From Flavobacterium aquicola (GTDB lineage: Bacteria > Bacteroidota > Bacteroidia > Flavobacteriales > Flavobacteriaceae): DNA of 64,000 bases. Where the stretch lies: the NCBI RefSeq assembly GCF_003385115.1, contig NZ_QUNI01000001.1, positions 558,001-622,000 on the forward strand. Reading direction: 5' to 3'. The position numbers and the translations under genes are program-made. Positions 1 through 64,000 of this stretch are shown here, in pieces. Below the pieces are notes generated by a model. That model was not told the DNA's origin, did not search any database, and was given only the letters and a program-made list of their open reading frames with translations. Within the stretch, counting starts at the first letter, position 1. Every line of letters begins with the position of its first letter.

Positions 1-751
1 TGGAGCAACTGAAAGAAGAGGCTTACCTACTAAAGGTGCTGACAGCAAAGGTGTTGTTCAGGCAATGGATTTCCTTACACAGCAGACTAAAGTATTGTAC
101 GGAGAAAAAATCGAAGATCAAGTATTAGCAACTGGAAAAGATGTAATCGTTATTGGTGGTGGTGATACAGGATCTGACTGTGTTGGAACTTCAAACAGAC
201 ACGGAGCAAAATCGGTGACTAATTTTGAAATCATGCCAAAACCGCCAATTGGAAGAAGCGAAACTACACCATGGCCATTTTGGCCGTTACAGCTAAAAAC
301 ATCTTCATCTCACGAAGAAGGATGTGACAGAAACTGGTTAATTAATACTAAAGAATTCCTTGCTAATGAAAAAGGAGAACTAGTTGGATTAAAAACTGTT
401 GAAGTTCAATGGAAATTAACTCCAGGACAAAGACCAGAACTAATCGAAAAAGAAGGTTCAGAGAAAATCTGGCCTTGCGATTTGGCTTTGTTAGCTTTAG
501 GTTTTACAGGTCCAGAAAAAACATTAGCAGAGCAATTAGGTTTAGAAACTGATTTTAGAACAAATTATAAAGCTACCAATTATCAAACTAATGTTCCTCA
601 CATCTTCACCGCTGGTGATATGAGAAGAGGACAATCTTTGATCGTGTGGGCAATCTCTGAAGGGCGTGAAGCTGCAAGAGAAGTTGATTTATACTTGATG
701 GGTTATAGCAATTTACCAACAAAAGGTAATGGCGATTTACCAGCTCTATAA
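1..751 (+). CDS. gltD: Glutamate synthase small subunit, 3' part
   Basis: C-terminal part of the NADPH-dependent glutamate synthase small subunit. GltD oxidises NADPH and passes electrons through FAD and Fe-S clusters to GltB, which makes glutamate from glutamine and 2-oxoglutarate in the cytoplasm. The frame is open from base 2, so the 5' end lies outside the window. The dinucleotide-binding motif VIGGGDTGSD and the family-typical end FTAGDMRRGQSLIVWAISEG are both present. About 250 of an expected 470-490 residues are visible. gltB probably lies upstream but is not seen. A strong hairpin follows the stop codon. The gene links functionally to the two glutamine synthetases near 37-40 kb. Confidence 0.95.
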   Translation, partial: GATERRGLPTKGADSKGVVQAMDFLTQQTKVLYGEKIEDQVLATGKDVIVIGGGDTGSDCVGTSNRHGAKSVTNFEIMPKPPIGRSETTPWPFWPLQLKTSSSHEEGCDRNWLINTKEFLANEKGELVGLKTVEVQWKLTPGQRPELIEKEGSEKIWPCDLALLALGFTGPEKTLAEQLGLETDFRTNYKATNYQTNVPHIFTAGDMRRGQSLIVWAISEGREAAREVDLYLMGYSNLPTKGNGDLPAL

Positions 752-772
752 TATTTGAAACAATAAATTTAA

Positions 773-810
773 AAATCCCTTGATATCAATTTTATCAAGG
801 GATTTATTTT
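773..810 (+). terminator. Terminator after gltD
   Basis: Perfect 13-bp inverted repeat (773-785 with 793-805, 7-nt loop), followed by a T-rich tail. It lies 22 bp after the gltD stop. Confidence 0.85.
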
Positions 811-1021
811 TTAAAGCTCATCAGTTTTTCGATTCGTTAAAAATTTATCTATTTAATAAAAAATAAGTTAACAAATTATCTATTAGCCACATTGAGATTC
901 CCTTTATTATATATGTCATGAAAAATTTCGTTAATTAAAAAAAGTTAAAAAAATCAACAAATAAGAAGTATTTGTTACAATAAAAACAATTTGTTACATT
1001 TTGTTAAATAGTATCAATTTG

Positions 1022-1053
1022 TTTGGTCGTAATATTAAAGAATAATAAATTTG
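1022..1053 (+). promoter_or_regulatory. lysA promoter, Bacteroidota type
   Basis: TTTG at 1022-1025 and TAAATTTG at 1046-1053, 20 bp apart. This fits the Bacteroidota consensus TTTG / TAnnTTTG. The -7 element ends 21 bp before the lysA ATG. The rest of 752-1074 is AT-rich and holds only this and the gltD terminator. Confidence 0.65.
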
Positions 1054-1074
1054 TAAAAAATTAATAAATAAAAA

Positions 1075-2298
1075 ATGCAAGCAAACGATTTACTACACTT
1101 AGCAGAACAATTTGGAAGTCCACTTTATGTGTATGATGCAGAGAAAATACAATCCCAGTATAATCGGTTAACAAAGGCATTTTCAAAGGTTGCCAATTTA
1201 CGCATCAATTATGCAATGAAGGCATTATCTAATGTCGCAATTCTTCAGTTATTGAGAGACTTGGGATCTGGATTGGACACTGTATCTATACAAGAAGTTT
1301 TGTTAGGTTTACACGCTGGTTATGCACCAGAAAAAATATTTTACACACCAAACGGTGTTTCTTTAGAGGAAATTGAAGAAGTACACGCATTGGGAGTGCA
1401 AATCAATATTGATAACTTATCCATATTGGAGCAGTTCGGTGCAAAACATCCGCACGTGCCGGTTTGTATCCGTATTAACCCGCACGTAATGGCGGGCGGA
1501 AATGCTAATATCTCAGTAGGTCACATCGATAGTAAATTTGGCATCTCTGTACATCAATTACCTCATTTAGTACGTATCGTTGAGAACACTAATATGAATA
1601 TCGTAGGTATCCATATGCACACTGGTTCTGATATTTTAGACATCGAAGTATTTTTATATGCTGCTGAAATTTTATTTGATGCTGCAAAAAACTTCAAAAA
1701 CTTAGAATTTTTAGATTTCGGAAGCGGATTTAAAGTTCCTTACAAAAAAGATGATATTGCTACTGATATTGATGAATTAGGAAAAAAACTTTCAAAAAGA
1801 TTCAATGCTTTCTGTGTAGAATATGGTAAAGATTTGACTTTAATATTTGAACCTGGTAAATTCTTGGTAAGCGAAGCAGGATTCTTCTTGGCTAAAGTAA
1901 ACGTTGTTAAACAAACAACTTCTACAGTATTTGCAGGAATTGACAGTGGCTTCAATCACTTGATTCGACCAATGCTTTATGGTTCATCCCATTATATAGA
2001 AAATATCTCTAATCCAAAAGGAAAAGAGCGTTTTTATTCAGTTGTTGGATATATTTGTGAAACAGATACATTCGCAACCAACAGAAGAATAGCTGAAATT
2101 AAAGAAGGAGATATCCTGTCTTTCCGCAATGCAGGAGCTTATTGCTTCTCAATGTCTTCCAATTACAATTCAAGATACAAACCAGCTGAAGTTCTATGGA
2201 TGAATGGTCAAGGATATCTAATCCGTGCTCATGAAAAATTCGAGGATTTGCTTCAAAATCAAATTCCGCTGCCTGTAGAAACAGCTGCTACAGTTTAA
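1075..2298 (+). CDS. lysA: Diaminopimelate decarboxylase
   Basis: PLP enzyme that decarboxylates meso-diaminopimelate to L-lysine, the last step of the DAP pathway; cytoplasmic. At 407 residues it has the normal LysA length. The PLP lysine is K49 in NYAMKA. Other family motifs are HMHTGSD, FGSGFKVPY (glycine-rich phosphate site) and EPGKFLV. YICETDTF corresponds to the substrate-contacting Cys-Glu motif of fold-type III decarboxylases. Arginine and ornithine decarboxylases of this fold are related, but overall similarity and the absence of extra domains favour LysA. It stands alone, with its own promoter and a shared downstream terminator. Confidence 0.93.
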   Translation: MQANDLLHLAEQFGSPLYVYDAEKIQSQYNRLTKAFSKVANLRINYAMKALSNVAILQLLRDLGSGLDTVSIQEVLLGLHAGYAPEKIFYTPNGVSLEEIEEVHALGVQINIDNLSILEQFGAKHPHVPVCIRINPHVMAGGNANISVGHIDSKFGISVHQLPHLVRIVENTNMNIVGIHMHTGSDILDIEVFLYAAEILFDAAKNFKNLEFLDFGSGFKVPYKKDDIATDIDELGKKLSKRFNAFCVEYGKDLTLIFEPGKFLVSEAGFFLAKVNVVKQTTSTVFAGIDSGFNHLIRPMLYGSSHYIENISNPKGKERFYSVVGYICETDTFATNRRIAEIKEGDILSFRNAGAYCFSMSSNYNSRYKPAEVLWMNGQGYLIRAHEKFEDLLQNQIPLPVETAATV

Positions 2299-2308
2299 TA
2301 AAATTAAA

Positions 2309-2345
2309 AAATCCCGATACTTATCAAGTTTCGGGATTTCTTTTT
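2309..2345. terminator. Bidirectional terminator lysA / cytochrome c
   Basis: Inverted repeat AAATCCCGA (2309-2317) with TCGGGATTT (2331-2339). It is T-rich on the plus side and A-rich on the other, and lies between two convergent genes. Confidence 0.75.
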
Positions 2346-2359
2346 ATATTCTTTTCAAA

Positions 2360-3325
2360 CTAATTCACAAATTTCACTACGCTATTTTTGATCGGTTTTA
2401 TTGTTTTTAAATAAGCATAAATCGCTTTTAAATCCTGCTCTTTCATTCCGCCGTACATTGTCCATGGCATAACGGTATTAAAATTTCCTTTACTGACTTT
2501 AGCCGAAACATACGAACTATCTGTATAAGATTTAAAGCGTTTCACAAAATCTTCCTCAGACCATTTTCCAATCCCTGTAACTTCATCCTGAGTAATATTT
2601 GATGAAAGTGCAGTACCTCCTGAAACCATAGGAAACTCAAAACCACCAGCCAATTCCATTCCGGCAATCGGTTTTCCTTTTTCCTGTTTGGAATGACATT
2701 CTGCACAAGAAGCTGCGTTAAACAGGTAACCGCCGTAAGCAACAGCATCACTTTCATCTGGTTTCTTCGAAAAATGAGGCTCTTTCGGAATAGTATTAAT
2801 TATAAAATTCATTGGGAAATCAGCCTTTGATTCAGGAACTATATTTTCAATAGGTTTTAAGCTTCTTAAATACACAATAATTGATTCCAGATCTTCTTTA
2901 TCCATCTTCCCAAAACGAGGGTGTGGCATTACAGGAAATAATGCTCTTCCGTCCTTAGCTACTCCGCTGGCAATTGCTCTTAAAACCTCTCCATCGGTCC
3001 AATCGCCAATACTGGAAGGCGTAATATTTTTAGAATAAAAACTGCCTGGAAAACCAAATCTCTGATCAAAAACTTCGCCTCCTTTTCCGAGAGTTCCTTC
3101 AACCAATGGACCCGAAAATTCATTCCAATTTCTGGTAGAGTGACAGTCAATACAGACGCAGACATTGTTAGCCAAATATTTCCCCCGCTCTAATCGGCTG
3201 GCGGACGATTTTATAGTAAGATATTCTGTCTCACCAACATTCGGCAAAGCCAATTTAACGTACAGTAAAACTGCAGTAACTGTAACAACTAAAAACAGTA
3301 AAATTCCTTTAATAATTTTCTTCAT
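2360..3325 (-). CDS. Membrane-anchored diheme cytochrome c
   Basis: Periplasmic electron-transfer protein with two c-type haem sites. One hydrophobic segment (residues 5-25) serves as signal or anchor. Haem motif 1 is C58-I-D-C61-H62 and haem motif 2 is C207-A-E-C210-H211. The two halves look like two cytochrome c domains, each with methionines downstream that could be axial ligands (near residues 133-141 and in the MPWTMYGGM segment). It resembles the cytochrome subunit of periplasmic dehydrogenases, but no dehydrogenase lies nearby, so the partner is unknown. An extra Cys (C56) sits two residues before motif 1. It is monocistronic. Confidence 0.85.
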   Translation of the reverse strand: MKKIIKGILLFLVVTVTAVLLYVKLALPNVGETEYLTIKSSASRLERGKYLANNVCVCIDCHSTRNWNEFSGPLVEGTLGKGGEVFDQRFGFPGSFYSKNITPSSIGDWTDGEVLRAIASGVAKDGRALFPVMPHPRFGKMDKEDLESIIVYLRSLKPIENIVPESKADFPMNFIINTIPKEPHFSKKPDESDAVAYGGYLFNAASCAECHSKQEKGKPIAGMELAGGFEFPMVSGGTALSSNITQDEVTGIGKWSEEDFVKRFKSYTDSSYVSAKVSKGNFNTVMPWTMYGGMKEQDLKAIYAYLKTIKPIKNSVVKFVN

Positions 3326-3410
3326 ATTTTCTTATTTATTAAACAAAATTCTTCAAATTTAACAGTTTTCATCAAAATACCACAATAAAAACAAATAAAT
3401 AGATAAAGCA

Positions 3411-3443
3411 AAAAAAATCCCCGTTCATCTGCATGAACGGGGA
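3411..3443 (-). terminator. Terminator after PafA-like phosphatase
   Basis: 11-bp stem (3418-3428 with 3433-3443) with tetraloop ctgc. On the minus strand a run of eight T follows. It lies 24 bp after the stop at 3467. Confidence 0.85.
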
Positions 3444-3466
3444 ATTAAAACCACTGCAAAAACAGT

Positions 3467-5083
3467 CTATTTTTTCACAAACAGCTCTTCTAGAACTTCC
3501 GATTCTGAACCATTTGGGGTAGTAATTTTTAACATTTTAGAAAGTGTTGGAGCAATTTCTGTTATGTACTCTTTTTTAACCGACTCCCCTTTTGGAACAT
3601 TCCAGCCGTAGAAAAGCAATGGTACATTAGTATCGTAATTATTAGGAGTACCATGTGTAGTACCTGTTTCAATACTTTCTACATATCCTGTACCCTGAAG
3701 AACTACAAGATCCCCATTTTGCTTAGGATCATATCCTTTAAAAATAAAATTCAGGTAATAGTCCTGAGCCGTTGCTCCTAAAATTTCTTCTTGTGTATAT
3801 ACTCGTTTTACATGCTCTTTCGTCATTAAAAATTCTTTGAAAATTTGCTTTACATTAGTCAAATCCAAGCCTTTTTCCTTTATCAGCGTTTTGTTCAGGT
3901 AAATATTAAAATTAGAATAACTCAAAATTAAATTTACTCCAAATGTATCAGTCGAAAATTTATTTAAGGCATTGTAAGTCTCTTTCGAAGGCACATTAGT
4001 TACGTCATATTTATGATCTTTCAAATAAATAGGGTTTTCGGCAACAGCATGATCGGCGGTCAGGAAAAGCAAATAATTCCCTTTACCAACTGTTGCATCC
4101 AAATAATCCAAAAATGTAGCAATAGTAAGATCCAAACGCAGATAAGTGTCTTGAACTTCCATGGATCTTGGACCAAAAGTATGTCCAACATAATCGGTTG
4201 ATGAAAAACTTACTGCCAAGAAATCTGTACTATTTCCTTTGCCTAATTGTTCTTTATCTATTGCTCTCATGGCCAATTCAGCCAAATAATCATTACCAAA
4301 AGGAGTGGTTTTCAACACTTCCATTCCACTTTCTTTGTAAATTTTGCTCAGATCATAAGGAAACACCGGAGGCATAGTTTTATCCAGTCTTCCTTCATAA
4401 GGATTGTTATCAGCTATACTTTCATTATAGGCCTCTGCAGGTTTCAATAAACTCCATCCTTTATTGATGTATTTCATGTAATTTTTTTCACTGTTGAATT
4501 GAACAACCCAATCCGGCAATTTACTTCCGTAAAAACTACTGGAAATAAATGCTCCCGATTTAGTACTCCAAAATGCCCAATCAGCAAAATGTCCCGCCGG
4601 CAAAATAGCCCCGCGATCCTTAATACTCAAACCGATTACTTTACCGCTAAAATTTGTTGCCATTTTCAGTTCATCGGTAATCGTAGTACTCAAAAGATTT
4701 TTTGGAGACATTGCTCCTTCTTTTTCTGTACCCTCCACCAAAGTTTTAACACTAGAATCATCCGTACAATACATGTTTTTACCAGTCTCACGGATATACC
4801 AGTCATTACCAATAATTCCGTGAACTGCAGGAGTTGTACCGGTATAAATCGAAGCATGCCCAGGAGCGGTATATGTTGGCATGTAATTATAATTCATATT
4901 ATGAAAGGTAAATCCATTACTCATCAATCTTTTAAAACCTTTATCTGAAAAATCATCAGAATATCGGTACAAATACTCCATTTTCATTTGATCGACAACA
5001 ATACCAACAACCAATTTAGGACGCTGCTGTGCTTGACTTTGAATAGAAAAAACACATACTAAAAACAAAACAAATTTTCTCAT
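3467..5083 (-). CDS. pafA: PafA-type alkaline phosphatase
   Basis: Secreted two-zinc phosphomonoesterase of the alkaline phosphatase superfamily. A signal peptide occupies residues 1-19. Every residue I recall as catalytic in Elizabethkingia PafA appears at a near-constant offset. The Thr nucleophile is T72 in YTAPGHAS, the Asn is N93 in IIGNDW, and Lys and Arg are K155 and R157 in IKDRG. Zinc ligands are D31, D297, H301, D344, H345 and H477. The Thr nucleophile together with the Lys/Arg pair separates PafA from PhoA (Ser) and from typical nucleotide pyrophosphatases. Characterised PafA is active on many organic phosphates even when phosphate is plentiful. Here it should release phosphate in the periplasm or outside the cell. 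The gene stands alone, with its own -7 element and terminator. Symbol by family match. Confidence 0.88.
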   Translation of the reverse strand: MRKFVLFLVCVFSIQSQAQQRPKLVVGIVVDQMKMEYLYRYSDDFSDKGFKRLMSNGFTFHNMNYNYMPTYTAPGHASIYTGTTPAVHGIIGNDWYIRETGKNMYCTDDSSVKTLVEGTEKEGAMSPKNLLSTTITDELKMATNFSGKVIGLSIKDRGAILPAGHFADWAFWSTKSGAFISSSFYGSKLPDWVVQFNSEKNYMKYINKGWSLLKPAEAYNESIADNNPYEGRLDKTMPPVFPYDLSKIYKESGMEVLKTTPFGNDYLAELAMRAIDKEQLGKGNSTDFLAVSFSSTDYVGHTFGPRSMEVQDTYLRLDLTIATFLDYLDATVGKGNYLLFLTADHAVAENPIYLKDHKYDVTNVPSKETYNALNKFSTDTFGVNLILSYSNFNIYLNKTLIKEKGLDLTNVKQIFKEFLMTKEHVKRVYTQEEILGATAQDYYLNFIFKGYDPKQNGDLVVLQGTGYVESIETGTTHGTPNNYDTNVPLLFYGWNVPKGESVKKEYITEIAPTLSKMLKITTPNGSESEVLEELFVKK

Positions 5084-5104
5084 AGATACAATTTATATAA
5101 AAAA

Positions 5105-5112
5105 CAAAAATA
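5105..5112 (-). promoter_or_regulatory. -7 element before pafA
   Basis: On the minus strand TATTTTTG, a perfect TAnnTTTG, 21 bp before the start codon. The -33 match is weak. Confidence 0.5.
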
Positions 5113-5205
5113 CACTTTATCTTTGTACAAATGCCCCAAAACAAAAATACAAAGCAATAAAATAATCAATTCTTAACCAAAAATTATTAAATTCTCAAAA
5201 ATAAT

Positions 5206-5324
5206 CTGGGCGTGACCCCATCACGATAAAAAGGGTAAGTCTCTTTGCTCTTACACCCCTTTTTATCGCGATACGGTCGGGCTATTCGGGCTACTATGGT
5301 AGCTTCCTGCTATCCCTCACGCAT
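5206..5324 (+). repeat. Dispersed palindromic element, copy 1
   Basis: Non-coding block of about 120 bp inside a 377-bp gap; nothing else was found in 5084-5460. It opens with TGGGCGTGACCCC and contains a long imperfect hairpin (CGATAAAAAGGG... pairing with ...CCCCTTTTTATCG, 5224-5268). It then carries GGTCGGGCTATTCG, a small hairpin GCTAC-tatg-GTAGC, and TATCCCTCACGC. A second copy lies inverted at 36541-36664. G+C is much higher than in the surroundings. I recall similar blocks scattered in Flavobacterium genomes but cannot confirm this here. Confidence 0.75.
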
Positions 5325-5460
5325 ATGCTTACAAAGAAATTTAGTGGAATTACAATCAGCAAAAAATGAGTATCATTTACTGATATTGTAGAAAAACAAA
5401 ATAGCAAAGAAAACAACAGTTTAATTTGAAGATCAAACTATCAGGCCCAAACCCATTTTT

Positions 5461-5877
5461 TTATTCAAAAGTAACAATATTGTAAGCCAGCACTCTATCG
5501 GCATATTTAACATACAGCTGCTGTCTGTTTTTCTGATTTTTTCGGGTAATGAACGAAAGGGTACAATCTTCACCGCTATTATCTTTACAGACAAAACCAT
5601 AAATCAAATCTGTTTTGCTTTCTTCAACAGGAGAATATTCTACGATCTCAAACAACTGAATTACCTCAGAATAGATAGCAATTCTGTTTTTTTTGGTGTC
5701 CAAATTGACAACTATGCTCACGGGCTTCAATTCACTCCAATCGCCAAATTTACCATTTGGACTTTTTACAGAAACACTTAAACCAGTAGTTTTGAATTTA
5801 TACGCCTGACTAAATCCTTGGTTTAAACCCAAGAAAATAAACAATAGCACTAAGATATTTTTTAACTTAATCATCAT
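5461..5877 (-). CDS. Small secreted protein, unknown function
   Basis: Product of 138 residues with a signal peptide (about residues 1-24, ending near GFSQA). The mature part is about 115 residues, looks beta-rich and has only two Cys (in CKDNSGEDC). I do not recognise a family. The start has two adjacent ATG codons; either would work. It is the last gene of a minus-strand run mnmA - subtilase - monooxygenase - this gene, 34 bp after the preceding stop, so it is probably co-transcribed. Confidence 0.7.
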   Translation of the reverse strand: MMIKLKNILVLLFIFLGLNQGFSQAYKFKTTGLSVSVKSPNGKFGDWSELKPVSIVVNLDTKKNRIAIYSEVIQLFEIVEYSPVEESKTDLIYGFVCKDNSGEDCTLSFITRKNQKNRQQLYVKYADRVLAYNIVTFE

Positions 5878-5911
5878 CTAAAAATTTATAGAAAAACAAA
5901 TATAAGGCTTT

Positions 5912-6856
5912 TTAAAAATCAAACCGAACTACTTCACGTTTTGCCTGCTCAAATTCGGCAATCATGGTATCAATTATTGCTTTTGCAGGCAATATGTCTT
6001 TAATTAGTCCGGCAATCTGGCCTATTTCCAATTCCCCTTCTTCCAAATCTCCTTCGAACATGCCGCGCTTAGCCCTAGCTCTTCCTAACAAAGACACTAA
6101 TTCTTCTTTGCTCGGACATTTTTCATATAACTGCTGAACGTCCTGATAAAATTTATTTTTAATTAAGCGTACCGGCGCCAATTCTTTTAGCGTTAATTGT
6201 GTTCCTCCTTCTTGAAGTGCAACAACAATCTGTTTAAAATTATCATGAGATGATGATTCAACCGAAGCAGCAAAACGGCTTCCTACCTGTACTCCATCTG
6301 CGCCAAGCGTCATTGCAGCAAGCATACCTCTGCCAGTAGCAATACCCCCTGCAGCTATCAGCGGAATCGAAATTTTATCTTTCACCATCGGAATCAAAGT
6401 TAGGGTTGTAGTTTCCTCTCTCCCGTTATGTCCTCCGGCTTCAAAACCTTCGGCAACAACAGCATCCACTCCAGCATCCTGAGCTTTTAAAGCAAAAACA
6501 GAACTGCTCACCACATGCACTACAGTTATTCCGTTTTCCTTCAAGAAAGAAGTCCAGGTTTTAGGATTTCCCGCCGATGTAAAAACGATTTTCACTCCTT
6601 CATCTACAATAATCTTCATTATTTCTTCAATGTTGGGATACAGCATTGGGACATTCACACCAAAAGGTTTATCGGTAGCATTTTTACATTTTTGAATGTG
6701 TTCTCTCAATATTTCCGGGTACATGGAACCTGCGCCTATCAAACCTAATCCTCCAGCATTACTCACGGCACTAGCCAATTTATAACCGCTGTTCCAAATC
6801 ATTCCACCTTGAATAATTGGATATTTAATATTGAAAAGACTTGTGATTTTATTCAT
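5912..6856 (-). CDS. Nitronate monooxygenase / FabK-like flavoprotein
   Basis: FMN-binding TIM-barrel protein of the nitronate monooxygenase (2-nitropropane dioxygenase) family, 314 residues. It shows the N-terminal PIIQGGM, the GGLGLIGAG turn, the conserved His in EGFEAGGHNG and the FMN phosphate loop IAAGGIATGRG followed by GADGVQVGSRF. This family includes true nitronate monooxygenases, which detoxify propionate-3-nitronate, and the enoyl-ACP reductase FabK. The motifs fit both, and no fatty-acid genes are adjacent, so the substrate is not settled. It begins 14 bp after the subtilase stop and is probably in the same transcript. Confidence 0.82.
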   Translation of the reverse strand: MNKITSLFNIKYPIIQGGMIWNSGYKLASAVSNAGGLGLIGAGSMYPEILREHIQKCKNATDKPFGVNVPMLYPNIEEIMKIIVDEGVKIVFTSAGNPKTWTSFLKENGITVVHVVSSSVFALKAQDAGVDAVVAEGFEAGGHNGREETTTLTLIPMVKDKISIPLIAAGGIATGRGMLAAMTLGADGVQVGSRFAASVESSSHDNFKQIVVALQEGGTQLTLKELAPVRLIKNKFYQDVQQLYEKCPSKEELVSLLGRARAKRGMFEGDLEEGELEIGQIAGLIKDILPAKAIIDTMIAEFEQAKREVVRFDF

Positions 6857-6870
6857 ATATAAATAGAAAA

Positions 6871-8484
6871 TTATTGCTTGATTAATTTACCAGAAGTCAT
6901 ATTACCTTCCCAATTAATGGTATAAATATACGTTCCTGCGTTTAATGCTTTTAACGAAACCAAAGGCTGTGTTCTGGTAATTACCTGTTCGCTTATTTTT
7001 TGACCTAATACAGAATAAACCTGAAATATTCCAGTATCAAAATTATCAGGCAGAGAAACGGTACTAATATTATTTGTCGGATTCGGATATAAAAAAACAT
7101 TTTTTTGAGAAAAATCATTTAATCCCAAAGCGTTAGATAAAGCTAAACTAAAATCAGGGATTCCATATCCATATTGAGCATTCGGCGCAGTATATCGATC
7201 AGCCGACTGTATTATCATTTCTTTAATTTCTGCATTTGTTTTATTTGGGAATGCCTGCCATAAACAAGCTGCCATACCAGCAGTAATCGGACTTGAAAAA
7301 GAAGTTCCGTCTGCAGTTCCGATAGTACCATCCGAATCTGATAAGACCGCCGATTGACCTTGTGCCATAACATCCGGTTTTACTCTGCCATCAAATGAAA
7401 GTCCGATCGAACTAAAACTAGTCACAACTTTTGCAGGAGTTACCGCTCCCACAGTAAGTACCGAAATACCGTCAGCTGGTACACCAATATGAGGATTTTC
7501 AGTATCACCTTCATTTCCAGCAGAAACTACTACGATCATCCCGCGGGAAAAAGCAATCTCAGCACCACGGGTCATAAAAGCCGTTTTGCCATCCATTTCT
7601 TTGTAAGTATGATCATAAGCTGTATTGTCAAAACCAAAATATCCTAAAGAAGTATTTATAATATCAACTCCTAAACTATCTGCTTTCTCTGCCGCTTCAA
7701 CCCAATAGGACTCTTCCACAGGATTTTCTGAAGAAGCATCTTCTGTTCTAAACAAATAATAAGAAGCATCAGGAGCTGTTCCAACAAGCTTATTTTCTTT
7801 ATATCCTCCCATGCAGGAAAGAACCATTGCTCCATGAGAATCTCCTGCGTAAAAATCAGTATTCCTGCCTACAAAATCATAACCTCCCAGAATTTGCCCA
7901 TTATCTCTCAGTCTCTGAAATGGCTGAGCGGTATTCACGCCTGGAAATCCCGCATCCATAACGGCGATTATTTTACCGGAACCTGTATAATTTTGCTGAT
8001 GAAGTACATCGCCATGAAGCATTTGAATTTGGTTTGCCGAACTGCCATAAGCAAAATTCACTTGAGTTTCCAAAACCTTACTGACAGATTTTGTTTTTGC
8101 CAAGACAGTTTTCTTTGCAGTAGTATTCAGTGTTTTATCAGCAAAATCAACTTTCTCTACAAAGGCTAATGATTTTAGCGAATTAATTACTGCTTGTGTG
8201 CCTCTGATATGTAAAGCATTCAGCCATTTGGATTTGGCCATAACAGTAATACCCGAAACAGATTTTATCTGACTGATAAAACTTTTGTCTATCGGAATAT
8301 CTTTAGAGTCCAAAGCAATGTTTTGAATACTTCTTCGATCCAAAGCTCTTTGAGAAAGCATATTCAAAGTATTATCATAATACGCTTGAGCATTATTTTT
8401 TACATTAAAATATACCCAAGCATCTTCCTGAGAAAACACATTAAAGCATGAAAAAAATAAAATACAAAATAGAATTTTCTTCAT
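6871..8484 (-). CDS. Subtilisin-like (S8) protease, T9SS-exported
   Basis: Secreted serine protease. With the longest reading (TTG at 8493) the triad is D180, H220 and S398, in VMDAGFPG, GDSHGAM and GTSFSSP, with oxyanion N327 in SAGNEGD. I place the start at the ATG at 8484, three codons later, because it opens a clean signal peptide (MKKILFCILFF). A pro-region follows (about residues 25-140). The last 75 residues (FLYPNPTNN ... SGKLIKQ) match a type A sorting domain recognised by the type IX secretion system, so the enzyme is probably released or attached at the cell surface. It lies 19 bp after mnmA and 14 bp before the monooxygenase gene. Confidence 0.9.
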   Translation of the reverse strand: MKKILFCILFFSCFNVFSQEDAWVYFNVKNNAQAYYDNTLNMLSQRALDRRSIQNIALDSKDIPIDKSFISQIKSVSGITVMAKSKWLNALHIRGTQAVINSLKSLAFVEKVDFADKTLNTTAKKTVLAKTKSVSKVLETQVNFAYGSSANQIQMLHGDVLHQQNYTGSGKIIAVMDAGFPGVNTAQPFQRLRDNGQILGGYDFVGRNTDFYAGDSHGAMVLSCMGGYKENKLVGTAPDASYYLFRTEDASSENPVEESYWVEAAEKADSLGVDIINTSLGYFGFDNTAYDHTYKEMDGKTAFMTRGAEIAFSRGMIVVVSAGNEGDTENPHIGVPADGISVLTVGAVTPAKVVTSFSSIGLSFDGRVKPDVMAQGQSAVLSDSDGTIGTADGTSFSSPITAGMAACLWQAFPNKTNAEIKEMIIQSADRYTAPNAQYGYGIPDFSLALSNALGLNDFSQKNVFLYPNPTNNISTVSLPDNFDTGIFQVYSVLGQKISEQVITRTQPLVSLKALNAGTYIYTINWEGNMTSGKLIKQ

Positions 8485-8503
8485 ATAAACCAACTATTTA
8501 AAA

Positions 8504-9691
8504 TTAAGAAATAACTCCTGAACCTATTAATTCATCATTGTGATACCAAGCAGCAAACTGCCCTTCAGTAATGGCAGACTGAGGCTCTTCAAAAGAAATA
8601 TACATACCGTTTTCAAATTGGTGCAAAACCGCTTTCTGCAGAGGCTGTCTGTAACGAATTCGTGTCATAACATTCATTGTTTCGCCATTGGCCAAAGCCA
8701 GATCTTCACGAATCCAATGCACTTCTGATTTTTCTATAAATAAGGCGCTTTTGAATAAACCAGGATGGTTACTGGATAAACCAGTATAAATCGTATTGGT
8801 TTCCACATCGGTAGCAATAACAAACAACGGATCAGTTGTTCCTCCCACATTCAGGCCTTTACGCTGTCCAACAGTAAAATAATGTGCTCCTTGGTGCTTA
8901 CCCATCACTTTCCCCATACTTTGAACATAAGGCATTTTTCTGGAAGCAAAATGTAATTCTTCCTCTAATGATGATTCATTCTGAATTTCATTAGAATATA
9001 CAGGGTCATTTTTATCAATCTGAATTATCGTCCCTTCTTTTGGCTGTAATTTTTGCTGCAAAAATTCGGGCAGACGTACTTTACCTATAAAACAAAGACC
9101 TTGCGAATCTTTCTTTTCGGCAGTAACCAGCTCCATTTCCGCTGCAATTTCACGCACTTCAGGCTTAGTCAATTCACCAATTGGAAACAAGGCTTTTGCC
9201 AATTGCTCCTGTGATAATTGACACAAAAAATAAGACTGGTCTTTATTGCTATCTACACCAGCAAGAAGCTGATATGTTTTCTCTCCATTCACTTCGATTT
9301 CACCTTTTCGGCAGTAATGTCCGGTTGCCACATAATCGGCACCAAGACTCAAAGCTATTTTCATAAAAACGTCAAACTTTATTTCACGGTTACAAAGTAC
9401 ATCAGGATTTGGAGTTCTCCCTTTTTCGTACTCGCTGAACATATAATCAACGATTTTCTCTTGGTACTGTTCGCTTAAATCAACAGTTTGAAATGGAATA
9501 CCTAATTTTTCGGCTACCAATAAAGCATCGTTACTGTCTTCCAGCCAAGGACATTCATTAGAAATGGTAACCGAATCATCGTGCCAATTTTTCATAAAAA
9601 GACCTATAACCTCATAACCCTGCTGCTGCAATAAATAAGCAGCAACACTCGAATCCACACCACCAGAAAGACCTACAACTACACGTTTCAT
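8504..9691 (-). CDS. mnmA: tRNA 2-thiouridylase MnmA
   Basis: Thiolates U34 of tRNA Lys, Glu and Gln, using ATP and a persulfide relay; cytoplasmic. It has the PP-loop [10 protein letters not shown] (residues 7-16). The catalytic pair is C100 (NPDVLCN) and C200 (GLCFIGK), which alternates between disulfide and persulfide. The family motif KDQSYFL is present, as is a C-terminal beta-barrel. At 395 residues it is slightly longer than the roughly 370 of E. coli. It is first in a tightly spaced run with the subtilase, monooxygenase and small secreted protein, an odd partnership for a tRNA enzyme. Confidence 0.95.
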
Positions 9692-9717
9692 TATTTGTAT
9701 TTTAATTCAATCTTTTG

Positions 9718-9725
9718 CAAAAGTA
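9718..9725 (-). promoter_or_regulatory. -7 element before mnmA
   Basis: On the minus strand TACTTTTG, a perfect TAnnTTTG, 26 bp before the start codon. There is no clear -33 TTTG. Confidence 0.5.
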
Positions 9726-9826
9726 CAAATAATATACCTAGTAATAATTACATCTGGATTAATGAAAACAATACCGTTATAAGTCAAACTAATATCAGAA
9801 TCAATCCAGCTAGCAATTCACAAATA

Positions 9827-10543
9827 TTAATCTGTCTTTACTTTATCCCTTTTGAGCTGTGGTTTTTTTGGTTTATCCATATTTTCTTCACTATCCAGTT
9901 TTCCATTTATAAAAAACTGCCACTTTCCTATTTTTTTGCCATTTTTGAACTTTCCTTTAGCAATCACAAAATCATTAGGATCTTTATAAACAGCCTCTCC
10001 TTCATATTCGCCATTTTTGAAAAAGCTGTTTTCCAATACAATTCCTTTCTCAGAATATTTTTTATAAACTCCTTCCTTTAATCCGTTTTTATAAATTGTT
10101 TCATCCACAACTTTCCCACTTGGGTAATAAACTGTACGGACGCCTTCAAGTTTTCCGTTCTTATAATTCTCTGAAGTCATAACCGATTTAGATGCCTTAT
10201 GATAATACTTCCATTGGCCTTCACGTAATTTATTTACTTCTTTTCCCTCACTTACAACATTTTTATTCTGGTCATAAAAAATAGTATAGCAGGAATTATC
10301 CTTTGCATTAAAAGTTCTTGTTGCGATAATCGACTTTGCTTTAGTATCATCAAAAAAATTAAAAACACCTTTTTCTTTACCGTGTTCAAAAGTTCCTTCA
10401 TAGCGCGGTCTCCCCGATTCCTCGTAAAATCCTTTCCAAACTCCATGCTTCTTTCCATTTTCATCAACAGGATTGGAATCTGTTTGTGAAAGAACAGCCT
10501 GGCAACATAAAAAAAAGACTAAAAATCTAAAAATAGCAAACAT
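9827..10543 (-). CDS. YwqK/MORN-variant repeat protein
   Basis: Exported 238-residue protein with a signal peptide (residues 1-19, ending VLSQ). It is built from repeated 22-25-residue units of the form NG-K-x-G-x-W/Y, such as NGKKHGVWKGFY, HGKEKGVFNFF, LREGQWKYYH, NGKLEGVRTVYY and NGLKEGVYKKY. These are MORN-type variant repeats, annotated elsewhere as the YwqK family. Such proteins are common in Bacteroidota and their role is unknown; repeats of this kind usually form an extended beta-sheet surface. There is no toxin gene beside it, so the antitoxin label sometimes given to this family is not supported here. Confidence 0.75.
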   Translation of the reverse strand: MFAIFRFLVFFLCCQAVLSQTDSNPVDENGKKHGVWKGFYEESGRPRYEGTFEHGKEKGVFNFFDDTKAKSIIATRTFNAKDNSCYTIFYDQNKNVVSEGKEVNKLREGQWKYYHKASKSVMTSENYKNGKLEGVRTVYYPSGKVVDETIYKNGLKEGVYKKYSEKGIVLENSFFKNGEYEGEAVYKDPNDFVIAKGKFKNGKKIGKWQFFINGKLDSEENMDKPKKPQLKRDKVKTD

Positions 10544-10676
10544 ATATTTCTTAATTAAATTATTTTACAATCAACACTATGAAAATAAAAAATTGTCAAT
10601 TATTATAAACTCTATTTACCACATAAAAGTATATAAAACTTAGCAATTCAGAATTAGCACTCTCTATTAAAACAAA

Positions 10677-10702
10677 AAAGCTCCCATTTTACTAGGAGCT
10701 TT
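10677..10702 (-). terminator. Terminator after yidC
   Basis: 8-bp stem AAAGCTCC (10677-10684) with GGAGCTTT (10695-10702). A T run follows on the minus strand. It lies 24 bp after the yidC stop. Confidence 0.8.
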
Positions 10703-10725
10703 TGAAATATTTATCAAAATATTAA

Positions 10726-12621
10726 TTATTTTTTTGCTTTTTTCTGCGCTTCAGCCTGTTCCATAGCTTCTTGTAATCGCTGTTGGAATTTACCAGGTTT
10801 TTTAGGTTCTTTCAACTTGTTCTCTTGAATTTGAGCATGAATTTTATCAGAATCTACAATGTAATTTTTGATTACAAACATAATTCCGATAGTGATTAAG
10901 TTGGAAATAAAGTTATACAAACTCAAACCTGCACCATAACTATTGAAGAAAATCAACATCATTATTGGCGAAATATAAATCATGTATTTCATCATTTTGG
11001 CCATATCAGGCATTCCTTCCTGCTGAGGAGCTGCCATCTGCTGATCACCAGAAGTCATTTTCATGTAGAAGAAAATCGCTATAGCTGCCAAAATTGGAAA
11101 CAAACTGATATGATCACCATACAATGGAATGTGGAAAGGCAATTTATAAACAGAGTCAAATGAAGATAAATCATCAGCCCAAAGGAATCCTTTTTGTCTT
11201 AATTCAAAAGCTGATGGGAAGAACTGGAACGATGCATACATAAATGGCAACTGAATCAAAGCCGGAATACAGCCCGCCATAGGATTCACTCCCGCTTTAT
11301 TATACAGCTTCATCGTTTCCTGCTGTTTTTTCAATGGATCTTTTTTGTATTTCTCTCCCAACTCAGTGATGTCCGGACGTAATACTTTCATCTTCGCCTG
11401 AGACAGGAATGACTTATAAGTAATAGGTGACATCGCTAATTTTATAAGAATCGTAAAAATAATAATCGCAATTCCATAAGAAATACCCCCTGTTAAAAAC
11501 CCGAATAACGGAATAAAAATAAATTTATTTATCCATCCAAAAATACCCCAGCCAAGCGGAACTATTTTTTCGATGTCTTTATCATAAGCTTTCAAAGTAG
11601 CATAATCTGTTGGTCCAAAATACCAGCTCATTTTATAATCTACTTCGCCATTCTGTAAAGCTAATGGAACTGATGCTTTGAAATCTTTTATAAAAATAGT
11701 GTCCTTAGTTTCATCCAAAGCCAATTTATTAGATTTCAATACAGCTTTCTCAAAAGGCGTATTCGTTAACAGAATTGATGTAAAGAAATGCTGTTTGAAA
11801 GCAATATAACCAACTTTGTCTGGTGATTCTTCTTTATCTGTTCCGTCATTAACATAGTTATGTTTATTGTCTTCGTATTGATAACGAACTTCGGTATAAC
11901 GATTTTCATAAGCGATACTTTTCTCGCTTCTGTACGTTTTCATATTCCATTGTAAATCCAATGGTTTAGCCGTATTCAGCACTTTATTTAAACCTTGGGA
12001 ACGAATATCAAAACCAACCATGTAATCGTTTGGCTTCAAAATATATTTGTATTCCAAAAACTCATTGGCTCCAGCTTTCAATTTCATTGAAAGAATTTGA
12101 TCAGCACCAACTTTAGTCAAGGCAGGTTCAAAATACAAGTCTTTTGTATTTAAAACTCTACTGTCATTTGTTTGCAATTGAATATTTAAATCGGCATTAT
12201 TGTCTTTAATCAAAGAAACTAACTGTCCAGAATTTTTCTTGAATTTTTCAAAATTCTTCAAAGTAGCTTCAACAATGTAACCACCTTTATTTGCAATTTT
12301 CAATAATACATAATCATTTTCGATTGTTGTAATATCATTTTTTGCAGAAGGCAACGTTGCAGAATAAGCAAACCCACCTAATGTTTTTTGCAGTTTTGCC
12401 AATTGAGTAGAATCTCCAGGAGTAATAACTGCCGCCGGAGCCACAGCTTGTTTAGCAGCTACAGCCTTTGCCTGAGCTTCTTTCGCAACCAATTCTTTTT
12501 TAGCCTTTTCTGCAGCAAGCTGTGCCTCTGAAGGTTTGTTTTGGTACATCATCCAAAAGAATATACCAACGATTAATAACATACCTATAATCGAGTTAAG
12601 GTCTAATTTTTTTTCTTCCAT
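10726..12621 (-). CDS. yidC: Membrane protein insertase YidC
   Basis: Inserts and folds inner-membrane proteins, alone or with SecYEG. One N-terminal membrane segment (about residues 10-26) is followed by a large periplasmic domain (about 60-345). The conserved insertase core (about 360-590) starts near PLGWGIFGWINKFIF and includes MSPITYKSFLSQAKM, KAGVNPMAGCIPALIQLPF and later membrane helices. The C-terminal tail is Lys-rich and could contact the ribosome. The 631-residue length and large periplasmic domain fit Gram-negative YidC. It lies 118 bp downstream of pyrG on the same strand and may be co-transcribed. Confidence 0.95.
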   Translation of the reverse strand: MEEKKLDLNSIIGMLLIVGIFFWMMYQNKPSEAQLAAEKAKKELVAKEAQAKAVAAKQAVAPAAVITPGDSTQLAKLQKTLGGFAYSATLPSAKNDITTIENDYVLLKIANKGGYIVEATLKNFEKFKKNSGQLVSLIKDNNADLNIQLQTNDSRVLNTKDLYFEPALTKVGADQILSMKLKAGANEFLEYKYILKPNDYMVGFDIRSQGLNKVLNTAKPLDLQWNMKTYRSEKSIAYENRYTEVRYQYEDNKHNYVNDGTDKEESPDKVGYIAFKQHFFTSILLTNTPFEKAVLKSNKLALDETKDTIFIKDFKASVPLALQNGEVDYKMSWYFGPTDYATLKAYDKDIEKIVPLGWGIFGWINKFIFIPLFGFLTGGISYGIAIIIFTILIKLAMSPITYKSFLSQAKMKVLRPDITELGEKYKKDPLKKQQETMKLYNKAGVNPMAGCIPALIQLPFMYASFQFFPSAFELRQKGFLWADDLSSFDSVYKLPFHIPLYGDHISLFPILAAIAIFFYMKMTSGDQQMAAPQQEGMPDMAKMMKYMIYISPIMMLIFFNSYGAGLSLYNFISNLITIGIMFVIKNYIVDSDKIHAQIQENKLKEPKKPGKFQQRLQEAMEQAEAQKKAKK

Positions 12622-12739
12622 TTTTTTTATTGTTGTTTTTCGTCTTCCTAATTTAAATCCATTAGAAACTGATTCTGTTAGTCATCAATCCCCATTCAAT
12701 GTTACATTCTGACGATTATCTTTTCTAAAAAATAATTTA

Positions 12740-14425
<1,686 letters not shown>

Positions 14426-14601
14426 TTAGAAATTTAGAAAATGTGCCAATTATAAAATTATTCAGTGAATCAATTTGATAATTTAGGAAATAAATAAGAG
14501 ATCGTTAGAAAACAATGAATTAAATTCATTTCAAACCAATATTTTATAGTTTTCTATCTAAAGATTATGTAATTTTCTAATTCTCCTATTATCCAATTAT
14601 T

Positions 14602-14832
14602 TTAAGGTTTCGGGTACTTCTTTTTTATATTCCGAATTAATTCTTCGAGTCCGTTGAGTTTTAGCTCGTGAATTAATTTCAACTGTTCTCCCAATTCTCC
14701 TTTTGGAAAACCTTTATTGCTGTACCAGACAATGTAATATTCTGGAATATCAATAAGAAACCAGCCCTCATATTTACCGAAAGGCATTTTGGTGTGAGCA
14801 AGTTTTATGAGCTGTTTTTGGTTTTCGTCCAT
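14602..14832 (-). CDS. DUF3820 family protein
   Basis: Small cytoplasmic protein of 76 residues. It has the family pattern MPFGKYEGWFLIDIPEYYI followed by W-Y-x-x-KGFP and a Leu-rich C-terminal helix. Related segments occur in exonuclease-associated proteins, and the function is unproven. It lies between the pyrG promoter region (14401-14601, AT-rich, no gene seen) and osmC, with a terminator separating it from the latter. Confidence 0.8.
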   Translation of the reverse strand: MDENQKQLIKLAHTKMPFGKYEGWFLIDIPEYYIVWYSNKGFPKGELGEQLKLIHELKLNGLEELIRNIKKKYPKP

Positions 14833-14843
14833 TTTTAAAAGTA

Positions 14844-14872
14844 AAAAGAAGCTCTTTGTTTGAGCTTCTTTT
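14844..14872 (-). terminator. Terminator after osmC
   Basis: 11-bp stem AAAAGAAGCTC (14844-14854) with GAGCTTCTTTT (14862-14872). It lies 33 bp after the OsmC stop and just before the DUF3820 start. Confidence 0.75.
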
Positions 14873-14904
14873 CATCGAAATTATTAATTACTTTGATTCA
14901 ATTT

Positions 14905-15306
14905 TTATTTCCAAATGAAACTAATATCTTTTTTAATTTCAGTACTCAAACTCAAGAAAACTGGGCAAGTCATGGCTGCCCTTTCTAAGATTATTTTATC
15001 TTTTGCTTCTGAAACACCCTGCATTTCAAAAATAATTTCGATAGCACCAATTCGTCTTGGTTCGGCATTCATAATTTTAGTAACTGCTGCAGTTGAGCCT
15101 TGAAAATCAATATTCAAATCTCTCGCCTTTATACCCATAATCGTCATCATACAGGTAGCCAAAGCATTGGCAACTGAGTCTGTTGGAGAGAAAGCTTCTC
15201 CTTTTCCGTTATTATCTACTGGAGCATCTGATAGGATTTCAGTACCCGATTGTATATGTACAGAGGAAGTTCGTAAATCCCCTAAATAAGTTACTTTTGA
15301 AGTCAT
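14905..15306 (-). CDS. OsmC/Ohr family thiol peroxidase-like protein
   Basis: OsmC-fold protein of 133 residues. Family members reduce organic or fatty-acid hydroperoxides with two cysteines. Both are here: C52 in ALATCMMT and C114 in MTCPVFLSL, with the FSPTDSVANALA segment before the first. The order and spacing match the OsmC/YhfA branch. The substrate and the reductant partner are not evident. It is flanked by a terminator downstream and by the end of a LysM gene run upstream in genome order. Confidence 0.85.
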   Translation of the reverse strand: MTSKVTYLGDLRTSSVHIQSGTEILSDAPVDNNGKGEAFSPTDSVANALATCMMTIMGIKARDLNIDFQGSTAAVTKIMNAEPRRIGAIEIIFEMQGVSEAKDKIILERAAMTCPVFLSLSTEIKKDISFIWK

Positions 15307-15396
15307 TTTTTTTAGTTGTTGGTTGATGGCTATTAGTTGTTTGTAATTTCAATGCCAAAAATTAATTTCTGAAATCTGAAATCTGCAAACTGCTTC

Positions 15397-17379
15397 TTAC
15401 TTCGCTTCTTTAACAGTTAAATCTGTGTCGTAATACAGTATATAAATTCCTTTATTGACATAACCGCCTTCTTCTTTTTTATGATATTCAAACTTACTTT
15501 CCACTTGTTCGGTTATCATAGTTTCGGCAGTTTCTTGATAGGTTTTATCCTGAGACAGACGCATCATGGTGTCAAAAGTTATATCGAAACCACGAATCGC
15601 GAAAGTACTTGGATTAACTTTATTCTTTTTTCTATAACTCTGCATGAAAATCTGAGCTTCTGGAGAATTGTTCTCTCGTGTTGCTGAAGGATACATTAAA
15701 TGCAGTTTTGTCAAATTTTCGAAACTTATTTCATCTGTGTCCAATGTTTCATTTGGTTCCAGAATAACCAATTGCACCTGATAGCCAGACATAACGCTAA
15801 CCATTGTATTTATGGTATATTTAATCATTCCAGTATTGGCAGTTTCAAGAATAACATAATTCATTTTATCTTTTACCAGCTGACTCTTAAAACCTTCTAC
15901 ATTTAAACCTCCCGTTGGAGTCAAAGGTGCAATTTTTACTTGTTTTTGACTTTCTGAAATGTATTTTCTAATTGTTTCTCTTTTCTTATCAATAACCGCA
16001 ATTATATTACCCTGTTTTGTATTCAAAAAATCAAACATAGCTGTCTTTAAATCTGAAGAAGGAACAATCGACTGGTATAAATTCGGAGTTGGATTACCTG
16101 CATCTCTTGATAATGGAGAAATAACAGGCACATTGCTTTGACCTAGCAAATTAGCCATTTTTTCTACATTCGCTTGATAAAAGGGACCAACAACCGCATC
16201 AGCACTAGCAAGATCGTTATTACTAAAAATAGCTGCTGCATTTGAAGCAGTCTTCGACTCATTAGAATCAAAAATCTTAATATCTAAGTTAACACCAGCT
16301 TGCTTCGCCGAATCAATCGCTATTAAAGCTCCTGCATAAAAATCCAAAGTCATATTCAGAAATTTATCATTATTTAGACGGCTGACATTAGAACTAATAG
16401 TATCACCACCATTTTTTGCAATATTGAAAGGCAGCAACAGCACTAAAGTTTTTTTATCGCTGTTTATTTTCTTAGTTAGAACTACGTTTTGTTTCGCAGA
16501 ATTAGATGAAATCTGGTTTGATTTTGACGGCACTTTCAAAACCATTCCGTCTTGAACACCTGCTGTTAAATTAGGATTCAAATCAATTAACTGCTGCTGT
16601 GTTAAACCAAATTGTTTAGATAAACTATAAAAAGTTTCTTTGGCCTTTACAACATAATCAATATAAGTTACTGGTTCGGCTACTGGTACCGATTTTACAG
16701 CCAAAGGCTTTACAGGTGAAATTTTTGTTTCTGAAACGACAGTTTTTGTCACAGCTTTTGGTCTGGTCCCTTTGATCAGCAACTCATATCCTACAGTTAG
16801 ATTTGGTATAATTTCAGGATTTTTTTGCTCCAATTCTCCAACTGTCATATTATACAGTCTAGCGATAGAATACTTTGTCTCCTTTGGCAAAACAGTATGA
16901 TAAACAACCGAACTCTTAGCTACTGCATTTACTTTCGGACTACTTTTGGAAGGAATAGTCAAAACCTGCCCGACCTGCAGACCTAATTTTTCTAAATCAG
17001 GATTTGCTTTTTTCAAATCAGCATCAGCTAAATCGTATTTTTTTTCGATACTAAATAAGGTTTCTTTTGCAAGTACCAAATGTGTTTTGATCTGTTGCTT
17101 AGGCACAACTGCAGTCATACTTTTTACTTCCGCTGCAACTGCTTTTCCTTTACCTTTTGGAATAAGCAAAACGCTGTTTGGTTTTAATCCTTTTTGAGCA
17201 TCTGGATTAAGTTTATATATATCGTAAGGAGTAACATTGAATTTTTGAGCAATCTGAGTTACTGTTTCACCTTTGCCGACAATGTACTTATCAATCTTTT
17301 CCTGCGCTGAAACTAAATTGAGCGAAAAAAATATAGCGAAGACCGTTACAAAAAAATAGTTCATAATAGATAGGGCCAT
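15397..17379 (-). CDS. LysM x4 + periplasmic-binding-like domain protein
   Basis: Exported envelope protein. A signal peptide is followed by four LysM domains beginning near residues 31, 98, 158 and 241, each with the K-ETxxSI/Q pattern. From about residue 310 a type 1 periplasmic-binding fold starts LVLLLPFNIA and includes the segments FYAGALIAID, VVGPFYQANV and NVPVISPLS. LysM binds glycan strands of peptidoglycan. The second half resembles amino-acid-type binding proteins and the C-terminal domain of LpoA-like activators. Two starts are possible: ATG 17379 or ATG 17364 (MNYFFVTV), and the latter gives the cleaner signal peptide. It follows the other LysM gene by 76 bp. The fusion suggests a cell-wall sensor or scaffold rather than a transporter; no permease genes are nearby. 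Confidence 0.82.
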   Translation of the reverse strand: MALSIMNYFFVTVFAIFFSLNLVSAQEKIDKYIVGKGETVTQIAQKFNVTPYDIYKLNPDAQKGLKPNSVLLIPKGKGKAVAAEVKSMTAVVPKQQIKTHLVLAKETLFSIEKKYDLADADLKKANPDLEKLGLQVGQVLTIPSKSSPKVNAVAKSSVVYHTVLPKETKYSIARLYNMTVGELEQKNPEIIPNLTVGYELLIKGTRPKAVTKTVVSETKISPVKPLAVKSVPVAEPVTYIDYVVKAKETFYSLSKQFGLTQQQLIDLNPNLTAGVQDGMVLKVPSKSNQISSNSAKQNVVLTKKINSDKKTLVLLLPFNIAKNGGDTISSNVSRLNNDKFLNMTLDFYAGALIAIDSAKQAGVNLDIKIFDSNESKTASNAAAIFSNNDLASADAVVGPFYQANVEKMANLLGQSNVPVISPLSRDAGNPTPNLYQSIVPSSDLKTAMFDFLNTKQGNIIAVIDKKRETIRKYISESQKQVKIAPLTPTGGLNVEGFKSQLVKDKMNYVILETANTGMIKYTINTMVSVMSGYQVQLVILEPNETLDTDEISFENLTKLHLMYPSATRENNSPEAQIFMQSYRKKNKVNPSTFAIRGFDITFDTMMRLSQDKTYQETAETMITEQVESKFEYHKKEEGGYVNKGIYILYYDTDLTVKEAK

Positions 17380-17455
17380 TTATTAATTTTAGTAAAAATA
17401 CTCTCTTTATAACAGATATTTTCTCTAAAGACTGTTAATTTATTCTTTTATTGAA

Positions 17456-19336
17456 TTACTCGGAAACCACATTTGCAATAAACATTTCTTCAAAAAGAGG
17501 TTTACCCTGCTTTTGAATACACTCATATTGAGCTTCTTCTTTTGTTTCAGCTATTTTTGAATACACATAATACGAAAGTAAATTACTGTTGTAAAAGAAA
17601 CTGCTTTCCAGAGAACCTGAGTCTGATAATTTTTTAATAAAAGCATCTCTATTAGCAGCATCTTGAAAGTTTCCTAATACAACATAATAACCAGCCTTCA
17701 AATCCTTTACACCTTCTATTTTCTCAATTTTTATTGATTTAACTTTAGCCGGCTGCTTAGCTAATTCTATTTTTATCTGATCCAATGTCATAGGTTTTAC
17801 AAGTACAGCTGTTTTAGTTTTGGCTTGGGCCTCTGATGCTTTATTCTGATAGCTTCGATTTTTTAATTTTGCTAAATTATCATCAAATGTTCTGGCTTGT
17901 TTACTATAAAAATCAGCTTTACTGATATGTAACCGCAATTCTGATTTGCTTTCATTATTTAGCGAATCCAGTTTTGTAATCAGCTTTATATTATTTAAAT
18001 CACGGACGCGCTGCTCCATCTCCATCGTTTTTAATTCGGCTGGAGTCAATTTTACCTCTTTTGGTTCTGCTGGCTTTGACTTGCTGTTTTCCCTGATGCT
18101 TTTCTTATATGCTTGATTTTCTTCAACCGCAATACGCTCTGCTTTATCCATTAAACCCGTATATACTTTCCTGTTATCAGCCAATTGCTTTTTAAGCTGC
18201 TGCGATAATTCGTTAGTTTTTTGAATATTTTCGTTAGAAATTTTTTGAAGGCGGACAGACTCATCAAGGTCAACAAGTTCAGTCTTTTTTAAAACTGATA
18301 AATCTTTACTCATCGTGTTAACCAAAGAATCTAGTTTTACTAGAAGAATTTCCTGGATATTTTTATTTGCTTCTAAAACAAATTTCAATTTTTCAGCAGA
18401 ACTTTCTTTGGTATTATCAATTTCTTTCAAATCTACCAAAAGACCATTAACCTTTACTACTCTTTGATTGATTTCCTGCTGTAATTCCAGTTTATCTTTT
18501 AGACTGCTGATTTCTTTTTCATTTGCTTTAGATTTCTCAACCACAACTTGTTTTTCAGCCAAAGCAAGCATCAGCTCTTCATTTTCATTCGTTGGTTTTA
18601 CTTCATTTACATTTATAGCCAGCTTATTTCCTTCTGTCAGTCCATTAACAATTTCTGGATTTTGAGATTCCAATTGCTGCACGGTAATTCCAAATTGTTT
18701 CGCTATAGAATACTTCGTTTCTTTTGCTTTAACCACATAAAAAACAGTTTCAGCATTAATAACTCTAACTCTTCCGTCTAAAGTTTTCTTTTTATTTGGA
18801 ATAACAATTTCCTGACCAATTTGCAATCCGTTTTTCAAAAGAGCTGTATTGGCTTTATCCAAATCTTCGACAGACACATTATAAAGTCGGGCAATGCTGA
18901 ATAACGATTCTTTTGCCTGAACTAAATGTGTGTTTTTTGAACTAACAGTTGCTGTTTTTGGTTCTTGTGGAATAACCAGCTCCTGGCCAACCTGTAATCC
19001 ATTTGCAAGAACAGCAGTATTCGCATTTTGAATAGCCTCTACTTTTACATTATACTTGGTTGCCAATCCAAACAAAGTTTCCTTTGGAGCAACGGTATGA
19101 GTAATTGAATTTTGGTTTTGGGATAATTCTGGGAGAGAAAGGATTTGATTTTCCGAAATTCCTTTTTGTGCTTCTGGATTCAATCTATAAATTTCAGAAG
19201 GTGTAGTTTTGTAGTTTTGAGCGATTTGAGGGATTGTTTCGCCTTTTAAAACTGTATGCTTAGCTGTCGATTGCTGTCCAAAAGAGACATTTGATACAAA
19301 AGCAACAAACAATAAAAATCTTGAAAATTCTTTCAT
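17456..19336 (-). CDS. LysM x4 + coiled coil + SPOR-like protein
   Basis: Exported 626-residue protein with a signal peptide (residues 1-20, ending SFGQQ). Four LysM domains lie at about 27-70, 80-123, 132-175 and 200-243. A long charged, probably coiled-coil region follows (about 255-520), rich in Lys, Glu and Gln. The C-terminal segment (about 548-626) reads GYYVVLGNFQ ... RDAFIKKL, which resembles a SPOR domain that binds denuded glycan at division sites. Its sister gene downstream shares the LysM part but has a different C-terminal half. A role in cell-wall organisation is an inference. Confidence 0.8.
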   Translation of the reverse strand: MKEFSRFLLFVAFVSNVSFGQQSTAKHTVLKGETIPQIAQNYKTTPSEIYRLNPEAQKGISENQILSLPELSQNQNSITHTVAPKETLFGLATKYNVKVEAIQNANTAVLANGLQVGQELVIPQEPKTATVSSKNTHLVQAKESLFSIARLYNVSVEDLDKANTALLKNGLQIGQEIVIPNKKKTLDGRVRVINAETVFYVVKAKETKYSIAKQFGITVQQLESQNPEIVNGLTEGNKLAINVNEVKPTNENEELMLALAEKQVVVEKSKANEKEISSLKDKLELQQEINQRVVKVNGLLVDLKEIDNTKESSAEKLKFVLEANKNIQEILLVKLDSLVNTMSKDLSVLKKTELVDLDESVRLQKISNENIQKTNELSQQLKKQLADNRKVYTGLMDKAERIAVEENQAYKKSIRENSKSKPAEPKEVKLTPAELKTMEMEQRVRDLNNIKLITKLDSLNNESKSELRLHISKADFYSKQARTFDDNLAKLKNRSYQNKASEAQAKTKTAVLVKPMTLDQIKIELAKQPAKVKSIKIEKIEGVKDLKAGYYVVLGNFQDAANRDAFIKKLSDSGSLESSFFYNSNLLSYYVYSKIAETKEEAQYECIQKQGKPLFEEMFIANVVSE

Positions 19337-19355
19337 AAATAAGTAGGTTTAAACA

Positions 19356-19385
19356 ATTAAGTCGTTACAAATGTAACGACTTAAT
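19356..19385 (-). terminator. Hairpin between guaA and LysM gene
   Basis: Perfect 13-bp stem ATTAAGTCGTTAC (19356-19368) with its complement (19373-19385) and loop AAAT. It lies 13 bp after the guaA stop. The T tract on the minus strand is short (TTAATTGTTT), so it may be a weak terminator or an attenuator. Confidence 0.65.
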
Positions 19386-19398
19386 GTTAAAAAAATTA

Positions 19399-20928
19399 CT
19401 ATTCCCACTCAATTGTTGCAGGCGGTTTTGAACTAATATCGTAAACGACACGATTCACACCTTTTACTTTATTAATAATGTCATTTGACACTTTCATTAA
19501 GAACTCATAAGGCAAATGTACCCAGTCAGCAGTCATACCATCAGTAGATTCCACTGCACGAAGGGCTACTACTTTTTCGTAAGTACGCTCATCGCCCATT
19601 ACACCTACGCTGTTTACAGGAAGTAAGATTGCTCCAGCCTGCCAAACTTTATCATATAATCCCCAAGATTTTAATCCGTCGATAAATACTTTATCTACAT
19701 CCTGTAAAATTTGAACTTTCTCAAGGGTAATATCTCCTAAAATACGGATTGACAATCCTGGCCCTGGGAAAGGATGTCTTCCTAATAATTCTGGATCGAT
19801 TCCTAAAGTTGCTCCTACTCTGCGTACTTCATCTTTGAAAAGCATACGCAAAGGCTCAACAATTTTCAATTTCATATAATCTGGCAATCCTCCCACGTTA
19901 TGGTGTGATTTGATAGTTGCCGATGGTCCTTTTACCGAAACTGATTCGATTACGTCAGGATATATTGTTCCTTGGGCTAGCCAAGTTACATCTTCAATTT
20001 TATGTGATTCATCATCAAAAACTTCGATGAAAGCATTACCAATAGCTTTTCTTTTTAATTCCGGATCAGTAACTCCAGCCAAAGCATCGTAAAAACGCTG
20101 CGAAGCATCTACTCCTTTTACGTTTAGTCCCATTCCTTCGTATTGATCTAAAACGCTTTGGAACTCATTTTTACGAAGCAATCCGTTATTTACGAAAATA
20201 CAATACAGGTTTTTACCAATTGCTTTATTTAATAAAACTGCTGCTACAGTTGAATCTACACCTCCCGAAAGACCCAAAACAACTTTGTCGTTTCCGATTT
20301 TCTCTTTCATTTCGGCTACGATTTCTTCAACGAAAGCATTTGGAGTGAAATTTTGAGGAACTTCGGCAATTTTCACCAAGAAATTCTCTAGCATTTTTGA
20401 TCCATCCGTAGAGTGAAAAACTTCAGGATGATATTGAATCGCATATGTAGTTTCTCCTTCAATTTTGTAAGCTGCATATTCCACGTCGTGTGTACTTGCT
20501 AACTTTACTCCATTTGCAGGCAATGCTTTAATACTATCACTGTGGCTCATCCAAACCTGGCTGTTCTCAGAAACGCCCTCAAAGAAAGTTTCATTTTCTT
20601 TGATATAGGATAAATTCGCTCTTCCGTATTCTCTTGTGTTTGAAGCTGCAACTTCTCCGCCGCTGAAATGGGCTAGATATTGCGCTCCGTAACAAACGGC
20701 AAGCATAGGAAGCTTCCCTCTGATTTGTGATAAATCTGGATGCGGCGCATCTTCTCCTCTAACAGAAAAAGGGCTTCCTCCAAGAATTACGGCTTTATAA
20801 CTTGATAAATCACTCGGAAAATGATTGTAAGGAAAAATTTCGCAGAATATATTTAATTCGCGAACTCTACGCGCAATAAGCTGAGTGTATTGCGATCCGA
20901 AATCTAAAATAAGTACGTTGTGTTGCAT
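19399..20928 (-). CDS. guaA: GMP synthase (glutamine-hydrolysing)
   Basis: Converts XMP to GMP with ATP and glutamine. The N-terminal class I amidotransferase starts [20 protein letters not shown] and has triad C79 (LAVCYGAQ), H167 and E169 (QYHPE). The ATP pyrophosphatase PP-loop is GLSGGVDST at 219-227. The C-terminal dimerisation domain ends [12 protein letters not shown], the classic GuaA end. I chose the ATG at 20928 (509 residues); a TTG two codons earlier is unlikely. The -7 promoter element ends only 3 bp before this ATG, so the mRNA is probably leaderless or nearly so. Confidence 0.97.
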
Positions 20929-20931
20929 GCG

Positions 20932-20939
20932 CAAAAATA
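20932..20939 (-). promoter_or_regulatory. guaA -7 element, almost touching the ATG
   Basis: On the minus strand TATTTTTG, a perfect TAnnTTTG, 3 bp before the guaA ATG. Transcription would start at or next to the start codon. The -33 region is only T-rich. Confidence 0.45.
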
Positions 20940-21218
20940 CTTTATATATTCGGAATTGAAAAATTGTATTTTGAAAAATTTTTTAATTTATTTTTTCGGA
21001 AAAACTTCCGTTTATTTTTAAACAATAAATTAAAAAACAACCAGGAAATAAAGATTATATTATTTCAGCAGATTTCATTCTGCAGTTTTAAAATATATTT
21101 CAACAGCTGTTTTCTCTTTCTGAATAAATACTAATTTAATTATAACATCGTTAAAAGAATAAGGAGCATTTCTATTTCTTAACCTATTTATAAAAATCCA
21201 AATCTTAATTTCACAGCA

Positions 21219-21758
21219 ATGCAAACAAAAAAAACAGCAGCTATATCAATTATAATTTTATCGTTAATAACAGTAATTTCATGTAATGAGCTGGATAAAT
21301 TATTAACTTTCACTGTTTCTGATGAAGTCACATTTAAAATAAACAGCGGACTTTCAATCAACACACCTTTTGAAGTAGCAACTCCAGATGTTACTACCAA
21401 CTCTTCCACTGAATTCAACAATAATAATACCGATGCAAATTTGGTTAAAGATGCGACTTTGCGAGAGATTAAACTAAGTATTTTAAATCCGGCCGATAAA
21501 ACATTTAGCTTCCTAAAATCAGTTCATATCTATATATCCACGACTGCGGATGATGAAATCGAATTAGCGTATCTTGACAATATCAATACAGCAGTAAATA
21601 CAATTAATCTAACATGTACTACTAAAAATCTCGACAAATATATCAAAGCTTCGAGTTATAAATTAAGAACAGCTATAACAACCAAAGAAACTTATAGTCA
21701 GGATATAGAGGTAAAAGCTAATATAAGTTTTAAAGTAACAGCTGATCCTTTTAATTAA
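21219..21758 (+). CDS. Lipoprotein, unknown function
   Basis: Product of 179 residues with a lipoprotein signal and lipobox Cys at C22 (TVISCNE). The mature part looks beta-rich (TFTVSDEVTFKINSG ..., KLSILNPADKTFSFLKSVHIYIS). The repeated Asn/Thr-rich stretch and alternating strands suggest a single beta-sandwich. No family recognised. TAATTTCA at 21205-21212 could be a degenerate -7 element close to the start. It converges with the next gene, 11 bp apart. Confidence 0.72.
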   Translation: MQTKKTAAISIIILSLITVISCNELDKLLTFTVSDEVTFKINSGLSINTPFEVATPDVTTNSSTEFNNNNTDANLVKDATLREIKLSILNPADKTFSFLKSVHIYISTTADDEIELAYLDNINTAVNTINLTCTTKNLDKYIKASSYKLRTAITTKETYSQDIEVKANISFKVTADPFN

Positions 21759-21769
21759 AAAGCATCAAA

Positions 21770-22453
21770 CTAGTCCTTAACAATAATAATAGTAGCTTTA
21801 AAACCTGTGGCTAGGTTCCATTCGCTAGCCGAAATCAATTGTTTTTTGTCATCATAAACTTTGAATTCGGCAGTATTTGGACCAGAATCTCCTTGATTTA
21901 ATGCTTCGAAATCAATTTTATTAAATCCTTTTTTGAGCGTAATTTCAAAACCTTTAAAATTACTGTCCAAATACACTTGCGATTGTATAATGACACCATT
22001 CAAATACACCCGAATTAAATCACCATCGACATATTGTGCATCTCTGTACATAACAGTTGCGGAATCAGCAGTAGATTTGAATGTGCCTAAGTTTTGATTA
22101 CGACGATAAGCTAATCCTTCTTGGCGGTCCGGTCTTTTATTTAATCGATCCCTCACTTCGTCACCAGGATTGATAAACTCATTTTTAGGAATCATCGATA
22201 TTTCGCTTTTAGTTTTGACTTTATAATCGTCAACAGGATTTGGAGGTGATTGAATTGCATTTGGATTCTTGTAAATATTTGGAGGAATAATTACAGGAGC
22301 ATTTGGATCAGCTGGAGGAATCTCTTTTTTCTCTGGTTTGGGTTTACTATTTATAGGAGGAATCCCTTTAAACTTATTATTAAACTCAACCTGAGCCTGT
22401 GAACAAGTTATAAAACCTATTAGAAAAATAAATAAAAATATCTGCTTCATCAT
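21770..22453 (-). CDS. Secreted proline-rich protein, unknown function
   Basis: Product of 227 residues with a signal peptide ending near CSQAQ. It then has a Pro- and Lys-rich linker (about residues 30-75, with PPINSKPKPEKKEIPP and PNAPVIIPPNIYKNPN). A probable beta-sandwich fills the C-terminal 110 residues, containing VYLNGVIIQSQVYLD and LKKGFNKIDFEALNQGDSG. I recognise it only as a flavobacterial secreted protein of unknown role. Two adjacent ATG codons (22453 and 22450) can start it. Confidence 0.7.
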   Translation of the reverse strand: MMKQIFLFIFLIGFITCSQAQVEFNNKFKGIPPINSKPKPEKKEIPPADPNAPVIIPPNIYKNPNAIQSPPNPVDDYKVKTKSEISMIPKNEFINPGDEVRDRLNKRPDRQEGLAYRRNQNLGTFKSTADSATVMYRDAQYVDGDLIRVYLNGVIIQSQVYLDSNFKGFEITLKKGFNKIDFEALNQGDSGPNTAEFKVYDDKKQLISASEWNLATGFKATIIIVKD

Positions 22454-22753
22454 ATTAAAAAGTAGGTTTTTTGCCTTAAAATATATTTCAAAAATAAAAA
22501 AACAATACTTATAGAATCACAAAACTAACATAATTTATTTTTACATACCTGTTAAGAAATTCTAAACACCTAATTCCTCATATTTAGATTTACACAATCT
22601 TAATCTGTTTTTAAACCATTAAGACATTAGGATTTACTTAAAATATTAGGTCTTAATCAACACAATACATACTAAGTTTTTTAACTGCAAGTAATACGAA
22701 GAAATTAAAATATCTAAACGATTTTGTGATAATAATCCTAATTCAATCACAAT

Positions 22754-22786
22754 AAGAGAGCTCTTTAAAAAGCGGCTCTTTTTTTA
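22754..22786 (+). terminator. Orphan plus-strand terminator
   Basis: Hairpin AGAGCT-CTTT-AA-AAAG-C-GGCTCT (22757-22779, one bulged C), followed by seven T on the plus strand. No plus-strand gene lies upstream; the nearest, ending at 21758, is followed by a convergent gene. In the 425-bp gap 22454-22878 I see no ORF, and otherwise only AT-rich sequence. It may end a small RNA or simply insulate ridA. Confidence 0.6.
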
Positions 22787-22878
22787 ATTCTAATTTTTAT
22801 AAATTCGCACTTCAATAAAATTCAACACCGTTTTGAATCTGTATTAAATAACAATCAATAAACTTAAAAATTTAAATA

Positions 22879-23265
22879 ATGAAAAGAGAAAACATCTTAA
22901 CTGGATCACCTTGGGAAGACAAAATGGGATATTGCCGCGCGGTTCGAATCGGAAACATCATAGAAGTATCTGGAACTGTAGCCATAGTTGATGGTGAAAA
23001 AGTAAAAGCTGATGATGCTCATGCACAAACATTAAATATTCTTGAACGAGTAGAAAAAGTGTTAGAAGATCTTAATGTAGGAATGAAAGATGTGATTCGT
23101 ACCCGAATTTTCACAACAGACGTTAGTACTTTTGAAGCTGTTGCAACTGCACATGCTGCCTTCTTTAAAGACATTAAACCAACAACAGGATTTTACGGTA
23201 TCAACCAACTGGTAGCACCAGAATATTTGGTTGAAATTGAATTTACTGCCGTTGTATCAGAATAA
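22879..23265 (+). CDS. RidA family protein
   Basis: Rid-family protein of 128 residues. RidA hydrolyses reactive enamine/imine intermediates made by PLP enzymes, protecting other enzymes. The conserved Arg lies in DVIRTRIF, and the C-terminal VEIEFTAVV carries the Glu typical of the active site. The start ENILTGSPWEDKMGYCRAVRIG fits a Rid subgroup rather than classical RidA. Without the full motif set I cannot say whether it is an active deaminase. It lies 66 bp before the CLC gene on the same strand. Confidence 0.85.
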   Translation: MKRENILTGSPWEDKMGYCRAVRIGNIIEVSGTVAIVDGEKVKADDAHAQTLNILERVEKVLEDLNVGMKDVIRTRIFTTDVSTFEAVATAHAAFFKDIKPTTGFYGINQLVAPEYLVEIEFTAVVSE

Positions 23266-23331
23266 TTCGAAAAACATTACAATTTGTAATACTTTAGCAT
23301 AAAATTTATTTTTAAAAAAGTAGTACACTTA

Positions 23332-24588
23332 ATGGATTTTCAAAAAATAAAACAAATAATGCTTATCATGCTCAAATGGGTTTTCATTTGCTGTCTGATA
23401 GGCATTTTTTCTGGAACAGCATCAGCTTTGTTTTTAGTTTCATTAGAATTTGTTACCCAAATCCGAATTCAAAATACTGGGATTATTTGGCTCTTACCCA
23501 TTGGAGGATTACTTATTGGATACGGCTACTTTCTATCCGACTCCAGAATTACAAAAGGAAACAATCTTCTTCTAGAAGAATACAATAAACCCGAAAAAAA
23601 GATTCCATTTCTTATGGCTCCTTTAGTTCTTTTAGGGACTTTAATAACTCATCTTTTTGGAGGATCAGCAGGAAGAGAAGGAACTGCAGTACAAATGGGC
23701 GGTGCAATTGCAGATGTATGCTCCTCGATTTTCAAACTAAATAATTCCGAAAGGAGAATTCTGATCATTTTGGGAATCAGTGCTGGTTTTGCATCTGTTT
23801 TTGGAACACCTTTAGCAGGAGCAATTTTCGCCTTGGAAATTGTTTTTTTCAGCAGAATTAATTTCAAAAGCATTGTATTGTCTTTTCTAACAGCCTATAT
23901 AGCTTATTTCACAGTTGAATTCTGGGAAATAAAACATACTCATTACAGTATTCCTGAAATTCCCGACATGAATTTCACTGCTTTCTTTTGGATAATTATT
24001 GTCAGCGTTTTATTTGGATTTACCGCTTTGCTTTTTTCCAGAAGCACCCATTTTTGGGGAAAATTATTTTCGGCGAATATTAAATACCCTCCATTAAGAC
24101 CTTTCATTGGCGGAATCATTCTAGCACTTGCAATTTATTTTATCGGCACCACAAAATATATCGGATTGGGAGTTCCAATGATTGTGGATGCTTTTTCAAT
24201 ACAGAATGCACCATATGATTTTCTTTTAAAAATACTTTTTACAGGTTTTACACTTGGAGCTGGATTTAAAGGAGGGGAAGTTACACCGCTTTTTTTTGTG
24301 GGTGCGACTTTAGGCAGTGCATTATCCGTTATTGTTCCGCTTCCAATAGCTTTACTGGCTGGAATGGGATTTGTGGCCGTTTTTTCGGGAGCAACTCACA
24401 CTCCTTTCGCTTGCACTATTATGGGAATGGAGCTTTTCGGAATTAATTGTGGAATATATATTGGAACTGCCTGTATCGTCGCTTACTTTTTTTCTGGATC
24501 TGTCGGGATTTATAAATCGCAAATTGTAAAAGGTCCTAAATCCATTTTATATCAAAGTATTAGAAAAAAAGGGTTGAAATACCTTTAA
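23332..24588 (+). CDS. CLC antiporter, probably fluoride type (CLC-F)
   Basis: Polytopic membrane protein of 418 residues in the CLC family. The canonical chloride motifs are changed in the way described for fluoride/proton antiporters. GSGIP is replaced by GNNLL (76-80), GREGP by GREGT (114-118, gating E116), and GIFAP by GGEVTP (314-319, E316). Y394 in the last part sits where the central tyrosine is expected. The spacing E116, E316, Y394 is the same as the E118, E318, Y396 that I recall for the Enterococcus CLC-F protein. Function would be export of fluoride, so resistance. The 66-bp leader shows no fluoride riboswitch. The change of the central serine to Asn rather than Met should be checked against the subclades. 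Confidence 0.75.
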   Translation: MDFQKIKQIMLIMLKWVFICCLIGIFSGTASALFLVSLEFVTQIRIQNTGIIWLLPIGGLLIGYGYFLSDSRITKGNNLLLEEYNKPEKKIPFLMAPLVLLGTLITHLFGGSAGREGTAVQMGGAIADVCSSIFKLNNSERRILIILGISAGFASVFGTPLAGAIFALEIVFFSRINFKSIVLSFLTAYIAYFTVEFWEIKHTHYSIPEIPDMNFTAFFWIIIVSVLFGFTALLFSRSTHFWGKLFSANIKYPPLRPFIGGIILALAIYFIGTTKYIGLGVPMIVDAFSIQNAPYDFLLKILFTGFTLGAGFKGGEVTPLFFVGATLGSALSVIVPLPIALLAGMGFVAVFSGATHTPFACTIMGMELFGINCGIYIGTACIVAYFFSGSVGIYKSQIVKGPKSILYQSIRKKGLKYL

Positions 24589-24614
24589 TAAAAAAAATAC
24601 TTTTTATGATTTTT

Positions 24615-24642
24615 TTTGTAGTATTGTTACATTATAAATTTA
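24615..24642 (+). promoter_or_regulatory. Promoter before rhomboid gene
   Basis: TTTG at 24615-24618 and TAAATTTA at 24635-24642 (TAnnTTTG with one change), 16 bp apart and 11 bp before the ATG. Confidence 0.4.
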
Positions 24643-24653
24643 ATCACTAGAAA

Positions 24654-26135
24654 ATGGCTTTTGGATTCCCCTCGTCTTATTCACAATACCAATCTCTTAA
24701 TAAAATAACCAAACTGCACTATTTTTTCATTGCAGTTGAAACGATAAAAAAATTAAATTGGAAATTAATTGAAATAAATGAAACGGAATTAATAGCGGAG
24801 TCACAAAATAATTCTAACACTTGGAATGAACAGATTCATATTGATTTAAAAAGTGAAGATGCTTTGATAACAAGCATTAGCAATGGAAATCAAATTTATG
24901 ATCATGGCCGGAATAAAAAAAATGTAGATTTCTTTTTAGATTTATTCTATGATGTAAAAAAAGAAAAATCTGTTGCAGATGAAAGTGAAAATTATTTTCA
25001 AGAATGCATTACATCTGAAAAAAAAGCAGTGCAGCTAAACACCTTGGAAGAAAAAAAAATAATTTCATTCTATTCTTTCTTTTCCATATTTATACCTGCG
25101 AAAGATTACATAATTACGCCAATACTAATTAATATAAATATTCTTTATTTCCTTATTATGTGTTTTTCTGGTGTAAATCCTTTTTATCCAGAAATCAATG
25201 ACATTATAGATTGGGGCGGAAATTATGGCCCTTTGACCATCGAAAACAATTGGTGGCGCATAATTTCTGCCTGCTTTGTCCATATTGGCATACTTCACCT
25301 TCTGATGAATTGTTTTGCATTGGGTTATGCTGGTTTACTCTTAGAACCTTATCTGAAAAAATGGGGATTTCTTACAACTTATCTTTTAGCCGGTGTAATA
25401 GCCAGTTTAAGCAGTTTATATTGGAACAACGACTTGGTAAGTGCAGGAGCGTCTGGGGCAATTTTTGGCATGTATGGTATTTTATTACCACTCCTTTTAT
25501 TTAAAATTATTGACAAAAAAATAAATACAAATCTGCTATCATCCTTAGTTCTCTTCATAGTCATAAATATTATGGGCAGTTTTAAAGAAGGCATTGATGG
25601 AGCAGCTCATATTGGAGGACTTAGCTTTGGGATAATAGGCGGTTTAACACTTGTCGTTTTAAGCGAAAAAAGAAAAATAGCATTGGCGGCAGTCACTACA
25701 TTTGCCATTCTTCTCAGTGCTATTTTTATCACTGTCTGCAAAGACAAGAAAATTTACATCTATCAGATAGCTGAATATGAAACTGGAATGAAGGATTTTA
25801 CCGAAATGGAAAAATTAGCTTTAGAGTCCTATCGTGATTATAGCGACAGCAAAGAACATATTTTATATATGATAAAAGAAAGAGGTATTTATTATTGGGA
25901 GGAAAACATTGTTTTATTAAAAAATTTAGAACGTTTAAGTCTTCCTGAAACATTGCATGACCAGAATAAAAACTTAATAGAATATTGTAATTTACGTATA
26001 AAATCATATAATCTTTCGTATAAAAAAATAAATGAAAACAATAATGATTATGATAATGATATCGATGATATAAATTCACAAATTGAAAAACTTATTATCT
26101 TGATAAAAAACAATTCCGAAAAACAATCTCAATAA
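24654..26135 (+). CDS. Rhomboid intramembrane protease with extensions
   Basis: The rhomboid core spans about residues 155-345. H215 and N219 (HLLMN) and the catalytic pair S267 (GASGAIFG) and H319 (AAHIGG) are all present, so it should be active. It cuts membrane helices inside the bilayer. The 493-residue length is large. The first 140 residues form a soluble domain with no family I recognise (it begins MAFGFPSSYSQYQSL), and the last 120 are soluble and acidic (NNDYDNDIDDIN). Similar extended rhomboids occur in Bacteroidota. The substrate is unknown. It stands alone before nrnA. Confidence 0.85.
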   Translation: MAFGFPSSYSQYQSLNKITKLHYFFIAVETIKKLNWKLIEINETELIAESQNNSNTWNEQIHIDLKSEDALITSISNGNQIYDHGRNKKNVDFFLDLFYDVKKEKSVADESENYFQECITSEKKAVQLNTLEEKKIISFYSFFSIFIPAKDYIITPILININILYFLIMCFSGVNPFYPEINDIIDWGGNYGPLTIENNWWRIISACFVHIGILHLLMNCFALGYAGLLLEPYLKKWGFLTTYLLAGVIASLSSLYWNNDLVSAGASGAIFGMYGILLPLLLFKIIDKKINTNLLSSLVLFIVINIMGSFKEGIDGAAHIGGLSFGIIGGLTLVVLSEKRKIALAAVTTFAILLSAIFITVCKDKKIYIYQIAEYETGMKDFTEMEKLALESYRDYSDSKEHILYMIKERGIYYWEENIVLLKNLERLSLPETLHDQNKNLIEYCNLRIKSYNLSYKKINENNNDYDNDIDDINSQIEKLIILIKNNSEKQSQ

Positions 26136-26216
26136 AACGGAATATTGAAAGTGCAAAACATGTTTATTAGCTAAATGATTTCAGCATTAAATTAAAAAAA
26201 TGTAATTTCGCAGACT

Positions 26217-27221
26217 ATGAATATACAAGACATACAAGCGATTCAGTTATTATTATCAACGTCAAAAAAGATAGCCATAATTCCGCATAGAGGTCCAGAC
26301 GGAGACGCCATGGGTTCAACATTAGCATTATACCATTTTCTGCTAAAAAACAATCACTTTCCAACGGTAATTTCTCCAAATGAATTTCCAGATTTTCTAG
26401 CTTGGATGCCAGGTTCTGAAACAGTAAAAATATATGAAAAAGATAAAGAAAACTGTACTGCAGTCCTTGAGCAAGCAGAACTGATTTTTACTTTAGACTT
26501 TAATGCACTGCATAGAACTGGTGAGATGGAACAGGTTTTAGAAAAACTTACTGCGCCGTTTATTATGATCGATCATCATCAAAAACCAGATGATTATGCT
26601 ACATATACATATTCTGATGTTGCTTTTGGATCAACCTGCGAAATGATTTATAACTTCATTTCGTTTTTAGACAAAAAAGAAGATTTAGACAAAACAATCG
26701 CAACTTGTATCTACACTGGAATATTAACAGATTCTGGTTCCTTCCGTTTTCCTAAAACAACCGGCACCACACACAGAATTGTAGCTGATTTGATCGATCT
26801 TGGAGTAGAAAACACATTAATTCCAGCCCTATTATTTGACAACAGTTCTTATAACCGCCTTCAATTATTGGGCCGTGCTCTGCAGAACATGAAAGTTATG
26901 ATGGATCACAAAACATCCTACACTAAGTTAACACAAGAGGAATTAAACAGTTTTGATTACATAAAAGGAGATACTGAAGGCATCGTTAATTATGGACTAA
27001 GCATAAAAGGCATAGTTTTCACAGCTATTTTTATCGAAAATAAGGAAGAAGGAATTATAAAAATTTCTTTCCGTTCTCAAGGTACTTTTGATGTAAACCA
27101 ATTTGCCCGTGATCATTTCCATGGTGGAGGACACAGTAATGCCGCTGGAGGAAAATCAGAACTTTCTATGGAAGAAACCATTAATAAATTTGAAAACTTA
27201 GTTCAAAATCTTAAAATATAA
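26217..27221 (+). CDS. nrnA: DHH phosphoesterase, NrnA-like
   Basis: DHH-DHHA1 protein of 334 residues that degrades nanoRNAs and/or dephosphorylates pAp. Motif I is HRGPDGDAMGS (24-34), the signature D119-H120-H121 is in MIDHHQKP, and the DHHA1 end has FHGGGHSNAAGG. All metal-binding motifs are present. It heads a run with gldI (6 bp) and two peptidyl-prolyl isomerases, an order I recall from other flavobacteria. TAATTTCG at 26202-26209 is a near-match to the -7 element, 8 bp before the ATG. Confidence 0.9.
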   Translation: MNIQDIQAIQLLLSTSKKIAIIPHRGPDGDAMGSTLALYHFLLKNNHFPTVISPNEFPDFLAWMPGSETVKIYEKDKENCTAVLEQAELIFTLDFNALHRTGEMEQVLEKLTAPFIMIDHHQKPDDYATYTYSDVAFGSTCEMIYNFISFLDKKEDLDKTIATCIYTGILTDSGSFRFPKTTGTTHRIVADLIDLGVENTLIPALLFDNSSYNRLQLLGRALQNMKVMMDHKTSYTKLTQEELNSFDYIKGDTEGIVNYGLSIKGIVFTAIFIENKEEGIIKISFRSQGTFDVNQFARDHFHGGGHSNAAGGKSELSMEETINKFENLVQNLKI

Positions 27222-27227
27222 TTACCA

Positions 27228-27869
27228 ATGAATTATTTTAAAATATTACTAATTGCATTTTTCGCTGCTATTTTGGTATCGAGCTGTAAACAGCCTCAAG
27301 AAGCAAGAAAACCCATTTCACATTCATCAGGCAGTTTTATGAAACAGTCTATTGCACGAAATAAAAAAATGATACGTGGAGAAGAGGATCAAATCAAAGC
27401 TGTCATTAAAAGTAATTCTAACAAAAAATTTATCGCTTCCAAAAAAGGATATTGGTACTATTACGAATCCAGAAACCTAACCGACAGCCTGACTCCGAAA
27501 AAAGGAGATATTGCACTTTTTGATTATGAAATAAAAAATTTAGATGGAAAAATCATTTATTCACAAGAAGAATTGGAAAGACAAATCTACAAAGTCGATA
27601 AACAGGACATCATGATGGGATTGAGAGACGGAATAAAATTAATGCGTAAAAAAGAAAAAGTATGTTTCTTATTTACTTCTCACATGGGATACGGGTATCA
27701 TGGAGACAATAACAAAATCGGAACGAATCAGCCATTGTTCTGTACTGTAACACTTTATGATTTTATGCCCGAAACAGAATACAATAGACAAAATCAGCCG
27801 GCTGCTGTCGTAAAATCAAATACAACTGTAAATCCTAAAGTCATAACAAAAGATACTCTAACAAATTAA
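27228..27869 (+). CDS. gldI: Gliding motility lipoprotein GldI
   Basis: Lipoprotein with an FKBP-type peptidyl-prolyl isomerase domain. In Flavobacterium johnsoniae gldI is needed for gliding, probably for folding of periplasmic or secreted components. The lipobox Cys is C20 (LVSSCKQ). The FKBP domain covers about residues 85-185, with KKGDIALFDYEI and SHMGYGYHGDNNKIG. At 213 residues it is close to the known GldI length. It is followed 11 bp later by a second isomerase gene. Confidence 0.9.
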   Translation: MNYFKILLIAFFAAILVSSCKQPQEARKPISHSSGSFMKQSIARNKKMIRGEEDQIKAVIKSNSNKKFIASKKGYWYYYESRNLTDSLTPKKGDIALFDYEIKNLDGKIIYSQEELERQIYKVDKQDIMMGLRDGIKLMRKKEKVCFLFTSHMGYGYHGDNNKIGTNQPLFCTVTLYDFMPETEYNRQNQPAAVVKSNTTVNPKVITKDTLTN

Positions 27870-27880
27870 AAGAATTGAGA

Positions 27881-29005
27881 ATGAAAAAAAATGTTTTATT
27901 TGCCTTAGTATTTATTACAGCCTTAATTTCCTGTAAAAAAGAACATGATAATTTACCTGATGGTTTATATGCAGAAATTGAGACTAACAAAGGAAGTATT
28001 ATATTAGAATTAGATTATAAAAAAGCCCCTGTAACTGTTGCTAACTTCATCACGCTGGCTGAAGGTGAAAACGAATTTGTAATAAACGATACTCTAAAAG
28101 GAAAACCCTTTTATAATGGATTAAAATTCCATAGAGTAATAAAAGATTTTATGATACAAACCGGAGATCCTCTAGGAACTGGATCCGGGGATACTGGTTA
28201 TAAATTCAAAGATGAATTTTCAGACTCTAGATTTGATAAAGGCGGGATTTTAGCAATGGCTAATAACGGTCCGGGAACCAACAGCAGTCAATTTTTCATC
28301 ACACATTTAGAAACTCCATGGCTTGACGGAAAGCATACCATCTTTGGACATGTAGTAGACTATAATCTGGAAGTTGTAAATAAAATAGAGCAGGATGATT
28401 TTATAAAAAGCGTAACAATTATTAGAAATGGTGAGGACGCAAAAAAATTCAACGCCAGTAAAACTTTTCATGATTATTTCCAAATAGAATCAGAAAGTCA
28501 AAAACAAAAAGTAGCTGCCGAAGCTGCAGCAAAAAAGGAATACGAAATAAAATATAAAGCAGTCTGCGAAGAAAAATCAGCTTCGTTTACAGTACTAAAA
28601 AGTAAGGCTGCCAAAACAGCAACAGGACTTCAATACATAATTACAAAAAAAGGCAATGGTAAAAAACCTGCCATAGGATCTACCATTTATATCCATTATG
28701 CTGGATTTTTAGAAAACGGCACATTATTTGACTCAAGTATTGAAGAGGTTGCTAAAACTTTTGGAAAATTTGATCCAGCGAGAGCCGCAGCTAATCAATA
28801 TATTCCAATTCCTTTTCAAGCAGGAAAAAAAGACGGATTAATCCCTGGTTTTATTGAGGGCATAGAAAAAATGGCTATTGGAGATAAAGCTGTACTGTTT
28901 ATCCCATCACATCTTGCTTACGGTGAAGCTGGGGCAGGTGATGTAATTCCACCAAATACTAATATTATTTTTGAGATAGAATTAACGGATAAAATGCCTA
29001 ATTAA
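27881..29005 (+). CDS. Cyclophilin + FKBP fusion isomerase (lipoprotein)
   Basis: Two different prolyl isomerase folds in one envelope protein. The lipoprotein signal has Cys at C18 (ALISCKK). The cyclophilin domain covers about residues 30-190 (KAPVTVANFITLAEG, FHRVIKDFMIQTGDP, GTNSSQFFITH). A helical linker (about 195-245) precedes the FKBP domain (about 250-374: IYIHYAGFLENGTLFDSS, GFIEGIEKMAIGDKAVLFIP, IPPNTNIIFEIEL). I start at the ATG at 27881; the longer reading uses a TTG at 27875. It is a tandem paralogue of the next gene and probably in one transcript with nrnA-gldI. Confidence 0.9.
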   Translation: MKKNVLFALVFITALISCKKEHDNLPDGLYAEIETNKGSIILELDYKKAPVTVANFITLAEGENEFVINDTLKGKPFYNGLKFHRVIKDFMIQTGDPLGTGSGDTGYKFKDEFSDSRFDKGGILAMANNGPGTNSSQFFITHLETPWLDGKHTIFGHVVDYNLEVVNKIEQDDFIKSVTIIRNGEDAKKFNASKTFHDYFQIESESQKQKVAAEAAAKKEYEIKYKAVCEEKSASFTVLKSKAAKTATGLQYIITKKGNGKKPAIGSTIYIHYAGFLENGTLFDSSIEEVAKTFGKFDPARAAANQYIPIPFQAGKKDGLIPGFIEGIEKMAIGDKAVLFIPSHLAYGEAGAGDVIPPNTNIIFEIELTDKMPN

Positions 29006-29037
29006 TTTTTAAATTATCACACTTAAACTAAAAAAAA

Positions 29038-30237
29038 ATGAAATATAAAATCGTATTACTGCTCTTTTTCGGAGTATTCAATTTACAAGCACAAAACACA
29101 AAAAAAATAACTGCTCCAAAAAAGCTCGTAGCTACAGCTGCAAAACCAGCCCCTGTTATCGAAGGCATCTTTGCAACTATCGCAACCAATAAAGGAAACA
29201 TAACGGTTCAATTATTTTATAAAAAGACACCTGTCACCGCAGCGAATTTTATAAGTCTTGCCGAAGGTAAAAACCCATTTGTAACGGTTGAAAAATTAAA
29301 AGGAAAACCTTTTTATGACGGTTTAAAATTCCATAGAGTCATCAAAGATTTCATGATTCAAGGCGGAGATCCAGATGGCAATGGTTCTGGCGGACCTGGT
29401 TATGATTTTAAAGATGAATTTACAGATTCTAAATTTGACAAAGCGGGAATATTAGCCATGGCAAATTCCGGACCTGCTACTAATGGAAGCCAATTTTTCA
29501 TTACACATAAAGACACTCCGTGGTTAACTGGCAAACACACCATTTTTGGGCAGGTAACACAAGGGATGAGTATAGTGAACGCAATTGCTCAGGATGATGT
29601 GATTACAAAAATCACCATAACAAGAAAAGGTGATTTAGCTAAAAAATTTGATGCTGTAAAAGTCTTCTCAGATTACTTTAATAACAAATCCGAAGATCAA
29701 AAAAAGCAAGCAGCTATTGACGCTGAAAATAAGAAAAAACAAATTGAAGCTGAAGCTGAAGCAAAAAAAGCTTATCTAGAAAAGTACGATCAGGTTATAA
29801 AAGCAAAAAAAGCTTATTTAACAGCCGAAAAAGCAAAAGCCACAACTACTCCGTCTGGATTAGCTTACAGTGTAATAACAAAAGGAACTGGTGTTAAACC
29901 AGCAGATGGAGCTACTTTTTATTTTCATTATGCCGGCTATTTTGAAGACGGAACATTATTTGACAGCAGTTATGAAGAGGTAAGCAAAGCTTATGGGAAA
30001 TTTGATGCAAATAGAGCTGCTCAAAATGGTTACAAATCATTTCCATTTGTAGCAGGAAGCAAAGATGGTATGATTCCTGGTTTCATAGAAGGCTTAGCAA
30101 CTATGTCATATGGGGAAAAAATTATTGTATTTATTCCATCAAATCTAGCTTATGGAGAAAGAGGTGCTGGCAGAGGTGTAATTCCACCAAATACAAATTT
30201 AATTTTTGAATTGGAAATATTTGAGAAACAACAATAA
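29038..30237 (+). CDS. Cyclophilin + FKBP fusion isomerase (soluble)
   Basis: Paralogue of the preceding gene with the same order: cyclophilin (about residues 40-205: FHRVIKDFMIQGGDP, NGSQFFITHKDTPW), Lys/Ala-rich helical linker, FKBP (about 275-399: FYFHYAGYFEDGTLFDSS, IPSNLAYGERGAG). It has an ordinary signal peptide (ending LQAQN) instead of a lipobox, so it should be free in the periplasm. The high identity between the two points to a local duplication. It is the last gene of the run; a terminator follows 22 bp later. Confidence 0.9.
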   Translation: MKYKIVLLLFFGVFNLQAQNTKKITAPKKLVATAAKPAPVIEGIFATIATNKGNITVQLFYKKTPVTAANFISLAEGKNPFVTVEKLKGKPFYDGLKFHRVIKDFMIQGGDPDGNGSGGPGYDFKDEFTDSKFDKAGILAMANSGPATNGSQFFITHKDTPWLTGKHTIFGQVTQGMSIVNAIAQDDVITKITITRKGDLAKKFDAVKVFSDYFNNKSEDQKKQAAIDAENKKKQIEAEAEAKKAYLEKYDQVIKAKKAYLTAEKAKATTTPSGLAYSVITKGTGVKPADGATFYFHYAGYFEDGTLFDSSYEEVSKAYGKFDANRAAQNGYKSFPFVAGSKDGMIPGFIEGLATMSYGEKIIVFIPSNLAYGERGAGRGVIPPNTNLIFELEIFEKQQ

Positions 30238-30258
30238 TATAAAAAGAACCGCATAAAA

Positions 30259-30300
30259 AAAAGCCACGATAAAATTATAATTATCGTGGCTTTTATCTTT
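30259..30300 (+). terminator. Terminator of the nrnA-gldI-isomerase run
   Basis: Perfect 14-bp stem AAAAGCCACGATAA (30259-30272) with its complement (30281-30294), followed by TTTTATCTTT. Confidence 0.85.
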
Positions 30301-30318
30301 AATCGAGAAACCTCTGTA

Positions 30319-30756
30319 TTATTTTTTGAACTTCCATTCAAATTCATCTTTATTATTGATTATTGCTCCAATTTCAAACTTAACAACCTCATCGAATTCA
30401 GTTTGAAAAATAATCCAGTTCTCCTCATTAAAGTAATTTTCGAAAGTGTCGAACTCCTCTTGAGTAAATTTAACTATTCCTTTTTGAGCCAAATCTTTTT
30501 TTATTTCTGTTATTTTTTTTGCAATTATTTTAATCCCAAATAATTCCAGATTTGGACTGGAAGCAACTAAATATCCTAATCGCAGCTCTTCATCTTTATA
30601 AAAAGTCATCCGGATCTTTAGATTATTATAAACAAAAATCACATTATCATCTTCATCATTATAATTTTTAGTTGGTTTACCATAAATGGCAATAACATCA
30701 TTTTGCTTCATTCCGAAAATGAGTTTATCAATTCCGTTTTTAAGATTTATTTTCAT
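30319..30756 (-). CDS. Cytoplasmic protein with BamE-like motif, unknown
   Basis: Product of 145 residues with no signal peptide or membrane segment. Near the N-terminus it has LIFGMKQNDVIAIYGKP, resembling the start of SmpA/BamE-type folds, where G-M-x-x-x-x-V ... G-x-P marks the first helices. The rest alternates charged strands and ends WKFKK. The function is unknown, and the BamE hint is weak because BamE is an exported lipoprotein. Convergent with the isomerase run. Confidence 0.6.
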   Translation of the reverse strand: MKINLKNGIDKLIFGMKQNDVIAIYGKPTKNYNDEDDNVIFVYNNLKIRMTFYKDEELRLGYLVASSPNLELFGIKIIAKKITEIKKDLAQKGIVKFTQEEFDTFENYFNEENWIIFQTEFDEVVKFEIGAIINNKDEFEWKFKK

Positions 30757-30996
30757 GATTTATTTTTTATTTCTTTTGATTGCAAAGGTATCCATTTTTA
30801 AGCCAAAGTATTTTTGCTTTGAACAAAAATATTAAATAACAGAAAAGGAAATAAAAACAGTCATAACCAGCGTCATGCTTAATTATTTACAGAGAATTCA
30901 TAGGAAAACATATACACAAAATTTAGACATAGACTGAAGTAAATACAGGTGCCGTTTTTTATTTTTGTTTTCCACATGCCATTACATAAAATAATG

Positions 30997-31004
30997 TATT
31001 TTTG
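30997..31004 (+). promoter_or_regulatory. -7 element before TPR kinase
   Basis: TATTTTTG, a perfect TAnnTTTG, 18 bp before the ATG at 31023. There is no good -33. Confidence 0.45.
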
Positions 31005-31022
31005 AAAAAAAATACGTTATAA

Positions 31023-32942
31023 ATGTTTAAAAAGAGCGCTTTTCTTTTATTACTTTTTTTTACTTTATGCACCTGTCCTGTACAGGCGCAAAACAATGAT
31101 AATAAAACTATTGACTCATTAAAAACCGCGCTAAAACAGACGAAAAACAAAACTCAACAATCTGAAATACTAATAAGTTTATCTTCGTTTTCAGATTATA
31201 TTGGTCCTGACAAAGCTATTAACTACGCTAAAAAAGGATTACTTCATGCCCAAAAAATAAATGACACTGAACAAATTGGATTAGCTTACACAAATATAGG
31301 CATCGCCTATGAAATAAAATCCGACTATCCTCATGCACTAAAAAATTTCTACAATGCCCTTGAAATCAGTGAAAAAAACAATGACACAAAAACACTTACC
31401 AGTTTATATAATAATATTGGACTAATCTACATCGATCTCAAAAATTATAAACAAGGTCTTATTTTTTACAAAAAAGCATTACAAACAAGCTATCAAACTA
31501 ATAAAGAAAGAAACATTTCTCTTCTCTTGAATAATATTGGAGATGTTTATCTTCAAAAAAAAGAATTCAAAAAAGCCCTAACCTACTTTTATAAAGCGCT
31601 AATCATCAACAAAAAGAATGATGAGAATCTGGGCATTGGCATAAATCTGACCAATATTGGAATCTGCTACATAAACATCAAGAATTACGAAAAAGGCATC
31701 GAAATGTTAAATAAGTCAATAATTGCTTATAATGACAATTCAAACCTATACAACAATTACAATTATTATGAACTTGGCCGTGCCTATTACTTAATGTCTC
31801 AAGATGAAAAGTATATAAATAATAAAGAAGAATATTTAGACAAGTCCATCGGGCTTCTTGAAAATGCTCTGCAAAATTTTATAAAATATAATTCTTTAAA
31901 AGACATCCAGGAAACCTATTATTATTTATCTAAAGGAAATAAGATAAAAGGAAACTTTGAAACTTCATTGGATTTCTTTGAAAAATATGCCAAAATTAAA
32001 GATTCTATATTTTCTGAAGAGAGCGAAAAAAAAATGGCAAATCTTGAATTTCAAAGAGAAATCGACCTCAGAGATAAGCAGATCGAGATTCAAAATCTTA
32101 GGATCTATAGTGACTCCCGAAAAGTATATCTTTTAATTGCAACCGCCGCCGCTGTGGCTACACTATTGGGTTTATTTTTATTTTTATATATTTCTAACAT
32201 TCGAAATAATAAATTACTCAAAGAGAAAAACACCATAATTTCTAATATCAATTTACAAAAGGACAAATTTTATTCAATCATCGCACATGACTTAAGAGGA
32301 CCATTCAATGGTTTTCTAGGACTAACAGAATTAATGGCCGAAGATATTGATGACATGAGTAATGAGGAAATAAAATTTGCGGCTGCAAATATGAGAAGCT
32401 CGGCAAAAAATCTTTTTGAACTTTTAGAAAATCTATTGGAATGGACCCGCATGGAACAGAATTTAGTTCCATTTGAACCTATGGAATATCTGTTAGAATC
32501 TACTACTTTAGAAAGCATCGTCACATTATATAACATTGCCAAAAAAAAAGAAATAAGAATACATACTCAAATTCCAAGTACTCTCCTTGTGTTCTCAGAT
32601 AAGAATATGTTTCAAGCGGTAATTCGAAACATAGTTCTAAACGCAATAAAGTTTACACCAAAAAAAGGAGAAATTCATATTTCTGCACTAGATAATCATG
32701 GAGATATTATAATCACGATTAAAGATTCAGGGATTGGAATGCATCAGAATTTGGTTAATGACTTATTCAAAGTTGACACAAAAAATAACCGAATCGGAAC
32801 AGAAAATGAGCCAAGCACAGGTTTAGGACTTATTTTGTGTAAAGAATTTGTTGAGAAACACAAAGGTAAAATCTGGGTAGAAAGCGAAGAAGGAAACGGA
32901 AGTGCATTTCACATCAGTTTCCCTAAAAAGCAAATGGAATAA
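31023..32942 (+). CDS. TPR sensor histidine kinase
   Basis: Membrane-bound two-component kinase of 639 residues. A signal peptide (ending PVQAQN) is followed by a periplasmic array of tetratricopeptide repeats (about residues 60-330, with YTNIGIAYEIKSDY, NNIGLIYIDLKNY, LNNIGDVYLQKKEF and LTNIGICYINIKNY). One membrane helix (about 368-393) leads to a HisKA domain with phospho-acceptor H422 in IIAHDLRGPF. A HATPase follows, with the N box NIVLNAIKF, the G1 box DSGIGM and the G2 box STGLGL. TPR sensors of this type are typical of Bacteroidota. No response regulator is adjacent, so it is an orphan kinase; its signal is unknown. Confidence 0.9.
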   Translation: MFKKSAFLLLLFFTLCTCPVQAQNNDNKTIDSLKTALKQTKNKTQQSEILISLSSFSDYIGPDKAINYAKKGLLHAQKINDTEQIGLAYTNIGIAYEIKSDYPHALKNFYNALEISEKNNDTKTLTSLYNNIGLIYIDLKNYKQGLIFYKKALQTSYQTNKERNISLLLNNIGDVYLQKKEFKKALTYFYKALIINKKNDENLGIGINLTNIGICYINIKNYEKGIEMLNKSIIAYNDNSNLYNNYNYYELGRAYYLMSQDEKYINNKEEYLDKSIGLLENALQNFIKYNSLKDIQETYYYLSKGNKIKGNFETSLDFFEKYAKIKDSIFSEESEKKMANLEFQREIDLRDKQIEIQNLRIYSDSRKVYLLIATAAAVATLLGLFLFLYISNIRNNKLLKEKNTIISNINLQKDKFYSIIAHDLRGPFNGFLGLTELMAEDIDDMSNEEIKFAAANMRSSAKNLFELLENLLEWTRMEQNLVPFEPMEYLLESTTLESIVTLYNIAKKKEIRIHTQIPSTLLVFSDKNMFQAVIRNIVLNAIKFTPKKGEIHISALDNHGDIIITIKDSGIGMHQNLVNDLFKVDTKNNRIGTENEPSTGLGLILCKEFVEKHKGKIWVESEEGNGSAFHISFPKKQME

Positions 32943-32960
32943 GAACCTTTTAAACCCTGT

Positions 32961-33560
32961 TTAAAGTTTTTTGCTTAGGTTCTCTTTAACTCCGTTAAAC
33001 CATTCTTCCTTTAGAATACTCAATATAATACTGTCACGGCGTATTTCACTTTCATATGTTGGCATATTGCTGCGCAGTACGCCTTCTACTTTACACCCGA
33101 TGCTTTTCATTGCTGCAATACTTCGCTCATTATTATTATCGGCACGAAATTCTACGCGTTCCATCCCAAGAGTTTCAAAAGCAAACTGCAGTAAAAGAAA
33201 TTTGCAGTGCTTGTTAAGACCAGTTCCTCTAAAATCTTTTCCATACCATGTATACCCTAGCTGTACTGTTCTGAAAGGAAAATTAATATCATAAAAACGA
33301 GTACTTCCGGCATATTTACCTGATTTCTTATCAATAACTGCAAAAGGGAATTCGGTTTTATTTTCTCTTGCTTTTATTGCTAATTGAATATAGTTTATCA
33401 GGTTATCTTTTCCATCAGCAGGGACTAAGGAATATTTCCAAGTTTCAGGTTCATTAAGAGAAATGTCCAAAAGATTATCAATATCTGTTAATTCTAAAGG
33501 TCTAAGCAAAACGAAATCATCTTCCAGAATTGTATTTTGAGGGAATTGTGAAACGGTCAT
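32961..33560 (-). CDS. GNAT acetyltransferase, RimJ/RimL-like
   Basis: N-acetyltransferase of 199 residues. It shows FVLLRPLELTDIDNLL at the start, the acetyl-CoA motif A region GYTWYGKDFRGTGLNKHCKFLL and VEFRADNNNERSIAAMKSIGCKVEGVLR, the typical RimL-type end. The acceptor (ribosomal protein, amino acid or antibiotic) cannot be told. It converges with the kinase gene, 18 bp between stops. Confidence 0.85.
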   Translation of the reverse strand: MTVSQFPQNTILEDDFVLLRPLELTDIDNLLDISLNEPETWKYSLVPADGKDNLINYIQLAIKARENKTEFPFAVIDKKSGKYAGSTRFYDINFPFRTVQLGYTWYGKDFRGTGLNKHCKFLLLQFAFETLGMERVEFRADNNNERSIAAMKSIGCKVEGVLRSNMPTYESEIRRDSIILSILKEEWFNGVKENLSKKL

Positions 33561-33678
33561 TATTTTTTTTGAGCTAATTTACAACAACAGCTTTTCTTTT
33601 AAAATTTTAATAGCATTAATTTTATCGCTTTTATAAAAATAAACATAATCGTCGCAAAGAGCAACATGTATGTTTTTT

Positions 33679-33756
33679 GCCACTGATTACACAGATTCTC
33701 ACAGATTTCGCTTCTGTTTTTGAAAAAAATCTGTGGAAATCTTTTTAATCTGTGGC
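33679..33756. repeat. Inverted repeat, CACAGATT type
   Basis: About 78 bp. The left arm begins GCCACTGATTACACAGATT and continues CTCACAGATT. The right arm is AATCTGTGGAAATC ... AATCTGTGGC, giving an imperfect long palindrome. It lies in the 291-bp gap between GNAT and the next gene. I recall this CACAGATT palindrome as a frequent intergenic repeat in flavobacteria but cannot count copies here. Confidence 0.7.
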
Positions 33757-33786
33757 TATATTTAGTTACGAAAGTCATAAAAGTAA

Positions 33787-33819
33787 AAACCCGAAGTATA
33801 AAATTTATACTTCGGGTTT
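33787..33819 (-). terminator. Terminator after purM-linked gene
   Basis: 14-bp stem AAACCCGAAGTATA (33787-33800) with its complement (33806-33819). T-rich on the minus strand after the stem. It lies 33 bp after the stop at 33852. Confidence 0.85.
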
Positions 33820-33851
33820 CAAATATTTTAAACAAAATAGTTCTCGAAAGA

Positions 33852-34208
33852 CTATTCATTCATTTCATCATAACGTACTGGAACTTGTGGATCGTACAGC
33901 GGACATTTAAATTCTTCCAAAGTATCTGCCAGAAGATTCATTGTTTTGCCTTCGGTTCCATAACAGTCAATCTGTATACTTTGCGGAGTTGTTTTTACAT
34001 GAAAAGCACCTTTTCCTTTGGTATTTTTCCAGCTATTTTCATCTACTTTTTCCCAGCTCGAAAACACCGAATTAATACGGTTCAAAATCACCTGAACTGG
34101 AAGTATTTCAAGACCTTCTACTTCCTGCTGTTCTGCCAAAGCTTCATAAACCAAATGATGATTAAGATAGATTCCGTCCTGATATTGCCAAAAAAGTAGT
34201 TCGTACAT
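33852..34208 (-). CDS. Cytoplasmic protein of unknown function
   Basis: Product of 118 residues without signal peptide or membrane segment. It begins MYELLFWQYQDGIYLNHHLV and contains a conserved-looking FHVKTTPQSIQIDCYG strand region and an acidic end. No family recognised. It starts 18 bp after the purM stop and is followed by a terminator, so it is probably co-transcribed with purM. Confidence 0.65.
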   Translation of the reverse strand: MYELLFWQYQDGIYLNHHLVYEALAEQQEVEGLEILPVQVILNRINSVFSSWEKVDENSWKNTKGKGAFHVKTTPQSIQIDCYGTEGKTMNLLADTLEEFKCPLYDPQVPVRYDEMNE

Positions 34209-34226
34209 TTTGAAAAAGTTTAATCG

Positions 34227-35405
34227 TTAGTACTCGAAAGTCCCGTATTCGCTTGTAATTGTTAATTTCTTAGCATCAGAAGCTTCTACCCTACCGACAA
34301 TCTGAGCATCAACATTGAACGATTTAGAAATAGCAATAATATCCTGAGCAATAGCTTCGGGAACGTAAATTTCCATTCTGTGACCGCAGTTGAACACTTG
34401 GTACATTTCTTTCCAATCGGTTTTTGACTGTTCCTGTATCAATTGAAACAAAGGCGGAACCGGAAATAAATTATCTTTTATAATATGCAGATTCTGTACA
34501 AAATGTAAAATTTTTGTCTGAGCTCCTCCACTGCAGTGTACCATTCCATGAACCTCTGCAGAAGTATATTTATCTAAAATTTTCTTGATGATTGGGGCAT
34601 ACGTTCTTGTTGGCGAAAGCACTAACTGTCCGGCATCGATTGGTGAATTTTCAACAGCATCTGTCAATTGTACCTGCCCTGAATAAATAAGATCGCTAGG
34701 AACTGCAGAATCGTAGCTTTCCGGATATTTGTCTGCCAAATACTTTCCAAAAACGTCATGACGAGCAGAAGTTAAACCATTGCTTCCCATTCCGCCATTA
34801 TAGTCTTTTTCATAAGTTGCCTGACCGAATGAAGCTAATCCAACGATAACATCACCCGCTTTTATATTAGCATTATCGATAACTTTGGAACGTTTCATTC
34901 TTGCCGTCACGGTAGAATCAACTATTATCGTTCTTACCAAATCACCAACATCAGCAGTTTCACCTCCAGTTGAATGAATAGTTACTCCAAATGAATCCAA
35001 TTCTTTTATCAATTCTTCGGTTCCATTGATGATAGCTGATAAAACCTCCGCCGGAATAACATTTTTATTTCTTCCGATAGTGGAAGAAAGCAAAATATTA
35101 TCGGTAGCACCTACACACAATAAATCGTCAATATTCATGATTAAAGCATCCTGAGCGATACCTTTCCAAACCGAAATATCTCCAGTTTCTTTCCAATACA
35201 TATATGCCAATGAGGATTTTGTTCCTGCACCGTCAGCATGCATTATAAGGCAGTAATCATCATCCTGAGTTAAATAATCTGGAACAATTTTACAAAATGC
35301 CTGCGGAAATAAACCTTTGTCAATATTTTTAATCGCGTTATGCACATCTTCCTTTGATGCCGAAACACCACGCTGTGCATATCTTTTTGAAGTATCTGAA
35401 CTCAT
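34227..35405 (-). CDS. purM: AIR synthase (PurM)
   Basis: Converts FGAM to aminoimidazole ribonucleotide with ATP, step five of purine synthesis. The N-terminal ATP-binding half has MHADGAGTKSS and QDALIMNIDDLLCVGA, and the centre has STGGETADVGDLV. The C-terminal half contains YTSAEVHGMVHCSGGAQTK and NCGHRMEIYV. At 392 residues it is longer than the 345 of E. coli, as in other Bacteroidota. It has a canonical promoter 23 bp upstream and a small gene downstream. Confidence 0.93.
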   Translation of the reverse strand: MSSDTSKRYAQRGVSASKEDVHNAIKNIDKGLFPQAFCKIVPDYLTQDDDYCLIMHADGAGTKSSLAYMYWKETGDISVWKGIAQDALIMNIDDLLCVGATDNILLSSTIGRNKNVIPAEVLSAIINGTEELIKELDSFGVTIHSTGGETADVGDLVRTIIVDSTVTARMKRSKVIDNANIKAGDVIVGLASFGQATYEKDYNGGMGSNGLTSARHDVFGKYLADKYPESYDSAVPSDLIYSGQVQLTDAVENSPIDAGQLVLSPTRTYAPIIKKILDKYTSAEVHGMVHCSGGAQTKILHFVQNLHIIKDNLFPVPPLFQLIQEQSKTDWKEMYQVFNCGHRMEIYVPEAIAQDIIAISKSFNVDAQIVGRVEASDAKKLTITSEYGTFEY

Positions 35406-35428
35406 TTTCTAGTTGTGTGTATGAGGGG

Positions 35429-35459
35429 CAAAGATAATTTTAATGTGACAATTATACAA
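35429..35459 (-). promoter_or_regulatory. purM promoter, canonical
   Basis: On the minus strand TTG (35459-35457), 20 bp, TATCTTTG (35436-35429), then 23 bp to the ATG. It matches both elements with correct spacing. Confidence 0.65.
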
Positions 35460-35553
35460 TTTTAAAATTTTAAAGTTTCTAAGTACTTAAGACTCTAAGT
35501 TTCTAAGTCTTTTATTAAAATTTTATCTTTTTAATTTTAATTCTTAAGTACTC

Positions 35554-36438
35554 TTAATTGGCAATGATTTCAATTTCTACACGGCGGTTTGCTTCTCTCT
35601 CTGCTTCGTTTTTTTCAGGTAATGGATACAAAGGTTTAGTACTGGCGAAACCGACAAAAGTCATTCTGCTTTTTTCAATTCCGTTAAATTCCAAAAATTT
35701 GTAGATAGCTTTGGCTCTTTGAGTACTTAAATCCCTGAAATCCTTTTGCACACAGCAGATGTGGCCTTGAATCTGTATTTTTAAATCCGGTACATTTTTC
35801 ATTACAGTAAGCAATTCATACATTACCGATCTTGATTGAGGCATTATCGCAAAAGTGTCTACAAAAAAATTCATGTTTTCTAATTTGAGCTTTTCACCAA
35901 CATTGGCAAGGCTCATTTTTCTCATAAAAACAGTGTCTACTTTTATATTAACCGATGAGCCATCTGGGTTTTCATAAACATAAATATCCGAGAATTTAAT
36001 GTTTGGCTTTTTTTTCTCTGGAACAGCTTCTTTCTTCTCGGCTATTATTTTTTCCTCATTTACAAAGTCTTTTGGGAGAATATAATACAAAGTAACTTTT
36101 CTGTTTTCGGATTTAACCGGAGACAAAAAATGTAATTTGCCAAAATTTCTTGTTTTAAAATCCTCTCTGATTTTTACTTTATTCTTTATGATATTAAACA
36201 CATTATCGATACGTTTCTTAGCCAACGTATCATTATAACCAACAGATCCTTCCTCATCGCAAAAACCGAAAACGCCCACCACTTTACTATCTTTATTTAC
36301 AGATATCCATTGGTTTAACTTTAATAATTCTGTTTTATTTAATACAAATTTATTACTGTCAAAAAAGAAAGAGACCTGCTCTTGCGCAAAAGCACAAGAA
36401 GCTGTAAAACTCAATAATAAGGTGATAAAAAACTTCAT
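35554..36438 (-). CDS. Tandem OmpA-like domain protein
   Basis: Exported protein of 294 residues from the ATG at 36438. A longer reading starts at a GTG at 36477 but would bury the signal peptide MKFFITLLLSFTASCAFAQE. There are two OmpA-like segments. The first is degenerate, just after the signal peptide (FFFDSNKFVLNKTELLKL ... GVFGFCDEEGS). The C-terminal one is better preserved (IQIQGHICCVQ ... LSTQRAKAIYKFL ... EANRRVEIEI). OmpA domains bind peptidoglycan. The loop between the strand and the Arg helix has an unusual CC pair. It probably tethers the outer membrane or cell wall. Confidence 0.8.
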   Translation of the reverse strand: MKFFITLLLSFTASCAFAQEQVSFFFDSNKFVLNKTELLKLNQWISVNKDSKVVGVFGFCDEEGSVGYNDTLAKKRIDNVFNIIKNKVKIREDFKTRNFGKLHFLSPVKSENRKVTLYYILPKDFVNEEKIIAEKKEAVPEKKKPNIKFSDIYVYENPDGSSVNIKVDTVFMRKMSLANVGEKLKLENMNFFVDTFAIMPQSRSVMYELLTVMKNVPDLKIQIQGHICCVQKDFRDLSTQRAKAIYKFLEFNGIEKSRMTFVGFASTKPLYPLPEKNEAEREANRRVEIEIIAN

Positions 36439-36540
36439 AATTTGGGGTTTTATATCGTCAAATTTACGATAAAACACCGTCTGTTTATGACAACTTGGAA
36501 TATATTAAATGATACAGCAATAATCAGACATCATCTATCG

Positions 36541-36664
36541 TGCGTTTGCAAAAGGGATAGCAGCAAGCTGCCGAAGCAGCGCGAATAGCCCGACCGCCGC
36601 TAGAGAAAAGAGCAAATAAATACAAAGATCGACTGCCCTTTTTTCTAGTGGGGGTTTTGCCCAA
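36541..36664 (-). repeat. Dispersed palindromic element, copy 2 (inverted)
   Basis: Read on the minus strand it repeats the architecture of 5206-5324: TGGGCAAAACCCCC, a middle block, GGTCGGGCTATTCG, then hairpin GCTGC-ttcg-GCAGC, TATCCCT and GCA. The small hairpin differs from copy 1 by a paired A-T to G-C change. It fills most of the gap between the OmpA-like gene and glnN; nothing else was found in 36439-36719. Confidence 0.75.
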
Positions 36665-36719
36665 ATAACACCAATCTTAGAACAAATATTTAAGTTAAAA
36701 TAAGGAATGAAAGAGTAAA

Positions 36720-36747
36720 AAAAAAGCTTCCCGAAGAAAGCCTTTTT
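36720..36747 (-). terminator. Terminator of glnN
   Basis: 12-bp stem (36720-36731 with 36736-36747) closed by a TTCG tetraloop on the minus strand and followed by T residues. It lies 18 bp after the glnN stop. Confidence 0.85.
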
Positions 36748-36764
36748 GATTTTATACTACTAAA

Positions 36765-38954
36765 TTACTTCGTTAAAAGCAATTCTCTGTACTTAGTTAA
36801 AGTCCATAATTCATTATCGACTAGTAACTCCAATTTATCACAATGATTCCTAATGATTTCAAAATACGGTTTTACATTATTGCAGTATGCTTCGGCCATA
36901 GCCTGCGCATCTGTCAAAGTATTGGCTTTTTTTCTTTCTTCGGTCATTTCTTCTACTTTGGAATTGATACCTTCAATATGTCCTGAAATCTCTTTTATCA
37001 AAATAATCTGTTCTTTTGCAATCGATTCAAATTCAGAGCCAAAGATGTTTTTTAAACCTTTCACATTTTCGATCAAAGTATTTTGATATTTGATAGCGAT
37101 AGGAATCACATGATTTTTAGAAATATCACCTAAAACTCTGCCTTCAATTTGAATTTTCTTAGTATATTCCTCCAATTCAATTTCATAACGGGCATGCAGT
37201 TCAACCTGATTCATAATACCCATTTCGCCAAATAATTCAACAGCTTGTTTAGACGCTCTCGCTTTCAGAGCTTCTGGAGTGGTTTTAAAATTACTCAAAC
37301 CTCTTTTTGCTGCTTCATTTTGCCAAGCTTCACTATAGCCGTCTCCTTCAAAAAGTATTTTTTTGGACTGTTTGATATATTCTCTCAGCACATTAAAAAT
37401 AGCATCATCTTTCTTCATGTCTTTTGACTCGATTAAAACATCTACTTCATTTTTAAAATCTTTAAGCTGCTTGGCCACAATGGTATTCAATGTAGTCATT
37501 GCATTAGAACAGTTTGCAGACGAACCCACAGCTCTGAATTCAAATTTATTACCCGTAAAAGCAAATGGAGAAGTTCTGTTTCTATCAGTATTATCCAAAA
37601 GTACATCTGGAATTTTACCCACAACATTAAGTTTAAGATCTGTTTTTTCTTCTGGAGATAATTTTCCGGTAGAAACCCCTTCTAATTCTGCTAAAACTTT
37701 AGTTAACTGCCCTCCGATAAAAACTGAGATAATTGCAGGAGGCGCTTCATTGGCACCCAATCTATGATCGTTGCTTGCCGTAGCAATAGAAGCTCTTAGC
37801 AGCGCTTCATAATCATTAACAGCTTTGATCGTATTAATAAAGAAAGTTAAAAATTGCAGATTAGTCATAGGTGTTTTACTAGGACTCAGTAAGTTAACAC
37901 CTGTATCTGTAGATAATGACCAGTTATTGTGTTTACCGGAACCATTGACCCCTTTGAATGGTTTTTCATGGAACAACACTTTAAAATCATGACGTTCTGC
38001 CACTTTCTGCATCACATCCATCAATAAACAGTTATGATCGACTGCAAGATTCGCTTCTTCAAAAATAGGAGCAAATTCAAATTGATTTGGTGCCACTTCG
38101 TTATGACGTGTTTTTACTGGTATCCCCAATAAAATGCATTCCTGTTCCAAATCTCTCATATAGGTTAAAGCTCTCGTTGGAATAGAGCCAAAGTAATGGT
38201 CATCCAGCTGCTGTCCTTTAGCTGAAGTATGCCCCAATAAAGTCCTGCCAGTCATAATAAGATCGGGACGGGAATTTGCCAGCGATTTGTCTATCAAAAA
38301 ATACTCCTGCTCCCAGCCTAACGTAGCAGTTACTTTTTTTACGTTTTTATCAAAGTATTTACAAATTTCGGTAGCTGCTTCATCCATTGCCGATAAAGCA
38401 CGCAATAATGGAATTTTATTATCTAAAGCTTCACCTGTATAGGAGATAAAAATAGTTGGAATACATAAAGTCGTACCAAATATAAAAGCTGGAGAGGTAG
38501 GATCCCAAGCGGTATATCCTCTTGCCTCGAATGTGTTTCTAATTCCTCCGTGCGGAAAACTCGATGCATCCGGCTCCTGCTGCACCAATTGTGCGCCTCC
38601 AAATTTTTCCAGCGGGTCGCTTCCGTCATACGAAGTTTCAAAAAAAGCATCATGCTTCTCTGCCGTAGTTCCTGTAAGCGGCTGAAACCAGTGTGTATAA
38701 TGCGTAACTCCTTTATTTAAAGCCCATTCCTTCATTCCCATGGCAATATAATCTGCCAGTTTTCTATCTATTTTAGTTCCAAATTGAACTGCTCCCTGCA
38801 CGGCTTTAAAAGCATCTGAAGTCAAATATTGCTTCATCGCTTTATCATTAAATACATTAGATCCAAAAAGTTCTGATTTTCTTCCAGATTCCTGAAAATC
38901 TATTAACTTTCTATTAGAAGCTTCTCTTAAAGCTTGAAAACGAATTGATGACAT
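36765..38954 (-). CDS. glnN: Glutamine synthetase type III
   Basis: ATP-dependent glutamine synthesis from glutamate and ammonium. At 729 residues, with the starting segment RFQALREASNRKL, it is the large dodecameric type III enzyme found in Bacteroides relatives. Active-site stretches seen include ATLGWEQEYFLID, RHNEVAPNQFEFAPIFEEAN, the ATP-site GSGKHNNWSLSTDTGVNLL and RTSPFAFTGNKFEFRAVGSS. The C-terminal third (about 580-729) is a type III-specific helical region. It is divergent from the type II-like gene at 39328, and the two share a 373-bp control region. Confidence 0.95.
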   Translation of the reverse strand: MSSIRFQALREASNRKLIDFQESGRKSELFGSNVFNDKAMKQYLTSDAFKAVQGAVQFGTKIDRKLADYIAMGMKEWALNKGVTHYTHWFQPLTGTTAEKHDAFFETSYDGSDPLEKFGGAQLVQQEPDASSFPHGGIRNTFEARGYTAWDPTSPAFIFGTTLCIPTIFISYTGEALDNKIPLLRALSAMDEAATEICKYFDKNVKKVTATLGWEQEYFLIDKSLANSRPDLIMTGRTLLGHTSAKGQQLDDHYFGSIPTRALTYMRDLEQECILLGIPVKTRHNEVAPNQFEFAPIFEEANLAVDHNCLLMDVMQKVAERHDFKVLFHEKPFKGVNGSGKHNNWSLSTDTGVNLLSPSKTPMTNLQFLTFFINTIKAVNDYEALLRASIATASNDHRLGANEAPPAIISVFIGGQLTKVLAELEGVSTGKLSPEEKTDLKLNVVGKIPDVLLDNTDRNRTSPFAFTGNKFEFRAVGSSANCSNAMTTLNTIVAKQLKDFKNEVDVLIESKDMKKDDAIFNVLREYIKQSKKILFEGDGYSEAWQNEAAKRGLSNFKTTPEALKARASKQAVELFGEMGIMNQVELHARYEIELEEYTKKIQIEGRVLGDISKNHVIPIAIKYQNTLIENVKGLKNIFGSEFESIAKEQIILIKEISGHIEGINSKVEEMTEERKKANTLTDAQAMAEAYCNNVKPYFEIIRNHCDKLELLVDNELWTLTKYRELLLTK

Positions 38955-39163
38955 ACCTATATATTAAAAATTAACATCCATTGAATAAACACATACAAAT
39001 GTAAAATATTCTGCTTTACAAATAATTAGTGAATAAATTATATTCTAAAATTCACCTAGATACGACACAAAAAAAACTCTAACACCTTGATTTTTTAGTT
39101 ACAGTAATAAAATTCTTAATTTAAATTTAATATCAAAAAAATATGAATTACGAATTTATTCAT

Positions 39164-39210
39164 TATACCCCTCTAAAATTATAATTTTTCAAATATACCC
39201 CTCCTAAAAT
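39164..39210. promoter_or_regulatory. Duplicated motif between glutamine synthetase genes
   Basis: TATACCCCTCTAAAAT at 39164-39179 and TATACCCCTCCTAAAAT at 39194-39210. The two starts are exactly 30 bp apart, close to three helical turns, so a protein could bind both on one face. A looser CACCCCCCAATTTTA lies near 39249. These C-runs stand out in an AT-rich gap. The rest of 38955-39327 shows only the plus-strand promoter. Confidence 0.5.
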
Positions 39211-39282
39211 GAAGTAATATCAAAAATTTAAAAGACCGAAATAAAAAGCACCCCCCAATTTTACGACATGAGCAATTTATTT

Positions 39283-39290
39283 TATATTTG
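39283..39290 (+). promoter_or_regulatory. -7 element of type II glutamine synthetase gene
   Basis: TATATTTG, a perfect TAnnTTTG, 37 bp before the ATG. The -33 position holds only TTTTA, which suggests dependence on an activator; the duplicated motif lies 73-119 bp upstream. Confidence 0.6.
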
Positions 39291-39327
39291 CATTCAGAAA
39301 AACAAAAAAAAATAAATTATCAATATT

Positions 39328-40341
39328 ATGGCTAAAATTAAATTAGAATACCTTTGGTTAGATGGTTATGAACCAACACAAAACTTAAGAAGTAAAACTA
39401 AAGTTGAAGAGCACGAAAACTTTCAAGGAACTTTAGCAGAAATCGGAAACTGGTCTTTTGATGGTTCATCTACAAGACAAGCTGAAGGTGGTTCATCTGA
39501 CTGTTTATTAGTACCTGTTGCGATTTATCCAGATCCAACTCGTATCAACGGTTATTTAGTAATGACTGAAGTTATGAATGCTGATGGTACTGCTCACTCA
39601 TCAAATGGTAGAGCAACTATCGAAGATGATGGAGATTTCTGGTTTGGTTTCGAACAAGAGTATTTCATCATGGATACTAAAACATTATTACCATTAGGTT
39701 TCCCTATTGGCGGTTACCCTGCTCCACAAGGAATGTACTACTGTTCAGTAGGTGGAAAAAACACACACGGAAGAAAATTAGTTGAAGAGCATGCTGATCT
39801 TTGTATCGCTGCAGGTATCAACTTTGAAGGAATAAATCAAGAGGTTGCTTGTGGACAATGGGAATTCCAATTGTTTGCTCAAGGAGCTAAAAAAGCGGGT
39901 GATGAAATCTGGGTTGCTAGATATTTATTGGATCGTTTAACTGAAAAATATGGTTACTATATTGAGTACCACCCAAAACCACTAGGAGATACTGACTGGA
40001 ATGGTTCTGGAATGCACGCTAACTTCTCTAACAATGTATTAAGAACATGTGGTTCTCAAGAAATTTACGAGAAAATCTGTGAGGCTTTCCGTCCTGTAAC
40101 TGCTGAGCATATTGCTGTTTACGGAGCTTACAATGACCAACGTTTGACTGGCAAACACGAAACTGCATCTATCCACGATTTCTCTTATGGAGTATCTGAT
40201 AGAGGATGTTCAATCCGTATTCCTTTAATGACTGTTCAAAAAGGATGGAAAGGATGGTTAGAAGACAGAAGACCAGCTTCTAACGGTGACCCATACAAAA
40301 TTGCTGCTAGAATTATCAAAACTGTAAATTCAGCTTTGTAA
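39328..40341 (+). CDS. Glutamine synthetase, type II-like
   Basis: A compact glutamine synthetase of 337 residues. The type II (eukaryote-like) signature stretches are present: YLWLDGYEPTQNLRSKT, NWSFDGSSTRQAEGG, FGFEQEYFIMD, GINQEVACGQWEFQ, WNGSGMHANFSN and TGKHETASIHDFSYGVSDRG. All metal and substrate regions look intact. A second ammonium-assimilating enzyme beside type III is unusual in a free-living bacterium; they could differ in ammonium affinity or in regulation. It has a strong downstream terminator and its own promoter. Confidence 0.93.
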   Translation: MAKIKLEYLWLDGYEPTQNLRSKTKVEEHENFQGTLAEIGNWSFDGSSTRQAEGGSSDCLLVPVAIYPDPTRINGYLVMTEVMNADGTAHSSNGRATIEDDGDFWFGFEQEYFIMDTKTLLPLGFPIGGYPAPQGMYYCSVGGKNTHGRKLVEEHADLCIAAGINFEGINQEVACGQWEFQLFAQGAKKAGDEIWVARYLLDRLTEKYGYYIEYHPKPLGDTDWNGSGMHANFSNNVLRTCGSQEIYEKICEAFRPVTAEHIAVYGAYNDQRLTGKHETASIHDFSYGVSDRGCSIRIPLMTVQKGWKGWLEDRRPASNGDPYKIAARIIKTVNSAL

Positions 40342-40360
40342 TCATAAACCAAAGTAAACC

Positions 40361-40394
40361 AAAAGTGCCTTCCTAACCGAAGGCACTTTTTTTT
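40361..40394 (+). terminator. Terminator of type II glutamine synthetase gene
   Basis: Perfect 12-bp stem AAAAGTGCCTTC (40361-40372) with its complement (40379-40390), 6-nt loop, then TTTT. Confidence 0.9.
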
Positions 40395-40462
40395 GGTTAA
40401 TTTTTTTACCATATTAAAACTGACACTTTTTAAAAATGAGTTTGTTTTGTTCAAATGAATTA

Positions 40463-40572
40463 CCCCGAGGCAGAGCCATCGAGGTATCAAGCGGAAGAGA
40501 GTAAATTTTTAGTTTTATGAAAACCTTAGGTTTTCAAACTTTCCTCTTCAACCCCGAGGCAGAGCCTCGAGG
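40463..40572. repeat. CCCCGAGGCAGAGCC direct/inverted repeat unit
   Basis: Two copies of CCCCGAGGCAGAGCC...CGAGG (40463-40484 and 40552-40572) about 90 bp apart. The second forms a CGAGGC-aga-GCCTCG hairpin. Between them is a palindrome TGAAAACC-tta-GGTTTTCA flanked by GGAAGAG and CTCTTC arms. It fills much of the 360-bp gap 40342-40701 together with two terminators; no ORF was found. Confidence 0.65.
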
Positions 40573-40646
40573 AATTTAACTGATTAAATTTGTTTCTTAG
40601 CTTTTGTTAGCAAAAAAAATCTAACTGAAATATTTAAAAAAAAGAC

Positions 40647-40680
40647 AAAAAAAAGGAAATCTTTGGATTTCCTTTTTTTT
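40647..40680 (-). terminator. Terminator after collagen-stub lipoprotein
   Basis: 15-bp stem ending in GGAAATC (40647-40661) with its complement (40666-40680), loop TTTG. T-rich on both strands after the stem. Confidence 0.8.
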
Positions 40681-40701
40681 TATACATCTAAAATTAAATT
40701 T

Positions 40702-41232
40702 TTAAAATTGAATTTGCTGTATTTTACTTTCATCCAAATTCAAAGCTTTCATAACTTCTAAATAATTACTTTTATTTACTGCTATACCAAAATCAGCAGG
40801 TATAATAACAAATCTAAAAACCTGATTATTTATATATACTGGTTTTCCTGCCACATTATCACCACCTACAAAAATGGTAAATGCTTCTTTACTAAAATTG
40901 TAATCGTAGGTAATTGAGTCTCCATTAGAAAAAAATACTGTTGTTGGTATTAACTGCCACACATTAGATCCCGAGTTGTTAATTCCTTCTAATCTATAAA
41001 CCAAAACAGTTTCATTATCAAATAAATCTCCTTCTATATATGTACTAAAATCTTCTGAAATTATATATCCATCAACCGCATCCTTAAAAAAGCTTTTTTT
41101 TATTTCGAATGCAACAGGAACTGCCCCATCTAACCCATCTTGCCCAGGCATACCTGGAGGCCCTTCTGGTCCTTCGCAACTAGAAAATACCATTAGTCCA
41201 ACAATCGTCAAAAGTGTAATTATTTTTTTCAT
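40702..41232 (-). CDS. Lipoprotein with short collagen-like stretch
   Basis: Product of 176 residues from the ATG at 41232; the longer reading uses a TTG. The lipobox Cys is C19 (VFSSCEG), directly followed by five Gly-x-y triplets (GPEGPPGMPGQDGLDG), then a beta-rich region of about 130 residues with no family I recognise. This lipobox-plus-Gly-x-y design is common in Bacteroidota. The function is unknown. It stands alone between a terminator and the esterase gene. Confidence 0.75.
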   Translation of the reverse strand: MKKIITLLTIVGLMVFSSCEGPEGPPGMPGQDGLDGAVPVAFEIKKSFFKDAVDGYIISEDFSTYIEGDLFDNETVLVYRLEGINNSGSNVWQLIPTTVFFSNGDSITYDYNFSKEAFTIFVGGDNVAGKPVYINNQVFRFVIIPADFGIAVNKSNYLEVMKALNLDESKIQQIQF

Positions 41233-41419
41233 CTTATTTATTATTTTAAAGTTCGATAAAGGTATTTCAAAAATCAAGCCAAAAACCTCTATATTTTAAT
41301 TTTATTCAAAAAAACTTAATCGTTTTCGTTTCAACACGAACGCTTCCATATATATTATAACTCAAAAAAAACTTATAAAGTATAAATTGATTAATAAAAC
41401 CAAATTGGAAGCAGTATTT

Positions 41420-42286
41420 TTAATTGGTTAAAACTCCATTACTTTTAAAAACTTTGCTAAAAAACAGTACCTGATACGGTAATGCATTTTCCCAATATTC
41501 CCAAGTATGAGCTCCTGGCCGCTCTGTATAATCATGAGAAACTTTACTATATACAAGTCTCCTGTGTAATTCTCTATTAGACTCAATAAGAAAATCATCA
41601 ACACCACAATCGATAATTAATGCTAGTTTATTCGCTTTAATTTTATCAACCATACCTAATACTGCGTTTTGTGTGTACAAATCCTGATTAGTGCTTTGAT
41701 CCCCAAAAACAGGCTGCATTAATTTTATAACCTGGTCATTTGGTTCTCTGCCCAACATTCCTCCCATATCTACAGCACCGCTCATGCTTCCTGCCGCACA
41801 AAATAATTCAGGATGTTTTGCCGAAAGGGACAAAGCACCATGACCACCCATAGAAAGTCCTGCTATTACACGTCCTTTTTTATCATTAATGGTTCTATAA
41901 GTTTTATCAATTTTTTGAATTACTTCAGACGTTATATAGGTTTCAAACTGACTGCCTTTATTTACAGGACTGTCCAGATAAAAACTAAAAGTTTCTCCCT
42001 CTGGCATTACAATTATAATATTATATTGATCGGCCAAATTCTTTACTGTCATTTTATTTGGAGTACTAGACAGCCAATCAGAAAAATGTCCATATGCTCC
42101 ATGCAAAAGATATAATACAGGATACGCTGTTTTTCCTTTAGCGTAAGAATTTGGCAATACGACTGCAGCTTTATAAGTCTTATTCATTGCTGCACTAGGA
42201 ATCTGCAAAGTATCTACTGTTGAAGCGAAAGACAAAATGGTATTGCCAAATAAAAATGCAATACATACTATAAGTAACTTTTTCAT
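41420..42286 (-). CDS. Esterase D-like alpha/beta hydrolase, secreted
   Basis: Periplasmic or secreted hydrolase of 288 residues. A signal peptide precedes the mature part near STVDTLQIP. The catalytic triad is S145 in AGLSMGGHG, D230 or D231 in CGVDDF, and H260 in GAHTWEYW. The HxW and LHGAYGHFSDW motifs match the esterase D / tributyrin and feruloyl-esterase-like family (COG0627). The substrate is unknown; acetylated sugars or S-formylglutathione-like esters are possible. No sugar-utilisation genes adjoin it, but an AraC regulator follows in the same orientation 75 bp upstream. Confidence 0.85.
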   Translation of the reverse strand: MKKLLIVCIAFLFGNTILSFASTVDTLQIPSAAMNKTYKAAVVLPNSYAKGKTAYPVLYLLHGAYGHFSDWLSSTPNKMTVKNLADQYNIIIVMPEGETFSFYLDSPVNKGSQFETYITSEVIQKIDKTYRTINDKKGRVIAGLSMGGHGALSLSAKHPELFCAAGSMSGAVDMGGMLGREPNDQVIKLMQPVFGDQSTNQDLYTQNAVLGMVDKIKANKLALIIDCGVDDFLIESNRELHRRLVYSKVSHDYTERPGAHTWEYWENALPYQVLFFSKVFKSNGVLTN

Positions 42287-42361
42287 ATTATTTTTTTTAT
42301 AATGTTGAATTGTAAATATACAATTTCCTAAAATAAAAAAATAAGCTAACTTTTAGATAAA

Positions 42362-43234
42362 TTACTCAATGAGAGACTTTAATTCATGTCTGTACTGCGA
42401 AGCACTTTTGCCTGTAAAGGCTTTAAATGATTTATTAAAATGACTAAAATTATTAAATCCGCTTTCGAAACTAATTTCAGAAATACTTTTGTTATTTTCA
42501 GACAAAAGTTTTGACGCATGAACCAAACGGTAATCATTTACAAAAGTGGTAAATGTTTTGTTAGTTATTTTTTTAAAATACCTGCAGAATGAAGGAGTCG
42601 TCATACTCACCAAACTGGAAACAGTATCAAGCTGAATAGATTCCTGAAAATTATCTTTTACATAATTAAAAACTACATTGATACGATCATTGTCCTGAAC
42701 CTGCATTTCCAACGTAAACCCGTCGGCATTCAAAATCGTGTATTCATTATTGGTTTCCAAAGTATTCAAAACACGGATCATTCTTAACAAGCGGTCAAAA
42801 ACGGATTGATTTTCCATATCTTCCATCAAGCCCGCAACTAACTTCTTGGTTTCGGGACCAAAAGCAATACCTGCTTTTGCTTTATTCAAAAGCCGCTGAA
42901 TATTTTTCAATTCCGGAATTTCCAGAAAATCATTACCTAAAAAATCAGGGCGCATCTGAATTACGGTTTCATTCTTATTACCTGTTTCCTCGTTGGTAAA
43001 TCCGCAATGTGGCAGATTACTGCCTATGAGAACTAAATCTCCATCCGAATAATACGATATATGACTTCCTATCTGTCTTTTTCCAGACCCCCCGTTTACA
43101 TATACCAATTCAATCTCTGGATGATAATGCCATAAATCCGATTTACAATTGCTATTTTCTACATATTTTGAAAATGTAAAAGAACTTCCAAAAGTCGGTG
43201 CAATAACTTCTAGTGTTGGATTTATTTTTTTCAT
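42362..43234 (-). CDS. AraC family transcriptional regulator
   Basis: Regulator of 290 residues. The N-terminal part (about 15-100) looks like a cupin-type sensing domain (LWHYHPEIELVYVNGG, GDLVLIGSNLPH), and two helix-turn-helix motifs fill the last 100 residues (SLVSMTTPSFCRYFKKITNKTF and SISEISFESGFNNFSHFNKSF). It could control the esterase gene, which lies downstream on the same strand; that is an inference. It is divergent from a small secreted protein gene at 43421. Confidence 0.88.
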   Translation of the reverse strand: MKKINPTLEVIAPTFGSSFTFSKYVENSNCKSDLWHYHPEIELVYVNGGSGKRQIGSHISYYSDGDLVLIGSNLPHCGFTNEETGNKNETVIQMRPDFLGNDFLEIPELKNIQRLLNKAKAGIAFGPETKKLVAGLMEDMENQSVFDRLLRMIRVLNTLETNNEYTILNADGFTLEMQVQDNDRINVVFNYVKDNFQESIQLDTVSSLVSMTTPSFCRYFKKITNKTFTTFVNDYRLVHASKLLSENNKSISEISFESGFNNFSHFNKSFKAFTGKSASQYRHELKSLIE

Positions 43235-43346
43235 GAGCTTTTGTTTAAAAACTACTCAAATTTACCAAAAAAGAGTTCTATATTATCCAATTTTAACATA
43301 CAACGTTTTCGTGAGGTTAAAATAGCATAGATATTGGAAAAAACTG

Positions 43347-43380
43347 TTGTGTAGTGCAATCGATTATCTCTATACATTTG
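43347..43380 (+). promoter_or_regulatory. Promoter of small secreted protein gene
   Basis: TTG (43347-43349), 23 bp, TACATTTG (43373-43380, perfect -7), then 40 bp to the ATG. Confidence 0.6.
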
Positions 43381-43420
43381 TAATAGAAATTTTTAATACT
43401 AAATTTAAAAAACAAAACAT

Positions 43421-43783
43421 ATGAAAACGATCTTAAAAATTAGTCTAGTAGTATTAGTTGCAATGACAACAATGAGTACTTATGCAACGAATGGTGATTT
43501 TGCTTTAAAAGTAATGAGCGGTAATGGGAAAGAAATTAGTTTTGCTGTAAATCAAATTCAAAAAGTTAATGTAACTATTACAGATAAATTTCACAATGTA
43601 ATTTATTCTGAAGTAGTAACTGGAAAACAAGGTATATTAAAAACTTACAGCTTAGAAGAATTTCCAGTAGGAACTTACTTTTTGGAAGTAGAAACAAATT
43701 CTAAAAAAGTAACTCACGAAATTGTTGTTTCAAGAGAAACTTCAACTTTATCAAGTAAATCATTAGCTTCAGCTAATATCTAG
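43421..43783 (+). CDS. Small secreted beta-sandwich protein (DUF3244-like)
   Basis: Product of 120 residues with a signal peptide (ending TYATN). The mature segment (KVMSGNGKEISFAVNQIQKV, then VGTYFLEVETNSKKVTHEIVV) has the strand pattern of DUF3244-like proteins and of T9SS sorting domains. It lacks the usual sorting-domain ending (KK/R-x-x near the end). The function is unknown. It has a strong promoter, so it may be abundant. Confidence 0.65.
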   Translation: MKTILKISLVVLVAMTTMSTYATNGDFALKVMSGNGKEISFAVNQIQKVNVTITDKFHNVIYSEVVTGKQGILKTYSLEEFPVGTYFLEVETNSKKVTHEIVVSRETSTLSSKSLASANI

Positions 43784-43816
43784 TAGATCTCTTTTAGACT
43801 TACTGATTCAAAAAAA

Positions 43817-43850
43817 ACAAAAACAGCTCCTGAAATGGAGCTGTTTTTGT
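43817..43850. terminator. Bidirectional terminator
   Basis: 14-bp stem ACAAAAACAGCTCC (43817-43830) with GGAGCTGTTTTTGT (43837-43850), 6-nt loop, between two convergent genes. Confidence 0.85.
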
Positions 43851-43869
43851 ATAAAATAAAACCACCAGA

Positions 43870-46800
43870 CTACATATTTCTTCTATACTGTCCTCCTACT
43901 TCAAACAAAGCTTCGGTAATCTGCCCTAAAGAACACACCTTTGTTGCTTCCATCAGGTGTTCAAATAAATTATCTCCTTTTATTGCAGCTTCCTGCAGTG
44001 TCGCTAAATGTTCTTTTACCAAAACGGCATGACACTGATGCAGATTGTCCAGCATTGCAATTTGATATTGTTTTTCTTCTTCTGCTGCACGAATTACTTC
44101 TGCAGGAATAACCGTTGGAGAACCTTTGGAACTCAAGAATGTATTTACACCCACAATTGGAAATTCGCCAGTATGTTTCAAAGTTTCATAATACAAACTT
44201 TCCTCTTGAATTTTAGAACGCTGATACATCGTTTCCATTGCGCCAAGCACTCCGCCGCGTTCTGTAATTCGGTCAAATTCTTGAAGAACTGCTTCTTCAA
44301 CTAAATCGGTCAATTCTTCAATTATGAATGAGCCTTGAATAGGATTTTCATTTTTGGCAAGACCCAATTCTTTATTAATAATCAGCTGAATTGCCATTGC
44401 TCTTCGCACTGATTCCTCAGTTGGTGTTGTAATCGCTTCATCATAAGCATTCGTATGCAATGAATTACAGTTATCATATATTGCATACAATGCCTGCAAC
44501 GTCGTACGAATATCATTGAAATCAATTTCCTGTGCATGCAGTGAGCGTCCCGAAGTCTGAATGTGATACTTCAGCATTTGGGCTCTTTCATTGGCCCCGT
44601 ATCTATTTTTCATGGCTTTCGCCCAAATTTTTCGAGCTACACGGCCAATTACAGCATATTCCGGATCGACACCATTGGAGAAAAAGAACGATAAATTTGG
44701 TCCGAAATCATTAATATCCATGCCACGACTCAAATAATATTCTACATAAGTAAAACCATTTGAAAGCGTGAAAGCCAATTGCGTAATTGGATTGGCACCA
44801 GCCTCGGCAATATGATAACCCGAAATAGATACCGAATAAAAGTTTCTGACATTTTGGGCAATAAAATATTCCTGAACATCTCCCATCAATCGCAATGCAA
44901 ATTCTGTTGAGAAAATACAGGTATTTTGGGCTTGATCTTCCTTGAGAATATCTGCCTGAACGGTTCCCCTAACTTTTTTGAGCGTTTTGGCTTTTATTTT
45001 ATCATATACATCTGCGGGAAGTACCTGATCTCCTGTCACTCCAAGAAGAAACAATCCCAAACCATTATTTCCTTCAGGCAGATCACCTTGATAATGCGGG
45101 CGCTCTACTCCTTTTTCTTTATATATTTTACTGATTATTGCAGTAACCTCATCTTCAAGGTTGTTTTCTTGAATATAATGTTCGCACTGCTGATCAATGG
45201 CTGCATTCATAAAAAAACCAAGCAGCATAGGCGCCGGTCCATTAATTGTCATACTCACTGATGTCATGGCATGAACCAAATCGAATCCTGAATACAGTTT
45301 TTTAGCATCATCCAGACAGCAGATTGAAACCCCAGCATTTCCAATTTTTCCGTAAATATCCGGACGCAGATGCGGATCATTTCCATATAAAGTAACACTG
45401 TCAAAAGCAGTCGAAAGCCTCTTAGCCGGCAGTCCTGCACTTACATAATGAAAACGTTTGTTTGTTCTTTCAGGCCCGCCTTCGCCCGCAAACATTCTTG
45501 ACGGATCTTCACCATCACGTTTAAACGGATACAAACCTGATGTAAAAGGAAATTCCCCAGGAACATTCTCTTGCAGACACCAGCGCAAAATATCGCCCCA
45601 GGCTTTGTACTTTGGCATAGATACTTTTGGAATCTGAGAATGTGACAGCGACTCTGTATGCGTAGCCATTTTTATTTCTTTGTCACGAACTTTAAAAGTA
45701 TAAACAGGATTTTTATACAGGCTGATTTTTTCATCCCAATTGAGAATCATTTCCCAATTGTAGGGATCCAAATCCATTTTTACTTTATCAAATTGATTCA
45801 GCAAAAGATTGATAAAAATTCTGTTCTCATCGTGTTCTGCCAATGCATTTGGAAGAACTGAACTGTCATCAATTCCTGCTTTGTTAATCAAAGGAACTTT
45901 TCCAGAAACACTTTCCAGCGTTTTGAAAATTCCGTATAATTTTTGAGCCACTTGTTCTTGACTCAAAGCTGTAGTATCATATTTTCTGTTATTTTCGGCA
46001 ATTTCAGATAAATAACGGGTTCTATGAGGCGGAATTACAAAGATTTTCTCGCTCATTTCACGGGTAATTTCAAAAGTCGATTTCAAATCAGAATCGGTTT
46101 TTTCTACTATTTTATCCATGATGGATTTATACAAAGTATTCATCCCTGGATCATTGAACTGCGAAGCAATCGTTCCATAAACCGGCATCGCATCTGGATT
46201 TACATCCCAAAGATTATGGTTGCGCTGATACTGCTTTTTCACATCTCTAATAGCATCCAAAGCACCACGTTTGTCAAATTTATTTAAAGCTACCAAATCA
46301 GCAAAATCGAGCATGTCGATTTTTTCTAATTGAGTTGCTGCGCCAAATTCTGGAGTCATAACATATAGTGAAACATCGGAATGGTCCATAATCTCAGTAT
46401 CCGATTGCCCGATTCCTGAAGTTTCCAGAATTATAATATCGTATTTTGCCGCTTTCAAAACTTCAATAGCTTCGGCTACATATTTTGATAATGCCAGATT
46501 GGATTGACGCGTCGCCAATGAACGCATATATACTCGAGGATTGTTAATCGCATTCATTCGGATTCTGTCACCTAACAATGCACCTCCAGTTTTTCTTTTG
46601 GATGGATCAACAGAAATTAATCCAATCGTTTTTTCTGGAAAATCAATTAAAAAACGGCGAACTAATTCGTCTACCAATGATGATTTTCCTGCGCCTCCAG
46701 TTCCTGTGATTCCAAGTACCGGAATTTTTGAAGTTTTATTTTTTTCGTGAATTATATCAAAGAAAGGTTTCGCAATTTCTGGAAAATTCTCGGCTGCCGA

Positions 46801-47310
46801 AATTAAACGTGCAATAGCCGTTGGTGTTTTAGATTCTATTAAATCCAGTTCATTTGTCAGCTTATCGCCGATCGGAAAATCAGAACGTTCTACCAAATCA
46901 TTAATCATTCCCTGAAGTCCCATAGCGCGCCCATCGTCTGGAGCATAAATTCTGGTGATTCCGTAAGCTTGTAATTCTTCAATTTCAGAAGGAAGGATTA
47001 CACCGCCGCCTCCGCCAAAAATCTTGATGTGACCCGCTCCTTTTTCCTGAAGCAAATCGTACATGTATTTAAAATATTCATTGTGCCCTCCTTGGTAAGA
47101 AGTCATCGCTATGGCATTAGCATCTTCCTGAATCGCGGTGTTCACCACTTCCTCTACACTTCGGTCATGACCAAGATGAATTACTTCGACTCCTGTGGAC
47201 TGAATAATCCTTCTCATTATGTTTATTGCAGCATCATGGCCATCAAAGAGTGATGCAGCAGTTACGATTCGGACTTTATTTATGGGTACGTACGGTTTAA
47301 CTAATTCCAT
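43870..47310 (-). CDS. icmF: Fused B12-dependent acyl-CoA mutase IcmF
   Basis: A three-part enzyme of 1146 residues. The N-terminal adenosylcobalamin-binding domain (about 10-140) has D23-x-H25 (FDGHDAA), where the His becomes the cobalt ligand, and [14 protein letters not shown] central MeaI/ArgK-type GTPase chaperone (about 190-440) has P-loop GTGGAGKS (203-210) and NKFD. A mutase TIM-barrel occupies the C-terminal half (about 560-1146: [59 protein letters not shown]). This order defines IcmF, which interconverts isobutyryl-CoA and n-butyryl-CoA and also isovaleryl/pivalyl-CoA. Methylmalonyl-CoA mutase is excluded by architecture rather than by residue. It serves branched-chain acyl-CoA metabolism and is monocistronic. 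Confidence 0.9.
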
Positions 47311-47635
47311 TTTATGAATATGATAATTTAACGGTGCAATTTACATAAATTTTAAAATAAAAATCAATAAAATCAATATAAAACACAAAATATGGCAACG
47401 TTGTTTTTTCCTAAGAAAACAGGGCTGTTTTCACAAAAAATTGGTATTTTCGAGGCCTAGCCCAATAAAAATGATTTAAGATTTTTGACTAACGATATTT
47501 GATTTTTGAAGTTCTAAAACTTATAAAAACAATAATCTTTGCGTTCAGCAGTATAAAAATCTAAAATCAGAAATCGTTCATCATCATTCAAAAATCCATA
47601 GGAATTGCTCCTAATTATTTAGAAAATTTAAACAA
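47311..47635. other. Intergenic gap icmF-purU
   Basis: Divergent 325-bp gap. It contains a short GAAAACAG-gg-CTGTTTTC palindrome (47415-47432) and AATCTTTG (47534-47541, one change from TAnnTTTG), which could be a distant purU -7 element. No ORF of note. Confidence 0.4.
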
Positions 47636-48490
47636 ATGCAAAGAATTACCATACTTATACATTGTGAAGATAAAAAAGCGATTATTGCCTCGGTAACTAA
47701 TTATATCGCTTCAATCGATGGAAATATTACCTACTTAGACCAGCATGTTGATGCCGATGAAAACGTTTTTTTTATGCGGTTAGAATGTCAGTTCAGTAAA
47801 CTCGATTGGAATATTGAATCAATTAAAAGCCACTTTCAAGAAAATCTTGCTACGCCTTTCAATATGACCTGGGAAATGTATCCCCAAGATCAAAAGCCCA
47901 AAATGGCTTTGTTTATTTCAAAATACGATCACTGTCTGTATGACATATTGGGACGTTATTGCGCAGGTGAATTACCACTTGAAATTCCTTTAATAATAAG
48001 TAACCATGAAGATTTAAAATGTGTGGCAGAACGTTTTAATATTCCGTTTTATCATGTTCCTTTTACAAAAGACAATAAAGAAGAGGGCGAAAAAGCCCAG
48101 ATTGAATTATTAAAACAATTTGATATTGATTTCATCGTTCTGGCCCGCTACATGCAGATTATCACTCCAAATTTAATCGCGCTGTACAAAAACAAAATCA
48201 TTAATATACATCATTCTTTCCTGCCGGCATTTCCAGGAGCAAAACCTTATCATTCTGCCTTTAAGCGCGGTGTGAAAATTATTGGTGCTACTAGTCATTA
48301 TGTTACTGAAGGTTTAGACGAAGGCCCAATTATTGAACAGGACATTTCAAGAGTAACGCACAGCCACTCTATAGAAGATTTTATTATGAAAGGACGGGAT
48401 TTGGAACGTATAGTACTTGCAAGAGCAATAAAACTGCATGCAGAGAGAAAAACTATGGTATATAACAATAAAACGGTTGTGTTTTCTTAA
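47636..48490 (+). CDS. purU: Formyltetrahydrofolate deformylase
   Basis: Hydrolyses 10-formyl-THF to THF and formate, balancing the one-carbon pool. An N-terminal ACT domain (residues 1-80) precedes a formyltransferase-fold domain (about 86-284). NIHHSFLPAFPGAKPY carries the Asn and His of the active site; GLDEGPIIEQD and RVTHSHSIEDF belong to the catalytic loop, with Asp near residue 228. At 284 residues it is the normal length. Purine and glycine-cleavage genes are not adjacent. Confidence 0.93.
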   Translation: MQRITILIHCEDKKAIIASVTNYIASIDGNITYLDQHVDADENVFFMRLECQFSKLDWNIESIKSHFQENLATPFNMTWEMYPQDQKPKMALFISKYDHCLYDILGRYCAGELPLEIPLIISNHEDLKCVAERFNIPFYHVPFTKDNKEEGEKAQIELLKQFDIDFIVLARYMQIITPNLIALYKNKIINIHHSFLPAFPGAKPYHSAFKRGVKIIGATSHYVTEGLDEGPIIEQDISRVTHSHSIEDFIMKGRDLERIVLARAIKLHAERKTMVYNNKTVVFS

Positions 48491-48585
48491 AGTAATCTCA
48501 GAGCAAAACTTTACATTTTTTTTAGGAAAATTTCAAATTGGTGAGACACATGATTTATATACATTTGAAAAAAATAAAAATAAAA

Positions 48586-49308
48586 ATGAAAAAAGCTCTA
48601 TTCCTACTTTTAATCCTGCCTGCCATTAGTAATGCCCAATTTAAAGACATTTTAGCAAAAGCGAAAGAAAAAATAAATTCCGTTACGAACACAAACAGCA
48701 GTTTAGATATCGCTGCTGGATTAAAAGAAGCCCTCAACAAAGGAGTTACTGAACAAGTGTCTAAATTAACAGCAATGGATGGTTTCTATAAAAACGAAGC
48801 TGTAAAAATTTTAATGCCGGAAGAATTAGCAAAAGTTGATAAAACCCTGCGAAAAATGGGAATGTCAAAATTGGCAGATGAAGGTATTCTGGTTTTAAAC
48901 AGAGCTGCCGAAGATGCTGTAAAAGAAGCCACACCTATTTTTGTATCAGCAATTAAAAACATAACTATAACAGATGCTAAAGGCATTTTGCTGGGGAATG
49001 AAAATGCCGCAACGGTTTATTTACAATCGGCAACTACAACTTCGCTGTATGTTAAGTTTAACCCAGTTGTTCAGCAGTCTATAGGCAAAGTTGGAGCTGA
49101 TGTAATCTGGACCAAAATAATAACGCAGTACAATACAATCCCATTTGTAACCAAGATAAATCCTGATCTTACAGATTATGTCACCTTAAAAGCGCTGGAT
49201 GGTGTTTTTAAAATGATTACCATCGAAGAAAAAAACATCAGAAGTAATATTGATGACAGAACATCAGATGTTTTGAAGAAAGTATTCGCTTTACAGGACA
49301 ACAAATAA
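48586..49308 (+). CDS. DUF4197 domain protein, secreted
   Basis: Product of 240 residues from the ATG at 48586; the longer reading starts at a TTG. It has a signal peptide (ending ISNAQF), then an all-alpha-looking DUF4197 domain (AAGLKEALNKGVTEQVSKL, GMSKLADEGILVLNRAAEDA). The function is unknown; family members are periplasmic in many Gram-negatives. It follows purU by 95 bp. Confidence 0.85.
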   Translation: MKKALFLLLILPAISNAQFKDILAKAKEKINSVTNTNSSLDIAAGLKEALNKGVTEQVSKLTAMDGFYKNEAVKILMPEELAKVDKTLRKMGMSKLADEGILVLNRAAEDAVKEATPIFVSAIKNITITDAKGILLGNENAATVYLQSATTTSLYVKFNPVVQQSIGKVGADVIWTKIITQYNTIPFVTKINPDLTDYVTLKALDGVFKMITIEEKNIRSNIDDRTSDVLKKVFALQDNK

Positions 49309-49498
49309 TATCCTTAAAAATCAAATAGTTATATCTGAAAAATATCAGAATTTTAATATGTTAAAATTACATTTAAAAACTTAACTTTTGAAGATTAACT
49401 AATAACAATTCCTTAACAGCAATAATTAAACAATATACTGATCTTTGCAATGTAATAAACTGGTTATTTATTATTTTGGTTTTGGTTAGTTATAAAAT

Positions 49499-49530
49499 TG
49501 CCTGCAGCTATAAGTTGCAGGCATTTTTTA
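49499..49530 (+). terminator. Orphan plus-strand terminator
   Basis: 8-bp stem TGCCTGCA (49499-49506) with TGCAGGCA (49516-49523) and TTTTTT on the plus strand. No plus-strand gene ends near it (DUF4197 stops 190 bp earlier). GATCTTTG at 49440-49447 is one change from a -7 element, so a transcript of about 75-90 nt ending here is possible. Confidence 0.65.
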
Positions 49531-49546
49531 TTTAATATTGTTAGAT

Positions 49547-50332
49547 TTATTTAGTGTTATTTATAAAACACAAAACTGCGGTATTGAAAGCATTTGGCTG
49601 TTCTACATTGACCACATGCCCGCATTTTTCGATTACAAATAATTGAGAGGATTTATAATGACTTTCTACAACCTTGCGAACAGACGGCAAAAACATATAA
49701 TCTTCTTCGCCCATAACATAAAGTGTTGGAATATTCAATTCTACCTGACGGAACCACTTTAATACAGGATTTATCTCGGCAGTGAGTTTAAACCATTTTA
49801 TAAATTCTTTTTGGTACAGCTTCTTAGCTTCAGTAATAAAAAGAGATCGTGACTGCTTATGGCTTTTTTTAGGCATGATCACAAAAGCAAAAAATTTATA
49901 TAAAACCAAATAAGGCAATACATACTTAAAAGTGTTTCCTAACCGCATTAATATTTGGGAACGAAAATTCATTTTTAAGATCGCTCCGCCAAGAATCATG
50001 GTCTGAACTCTGTCAGGATACATTTCAGCCAACTGCCGAATAAGAATTGTTCCCAATGAAATACCTACAAAATGTGATTTTTCAATTTTCAGATGGTCCA
50101 AAACTTCGAGAATATCATTGGCTAAAGCCGAAAAAGTATATTTTTGCTTGAAAGCCGTTTTTAAAGTAGTTTTGGATTCGCCATGTCCCCTTAAATCAAG
50201 AAGTAAGACATTATAGTCCTTTTTGAAATCTCTAATCTGCTTGAACCAAATAGACGAACTTCCTCCAGCGCCATGCACAAATGTGACCCATTGCTCACTG
50301 TTTTCGTTCCTATATAATGTATAATTAATCAC
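49547..50332 (-). CDS. Alpha/beta hydrolase
   Basis: Cytoplasmic hydrolase of 261 residues. Nucleophile elbow GISLGT with S92, oxyanion motif VHGAGGSSS (19-27), then a late Asp in MGEEDY and His in CGHVV. The only sensible start is a GTG at 50332; no in-frame ATG precedes the fold. The substrate is unknown; close relatives include carboxylesterases and epoxide hydrolase-like enzymes. It is isolated from its neighbours. Confidence 0.82.
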   Translation of the reverse strand: MINYTLYRNENSEQWVTFVHGAGGSSSIWFKQIRDFKKDYNVLLLDLRGHGESKTTLKTAFKQKYTFSALANDILEVLDHLKIEKSHFVGISLGTILIRQLAEMYPDRVQTMILGGAILKMNFRSQILMRLGNTFKYVLPYLVLYKFFAFVIMPKKSHKQSRSLFITEAKKLYQKEFIKWFKLTAEINPVLKWFRQVELNIPTLYVMGEEDYMFLPSVRKVVESHYKSSQLFVIEKCGHVVNVEQPNAFNTAVLCFINNTK

Positions 50333-50439
50333 TTATGTTTTTTTTGCTGGACAAATATAGTTCTTTTTTAGACTTTTGGATTGCTGGTTTTTCAGATTAT
50401 TAGACTGTTCCGCTTCTGATTTGTTAGATTTTAAACTTT

Positions 50440-51234
50440 TTAAATACTATTATGCAGGTATTTAAAGTAATCGAAAGCCTTCAATAATCGGCTTCCGTAC
50501 CATGAAAACATTTCTCCGTCCACTAAAATAGCTTGTGCACTATTCGTAAATTTCACTATGTCATAGCCATCCTCTGCTTTAAAAGGAAAAGGCTCTGAAG
50601 AAAGCAGTGCCAAATCCAAACTTCCGTCAGGATCCATTTTTTCAAGATCAATTTCTGGGTATCTTTCTCGGGAAGCATACTGATTCTGAAAATGGTTCAG
50701 CTTTAACAATTCATCAATAAAAGTTCCCGAACCGGCCACCATATAAGGATTCTTCCAAATGAAGTAAGCCACTTTCTTAACCGGGATATCTTTTACAAAC
50801 TCTTTAAAACCGCTCAAAGCAAAAGTTAATTTATCGTTCCATTTTCTAGCTTCGGTTCTTCGGTTGAAAATCTGGCCAAAGTCGGTTATCATTTGAAAAT
50901 TATCTTCGATAGTGAAAATATCAGTTACCCAGACTGAGCATATCTTTTTTAATTCTTCGACTATTTCCTGAGTATTCTCTTCTTTATTACAGATAATAAT
51001 ATCGGGATTGAGCTCGCGGATCTTGTCGTAATTCACTTTCTTGGTTCCGCCAACTGTTTTTTTAGTCGATTTTAAATGATAAGGATGCACGCAAAATTTT
51101 GTGATTCCAACGATATTTTCTTCCAAACCCAAATCATAAAGCAGTTCGGTTTGAGAAGGTACAAGAGAAACGATTCGTTTTGGAGTTATTTCAAAAGAAT
51201 GAGAAAAACCGACCTGATCTTTTAACTGCTTCAT
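50440..51234 (-). CDS. BtuF-like cobalamin/metal-binding protein without signal
   Basis: Member of the helical-backbone metal receptor family (264 residues, close to BtuF). Recognisable segments are KRIVSLVPSQTELLYDLGLEENIVGITKFCVHP and NPDIIICNKEENTQEIVEEL. Unlike true periplasmic BtuF it has no signal peptide; it begins MKQLKDQVGF. So it is either cytoplasmic, or the start is mis-called (no in-frame ATG lies upstream that gives a signal). Related flavobacterial genes look similar. Its role in B12 handling is an inference, attractive because icmF needs B12. Confidence 0.72.
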   Translation of the reverse strand: MKQLKDQVGFSHSFEITPKRIVSLVPSQTELLYDLGLEENIVGITKFCVHPYHLKSTKKTVGGTKKVNYDKIRELNPDIIICNKEENTQEIVEELKKICSVWVTDIFTIEDNFQMITDFGQIFNRRTEARKWNDKLTFALSGFKEFVKDIPVKKVAYFIWKNPYMVAGSGTFIDELLKLNHFQNQYASRERYPEIDLEKMDPDGSLDLALLSSEPFPFKAEDGYDIVKFTNSAQAILVDGEMFSWYGSRLLKAFDYFKYLHNSI

Positions 51235-51260
51235 TTTGTTTACTTGTTGGATTGTATATA

Positions 51261-51350
51261 TAAACGCAAAGTTCGCTAAGATTTACGCTAAGAACGCAAA
51301 ACTATCTACTTTACGAACCTTGTGAAAAAACTTAGCGAACTTAGCGTTTA
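51261..51350. repeat. 90-bp inverted repeat element
   Basis: TAAACGCAAAGTTCGCTAAG at 51261-51280 is nearly perfectly complementary to CTTAGCGAACTTAGCGTTTA at 51331-51350 (one mismatch in 20). The middle holds further related words (ACGCTAAGAACGCAAA). It lies between the BtuF-like gene and pyrF. Confidence 0.75.
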
Positions 51351-51387
51351 AATTATATTCAAAGGGGGCTTTAAACTCATTAACTTT

Positions 51388-52203
51388 TTATGCTTTTAAA
51401 ACCTCCTCCATTTCCTGCTGCATTTTCAAAGCTTCGGCTCTGGCTGCATCGGCAAAATCTGTTCCGTTTGAGGCATAAAGAATCGCTCGGGAAGAATTAA
51501 TCAGTAATCCTACATTATCATTCATTCCGTATTTACATACTTCAGAAAGGCTTCCTCCTTGCGCGCCAACGCCAGGCACAAGCAGGAAACTGTCAGGAAC
51601 AATTTTACGGACTTCGGTAAAATATTCTGCTTTTGTAGCTCCTACAACATACATCAGGTTTTCAGAATTTTTCCAAGTTTTAGAAGTTTCCAAAACCTGT
51701 TTGTACAATTCCTTTCCATTTACCTCCAAAGTCTGGAAATCGAAAGCACCTTCATTAGACGTCAAAGCAAGCATTATGGTGTGTTTATTTTCGAAAGCAA
51801 GAAAAGGCTCTACTGAATCTTTTCCCATATATGGAGCAACAGTCACACTGTCAAAATTTAAATCCTCAAAAAAAGCTTTAGCATACATAGAAGATGTATT
51901 TCCAATATCTCCTCTTTTGGCATCAGCAATAGTGTAAATTTCAGGATATTTTTCATTGATATATTCAATAGTCTTCTGCAGTGAAGTCCATCCTTTTAAT
52001 CCGTAAGCTTCAAAGAAAGCAATATTGGGTTTATATGCCACCGTCAAATCATGCGTCGCATCAATAATGGCTTTATTAAATTCGAAAATAGGATCTTCTA
52101 ATTCTAATAAATGCTGTGGAATTTTATTTAAATCTACATCTAAACCTACGCATAGAAATGATTTTTTAATTTGGATCTGTTCGCAAAGCTGTTGTGTTGT
52201 CAT
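51388..52203 (-). CDS. pyrF: Orotidine-5'-phosphate decarboxylase
   Basis: Decarboxylates OMP to UMP, the last step of UMP synthesis. Type 2 OMP decarboxylase of 271 residues with the catalytic Lys-Asp array in [20 protein letters not shown] and the substrate loop [27 protein letters not shown] carries the phosphate-binding glycines. No other pyr gene adjoins it here; pyrG is 37 kb away. Confidence 0.94.
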
Positions 52204-52223
52204 GTAAAATTTATTGTGGTTGG

Positions 52224-52231
52224 CAAATTTA
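52224..52231 (-). promoter_or_regulatory. pyrF -7 element
   Basis: On the minus strand TAAATTTG, a perfect TAnnTTTG, 20 bp before the ATG. The -33 is poor. Confidence 0.5.
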
Positions 52232-52384
52232 CAAACTTGAATCTAATAAAACTTGGAATTTTGCAACATTCCTTAATAATTGTGTAAGGGTTTTGGAAGA
52301 CTGCTGCAATAATTTTGTAAACAGCCTGTAGAGATATTCGATACAGAAATAAAAATATGTGACTAATTTTAAAATACATCTATT

Positions 52385-52570
52385 ATGAACACTACAGAAA
52401 TCAAAGGAAACTGGAACGAGATTAAAGGAAAACTAAAACAGCAATATGCCGACCTTACTGATGACGATTTATTGTACGAAGAAGGAAAAGAGGATGAAAT
52501 GTATGGAAAAATCCAAAAAAGAATTGGTAAATCGAAAGATGAAATTACAAAATGGATTGCAGATTTGTAA
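52385..52570 (+). CDS. CsbD family stress protein
   Basis: Small hydrophilic protein of 61 residues with the family signature [21 protein letters not shown]. CsbD-family proteins are induced by general stress in many bacteria; their molecular role is unknown. It is the first gene of a plus-strand run to 60.9 kb that holds other stress-associated small proteins. Confidence 0.88.
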
Positions 52571-52682
52571 TTGATTATTCCAAATAACAAAATTGAACTG
52601 TCTATACTTTTTACTAATTTCTATTTTTTATAGAGGTTATTAATTTCCTATAGGCAGTTCTTTATTCTAAAAAAACTTATCC

Positions 52683-53807
52683 ATGAATCTAAACAATACA
52701 GACAATCACTTTGCATTAGACCTGCTGGGCTCTGTTTTGATTGTTTTTATTGCATACATGTTACAGGATTTTTTAATCCCCTTATTCTTCGCTATTATTC
52801 TAAGTGTTTTAATTTATCCAATCGTACAATATTTTGAATCAACACTTTGTTTTAACCGGATTCTTTCGATAACAATTGCTATAACAATTTTTGTTTCTTT
52901 GGCTTTTACTGTTTTTATTTTAATAGGTTTTCAATTTGAAGAAATAGTCGACAAAAGCGATACCTATTATAAGGAAATAGAACAAAAAATAAGCCCGTTA
53001 GTAACACAAACCGAAAAAACGACTGGTATACACAGGGCTGATGTAATTGAAGATAAGCAATTAGAAATAAAAGAAATAGCAAAACAAAATTCAACTGGAA
53101 TTATGAATTTCATTGCTACTTCAGGAAGTATTTTAGGCGATTTCATTTTGACACCGCTCTATATGTTTCTGTTTCTATTATATCGGAATTTCTTAGTCAG
53201 TTTTTTATACAAAACAACTGAGAAAGTTTGTCACAGAACAAAAATGAGAAACATTCTAAGCGAACTTTATAAAGTACAGCGAAGTTATTTATTAGGTCTG
53301 CTTATTGTGATGACAATTGTAGGTATTCTAAACAGCCTGGGATTGCTTCTTTTAGGAATTGAACATGCTTTTTTCTTTGGGTTCTTAGCATCCCTATTAT
53401 TGTTAATACCTTACATTGGTATTGTAATTGGTTCTCTTTTGCCTGCATTAATAGCTTTGGCAACAAAAGATTCTTATTGGTATTCTATTGGAGTAATCGG
53501 TATATTTGGATTCATACAGTTCCTTGAAGGAAACTTTATAACTCCAAAAATCACTGGCTCCAAAGTTTCGCTAAATGTTTTCGCATCAATCCTGTCTCTT
53601 ATTCTATTCTCGATGCTGTGGGGAATTCCGGGAATGATATTAGCCTTACCAGTTACAGCTTCACTAAAAGTTATATTTGATAATTCCGAAAAATTAAAGC
53701 CAATAGGTTTTTTACTGGGAGAAGCAAAGGAGAAATACTTTAGCAATAAAGCAAAAAACAGATTAAAAATCTGGAAAAGAATTAGGCTTCAAAACTCGAA
53801 AATTTAG
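52683..53807 (+). CDS. AI-2E family transporter
   Basis: Multi-spanning membrane protein of 374 residues. It has paired helices at the start (residues 12-65), a long hydrophilic loop (about 90-140) and a second helix block (about 145-330) containing YLLGLLIVMTIVGILNSLGLLL and GFIQFLEGNFITPKITGSKVSLN, typical of the AI-2E/PerM family. Substrates are poorly known; some members act as sodium/proton antiporters or permeases. It lies 112 bp after csbD. Confidence 0.88.
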   Translation: MNLNNTDNHFALDLLGSVLIVFIAYMLQDFLIPLFFAIILSVLIYPIVQYFESTLCFNRILSITIAITIFVSLAFTVFILIGFQFEEIVDKSDTYYKEIEQKISPLVTQTEKTTGIHRADVIEDKQLEIKEIAKQNSTGIMNFIATSGSILGDFILTPLYMFLFLLYRNFLVSFLYKTTEKVCHRTKMRNILSELYKVQRSYLLGLLIVMTIVGILNSLGLLLLGIEHAFFFGFLASLLLLIPYIGIVIGSLLPALIALATKDSYWYSIGVIGIFGFIQFLEGNFITPKITGSKVSLNVFASILSLILFSMLWGIPGMILALPVTASLKVIFDNSEKLKPIGFLLGEAKEKYFSNKAKNRLKIWKRIRLQNSKI

Positions 53808-53900
53808 GTCGTGTTAAAAGTTCCTTTACAGGAAAATATAATTAACAATTATCAGGAAAATTTCGAACACGAGAATGAAAACATAAGTTAACAAACAATA

Positions 53901-53936
53901 TTTTGCTATATTTTACAATATTTTTAATTACTTTAG
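53901..53936 (+). promoter_or_regulatory. Possible promoter of AraC-receiver-kinase cassette
   Basis: TTTTG (53901-53905), 23 bp, TACTTTAG (53929-53936; one change from TAnnTTTG), then 18 bp to the ATG at 53955. Confidence 0.4.
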
Positions 53937-53954
53937 TAACAAATAATTTTGATC

Positions 53955-54515
53955 ATGAGAATATTTATTAAATTTGATTTCAATAATACTTGTAAAAAAA
54001 TTCTTGAAGAAAAACTGGAGGAATGCCAAATAAAACATAGAATTCTTGGTTTTGGAGAAGTTGAATTTTTAGAAAAGGTTTCGACAGAAAAAATGGATTT
54101 GTTTAGCAAATCATTGGATCGATATGGAATTGAGATTGTTGAAAATCAAAAAACAATTTTAATACAAAAAATTAAAGACGCGATAGTAGATATGGTTTTT
54201 AATGAAGATAGTGCCGTTAATGTAAAAAGCTCGGTTTATCTATCAGAAAAACTTAATCATTCATATGGTTATTTATCTAATATTTTTTCTGAAGTAACTT
54301 ATACTTCTATTGAAAATTTTATCATCCTCCAAAAAATAGAATATACAAAGCAATTAATCATCAACAATCAGCTGTCATTAACAGAGATAGCCTTTAAACT
54401 AAATTATTCCAGTGTTGCACATTTAAGTTCACAGTTTAAAAACACTACTGGTATAACACCTTCAGCCTTCCAGAGAATTATCAACAAACGAAGGGAAATT
54501 GCCTCTAAAAAATAA
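53955..54515 (+). CDS. Short AraC-type regulator
   Basis: Regulator of 186 residues from the ATG at 53955; an alternative start two codons earlier is a TTG. The first 60 residues form a small domain (FNNTCKKILEEKL, GFGEVEFLEKV) unlike known sensing domains. The last 100 form an AraC DNA-binding region (YGYLSNIFSEVTYTSIENFI, LSLTEIAFKLNYSSVAHLSSQFKN). The N-terminal domain, short and ferredoxin-like in strand pattern, may dimerise. It lies 12 bp before the receiver gene, so the two are likely co-transcribed. Confidence 0.85.
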   Translation: MRIFIKFDFNNTCKKILEEKLEECQIKHRILGFGEVEFLEKVSTEKMDLFSKSLDRYGIEIVENQKTILIQKIKDAIVDMVFNEDSAVNVKSSVYLSEKLNHSYGYLSNIFSEVTYTSIENFIILQKIEYTKQLIINNQLSLTEIAFKLNYSSVAHLSSQFKNTTGITPSAFQRIINKRREIASKK

Positions 54516-54527
54516 AAACAAAAAAAC

Positions 54528-54974
54528 ATGCAGCACGATTCTATACTTATAACACTAGCAGACGACGACGAAGACGATAGATTATTTTTTATTGATGCTT
54601 TCGAAGAATTAAAAATCAATACAGTAGTCAATACAGTCAACAACGGGAGAGAATTATTGAACTATATAAATGATCCTGAAACCATATTGCCAAACATCAT
54701 TTTTTTAGATTTAAACATGCCTATTTTAAACGGGATCGAATCTTTGAAAGAGATTAAGCAAAATGAAAGATTTAAAGACATTGTCATAGCCATATATTCT
54801 ACCTCGTCATCAGATCAGGATGTGGAAGACACGTTTGTTCTGGGCGCAAATATATACATTAAAAAACCGAGCAATTTTGATAGTTTAAAAAAAGTATTAT
54901 CAGAGATTGTTACAATAAACTGGCAGTATCATACCAGTGGTTTGAATAAAGACACCTTTTTGCTTCGATTATAA
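54528..54974 (+). CDS. Single-domain response regulator (Rcp1-like)
   Basis: Receiver-only protein of 148 residues. Acidic pocket D12-D15 (ADDDEDD), phospho-acceptor D61 (FLDLNMP), then the Ser/Thr switch (AIYSTSS) and the Lys of NIYIKKPSN. No output domain, as in CheY/Rcp1-type proteins that serve PAS- or phytochrome-type kinases. It is sandwiched between the AraC gene (12 bp) and a hybrid-free PAS kinase (105 bp), so the kinase may signal through it. Confidence 0.92.
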   Translation: MQHDSILITLADDDEDDRLFFIDAFEELKINTVVNTVNNGRELLNYINDPETILPNIIFLDLNMPILNGIESLKEIKQNERFKDIVIAIYSTSSSDQDVEDTFVLGANIYIKKPSNFDSLKKVLSEIVTINWQYHTSGLNKDTFLLRL

Positions 54975-55079
54975 TCCCAATTAACAACTTATATGATAGA
55001 AGCATGATACAAAATGCTTAACATACAACGAAGAAGATATTTGAATTACATATGACCAATAAAAAATTATTACCAACAT

Positions 55080-57293
55080 ATGAAATACTATAGATATCAA
55101 TCTTCAATTTATCATAAAATTATTTTTACAGTAAGCCTATTTATATTGTTTTTTATTAGTGTGCTTACTGTAAAACATATCAATAATATTTCGAATTCTA
55201 CAAAACTGCTCATGCATACGTATGAAGTGAATTTAGAATTAGAACATTTATTTTCTGATATAAAGGATTCCGAAAATAATATGAGAGGTTATATAATCTC
55301 AAAAGACAACCTTTATTTAATCCTTTATAAAAACGACATAAAAAGCATAAATAACTCATTTTCAATTCTAAAAAGATTAACCAAAAACAATCCCGAACAA
55401 CAGAAAAAGTTAGAATCACTATATAAAACAATCAACAAAAGATATGACTATATATCAAAGTATTCTAATTCAAATCAAAATGTAGATTTATTAAAAGACT
55501 ATGATTTCAAAAAAGATTTCAGAGAAAGCAGCAGGCTTTTAATTGATATCAGAATCAAGTTAAATGATATGGTTCATAATGAAAAGTCTAATTTGACCAT
55601 ACAAAATTCTATATATGACAGGCAGATATATTTTACTCCAATTATAACATTGGGCATACTGTTTATCACGCTTTTACTTCTAATTTTCACCTACGCTCAA
55701 ACTACAAAAGACATAGAAAAACTGCAGACTGCAAATGTCAAATTAAATAAATCTCATTTTTTAAGCAATCAAGCTGAAATTCTCTCTGAATTTGGCACTT
55801 GGGAATGGAATTTAAGCAATAATAAAATAATTTATTCTGATAATTGTTATCGAATATTTGGCATTGAGCCTATTTCTGCTGAAGCTGATCAGGAGAAAAT
55901 AACAAACCTTATACATCCTGAAGACGTAGCAGTCGTAGACTCCTTATTTGAAAAATTTACTACCGAAGATGATGTTCCTCAATCCTCTTTCAGAATTATC
56001 AAACCAGATGGAGAAATCCGTATTTTAAGATCGGTGGGTAAATTATTTATTGATAATCTTGGAAATAAGACAGTATTGGGAGTAACAGGTGATATTACCG
56101 ATGAGCATAATAAAAATGAATTATTAAAAAGCAATTACGAAGATTTAATTAAAATCAATAATCAGTTAAAAATATTTGAAGAGTCAAGCAAACAGGCCGA
56201 AATTATTGGAAAATATGGCAGCTGGATTTTAAATTTCGATACTTCAAAAATCACATTCTCAGACAACAGGTATAGATTACTGGGATATGAACCACAGGCA
56301 TTTGAAGCATCTATTGACAATTTATTCGAATATGTACATCCAGAAGATAAAAAAAATGTTGACAGAGCATTCAAAAAGGCTTTAACTACAATGGTTCTTC
56401 CTTCTATAAACTACAGGATAATTACTAAAGACGGCAAGATTAGACATTTCAGGACCACCGCAAAATCCTTCACTGATCTGAGCGGTACGCAAAGCATGAT
56501 TGGAACCAGCCGGGATGTTACCGAGGATTATAATAAGAGTTTACAATTAAAACAGCGCAATAAAGAATTAGAAAAACATATTAAAGAATTAGATGAATTT
56601 AATCAAGTAGCCAGTCACGACCTGCAGGAACCTTTGCGAAAAATTCAAACTTTTATTTCTCGAATCAATGAGAAAGAAAAAGAAAACCTGACAGACACTG
56701 GTAAAGAATATTTATCAAGAATGGAAATGGCGGCCAAAAGAATGCGTGTATTAATCGACGATTTATTACAATATTCTAAAGCCAATCGATCCGAAAAAAA
56801 TCTTGTAAAAACTGATTTAAACGAAATACTAAATGATAGTCTAGCCGAATTGTCGCAAAGTATAGAAGACAAAAAAGCTATAATTAATCATACAAATTTA
56901 CCAGCGGTTAACGGTATAGCTTTCCAAATGCAGCAGTTATTTTCTAATCTATTAAGTAATTCTTTAAAATACTCTAAGGCAGATACTCCTCCAATAATCA
57001 CGATAGACTGCACAGAAGTAACTGCAAAAACAGAAACTCTTTTAAACGAAAAAAGTACAAAAAAATATTACAAAATCACTTTCACTGACAACGGAATAGG
57101 ATTTGATCAAGAACACTCAAAAAAAATATTCTTACTATTTAACCGCCTTCATGGCAAGACAGAATATCACGGGACTGGTGTAGGCCTAGCCATTTGCGAA
57201 AAAATCATGGAAAATCACAAAGGCTTCATCTTTGCCAGCAGTAAAATTAATGAAGGCGCTACCTTTACAGTTTATTTTCCTTTCCTATCATAG
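55080..57293 (+). CDS. CHASE3-PAS-PAS sensor histidine kinase
   Basis: Membrane kinase of 737 residues. Membrane segments at about 12-32 and 184-205 enclose a periplasmic CHASE3-like helical domain (40-175: NMRGYIISKDNLYLILY). Two PAS domains follow (about 235-345 and 370-485, with FGTWEWNLSNNKIIYSDN and YGSWILNFDTSKITFSDN). The HisKA domain has H513 in VASHDLQEPL, and the HATPase covers about 610-735 (DNGIGFDQ, HGTGVGLAICEKIM). It does not carry a receiver; the gene just upstream encodes one. The signal is unknown. Confidence 0.92.
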   Translation: MKYYRYQSSIYHKIIFTVSLFILFFISVLTVKHINNISNSTKLLMHTYEVNLELEHLFSDIKDSENNMRGYIISKDNLYLILYKNDIKSINNSFSILKRLTKNNPEQQKKLESLYKTINKRYDYISKYSNSNQNVDLLKDYDFKKDFRESSRLLIDIRIKLNDMVHNEKSNLTIQNSIYDRQIYFTPIITLGILFITLLLLIFTYAQTTKDIEKLQTANVKLNKSHFLSNQAEILSEFGTWEWNLSNNKIIYSDNCYRIFGIEPISAEADQEKITNLIHPEDVAVVDSLFEKFTTEDDVPQSSFRIIKPDGEIRILRSVGKLFIDNLGNKTVLGVTGDITDEHNKNELLKSNYEDLIKINNQLKIFEESSKQAEIIGKYGSWILNFDTSKITFSDNRYRLLGYEPQAFEASIDNLFEYVHPEDKKNVDRAFKKALTTMVLPSINYRIITKDGKIRHFRTTAKSFTDLSGTQSMIGTSRDVTEDYNKSLQLKQRNKELEKHIKELDEFNQVASHDLQEPLRKIQTFISRINEKEKENLTDTGKEYLSRMEMAAKRMRVLIDDLLQYSKANRSEKNLVKTDLNEILNDSLAELSQSIEDKKAIINHTNLPAVNGIAFQMQQLFSNLLSNSLKYSKADTPPIITIDCTEVTAKTETLLNEKSTKKYYKITFTDNGIGFDQEHSKKIFLLFNRLHGKTEYHGTGVGLAICEKIMENHKGFIFASSKINEGATFTVYFPFLS

Positions 57294-57389
57294 TTTCATA
57301 ATATTGTTGTGGAAATAATATAAGGCAAAATAAAAATTTTATAATACTCATTATTCATTGATTCAGAACTTTGTAACAAAACCAAGGCG

Positions 57390-57941
57390 ATGAAAAAGCA
57401 TTATAATTTACACTCCATTCGCTGCAATTCACTCTTATTTGCTATAATCTTTTGTATGGCATCTTGCAGTAATCAAGAAAATAAATACACTAATTTTTTT
57501 TATAAGATGGAATCTGCCCCAGAAGAACCCATAATAGATTTTAGTACAATTGACTGCTTAAATGAATCAAATCAAAAAGCTATAGAACTCTCAAGTAAAT
57601 CTTTAAGATTGACTACTGATTTAAAAACACTTGAACTTCTGCTGAAGATAAAAAGAGACCACAAAAAAATCAATTCAGATTTTAAAAGATTGACAAACGA
57701 TAATTTAATTATCATTCCCAAACCTATTTATAATATCGATGTCAGCAATGATACTATCCATCATCAAAAACCTGAATTTGTAATCTTAAAAAAATTACAG
57801 ACTGAAATTAAAAATCAAATTACATCATTTGACATCATTGAAAAAAAGACCAAAAATAATGACTTTAAACTATTTGCAATACAATCAAAGAGAATATTGA
57901 ACGATAATAATGAGGCATTAAAAACACTATTAAGCAGTTAA
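57390..57941 (+). CDS. Lipoprotein, unknown function
   Basis: Product of 183 residues with a lipoprotein signal. The lipobox Cys is C26 (MASCSN) after an unusually long hydrophilic start. The mature part is helical and Lys-rich. No family recognised. It stops 1 bp before the YihY start, so translation is likely coupled. Confidence 0.72.
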   Translation: MKKHYNLHSIRCNSLLFAIIFCMASCSNQENKYTNFFYKMESAPEEPIIDFSTIDCLNESNQKAIELSSKSLRLTTDLKTLELLLKIKRDHKKINSDFKRLTNDNLIIIPKPIYNIDVSNDTIHHQKPEFVILKKLQTEIKNQITSFDIIEKKTKNNDFKLFAIQSKRILNDNNEALKTLLSS

Positions 57942-57942
57942 A

Positions 57943-58920
57943 ATGAGTAAGTCAAAACAATATATAATTTCCTTGATAAATGTTATCAAAAATGCTGTAA
58001 ACTGTTTTTCGGAGCATAAAGTATTAAAAATGAGTGCCGCATTGTCTTACACAACCATGTTTTCTATGGGACCTCTACTGCTGGTAATTTTGTTTTTATC
58101 AGATTTATTTTGGGGCAGAGAAGCGACAGAGGGAACAATCTATAATCAAATTAAGAGTTTTGTAGGACCGTCTGGTGCATCCCAGATTCAGACAATAATA
58201 GAAAATTTGAGCATATCCGATAAAGGAAATATCGCTGGATTAATTGGAATTGTGACCTTGTTAATAGGTGCAACATCCGTATTTGCAGAAATCCAAGATT
58301 CGATTAATACAATTTGGGGCATTAAACCGAAAAAAAAATCTGGATTTTGGTTATATCTGAAATCGCGTTTACTGTCTTTTGGAGTAATAGGAAGTTTTGG
58401 CTTTATCTTATTAGTTTCGTTAGGAATTTCTACGATAATGGATACTTTGAGTAATCGATTTTTATCACAGTTTCCGGACTCTTTGTTTTACCTGGTTTAC
58501 ATTATTAACAGTATAATGACATTTGTTGTTATTTCATTATTATTCGGAGCCATCTTTACCATTTTGCCAGATGCAGAAATAAAATGGAGACAGGTCCGCT
58601 TAGCTTCTTTTACAACTGCAATATTATTTATGATCGGGAAATTTCTAATATCATTTTATATTGCCAGTTCTAATATTCAAAATGTATACGGAACAGCGGG
58701 TTCGTTTGTTGTATTAATGATCTGGGTTTACTATTCATCAGTGATACTTTATTTTGGCGCAGAGTTTGCCAAAAGTTATGCGATTCAATTTTCGAGTGCA
58801 ATCGTGCCATCAAAATTTGCTGATCTTGTGCATTCGGTAGACATTGTTTCTGAGGAAAATACAGTCCAGAAAGCAGATCGGGAACTCCAAGCCATAAAAC
58901 TTCAAAATCCTCATAATTAA
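57943..58920 (+). CDS. YihY/virulence factor BrkB family protein
   Basis: Inner-membrane protein of 325 residues with about six helices. Signature segments are HKVLKMSAALSYTTMFSMGPLLLV, FAEIQDSINTIWGI and GTAGSFVVLMIWVYYSSVILYFGAEF. The family was once thought to be ribonuclease BN; that is now known to be wrong. Some members are linked to envelope stress. It lies directly after the lipoprotein gene. Confidence 0.9.
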   Translation: MSKSKQYIISLINVIKNAVNCFSEHKVLKMSAALSYTTMFSMGPLLLVILFLSDLFWGREATEGTIYNQIKSFVGPSGASQIQTIIENLSISDKGNIAGLIGIVTLLIGATSVFAEIQDSINTIWGIKPKKKSGFWLYLKSRLLSFGVIGSFGFILLVSLGISTIMDTLSNRFLSQFPDSLFYLVYIINSIMTFVVISLLFGAIFTILPDAEIKWRQVRLASFTTAILFMIGKFLISFYIASSNIQNVYGTAGSFVVLMIWVYYSSVILYFGAEFAKSYAIQFSSAIVPSKFADLVHSVDIVSEENTVQKADRELQAIKLQNPHN

Positions 58921-58950
58921 ATAATTACAAAAATATTCAAGTATTAAACT

Positions 58951-58973
58951 TCCCTTATTTAGGGATTTTTTTT
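58951..58973 (+). terminator. Weak terminator after YihY gene
   Basis: Short stem TCCCT-tattt-AGGGA (58951-58965), followed by nine T. Confidence 0.6.
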
Positions 58974-59096
58974 TATTTCATATCTACCCTATTTTAATTG
59001 AATGGAAATTATATAAAACAACAAAAATATAATATAACACAAAAACATTTCTTGTAATGCAACTTTGTAATATAGAAATTAATAAAATAAAAACTT

Positions 59097-59747
59097 ATGA
59101 AAAGCCAAATTAAACTTTTAGCCGCCATTGCTTTTACTGGATTATCATTCACTAATCTTCAGGCACAAACAAATTCTACAGATGGATCACATTTTGGAAT
59201 TAAAGGAGGAGTAAATTTTTCCAATATATATTCTACAGAAGTCGACGATAATAATGTATTAACGAGTTTTAATGCTGGTGTCTATGGAACATTTCCTGTA
59301 GGAGATATTCTTTCCATTCAGCCCGAAATTCTGTACAGCCGAAAAGGAGGAGAATTAAAGTATGACAATGCAATCACAACAGGAACAGCACAATTTAAAT
59401 TAAATTATATCGAAGTTCCTCTTTTACTAAAAGTAAACGCCACAGATAATATAAGTTTTCATGCTGGTCCTTATTTCGCATACCTGATTGATGCAGAAGT
59501 AAATAACGATGCAAGCGGAGACGCACTTGACTTTGAAGATGCTTATGATAACGATGATTTCAACAAATTTGATATCGGAATCTCTGCAGGAATCGGATTC
59601 GATTTTAATTCAATAGGTTTTGGAGCCCGCTATAATTACGGTTTCTCAACAATAGGAAAAGAGAGAGACTTTGCAGGAGAAACTTATACTATACCTGATG
59701 GAAAAAACAGTAATATAAGTTTATATCTGTCATATAAATTAAATTAA
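59097..59747 (+). CDS. Outer-membrane beta-barrel (porin-like) protein
   Basis: Exported beta-barrel protein of 216 residues in the PF13568-like family. Signal peptide ends LQAQT. The mature part alternates amphipathic strands (FGIKGGVNFSNIYS, DILSIQPEILYSRKGG, NYIEVPLLLKVNA, FGARYNYGFSTIG) and ends in an aromatic/hydrophobic YLSYKLN, consistent with an 8-strand barrel. Function unknown. CAACTTTG at 59060-59067 is a near-match to the -7 element. Confidence 0.85.
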   Translation: MKSQIKLLAAIAFTGLSFTNLQAQTNSTDGSHFGIKGGVNFSNIYSTEVDDNNVLTSFNAGVYGTFPVGDILSIQPEILYSRKGGELKYDNAITTGTAQFKLNYIEVPLLLKVNATDNISFHAGPYFAYLIDAEVNNDASGDALDFEDAYDNDDFNKFDIGISAGIGFDFNSIGFGARYNYGFSTIGKERDFAGETYTIPDGKNSNISLYLSYKLN

Positions 59748-59772
59748 GGGTAACTATTAAAAAATAGAAATC

Positions 59773-59925
59773 ATGTCAAATTTATTGTATTTAGCAGCAG
59801 TCATTTTGATTATATCCTGGGCATTAGGGTTCTTTGTTTATAGTGCAGGATCACTAATACACCTTTTATTAGTCATAGCGATAATCGCTGTTTTACTACG
59901 ATTAATAGGCGGTAGAGCAGTTTAA
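59773..59925 (+). CDS. lmo0937-type mini membrane protein
   Basis: Only 50 residues. It begins MSNLLYLAAVILIISWALGF and ends LLRLIGGRAV, two membrane helices joined by a short loop (FVYSAGSLIHLL). The pattern matches the lmo0937 / DUF5670 family of stress-linked mini-proteins. It is shorter than a usual ORF cut-off and easily missed. It lies 25 bp after the barrel gene and 18 bp before the YtxH gene. Confidence 0.8.
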   Translation: MSNLLYLAAVILIISWALGFFVYSAGSLIHLLLVIAIIAVLLRLIGGRAV

Positions 59926-59943
59926 ATTTAAATAAAAGAAAAC

Positions 59944-60192
59944 ATGGGAACAGATAAAACAATAATCGGGGTCTTAGGAGGAATTGCAATCGGAGCAGTA
60001 TTGGGAGTGGTATTTGCTCCTGATAAAGGCTCCAATACAAGAACTAAAATTATCAAGAAAGGCAATGGTATTACAGATGACTTAAGAGAAAAACTAGATA
60101 ATATAACTAATTCTCTCTCTGAAAAATATAACTCATTTAAAAGCCAAGGCGAAGATTTTGCCATAAACGAGAAAGGCAAAGTCAGAGCTTAA
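59944..60192 (+). CDS. YtxH domain protein
   Basis: Product of 82 residues with one N-terminal membrane helix containing GGIAIGAVLGVVFAPDKGS, the YtxH signature (glycine-rich helix then APxxG), followed by a charged helix. YtxH proteins are part of general stress regulons in several phyla; the mechanism is unknown. It is part of the same run. Confidence 0.88.
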   Translation: MGTDKTIIGVLGGIAIGAVLGVVFAPDKGSNTRTKIIKKGNGITDDLREKLDNITNSLSEKYNSFKSQGEDFAINEKGKVRA

Positions 60193-60267
60193 ATCAGAGC
60201 AAAGTCTTTATAAAATTATACGGAGCTCAGAATAAATTAAATTAATCTAATCTTAAAATTTATAAAA

Positions 60268-60930
60268 ATGAAAAACTTAAAATTAACATTCGTTATAGCA
60301 GCATCAGTATTAGCTTTTTCATCTTGTAAAGACGAAAAACAGGAAAAAGCAGAAAAATCATTACATGCTTACAGCAATTATGTAGATTCCATAAACAGCG
60401 TTGAACATCAAAAAGCCGTAGAAAACTGGGCTGCGATTGAAAGTGATTATGCCAGATTAAAATCTGAAGCTGAAATTTCACTGGCTAACGCAACTGATAA
60501 AACAAAACTGCAGGACAGCTTGAATACTGCGTCAATCAGATTTGAGGAATTTAAAAATGATGTTTTAGCTGAAAAAGAAAAAGCTTCAGAGAACGATTCA
60601 AAAACAAGCAAATACAAAACATTATTTGGACCTGACTATGTAAGTGATGACATGAAGTTTAATTGGGTCAATAAAGACAATATACTAAGTGTATATGATA
60701 ACTTTGTAACTACAGTTCAAAAAAATAAAGATTCGTATTCTCGTGAAGACTGGGATGAAATCAAAATTGTGTATGAAGCATTAGATTCACGCAAAAACAC
60801 AGTTGAGAAAGAAGGTCTAAGCAGTCATGATAATAATAAAATCGCGGGACTTAAACTTAAGTTTGCTCCAATGTATACCGTTAATAGAATGGGAGCAAAA
60901 TCAGAAGAAAATGCAGAAGCTAAAAAATAA
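60268..60930 (+). CDS. Lipoprotein, DUF6565-like
   Basis: Product of 220 residues with lipobox Cys at C20 (AFSSCKD). The mature part is highly charged and helical (EKQEKAEKSLHAYSNYVDSINS ...), probably coiled, which I associate with DUF6565-type flavobacterial lipoproteins. The function is unknown. It ends the stress-type run; a bidirectional terminator follows. Confidence 0.72.
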   Translation: MKNLKLTFVIAASVLAFSSCKDEKQEKAEKSLHAYSNYVDSINSVEHQKAVENWAAIESDYARLKSEAEISLANATDKTKLQDSLNTASIRFEEFKNDVLAEKEKASENDSKTSKYKTLFGPDYVSDDMKFNWVNKDNILSVYDNFVTTVQKNKDSYSREDWDEIKIVYEALDSRKNTVEKEGLSSHDNNKIAGLKLKFAPMYTVNRMGAKSEENAEAKK

Positions 60931-60992
60931 TTCAGCATCGACTTTAGAAAAGCATACAGTAAATTTATGATTGTCTTTTCTTGAAAGAAAGC

Positions 60993-61028
60993 AAAAAAAA
61001 TGAGGCCTTCACAGACCTCATTTTTTTT
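60993..61028. terminator. Bidirectional terminator
   Basis: 13-bp stem AAAAAAAATGAGG (60993-61005) with CCTCATTTTTTTT (61016-61028), 10-nt loop, between convergent genes. Confidence 0.85.
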
Positions 61029-61042
61029 ATTGATTAATTTAT

Positions 61043-63253
61043 TTATAATTTCCCTTCATAAATACTTCCTACATGGATCACTTCAGTTCTTCTATTTTCA
61101 GCTCTTCCTTTCGGCGTCTTATTACTAGCAACTGGTTTAGTCGCTCCATATCCTACATAAGATAAGTTGGCAGGATTAACACCTTTTTCAATCAATGCAT
61201 CCATAACTGCTTTAGCTCTTGCCTCCGAAAGTTTTTGATTTGATGCAGCCTTACCTACATTATCAGTATGTCCTTCAATAGAGAATTTAGCGTTAGGATA
61301 ATTTTTGATAATTTCTTTAATAGCGTCCAGCCTTCCATCAGTTTGACCTTTATCTGCATTTTGTAAAACTGCTTTTCCAGTTACAAAATACACTGCTCTC
61401 GCCTGAACCTTAAGTTCTTTTAAGGCTTCTTGAGTCACTTCTGGACATCCTTTATTACTTGCCGGACCTGGTACAGTAGGACAAGAATCTTCTTTATCTA
61501 AAACTCCGTCTTTGTCGGCATCTAATTCAGGACAGCCAGCATTAGCGGCCAATCCTTTTTCATTAGGACATTTGTCATCTTTATCAAGTACAGAATCTCC
61601 ATCAGTATCTGGCCAAGGACAGCCTTTATTTTCAACTGGTCCCGCAATTGTAGCGCAATCATCCACATTATCTAAAACAGTATCTTTATCAGCATCACCC
61701 CATGGGCATCCTTTATTTTCAACTGGGCCTGCAACGGTTGGGCAGGCATCGTCTTTATCAAGAACATCATCTTTATCTTTATCTGGCCAAGGACAGCCCT
61801 TGTTTTCAATCGGACCCGCAGCAGTTGGACACTTGTCATCCTTATCTAAAATATTATCGTCGTCTGTATCTTTAAATTTCTTTTCATATACAGGAATTTT
61901 AAAACCAAAATAAACATCGGCTCCTTTTGACTCTTTTGAAATTAAATTTGTAATCACAGAACTGGAACCAACAAATAATGGTCCAAAACGCAATCCTGAC
62001 CCTACCTGCATACCAGTGTATTCCATATAATTTATTGGCAGCGAAAAAGTAAACCATCTCGTTTCATAACGCGGCGTTAGCATCCATGTGTTTTGAGTAT
62101 ATGTTTGATTCAAAGTCTGTTTATCTACTAAACTTAAATTTCCAGTCATGTTCAGATAAAACTTCTTGTACATATTCCAATCAGCATCAACATGCAGCAT
62201 TGTTGGCAAATTAGATTTTGAATCTTTATATGTTGTAACCGGAGCACCATAATGATCTTCTAAAAAATCTCCTATATTATCAAAATCAGAATCTTCGATA
62301 TCTTGCGCAGAAACTGCTCCAGCGATATTATATACATCTTGTCTCAGGTTCTTATAATTGATATATCCAATATCTGTAAGAGACAAACCAAAACGTAATT
62401 TGTATTTATTTAAATCTCTGAAATTATTATCACTTGCTTTAGCTTTACTCAAATCATAAGACTCATAATCGGGTCTCCATTCGTAGATTAAACCCAAATC
62501 AGCACCAAAACCATTTGAATCAGGATTAAATTTCACATCCTCATTTCCTACGATAAAATCTGGATTACTTCCTATAGTTACTGACCCTGTAGTTACCAAC
62601 TGACTTGTTGAGAGATCCCCAGTCTGAATAAACGCGGCTGATAAATTATCTCCATCAACATAAGAATTAATTCCTCCAACCAAATATTTGGCAGTCAAAC
62701 CTCCTTTTAAGAAATGCTGCTTATTCTGCCATAACACAGCAGCGTATGAAACACCTATTTCGCCCCATGTTTGTCCAACAGCTTGTGGATTTCCTAAAGA
62801 AATTGGAGCAAAGGACTCTGCCCCATTAAAACCATCTGAAAATCTAGTAATTAATTCTCCATTTATATTATCCAAGTTTACCACAGCTCTCGCTCTTGTA
62901 TAAATAGCAACAGTATGTTTTGGAGCTATATTGAACATAAATGAAGGTCCCATAATATCTGAATAGATAATTCCTCCATTATTTTTCGTAGGAGTTTTAA
63001 CTCCATCCTTATCAAAATCATATGAACTCTTTGTCAAATCAAATAAGCTCGCACCATAATAATCATTGTTTAATGAGCTGCTGGTAGAAAATAGGTTTAT
63101 ATCCGTTTTAAAACGAGAATCAGCAATCGAAGCGGGATTAAAAAGAACCCCTTGGATTCCAGCGTAATTATCTGGAATATAGCCCATGTAGGATTGAGCG
63201 TTTGCTTTTGCAGCTAAAACTAAAAATATAAAAAGAAGTATCCTTTTGTTCAT
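61043..63253 (-). CDS. OmpA protein with DUF5723-like barrel and TSP3 repeats
   Basis: Outer-membrane protein of 736 residues. A signal peptide (ending KANAQS) precedes a large beta-barrel-like region (about 20-455: SYMGYIPDNYAGIQGVLFNP), which matches the DUF5723 family. Five TSP type 3 repeats follow (about 462-602, each 28 residues: D-x-D-x-D ... CP ... GC), which bind calcium. The C-terminal OmpA domain covers about 615-730 (FSIEGHTDNVG, NQKLSEARAKAVMDAL, ENRRTEVI), which holds peptidoglycan. Cys pairs in the repeats likely form disulfides. It probably couples the outer membrane to the cell wall. Confidence 0.88.
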   Translation of the reverse strand: MNKRILLFIFLVLAAKANAQSYMGYIPDNYAGIQGVLFNPASIADSRFKTDINLFSTSSSLNNDYYGASLFDLTKSSYDFDKDGVKTPTKNNGGIIYSDIMGPSFMFNIAPKHTVAIYTRARAVVNLDNINGELITRFSDGFNGAESFAPISLGNPQAVGQTWGEIGVSYAAVLWQNKQHFLKGGLTAKYLVGGINSYVDGDNLSAAFIQTGDLSTSQLVTTGSVTIGSNPDFIVGNEDVKFNPDSNGFGADLGLIYEWRPDYESYDLSKAKASDNNFRDLNKYKLRFGLSLTDIGYINYKNLRQDVYNIAGAVSAQDIEDSDFDNIGDFLEDHYGAPVTTYKDSKSNLPTMLHVDADWNMYKKFYLNMTGNLSLVDKQTLNQTYTQNTWMLTPRYETRWFTFSLPINYMEYTGMQVGSGLRFGPLFVGSSSVITNLISKESKGADVYFGFKIPVYEKKFKDTDDDNILDKDDKCPTAAGPIENKGCPWPDKDKDDVLDKDDACPTVAGPVENKGCPWGDADKDTVLDNVDDCATIAGPVENKGCPWPDTDGDSVLDKDDKCPNEKGLAANAGCPELDADKDGVLDKEDSCPTVPGPASNKGCPEVTQEALKELKVQARAVYFVTGKAVLQNADKGQTDGRLDAIKEIIKNYPNAKFSIEGHTDNVGKAASNQKLSEARAKAVMDALIEKGVNPANLSYVGYGATKPVASNKTPKGRAENRRTEVIHVGSIYEGKL
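61448..61870 (-). repeat. Five 84-bp repeats coding TSP3 motifs
   Basis: In-gene tandem array: five units encoding the 28-residue calcium-binding repeat, close enough in sequence that recombination could change the copy number. Not a CRISPR; the reading frame is kept and the spacing equals the unit length. Confidence 0.8.
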
Positions 63254-63316
63254 AAACAGTGATTTAGATTTTAGTAAATATTGGTTTTTATTTTTAAGAC
63301 AAAATTAACAAAAAAA

Positions 63317-63349
63317 AGCACTTAACAAATCTATTCTTTGTTAAGTGCT
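63317..63349 (-). terminator. Terminator of prfA
   Basis: Perfect 13-bp stem AGCACTTAACAAA (63317-63329) with its complement (63337-63349), then a T run on the minus strand. Confidence 0.9.
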
Positions 63350-63376
63350 AATTATTTTTTAAATGTTTTGTTTTAT

Positions 63377-64000
63377 TTAGAAAACCTCGCTTGCCTCTTT
63401 CAATTTCTCCATATTGTTAACCAACTGCAGTTCCGCAACAATTTTCTGGATATCACCATTCATGATATTTCCTAAATCATACAATGTCAAACCAACGCGG
63501 TGATCAGTCACACGCCCTTGTGCATAGTTATAAGTACGGATTTTAGCCGAACGGTCACCAGAACTCACCTGAGAAGTACGTTTTGTAGCATCTTCAGCCT
63601 CTTTCTTAGCCAATTCCTGTTCGTATAAACGGGAACGCAAAACCGTCAAAGCTTTATCTTTATTCTTGTGCTGTGATTTCTGATCCTGACACTGCGCCAC
63701 CAATCCAGTAGGAATATGCGTTAAACGTACCGCCGATTTCGTAGTATTTACCGATTGTCCTCCAGGCCCAGATGAACAGAAGAAATCCACACGAACATCA
63801 TTCATATCAATCTGCACATCAAATTCCTCAGCTTCCGGAAGTACCATAACCGTCGCTGCAGATGTATGCACGCGCCCCTGAGTTTCCGTTTGCGGTACAC
63901 GCTGTACACGGTGTACGCCTGCTTCAAACTTCAAAGTTCCGTAAACGTCCTCTCCAGTAACTTCAAAGATCACCTCTTTGAAACCGCCCGAAGTTCCTTC
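63377..64000 (-). CDS. prfA: Peptide chain release factor 1, 3' part
   Basis: Release factor that reads UAA and UAG and triggers peptide release through its GGQ motif. The motif is here (SGPGGQSVN), with the neighbouring [22 protein letters not shown] stretch. The frame is open to base 64000, so the start of the gene is outside; about 208 of 355-360 residues are visible. The first in-frame Val codon (GTG at 63973) is not a start. The PAT codon-recognition motif would lie in the missing part. The product ends near KEASEVF. Confidence 0.94.

Follow-up and report, generated by a model that had tools for sequence, protein, structure and literature searches.

A conserved pair of palindromic sites between two divergent glutamine synthetase genes suggests a tandem nitrogen-assimilation operator in Flavobacteriaceae

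Two glutamine synthetase genes diverge from a gap at 38955–39327 of the window, the 64,000-nucleotide stretch of the Flavobacterium aquicola genome that was analysed (NCBI RefSeq assembly GCF_003385115.1, contig NZ_QUNI01000001.1, positions 558,001 to 622,000). The genes and the features between them are as follows.

36765–38954, minus strand: type III glutamine synthetase (GSIII) gene, with GSIII_N and Gln-synt_C domains
38996–39003, minus strand: predicted GSIII −7 box, TACATTTG
39166–39187, plus strand: third, upstream site (first copy of the word repeated in the gap), centred at about −118 relative to the predicted GSII start; a C-run in only 3 of 50 relatives
39196–39217, plus strand: distal conserved site (second copy of that word), a half-degenerate palindrome centred at about −88 relative to the predicted GSII start
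39249–39270, plus strand: proximal conserved site, with a C-run at 39251–39256; centred at about −36, with the distal site 53 bp away
39283–39290, plus strand: predicted GSII −7 box, TATATTTG; predicted start about 39295 by the −12 to −5 position rule (from excerpted text of PMC9723704)
39328–40341, plus strand: GlnII-like glutamine synthetase (GSII) gene (GlnII model), proposed target of the site pair

A first-pass annotation of this DNA had described the two genes as divergent type III and type II-like glutamine synthetases. The domains of the minus-strand gene bear out the first assignment; for the second, the GlnII model is the top match of the 39328–40341 product, though at 363 of 500 bits it is under the cut-off. 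The description of a plus-strand −7 element without a good −33 was correct, as TATATTTG is present and a search 17–23 bp upstream of it revealed no TTG. Starts were predicted at 12 bp past the first base of TANNTTTG; in the excerpted text of the Flavobacterium psychrophilum study, the −7 box occupies −12 to −5 (PMC9723704). The GSIII −7 box in the gap of this strain lies about 190 bp from the closest conserved site. A search with the gap found no similar plasmid record.

The annotation had also drawn attention to a C-rich word repeated within the gap, and the repeat is exact: TATACCCCTC occurs at 39164–39173 and 39194–39203, with 30 bp between starts. That the word stands out is true in part. 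The exact word is rare genome-wide, with just two further places in the 5.12 Mb genome, both of which we take to be the start of 16S rRNA genes read antisense. A lone word is nonetheless weak evidence, as window counts were near expectation (3 occurrences with one mismatch versus 1.7 expected).

Related gaps divided the two copies from each other. Our sample consisted of 50 gaps upstream of GSII orthologues, out of 52 genomes with such an orthologue (the two left out were G050 and G044, the latter close to a contig end). The second copy was kept across most of these gaps, but the first was not. The first copy appeared as a C-run in three gaps only (this strain, L007 and L028), and L005, with a GSII protein 100% identical to that of this strain, reads TATACCTCTA at its place. 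The annotation had proposed that the copies at 39164 and 39194 act together as a dimer array choosing between the two enzymes. Both copies are exact, their phase is identical in the three gaps having them, and an AAAATT core persists at the place of the first copy in relatives. Against this, the count of three in 50 and the reading in L005 make such a unit very improbable, and we dropped it. The GSIII promoters of two-synthetase Flavobacterium genomes also speak against a common switch for the two enzymes of this strain, since 45 out of 49 (L012 was excluded, having no GSIII in its piece) lacked a site with a score of at least 8 in the 120 bp adjoining the start, using a matrix that, here as in the window scan, the further matches and the promoter geometry below, was trained partly on the classes scored. 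Other Flavobacteriaceae do suit a shared switch, with a site pair between divergent GSIII and GSII genes in 22 out of 70 loci. The more general idea of a regulator bound as a dimer array near nitrogen genes held up better, as the conserved pair described next has the look of such an array, but the 30-bp phase did not survive.

The conserved unit of the gap is a different pair, made up of the second copy and a C-run at 39251–39256. This proximal C-run, which reads CACCCCCC from 39249, was absent from the first-pass annotation. Two C-runs of at least four bases, spaced 52–54 bp apart, were present in 44 out of 50 gaps, compared with a mean of 0.002 in shuffles and a maximum of one promoter in any of 500 rounds. 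The exact pair was missing from six gaps (L015, L016, L043, L048, L050 and L053); with a looser score, all 50 gaps exceeded ten shuffles each. The 39196/39249 pair is the highest-scoring double site of the 64-kb window, at 16.2 on the partly class-trained matrix, with the next separate place at 10.1. Both sites are half-degenerate copies of the palindrome TACCCCTA-N6-TAGGGGTA.

The same elements recur at other genes within the genus. GSIII promoters of 20 GSIII-only genomes carried them, several in the form CCCCTA-N6-TAGGGG; GSIII-only here means GSIII without a GSII hit in a possibly incomplete assembly, and the 20 genomes were picked from a longer list. The exact palindrome was found in 24 out of 121 Flavobacterium genomes, and the reversed pattern in one out of 121. 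These 24 loci faced GSIII (13), an OmpL-like porin (6), amtB (1), glnK (1), NAD synthetase (1) or nothing related (2). Within the genus, 4 out of 11 glnK and 45 out of 56 amt upstream regions beat shuffles. By eye, the spacers between the sites of amt, porin and glnK promoters often contain a ATnATAAAAATnA-like core near the middle, which might serve as a bend or as a third point of contact. The NAD synthetase-like gene lies behind an exact palindrome in Flavobacterium psychrotolerans (L099:1501-1518), the sole such case seen.

Beyond the genus, the palindrome is found predominantly in front of nitrogen genes. A scan of GTDB contigs with the pattern ACCCCTAWWWWWWTAGGGGT returned at least 118 stretches, and among the matches listed, 85 out of 118 had a core nitrogen gene facing the palindrome within 450 bp. 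We counted glnK, GSIII, GSII, glutamate synthase, amt and alanine dehydrogenase as core nitrogen genes. The remaining stretches among the matches listed had only a porin (6), only NAD synthetase (1) or none of these genes (26); at least 14 of these 26 belonged to other phyla, and some others ended at the end of the piece. Taking the GTDB matches listed together with an order-level sample (143 loci), the facing genes were glnK in 45, GSIII in 29, alanine dehydrogenase in 12, glutamate synthase in 9, porinA in 9, porinB in 7, amt in 7, GSII in 6 and NAD synthetase in 1. In the order sample itself, 26 out of 395 genomes had the palindrome and none out of 395 had the reversed control. We included the OmpL-like porin among the targets because it often adjoins glutamate synthase or glnK-amt; the porin may have a tie to nitrogen of its own.

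The spacing of the pair was also retained in these distant loci. Among the matches listed and the order sample, a second site 52–54 bp away was present in 88 out of 112 loci with a facing target, compared with 8 out of 31 others. Here the second site was the best within 110 bp, the matrix excluded the tested loci, and spacing was not selected for.

R1, a model of the double site built from sequence alone, extended the pattern across Flavobacteriaceae. Within the genera of this family, 59 out of 60 had a match at E ≤ 0.1 and 50 out of 60 at E ≤ 0.001. The best loci fetched with R1 lay at the genes named above in 29 cases out of 30, as did 37 of 40 further matches hand-picked from a longer list (the exceptions were L392, L394 and L400); for one of these 40, L384, our own partly class-trained matrix score detected no pair. 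At the phylum level, with strict filters, at least 20 out of 198 genomes had a match at E ≤ 0.001, 16 of them in the family. R1 also matched GSIII of G137, an order-level relative, and the palindrome faces GSIII in Empedobacter and, in exact form, in Bacteroides fragilis as well. In B. fragilis (L257:1327-1346), a weak second site with a score of 6.0 lies 52 bp from the palindrome. The palindrome and weak second site in this species suggest that the system may reach into Bacteroidales.

Where a −7 box could be found, the sites took up defined positions relative to it, as scored with the matrix trained partly on these same classes. In GSII promoters, the site centres lie at about −36 and −89 (box in 34 out of 36), and in glnK promoters at about −38 and −91 (box in 33 out of 67 upstream regions), with similar centres for porinA (box in 6 out of 36) and AmtB_A (10 out of 32). 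The GSIII site is centred at about −49 (box in 102 out of 104). In the AmtB_B class of amt genes, the site is at about +5 in 4 out of 5 cases. Boxes were found in 2 out of 16 alanine dehydrogenase and 2 out of 19 glutamate synthase upstream regions, and in few or none for porinB. We interpret these centres as a constant spacing between sites, with GSIII and the glnK class differing by roughly one turn in their register to the promoter. The −33 position falls inside the proximal site in both GSII and glnK promoters.

This geometry bears on whether the sites activate or repress. Tandem activators typically have one site near −38 and another some 53 bp upstream of it, and an activator would fit dimer sites in tandem at five turns, with the proximal one in place of the missing −33 and followed by a good −7 box. 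Alternatively, the same sites may be repressor operators that keep the genes shut under plentiful nitrogen, with a pair of dimers at 53-bp spacing that would obstruct the −33 region, or the start in the case of GSIII, perhaps with a small loop. The overlap of proximal sites with the −33 region would fit a repressor, as would two features downstream: a second G-run (three or more) near +8, just past the predicted start, in 15 out of 20 GSIII-only promoters, and the AmtB_B site near +5. However, the GSII, glnK and porin promoters have no −33 TTG and so look weak when unaided, and their position near −38 with a partner upstream is a layout typical of tandem activators. Repression suits the GSIII and AmtB_B layouts better; as a general account of the sites, we consider it less likely than activation.

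The palindromes could also act in RNA, as hairpins or terminators, or be C-rich words present by chance. A sequence such as CCCCTA-N6-TAGGGG is able to fold, and one exact match (L111) lies directly after a tRNA and before a T-run. However, the GSII, glnK and porin sites are upstream of the predicted start, the leader at 39296–39330 had no predicted fold, and there was no Rfam match; we rejected an RNA element. Chance is hard to reconcile with a fixed spacing and a target set that exceed shuffles and reversed controls, and we regard this whole family of explanations as extremely unlikely.

Several known nitrogen-control and activator systems share features with the gap. The cyanobacterial regulator NtcA, of the CRP family, controls glnA, amt and PII genes from a dimer site near −41 that replaces the upstream box. 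The flavobacterial arrangement is similar in placing a dimer site where the upstream promoter box would be, beside a sigma-70-type downstream box, but its sites are paired 53 bp apart, and none of the 6 matches to the NtcA box GTA-N8-TAC in the window fell within 38955–39327. In Escherichia coli tandem class III CRP promoters, one site is near −41.5 and the other lies some 52 bp upstream of it. The gap pair appears to follow the same plan of symmetric sites of about 22 bp, roughly five turns apart, with the proximal one on the upstream box, but the half-site here is CCCCTA, and the CRP box TGTGA-N6-TCACA had no match in the gap with two or fewer mismatches. TnrA and GlnR are dimeric regulators of glnA and amt promoters in Firmicutes; among the matches listed, their box TGTNANAWWWTNTNACA gave only 3-mismatch matches in the gap, and its 236 occurrences in the window are at chance level (225 expected). 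NtrC acts with sigma-54 in nitrogen control of glnA and glnK-amtB via paired palindromes, and paired palindromes at glnK-amt and glutamine synthetase genes are likewise what we see here. The flavobacterial promoters differ in bearing a sigma-A box, and the sigma-54 −24/−12 element TGGCAC-N5-TTGC had no match in the gap with three or fewer mismatches. In the excerpted text on F. psychrophilum, sigma-54 promoters are tied to envelope stress and motility (PMC9723704). With their boxes absent or at chance level, we rejected the NtcA, CRP, sigma-54 and TnrA/GlnR boxes as explanations of the gap.

We also looked for a candidate regulator near the sites. No regulator gene recurred among the genes facing the palindrome in the matches listed. 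Within 8 kb of palindromes, an Lrp-family gene was present in 14 loci at a median distance of 5 kb and a BlaI-like gene in 5 loci at about 1.1 kb, both names being our own recognition from sequence. Both look like ordinary neighbours, and we set them aside as the regulator. The genome of this strain has four HTH_Crp_2 (CRP-type) matches over the Pfam cut-off, which are candidates with no tie to the sites; L439, the one of the four that was scanned, scored 47.5 bits versus an NtcA cut-off of 245.

Taken together, we propose that the gap contains a tandem operator of a Flavobacteriaceae nitrogen-assimilation regulon, through which a dimeric regulator, most likely an activator, governs GSII, and we assign this reading a probability of roughly 0.62. 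It builds on what the compared sequences contain: the sites with their symmetry and spacing, the genes they face, their position relative to any −7 box found, and the GSIII–GSII shift described below. A paired site before many nitrogen-assimilation genes points to a nitrogen-control system, and the target list suggests nitrogen as the signal. Each 22-bp, two-fold symmetric site would hold one dimer, and two dimers would sit 52–54 bp, or close to five helical turns, from each other. At about −36, the proximal site would stand in for the −33 box, with the distal site at about −89, and these tandem activator dimers would switch GSII on under nitrogen shortage. In relatives, targets would include glnK-amt, amtB, the glutamate synthase/porin locus, alanine dehydrogenase, and GSIII where it is the sole glutamine synthetase. 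A single protein may bind all of these sites, activate the genes and sense nitrogen.

Published work on nitrogen control in Bacteroidota offers partial comparison. In the excerpted text of a study of Prevotella ruminicola, non-limiting ammonium raises transcripts of the glnK-amtB-asnB and glnN-gltBD clusters (PMC5552732). Genes of these kinds thus respond jointly to ammonium within the phylum, but the direction of the response counts against activation on shortage (PMC5552732). The words "promoter" and "motif" are absent from the main text of that paper (PMC5552732), and we found no description of the motif or of such an operator in open-access literature on nitrogen control in Bacteroidota.

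Site distribution suggests that control has shifted between GSIII and GSII. Of the GSIII-only genomes, 14 out of 20 had a site with a score of at least 8 no more than 120 bp from the GSIII start, versus 4 out of 49 genomes with both enzymes, compared with 6 out of 1000 shuffles, again on the matrix trained partly on the classes scored. All four of the two-synthetase genomes with a GSIII site have short gaps (189–234 bp). We infer that an ancestral operator was shared, and that it later became that of GSII in Flavobacterium with longer gaps and that of GSIII where GSII is absent. More broadly, Flavobacteriia, and perhaps more Bacteroidota, probably have their own global nitrogen regulator, whose operator, a tandem of palindromes spaced by five turns, would differ from the NtrC, NtcA, GlnR and TnrA operators, and its sites would have moved between glutamine synthetases, from a shared divergent operator to GSII or GSIII alone. 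Such movement would be a clear example of regulation passing from one isoenzyme to another. The operator, target list, geometry and spacing rule make nitrogen control directly testable in these Bacteroidota, which are abundant in the sea, soil and gut.

Across the genome of this strain, R1 matched amtB2 (E = 6.7e-5), amtB1 (0.0098), DNA upstream of a porin gene (0.17) and GSII (0.24). The GSII pair is weak genome-wide, ranking as the tenth distinct place, and five of the places that outrank it, though not amtB1, lie next to or within unrelated genes. An Lrp-type gene (L442:1225-1683) is divergent to the alanine dehydrogenase gene (1895-3019) on contig C6, where the best site is weak (8.6); alanine dehydrogenase genes in other genera have strong double sites. 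A single-palindrome scan with 3 mismatches was uninformative (44 sites versus 94 in the reversed control), and so was the bare ACCCC-gap-CCCC pattern (18 matches versus 15), though GSII and amtB2 were among its matches. C-rich repeats at C5:187403-187559, C7:90397-90586 and C10:154605-154748 also matched the gap pattern. The strongest double site of the genome (C4:327769-327833, E = 5e-6) lies between small genes encoding 105 and 172 aa without a Pfam match, which are perhaps additional regulon members.
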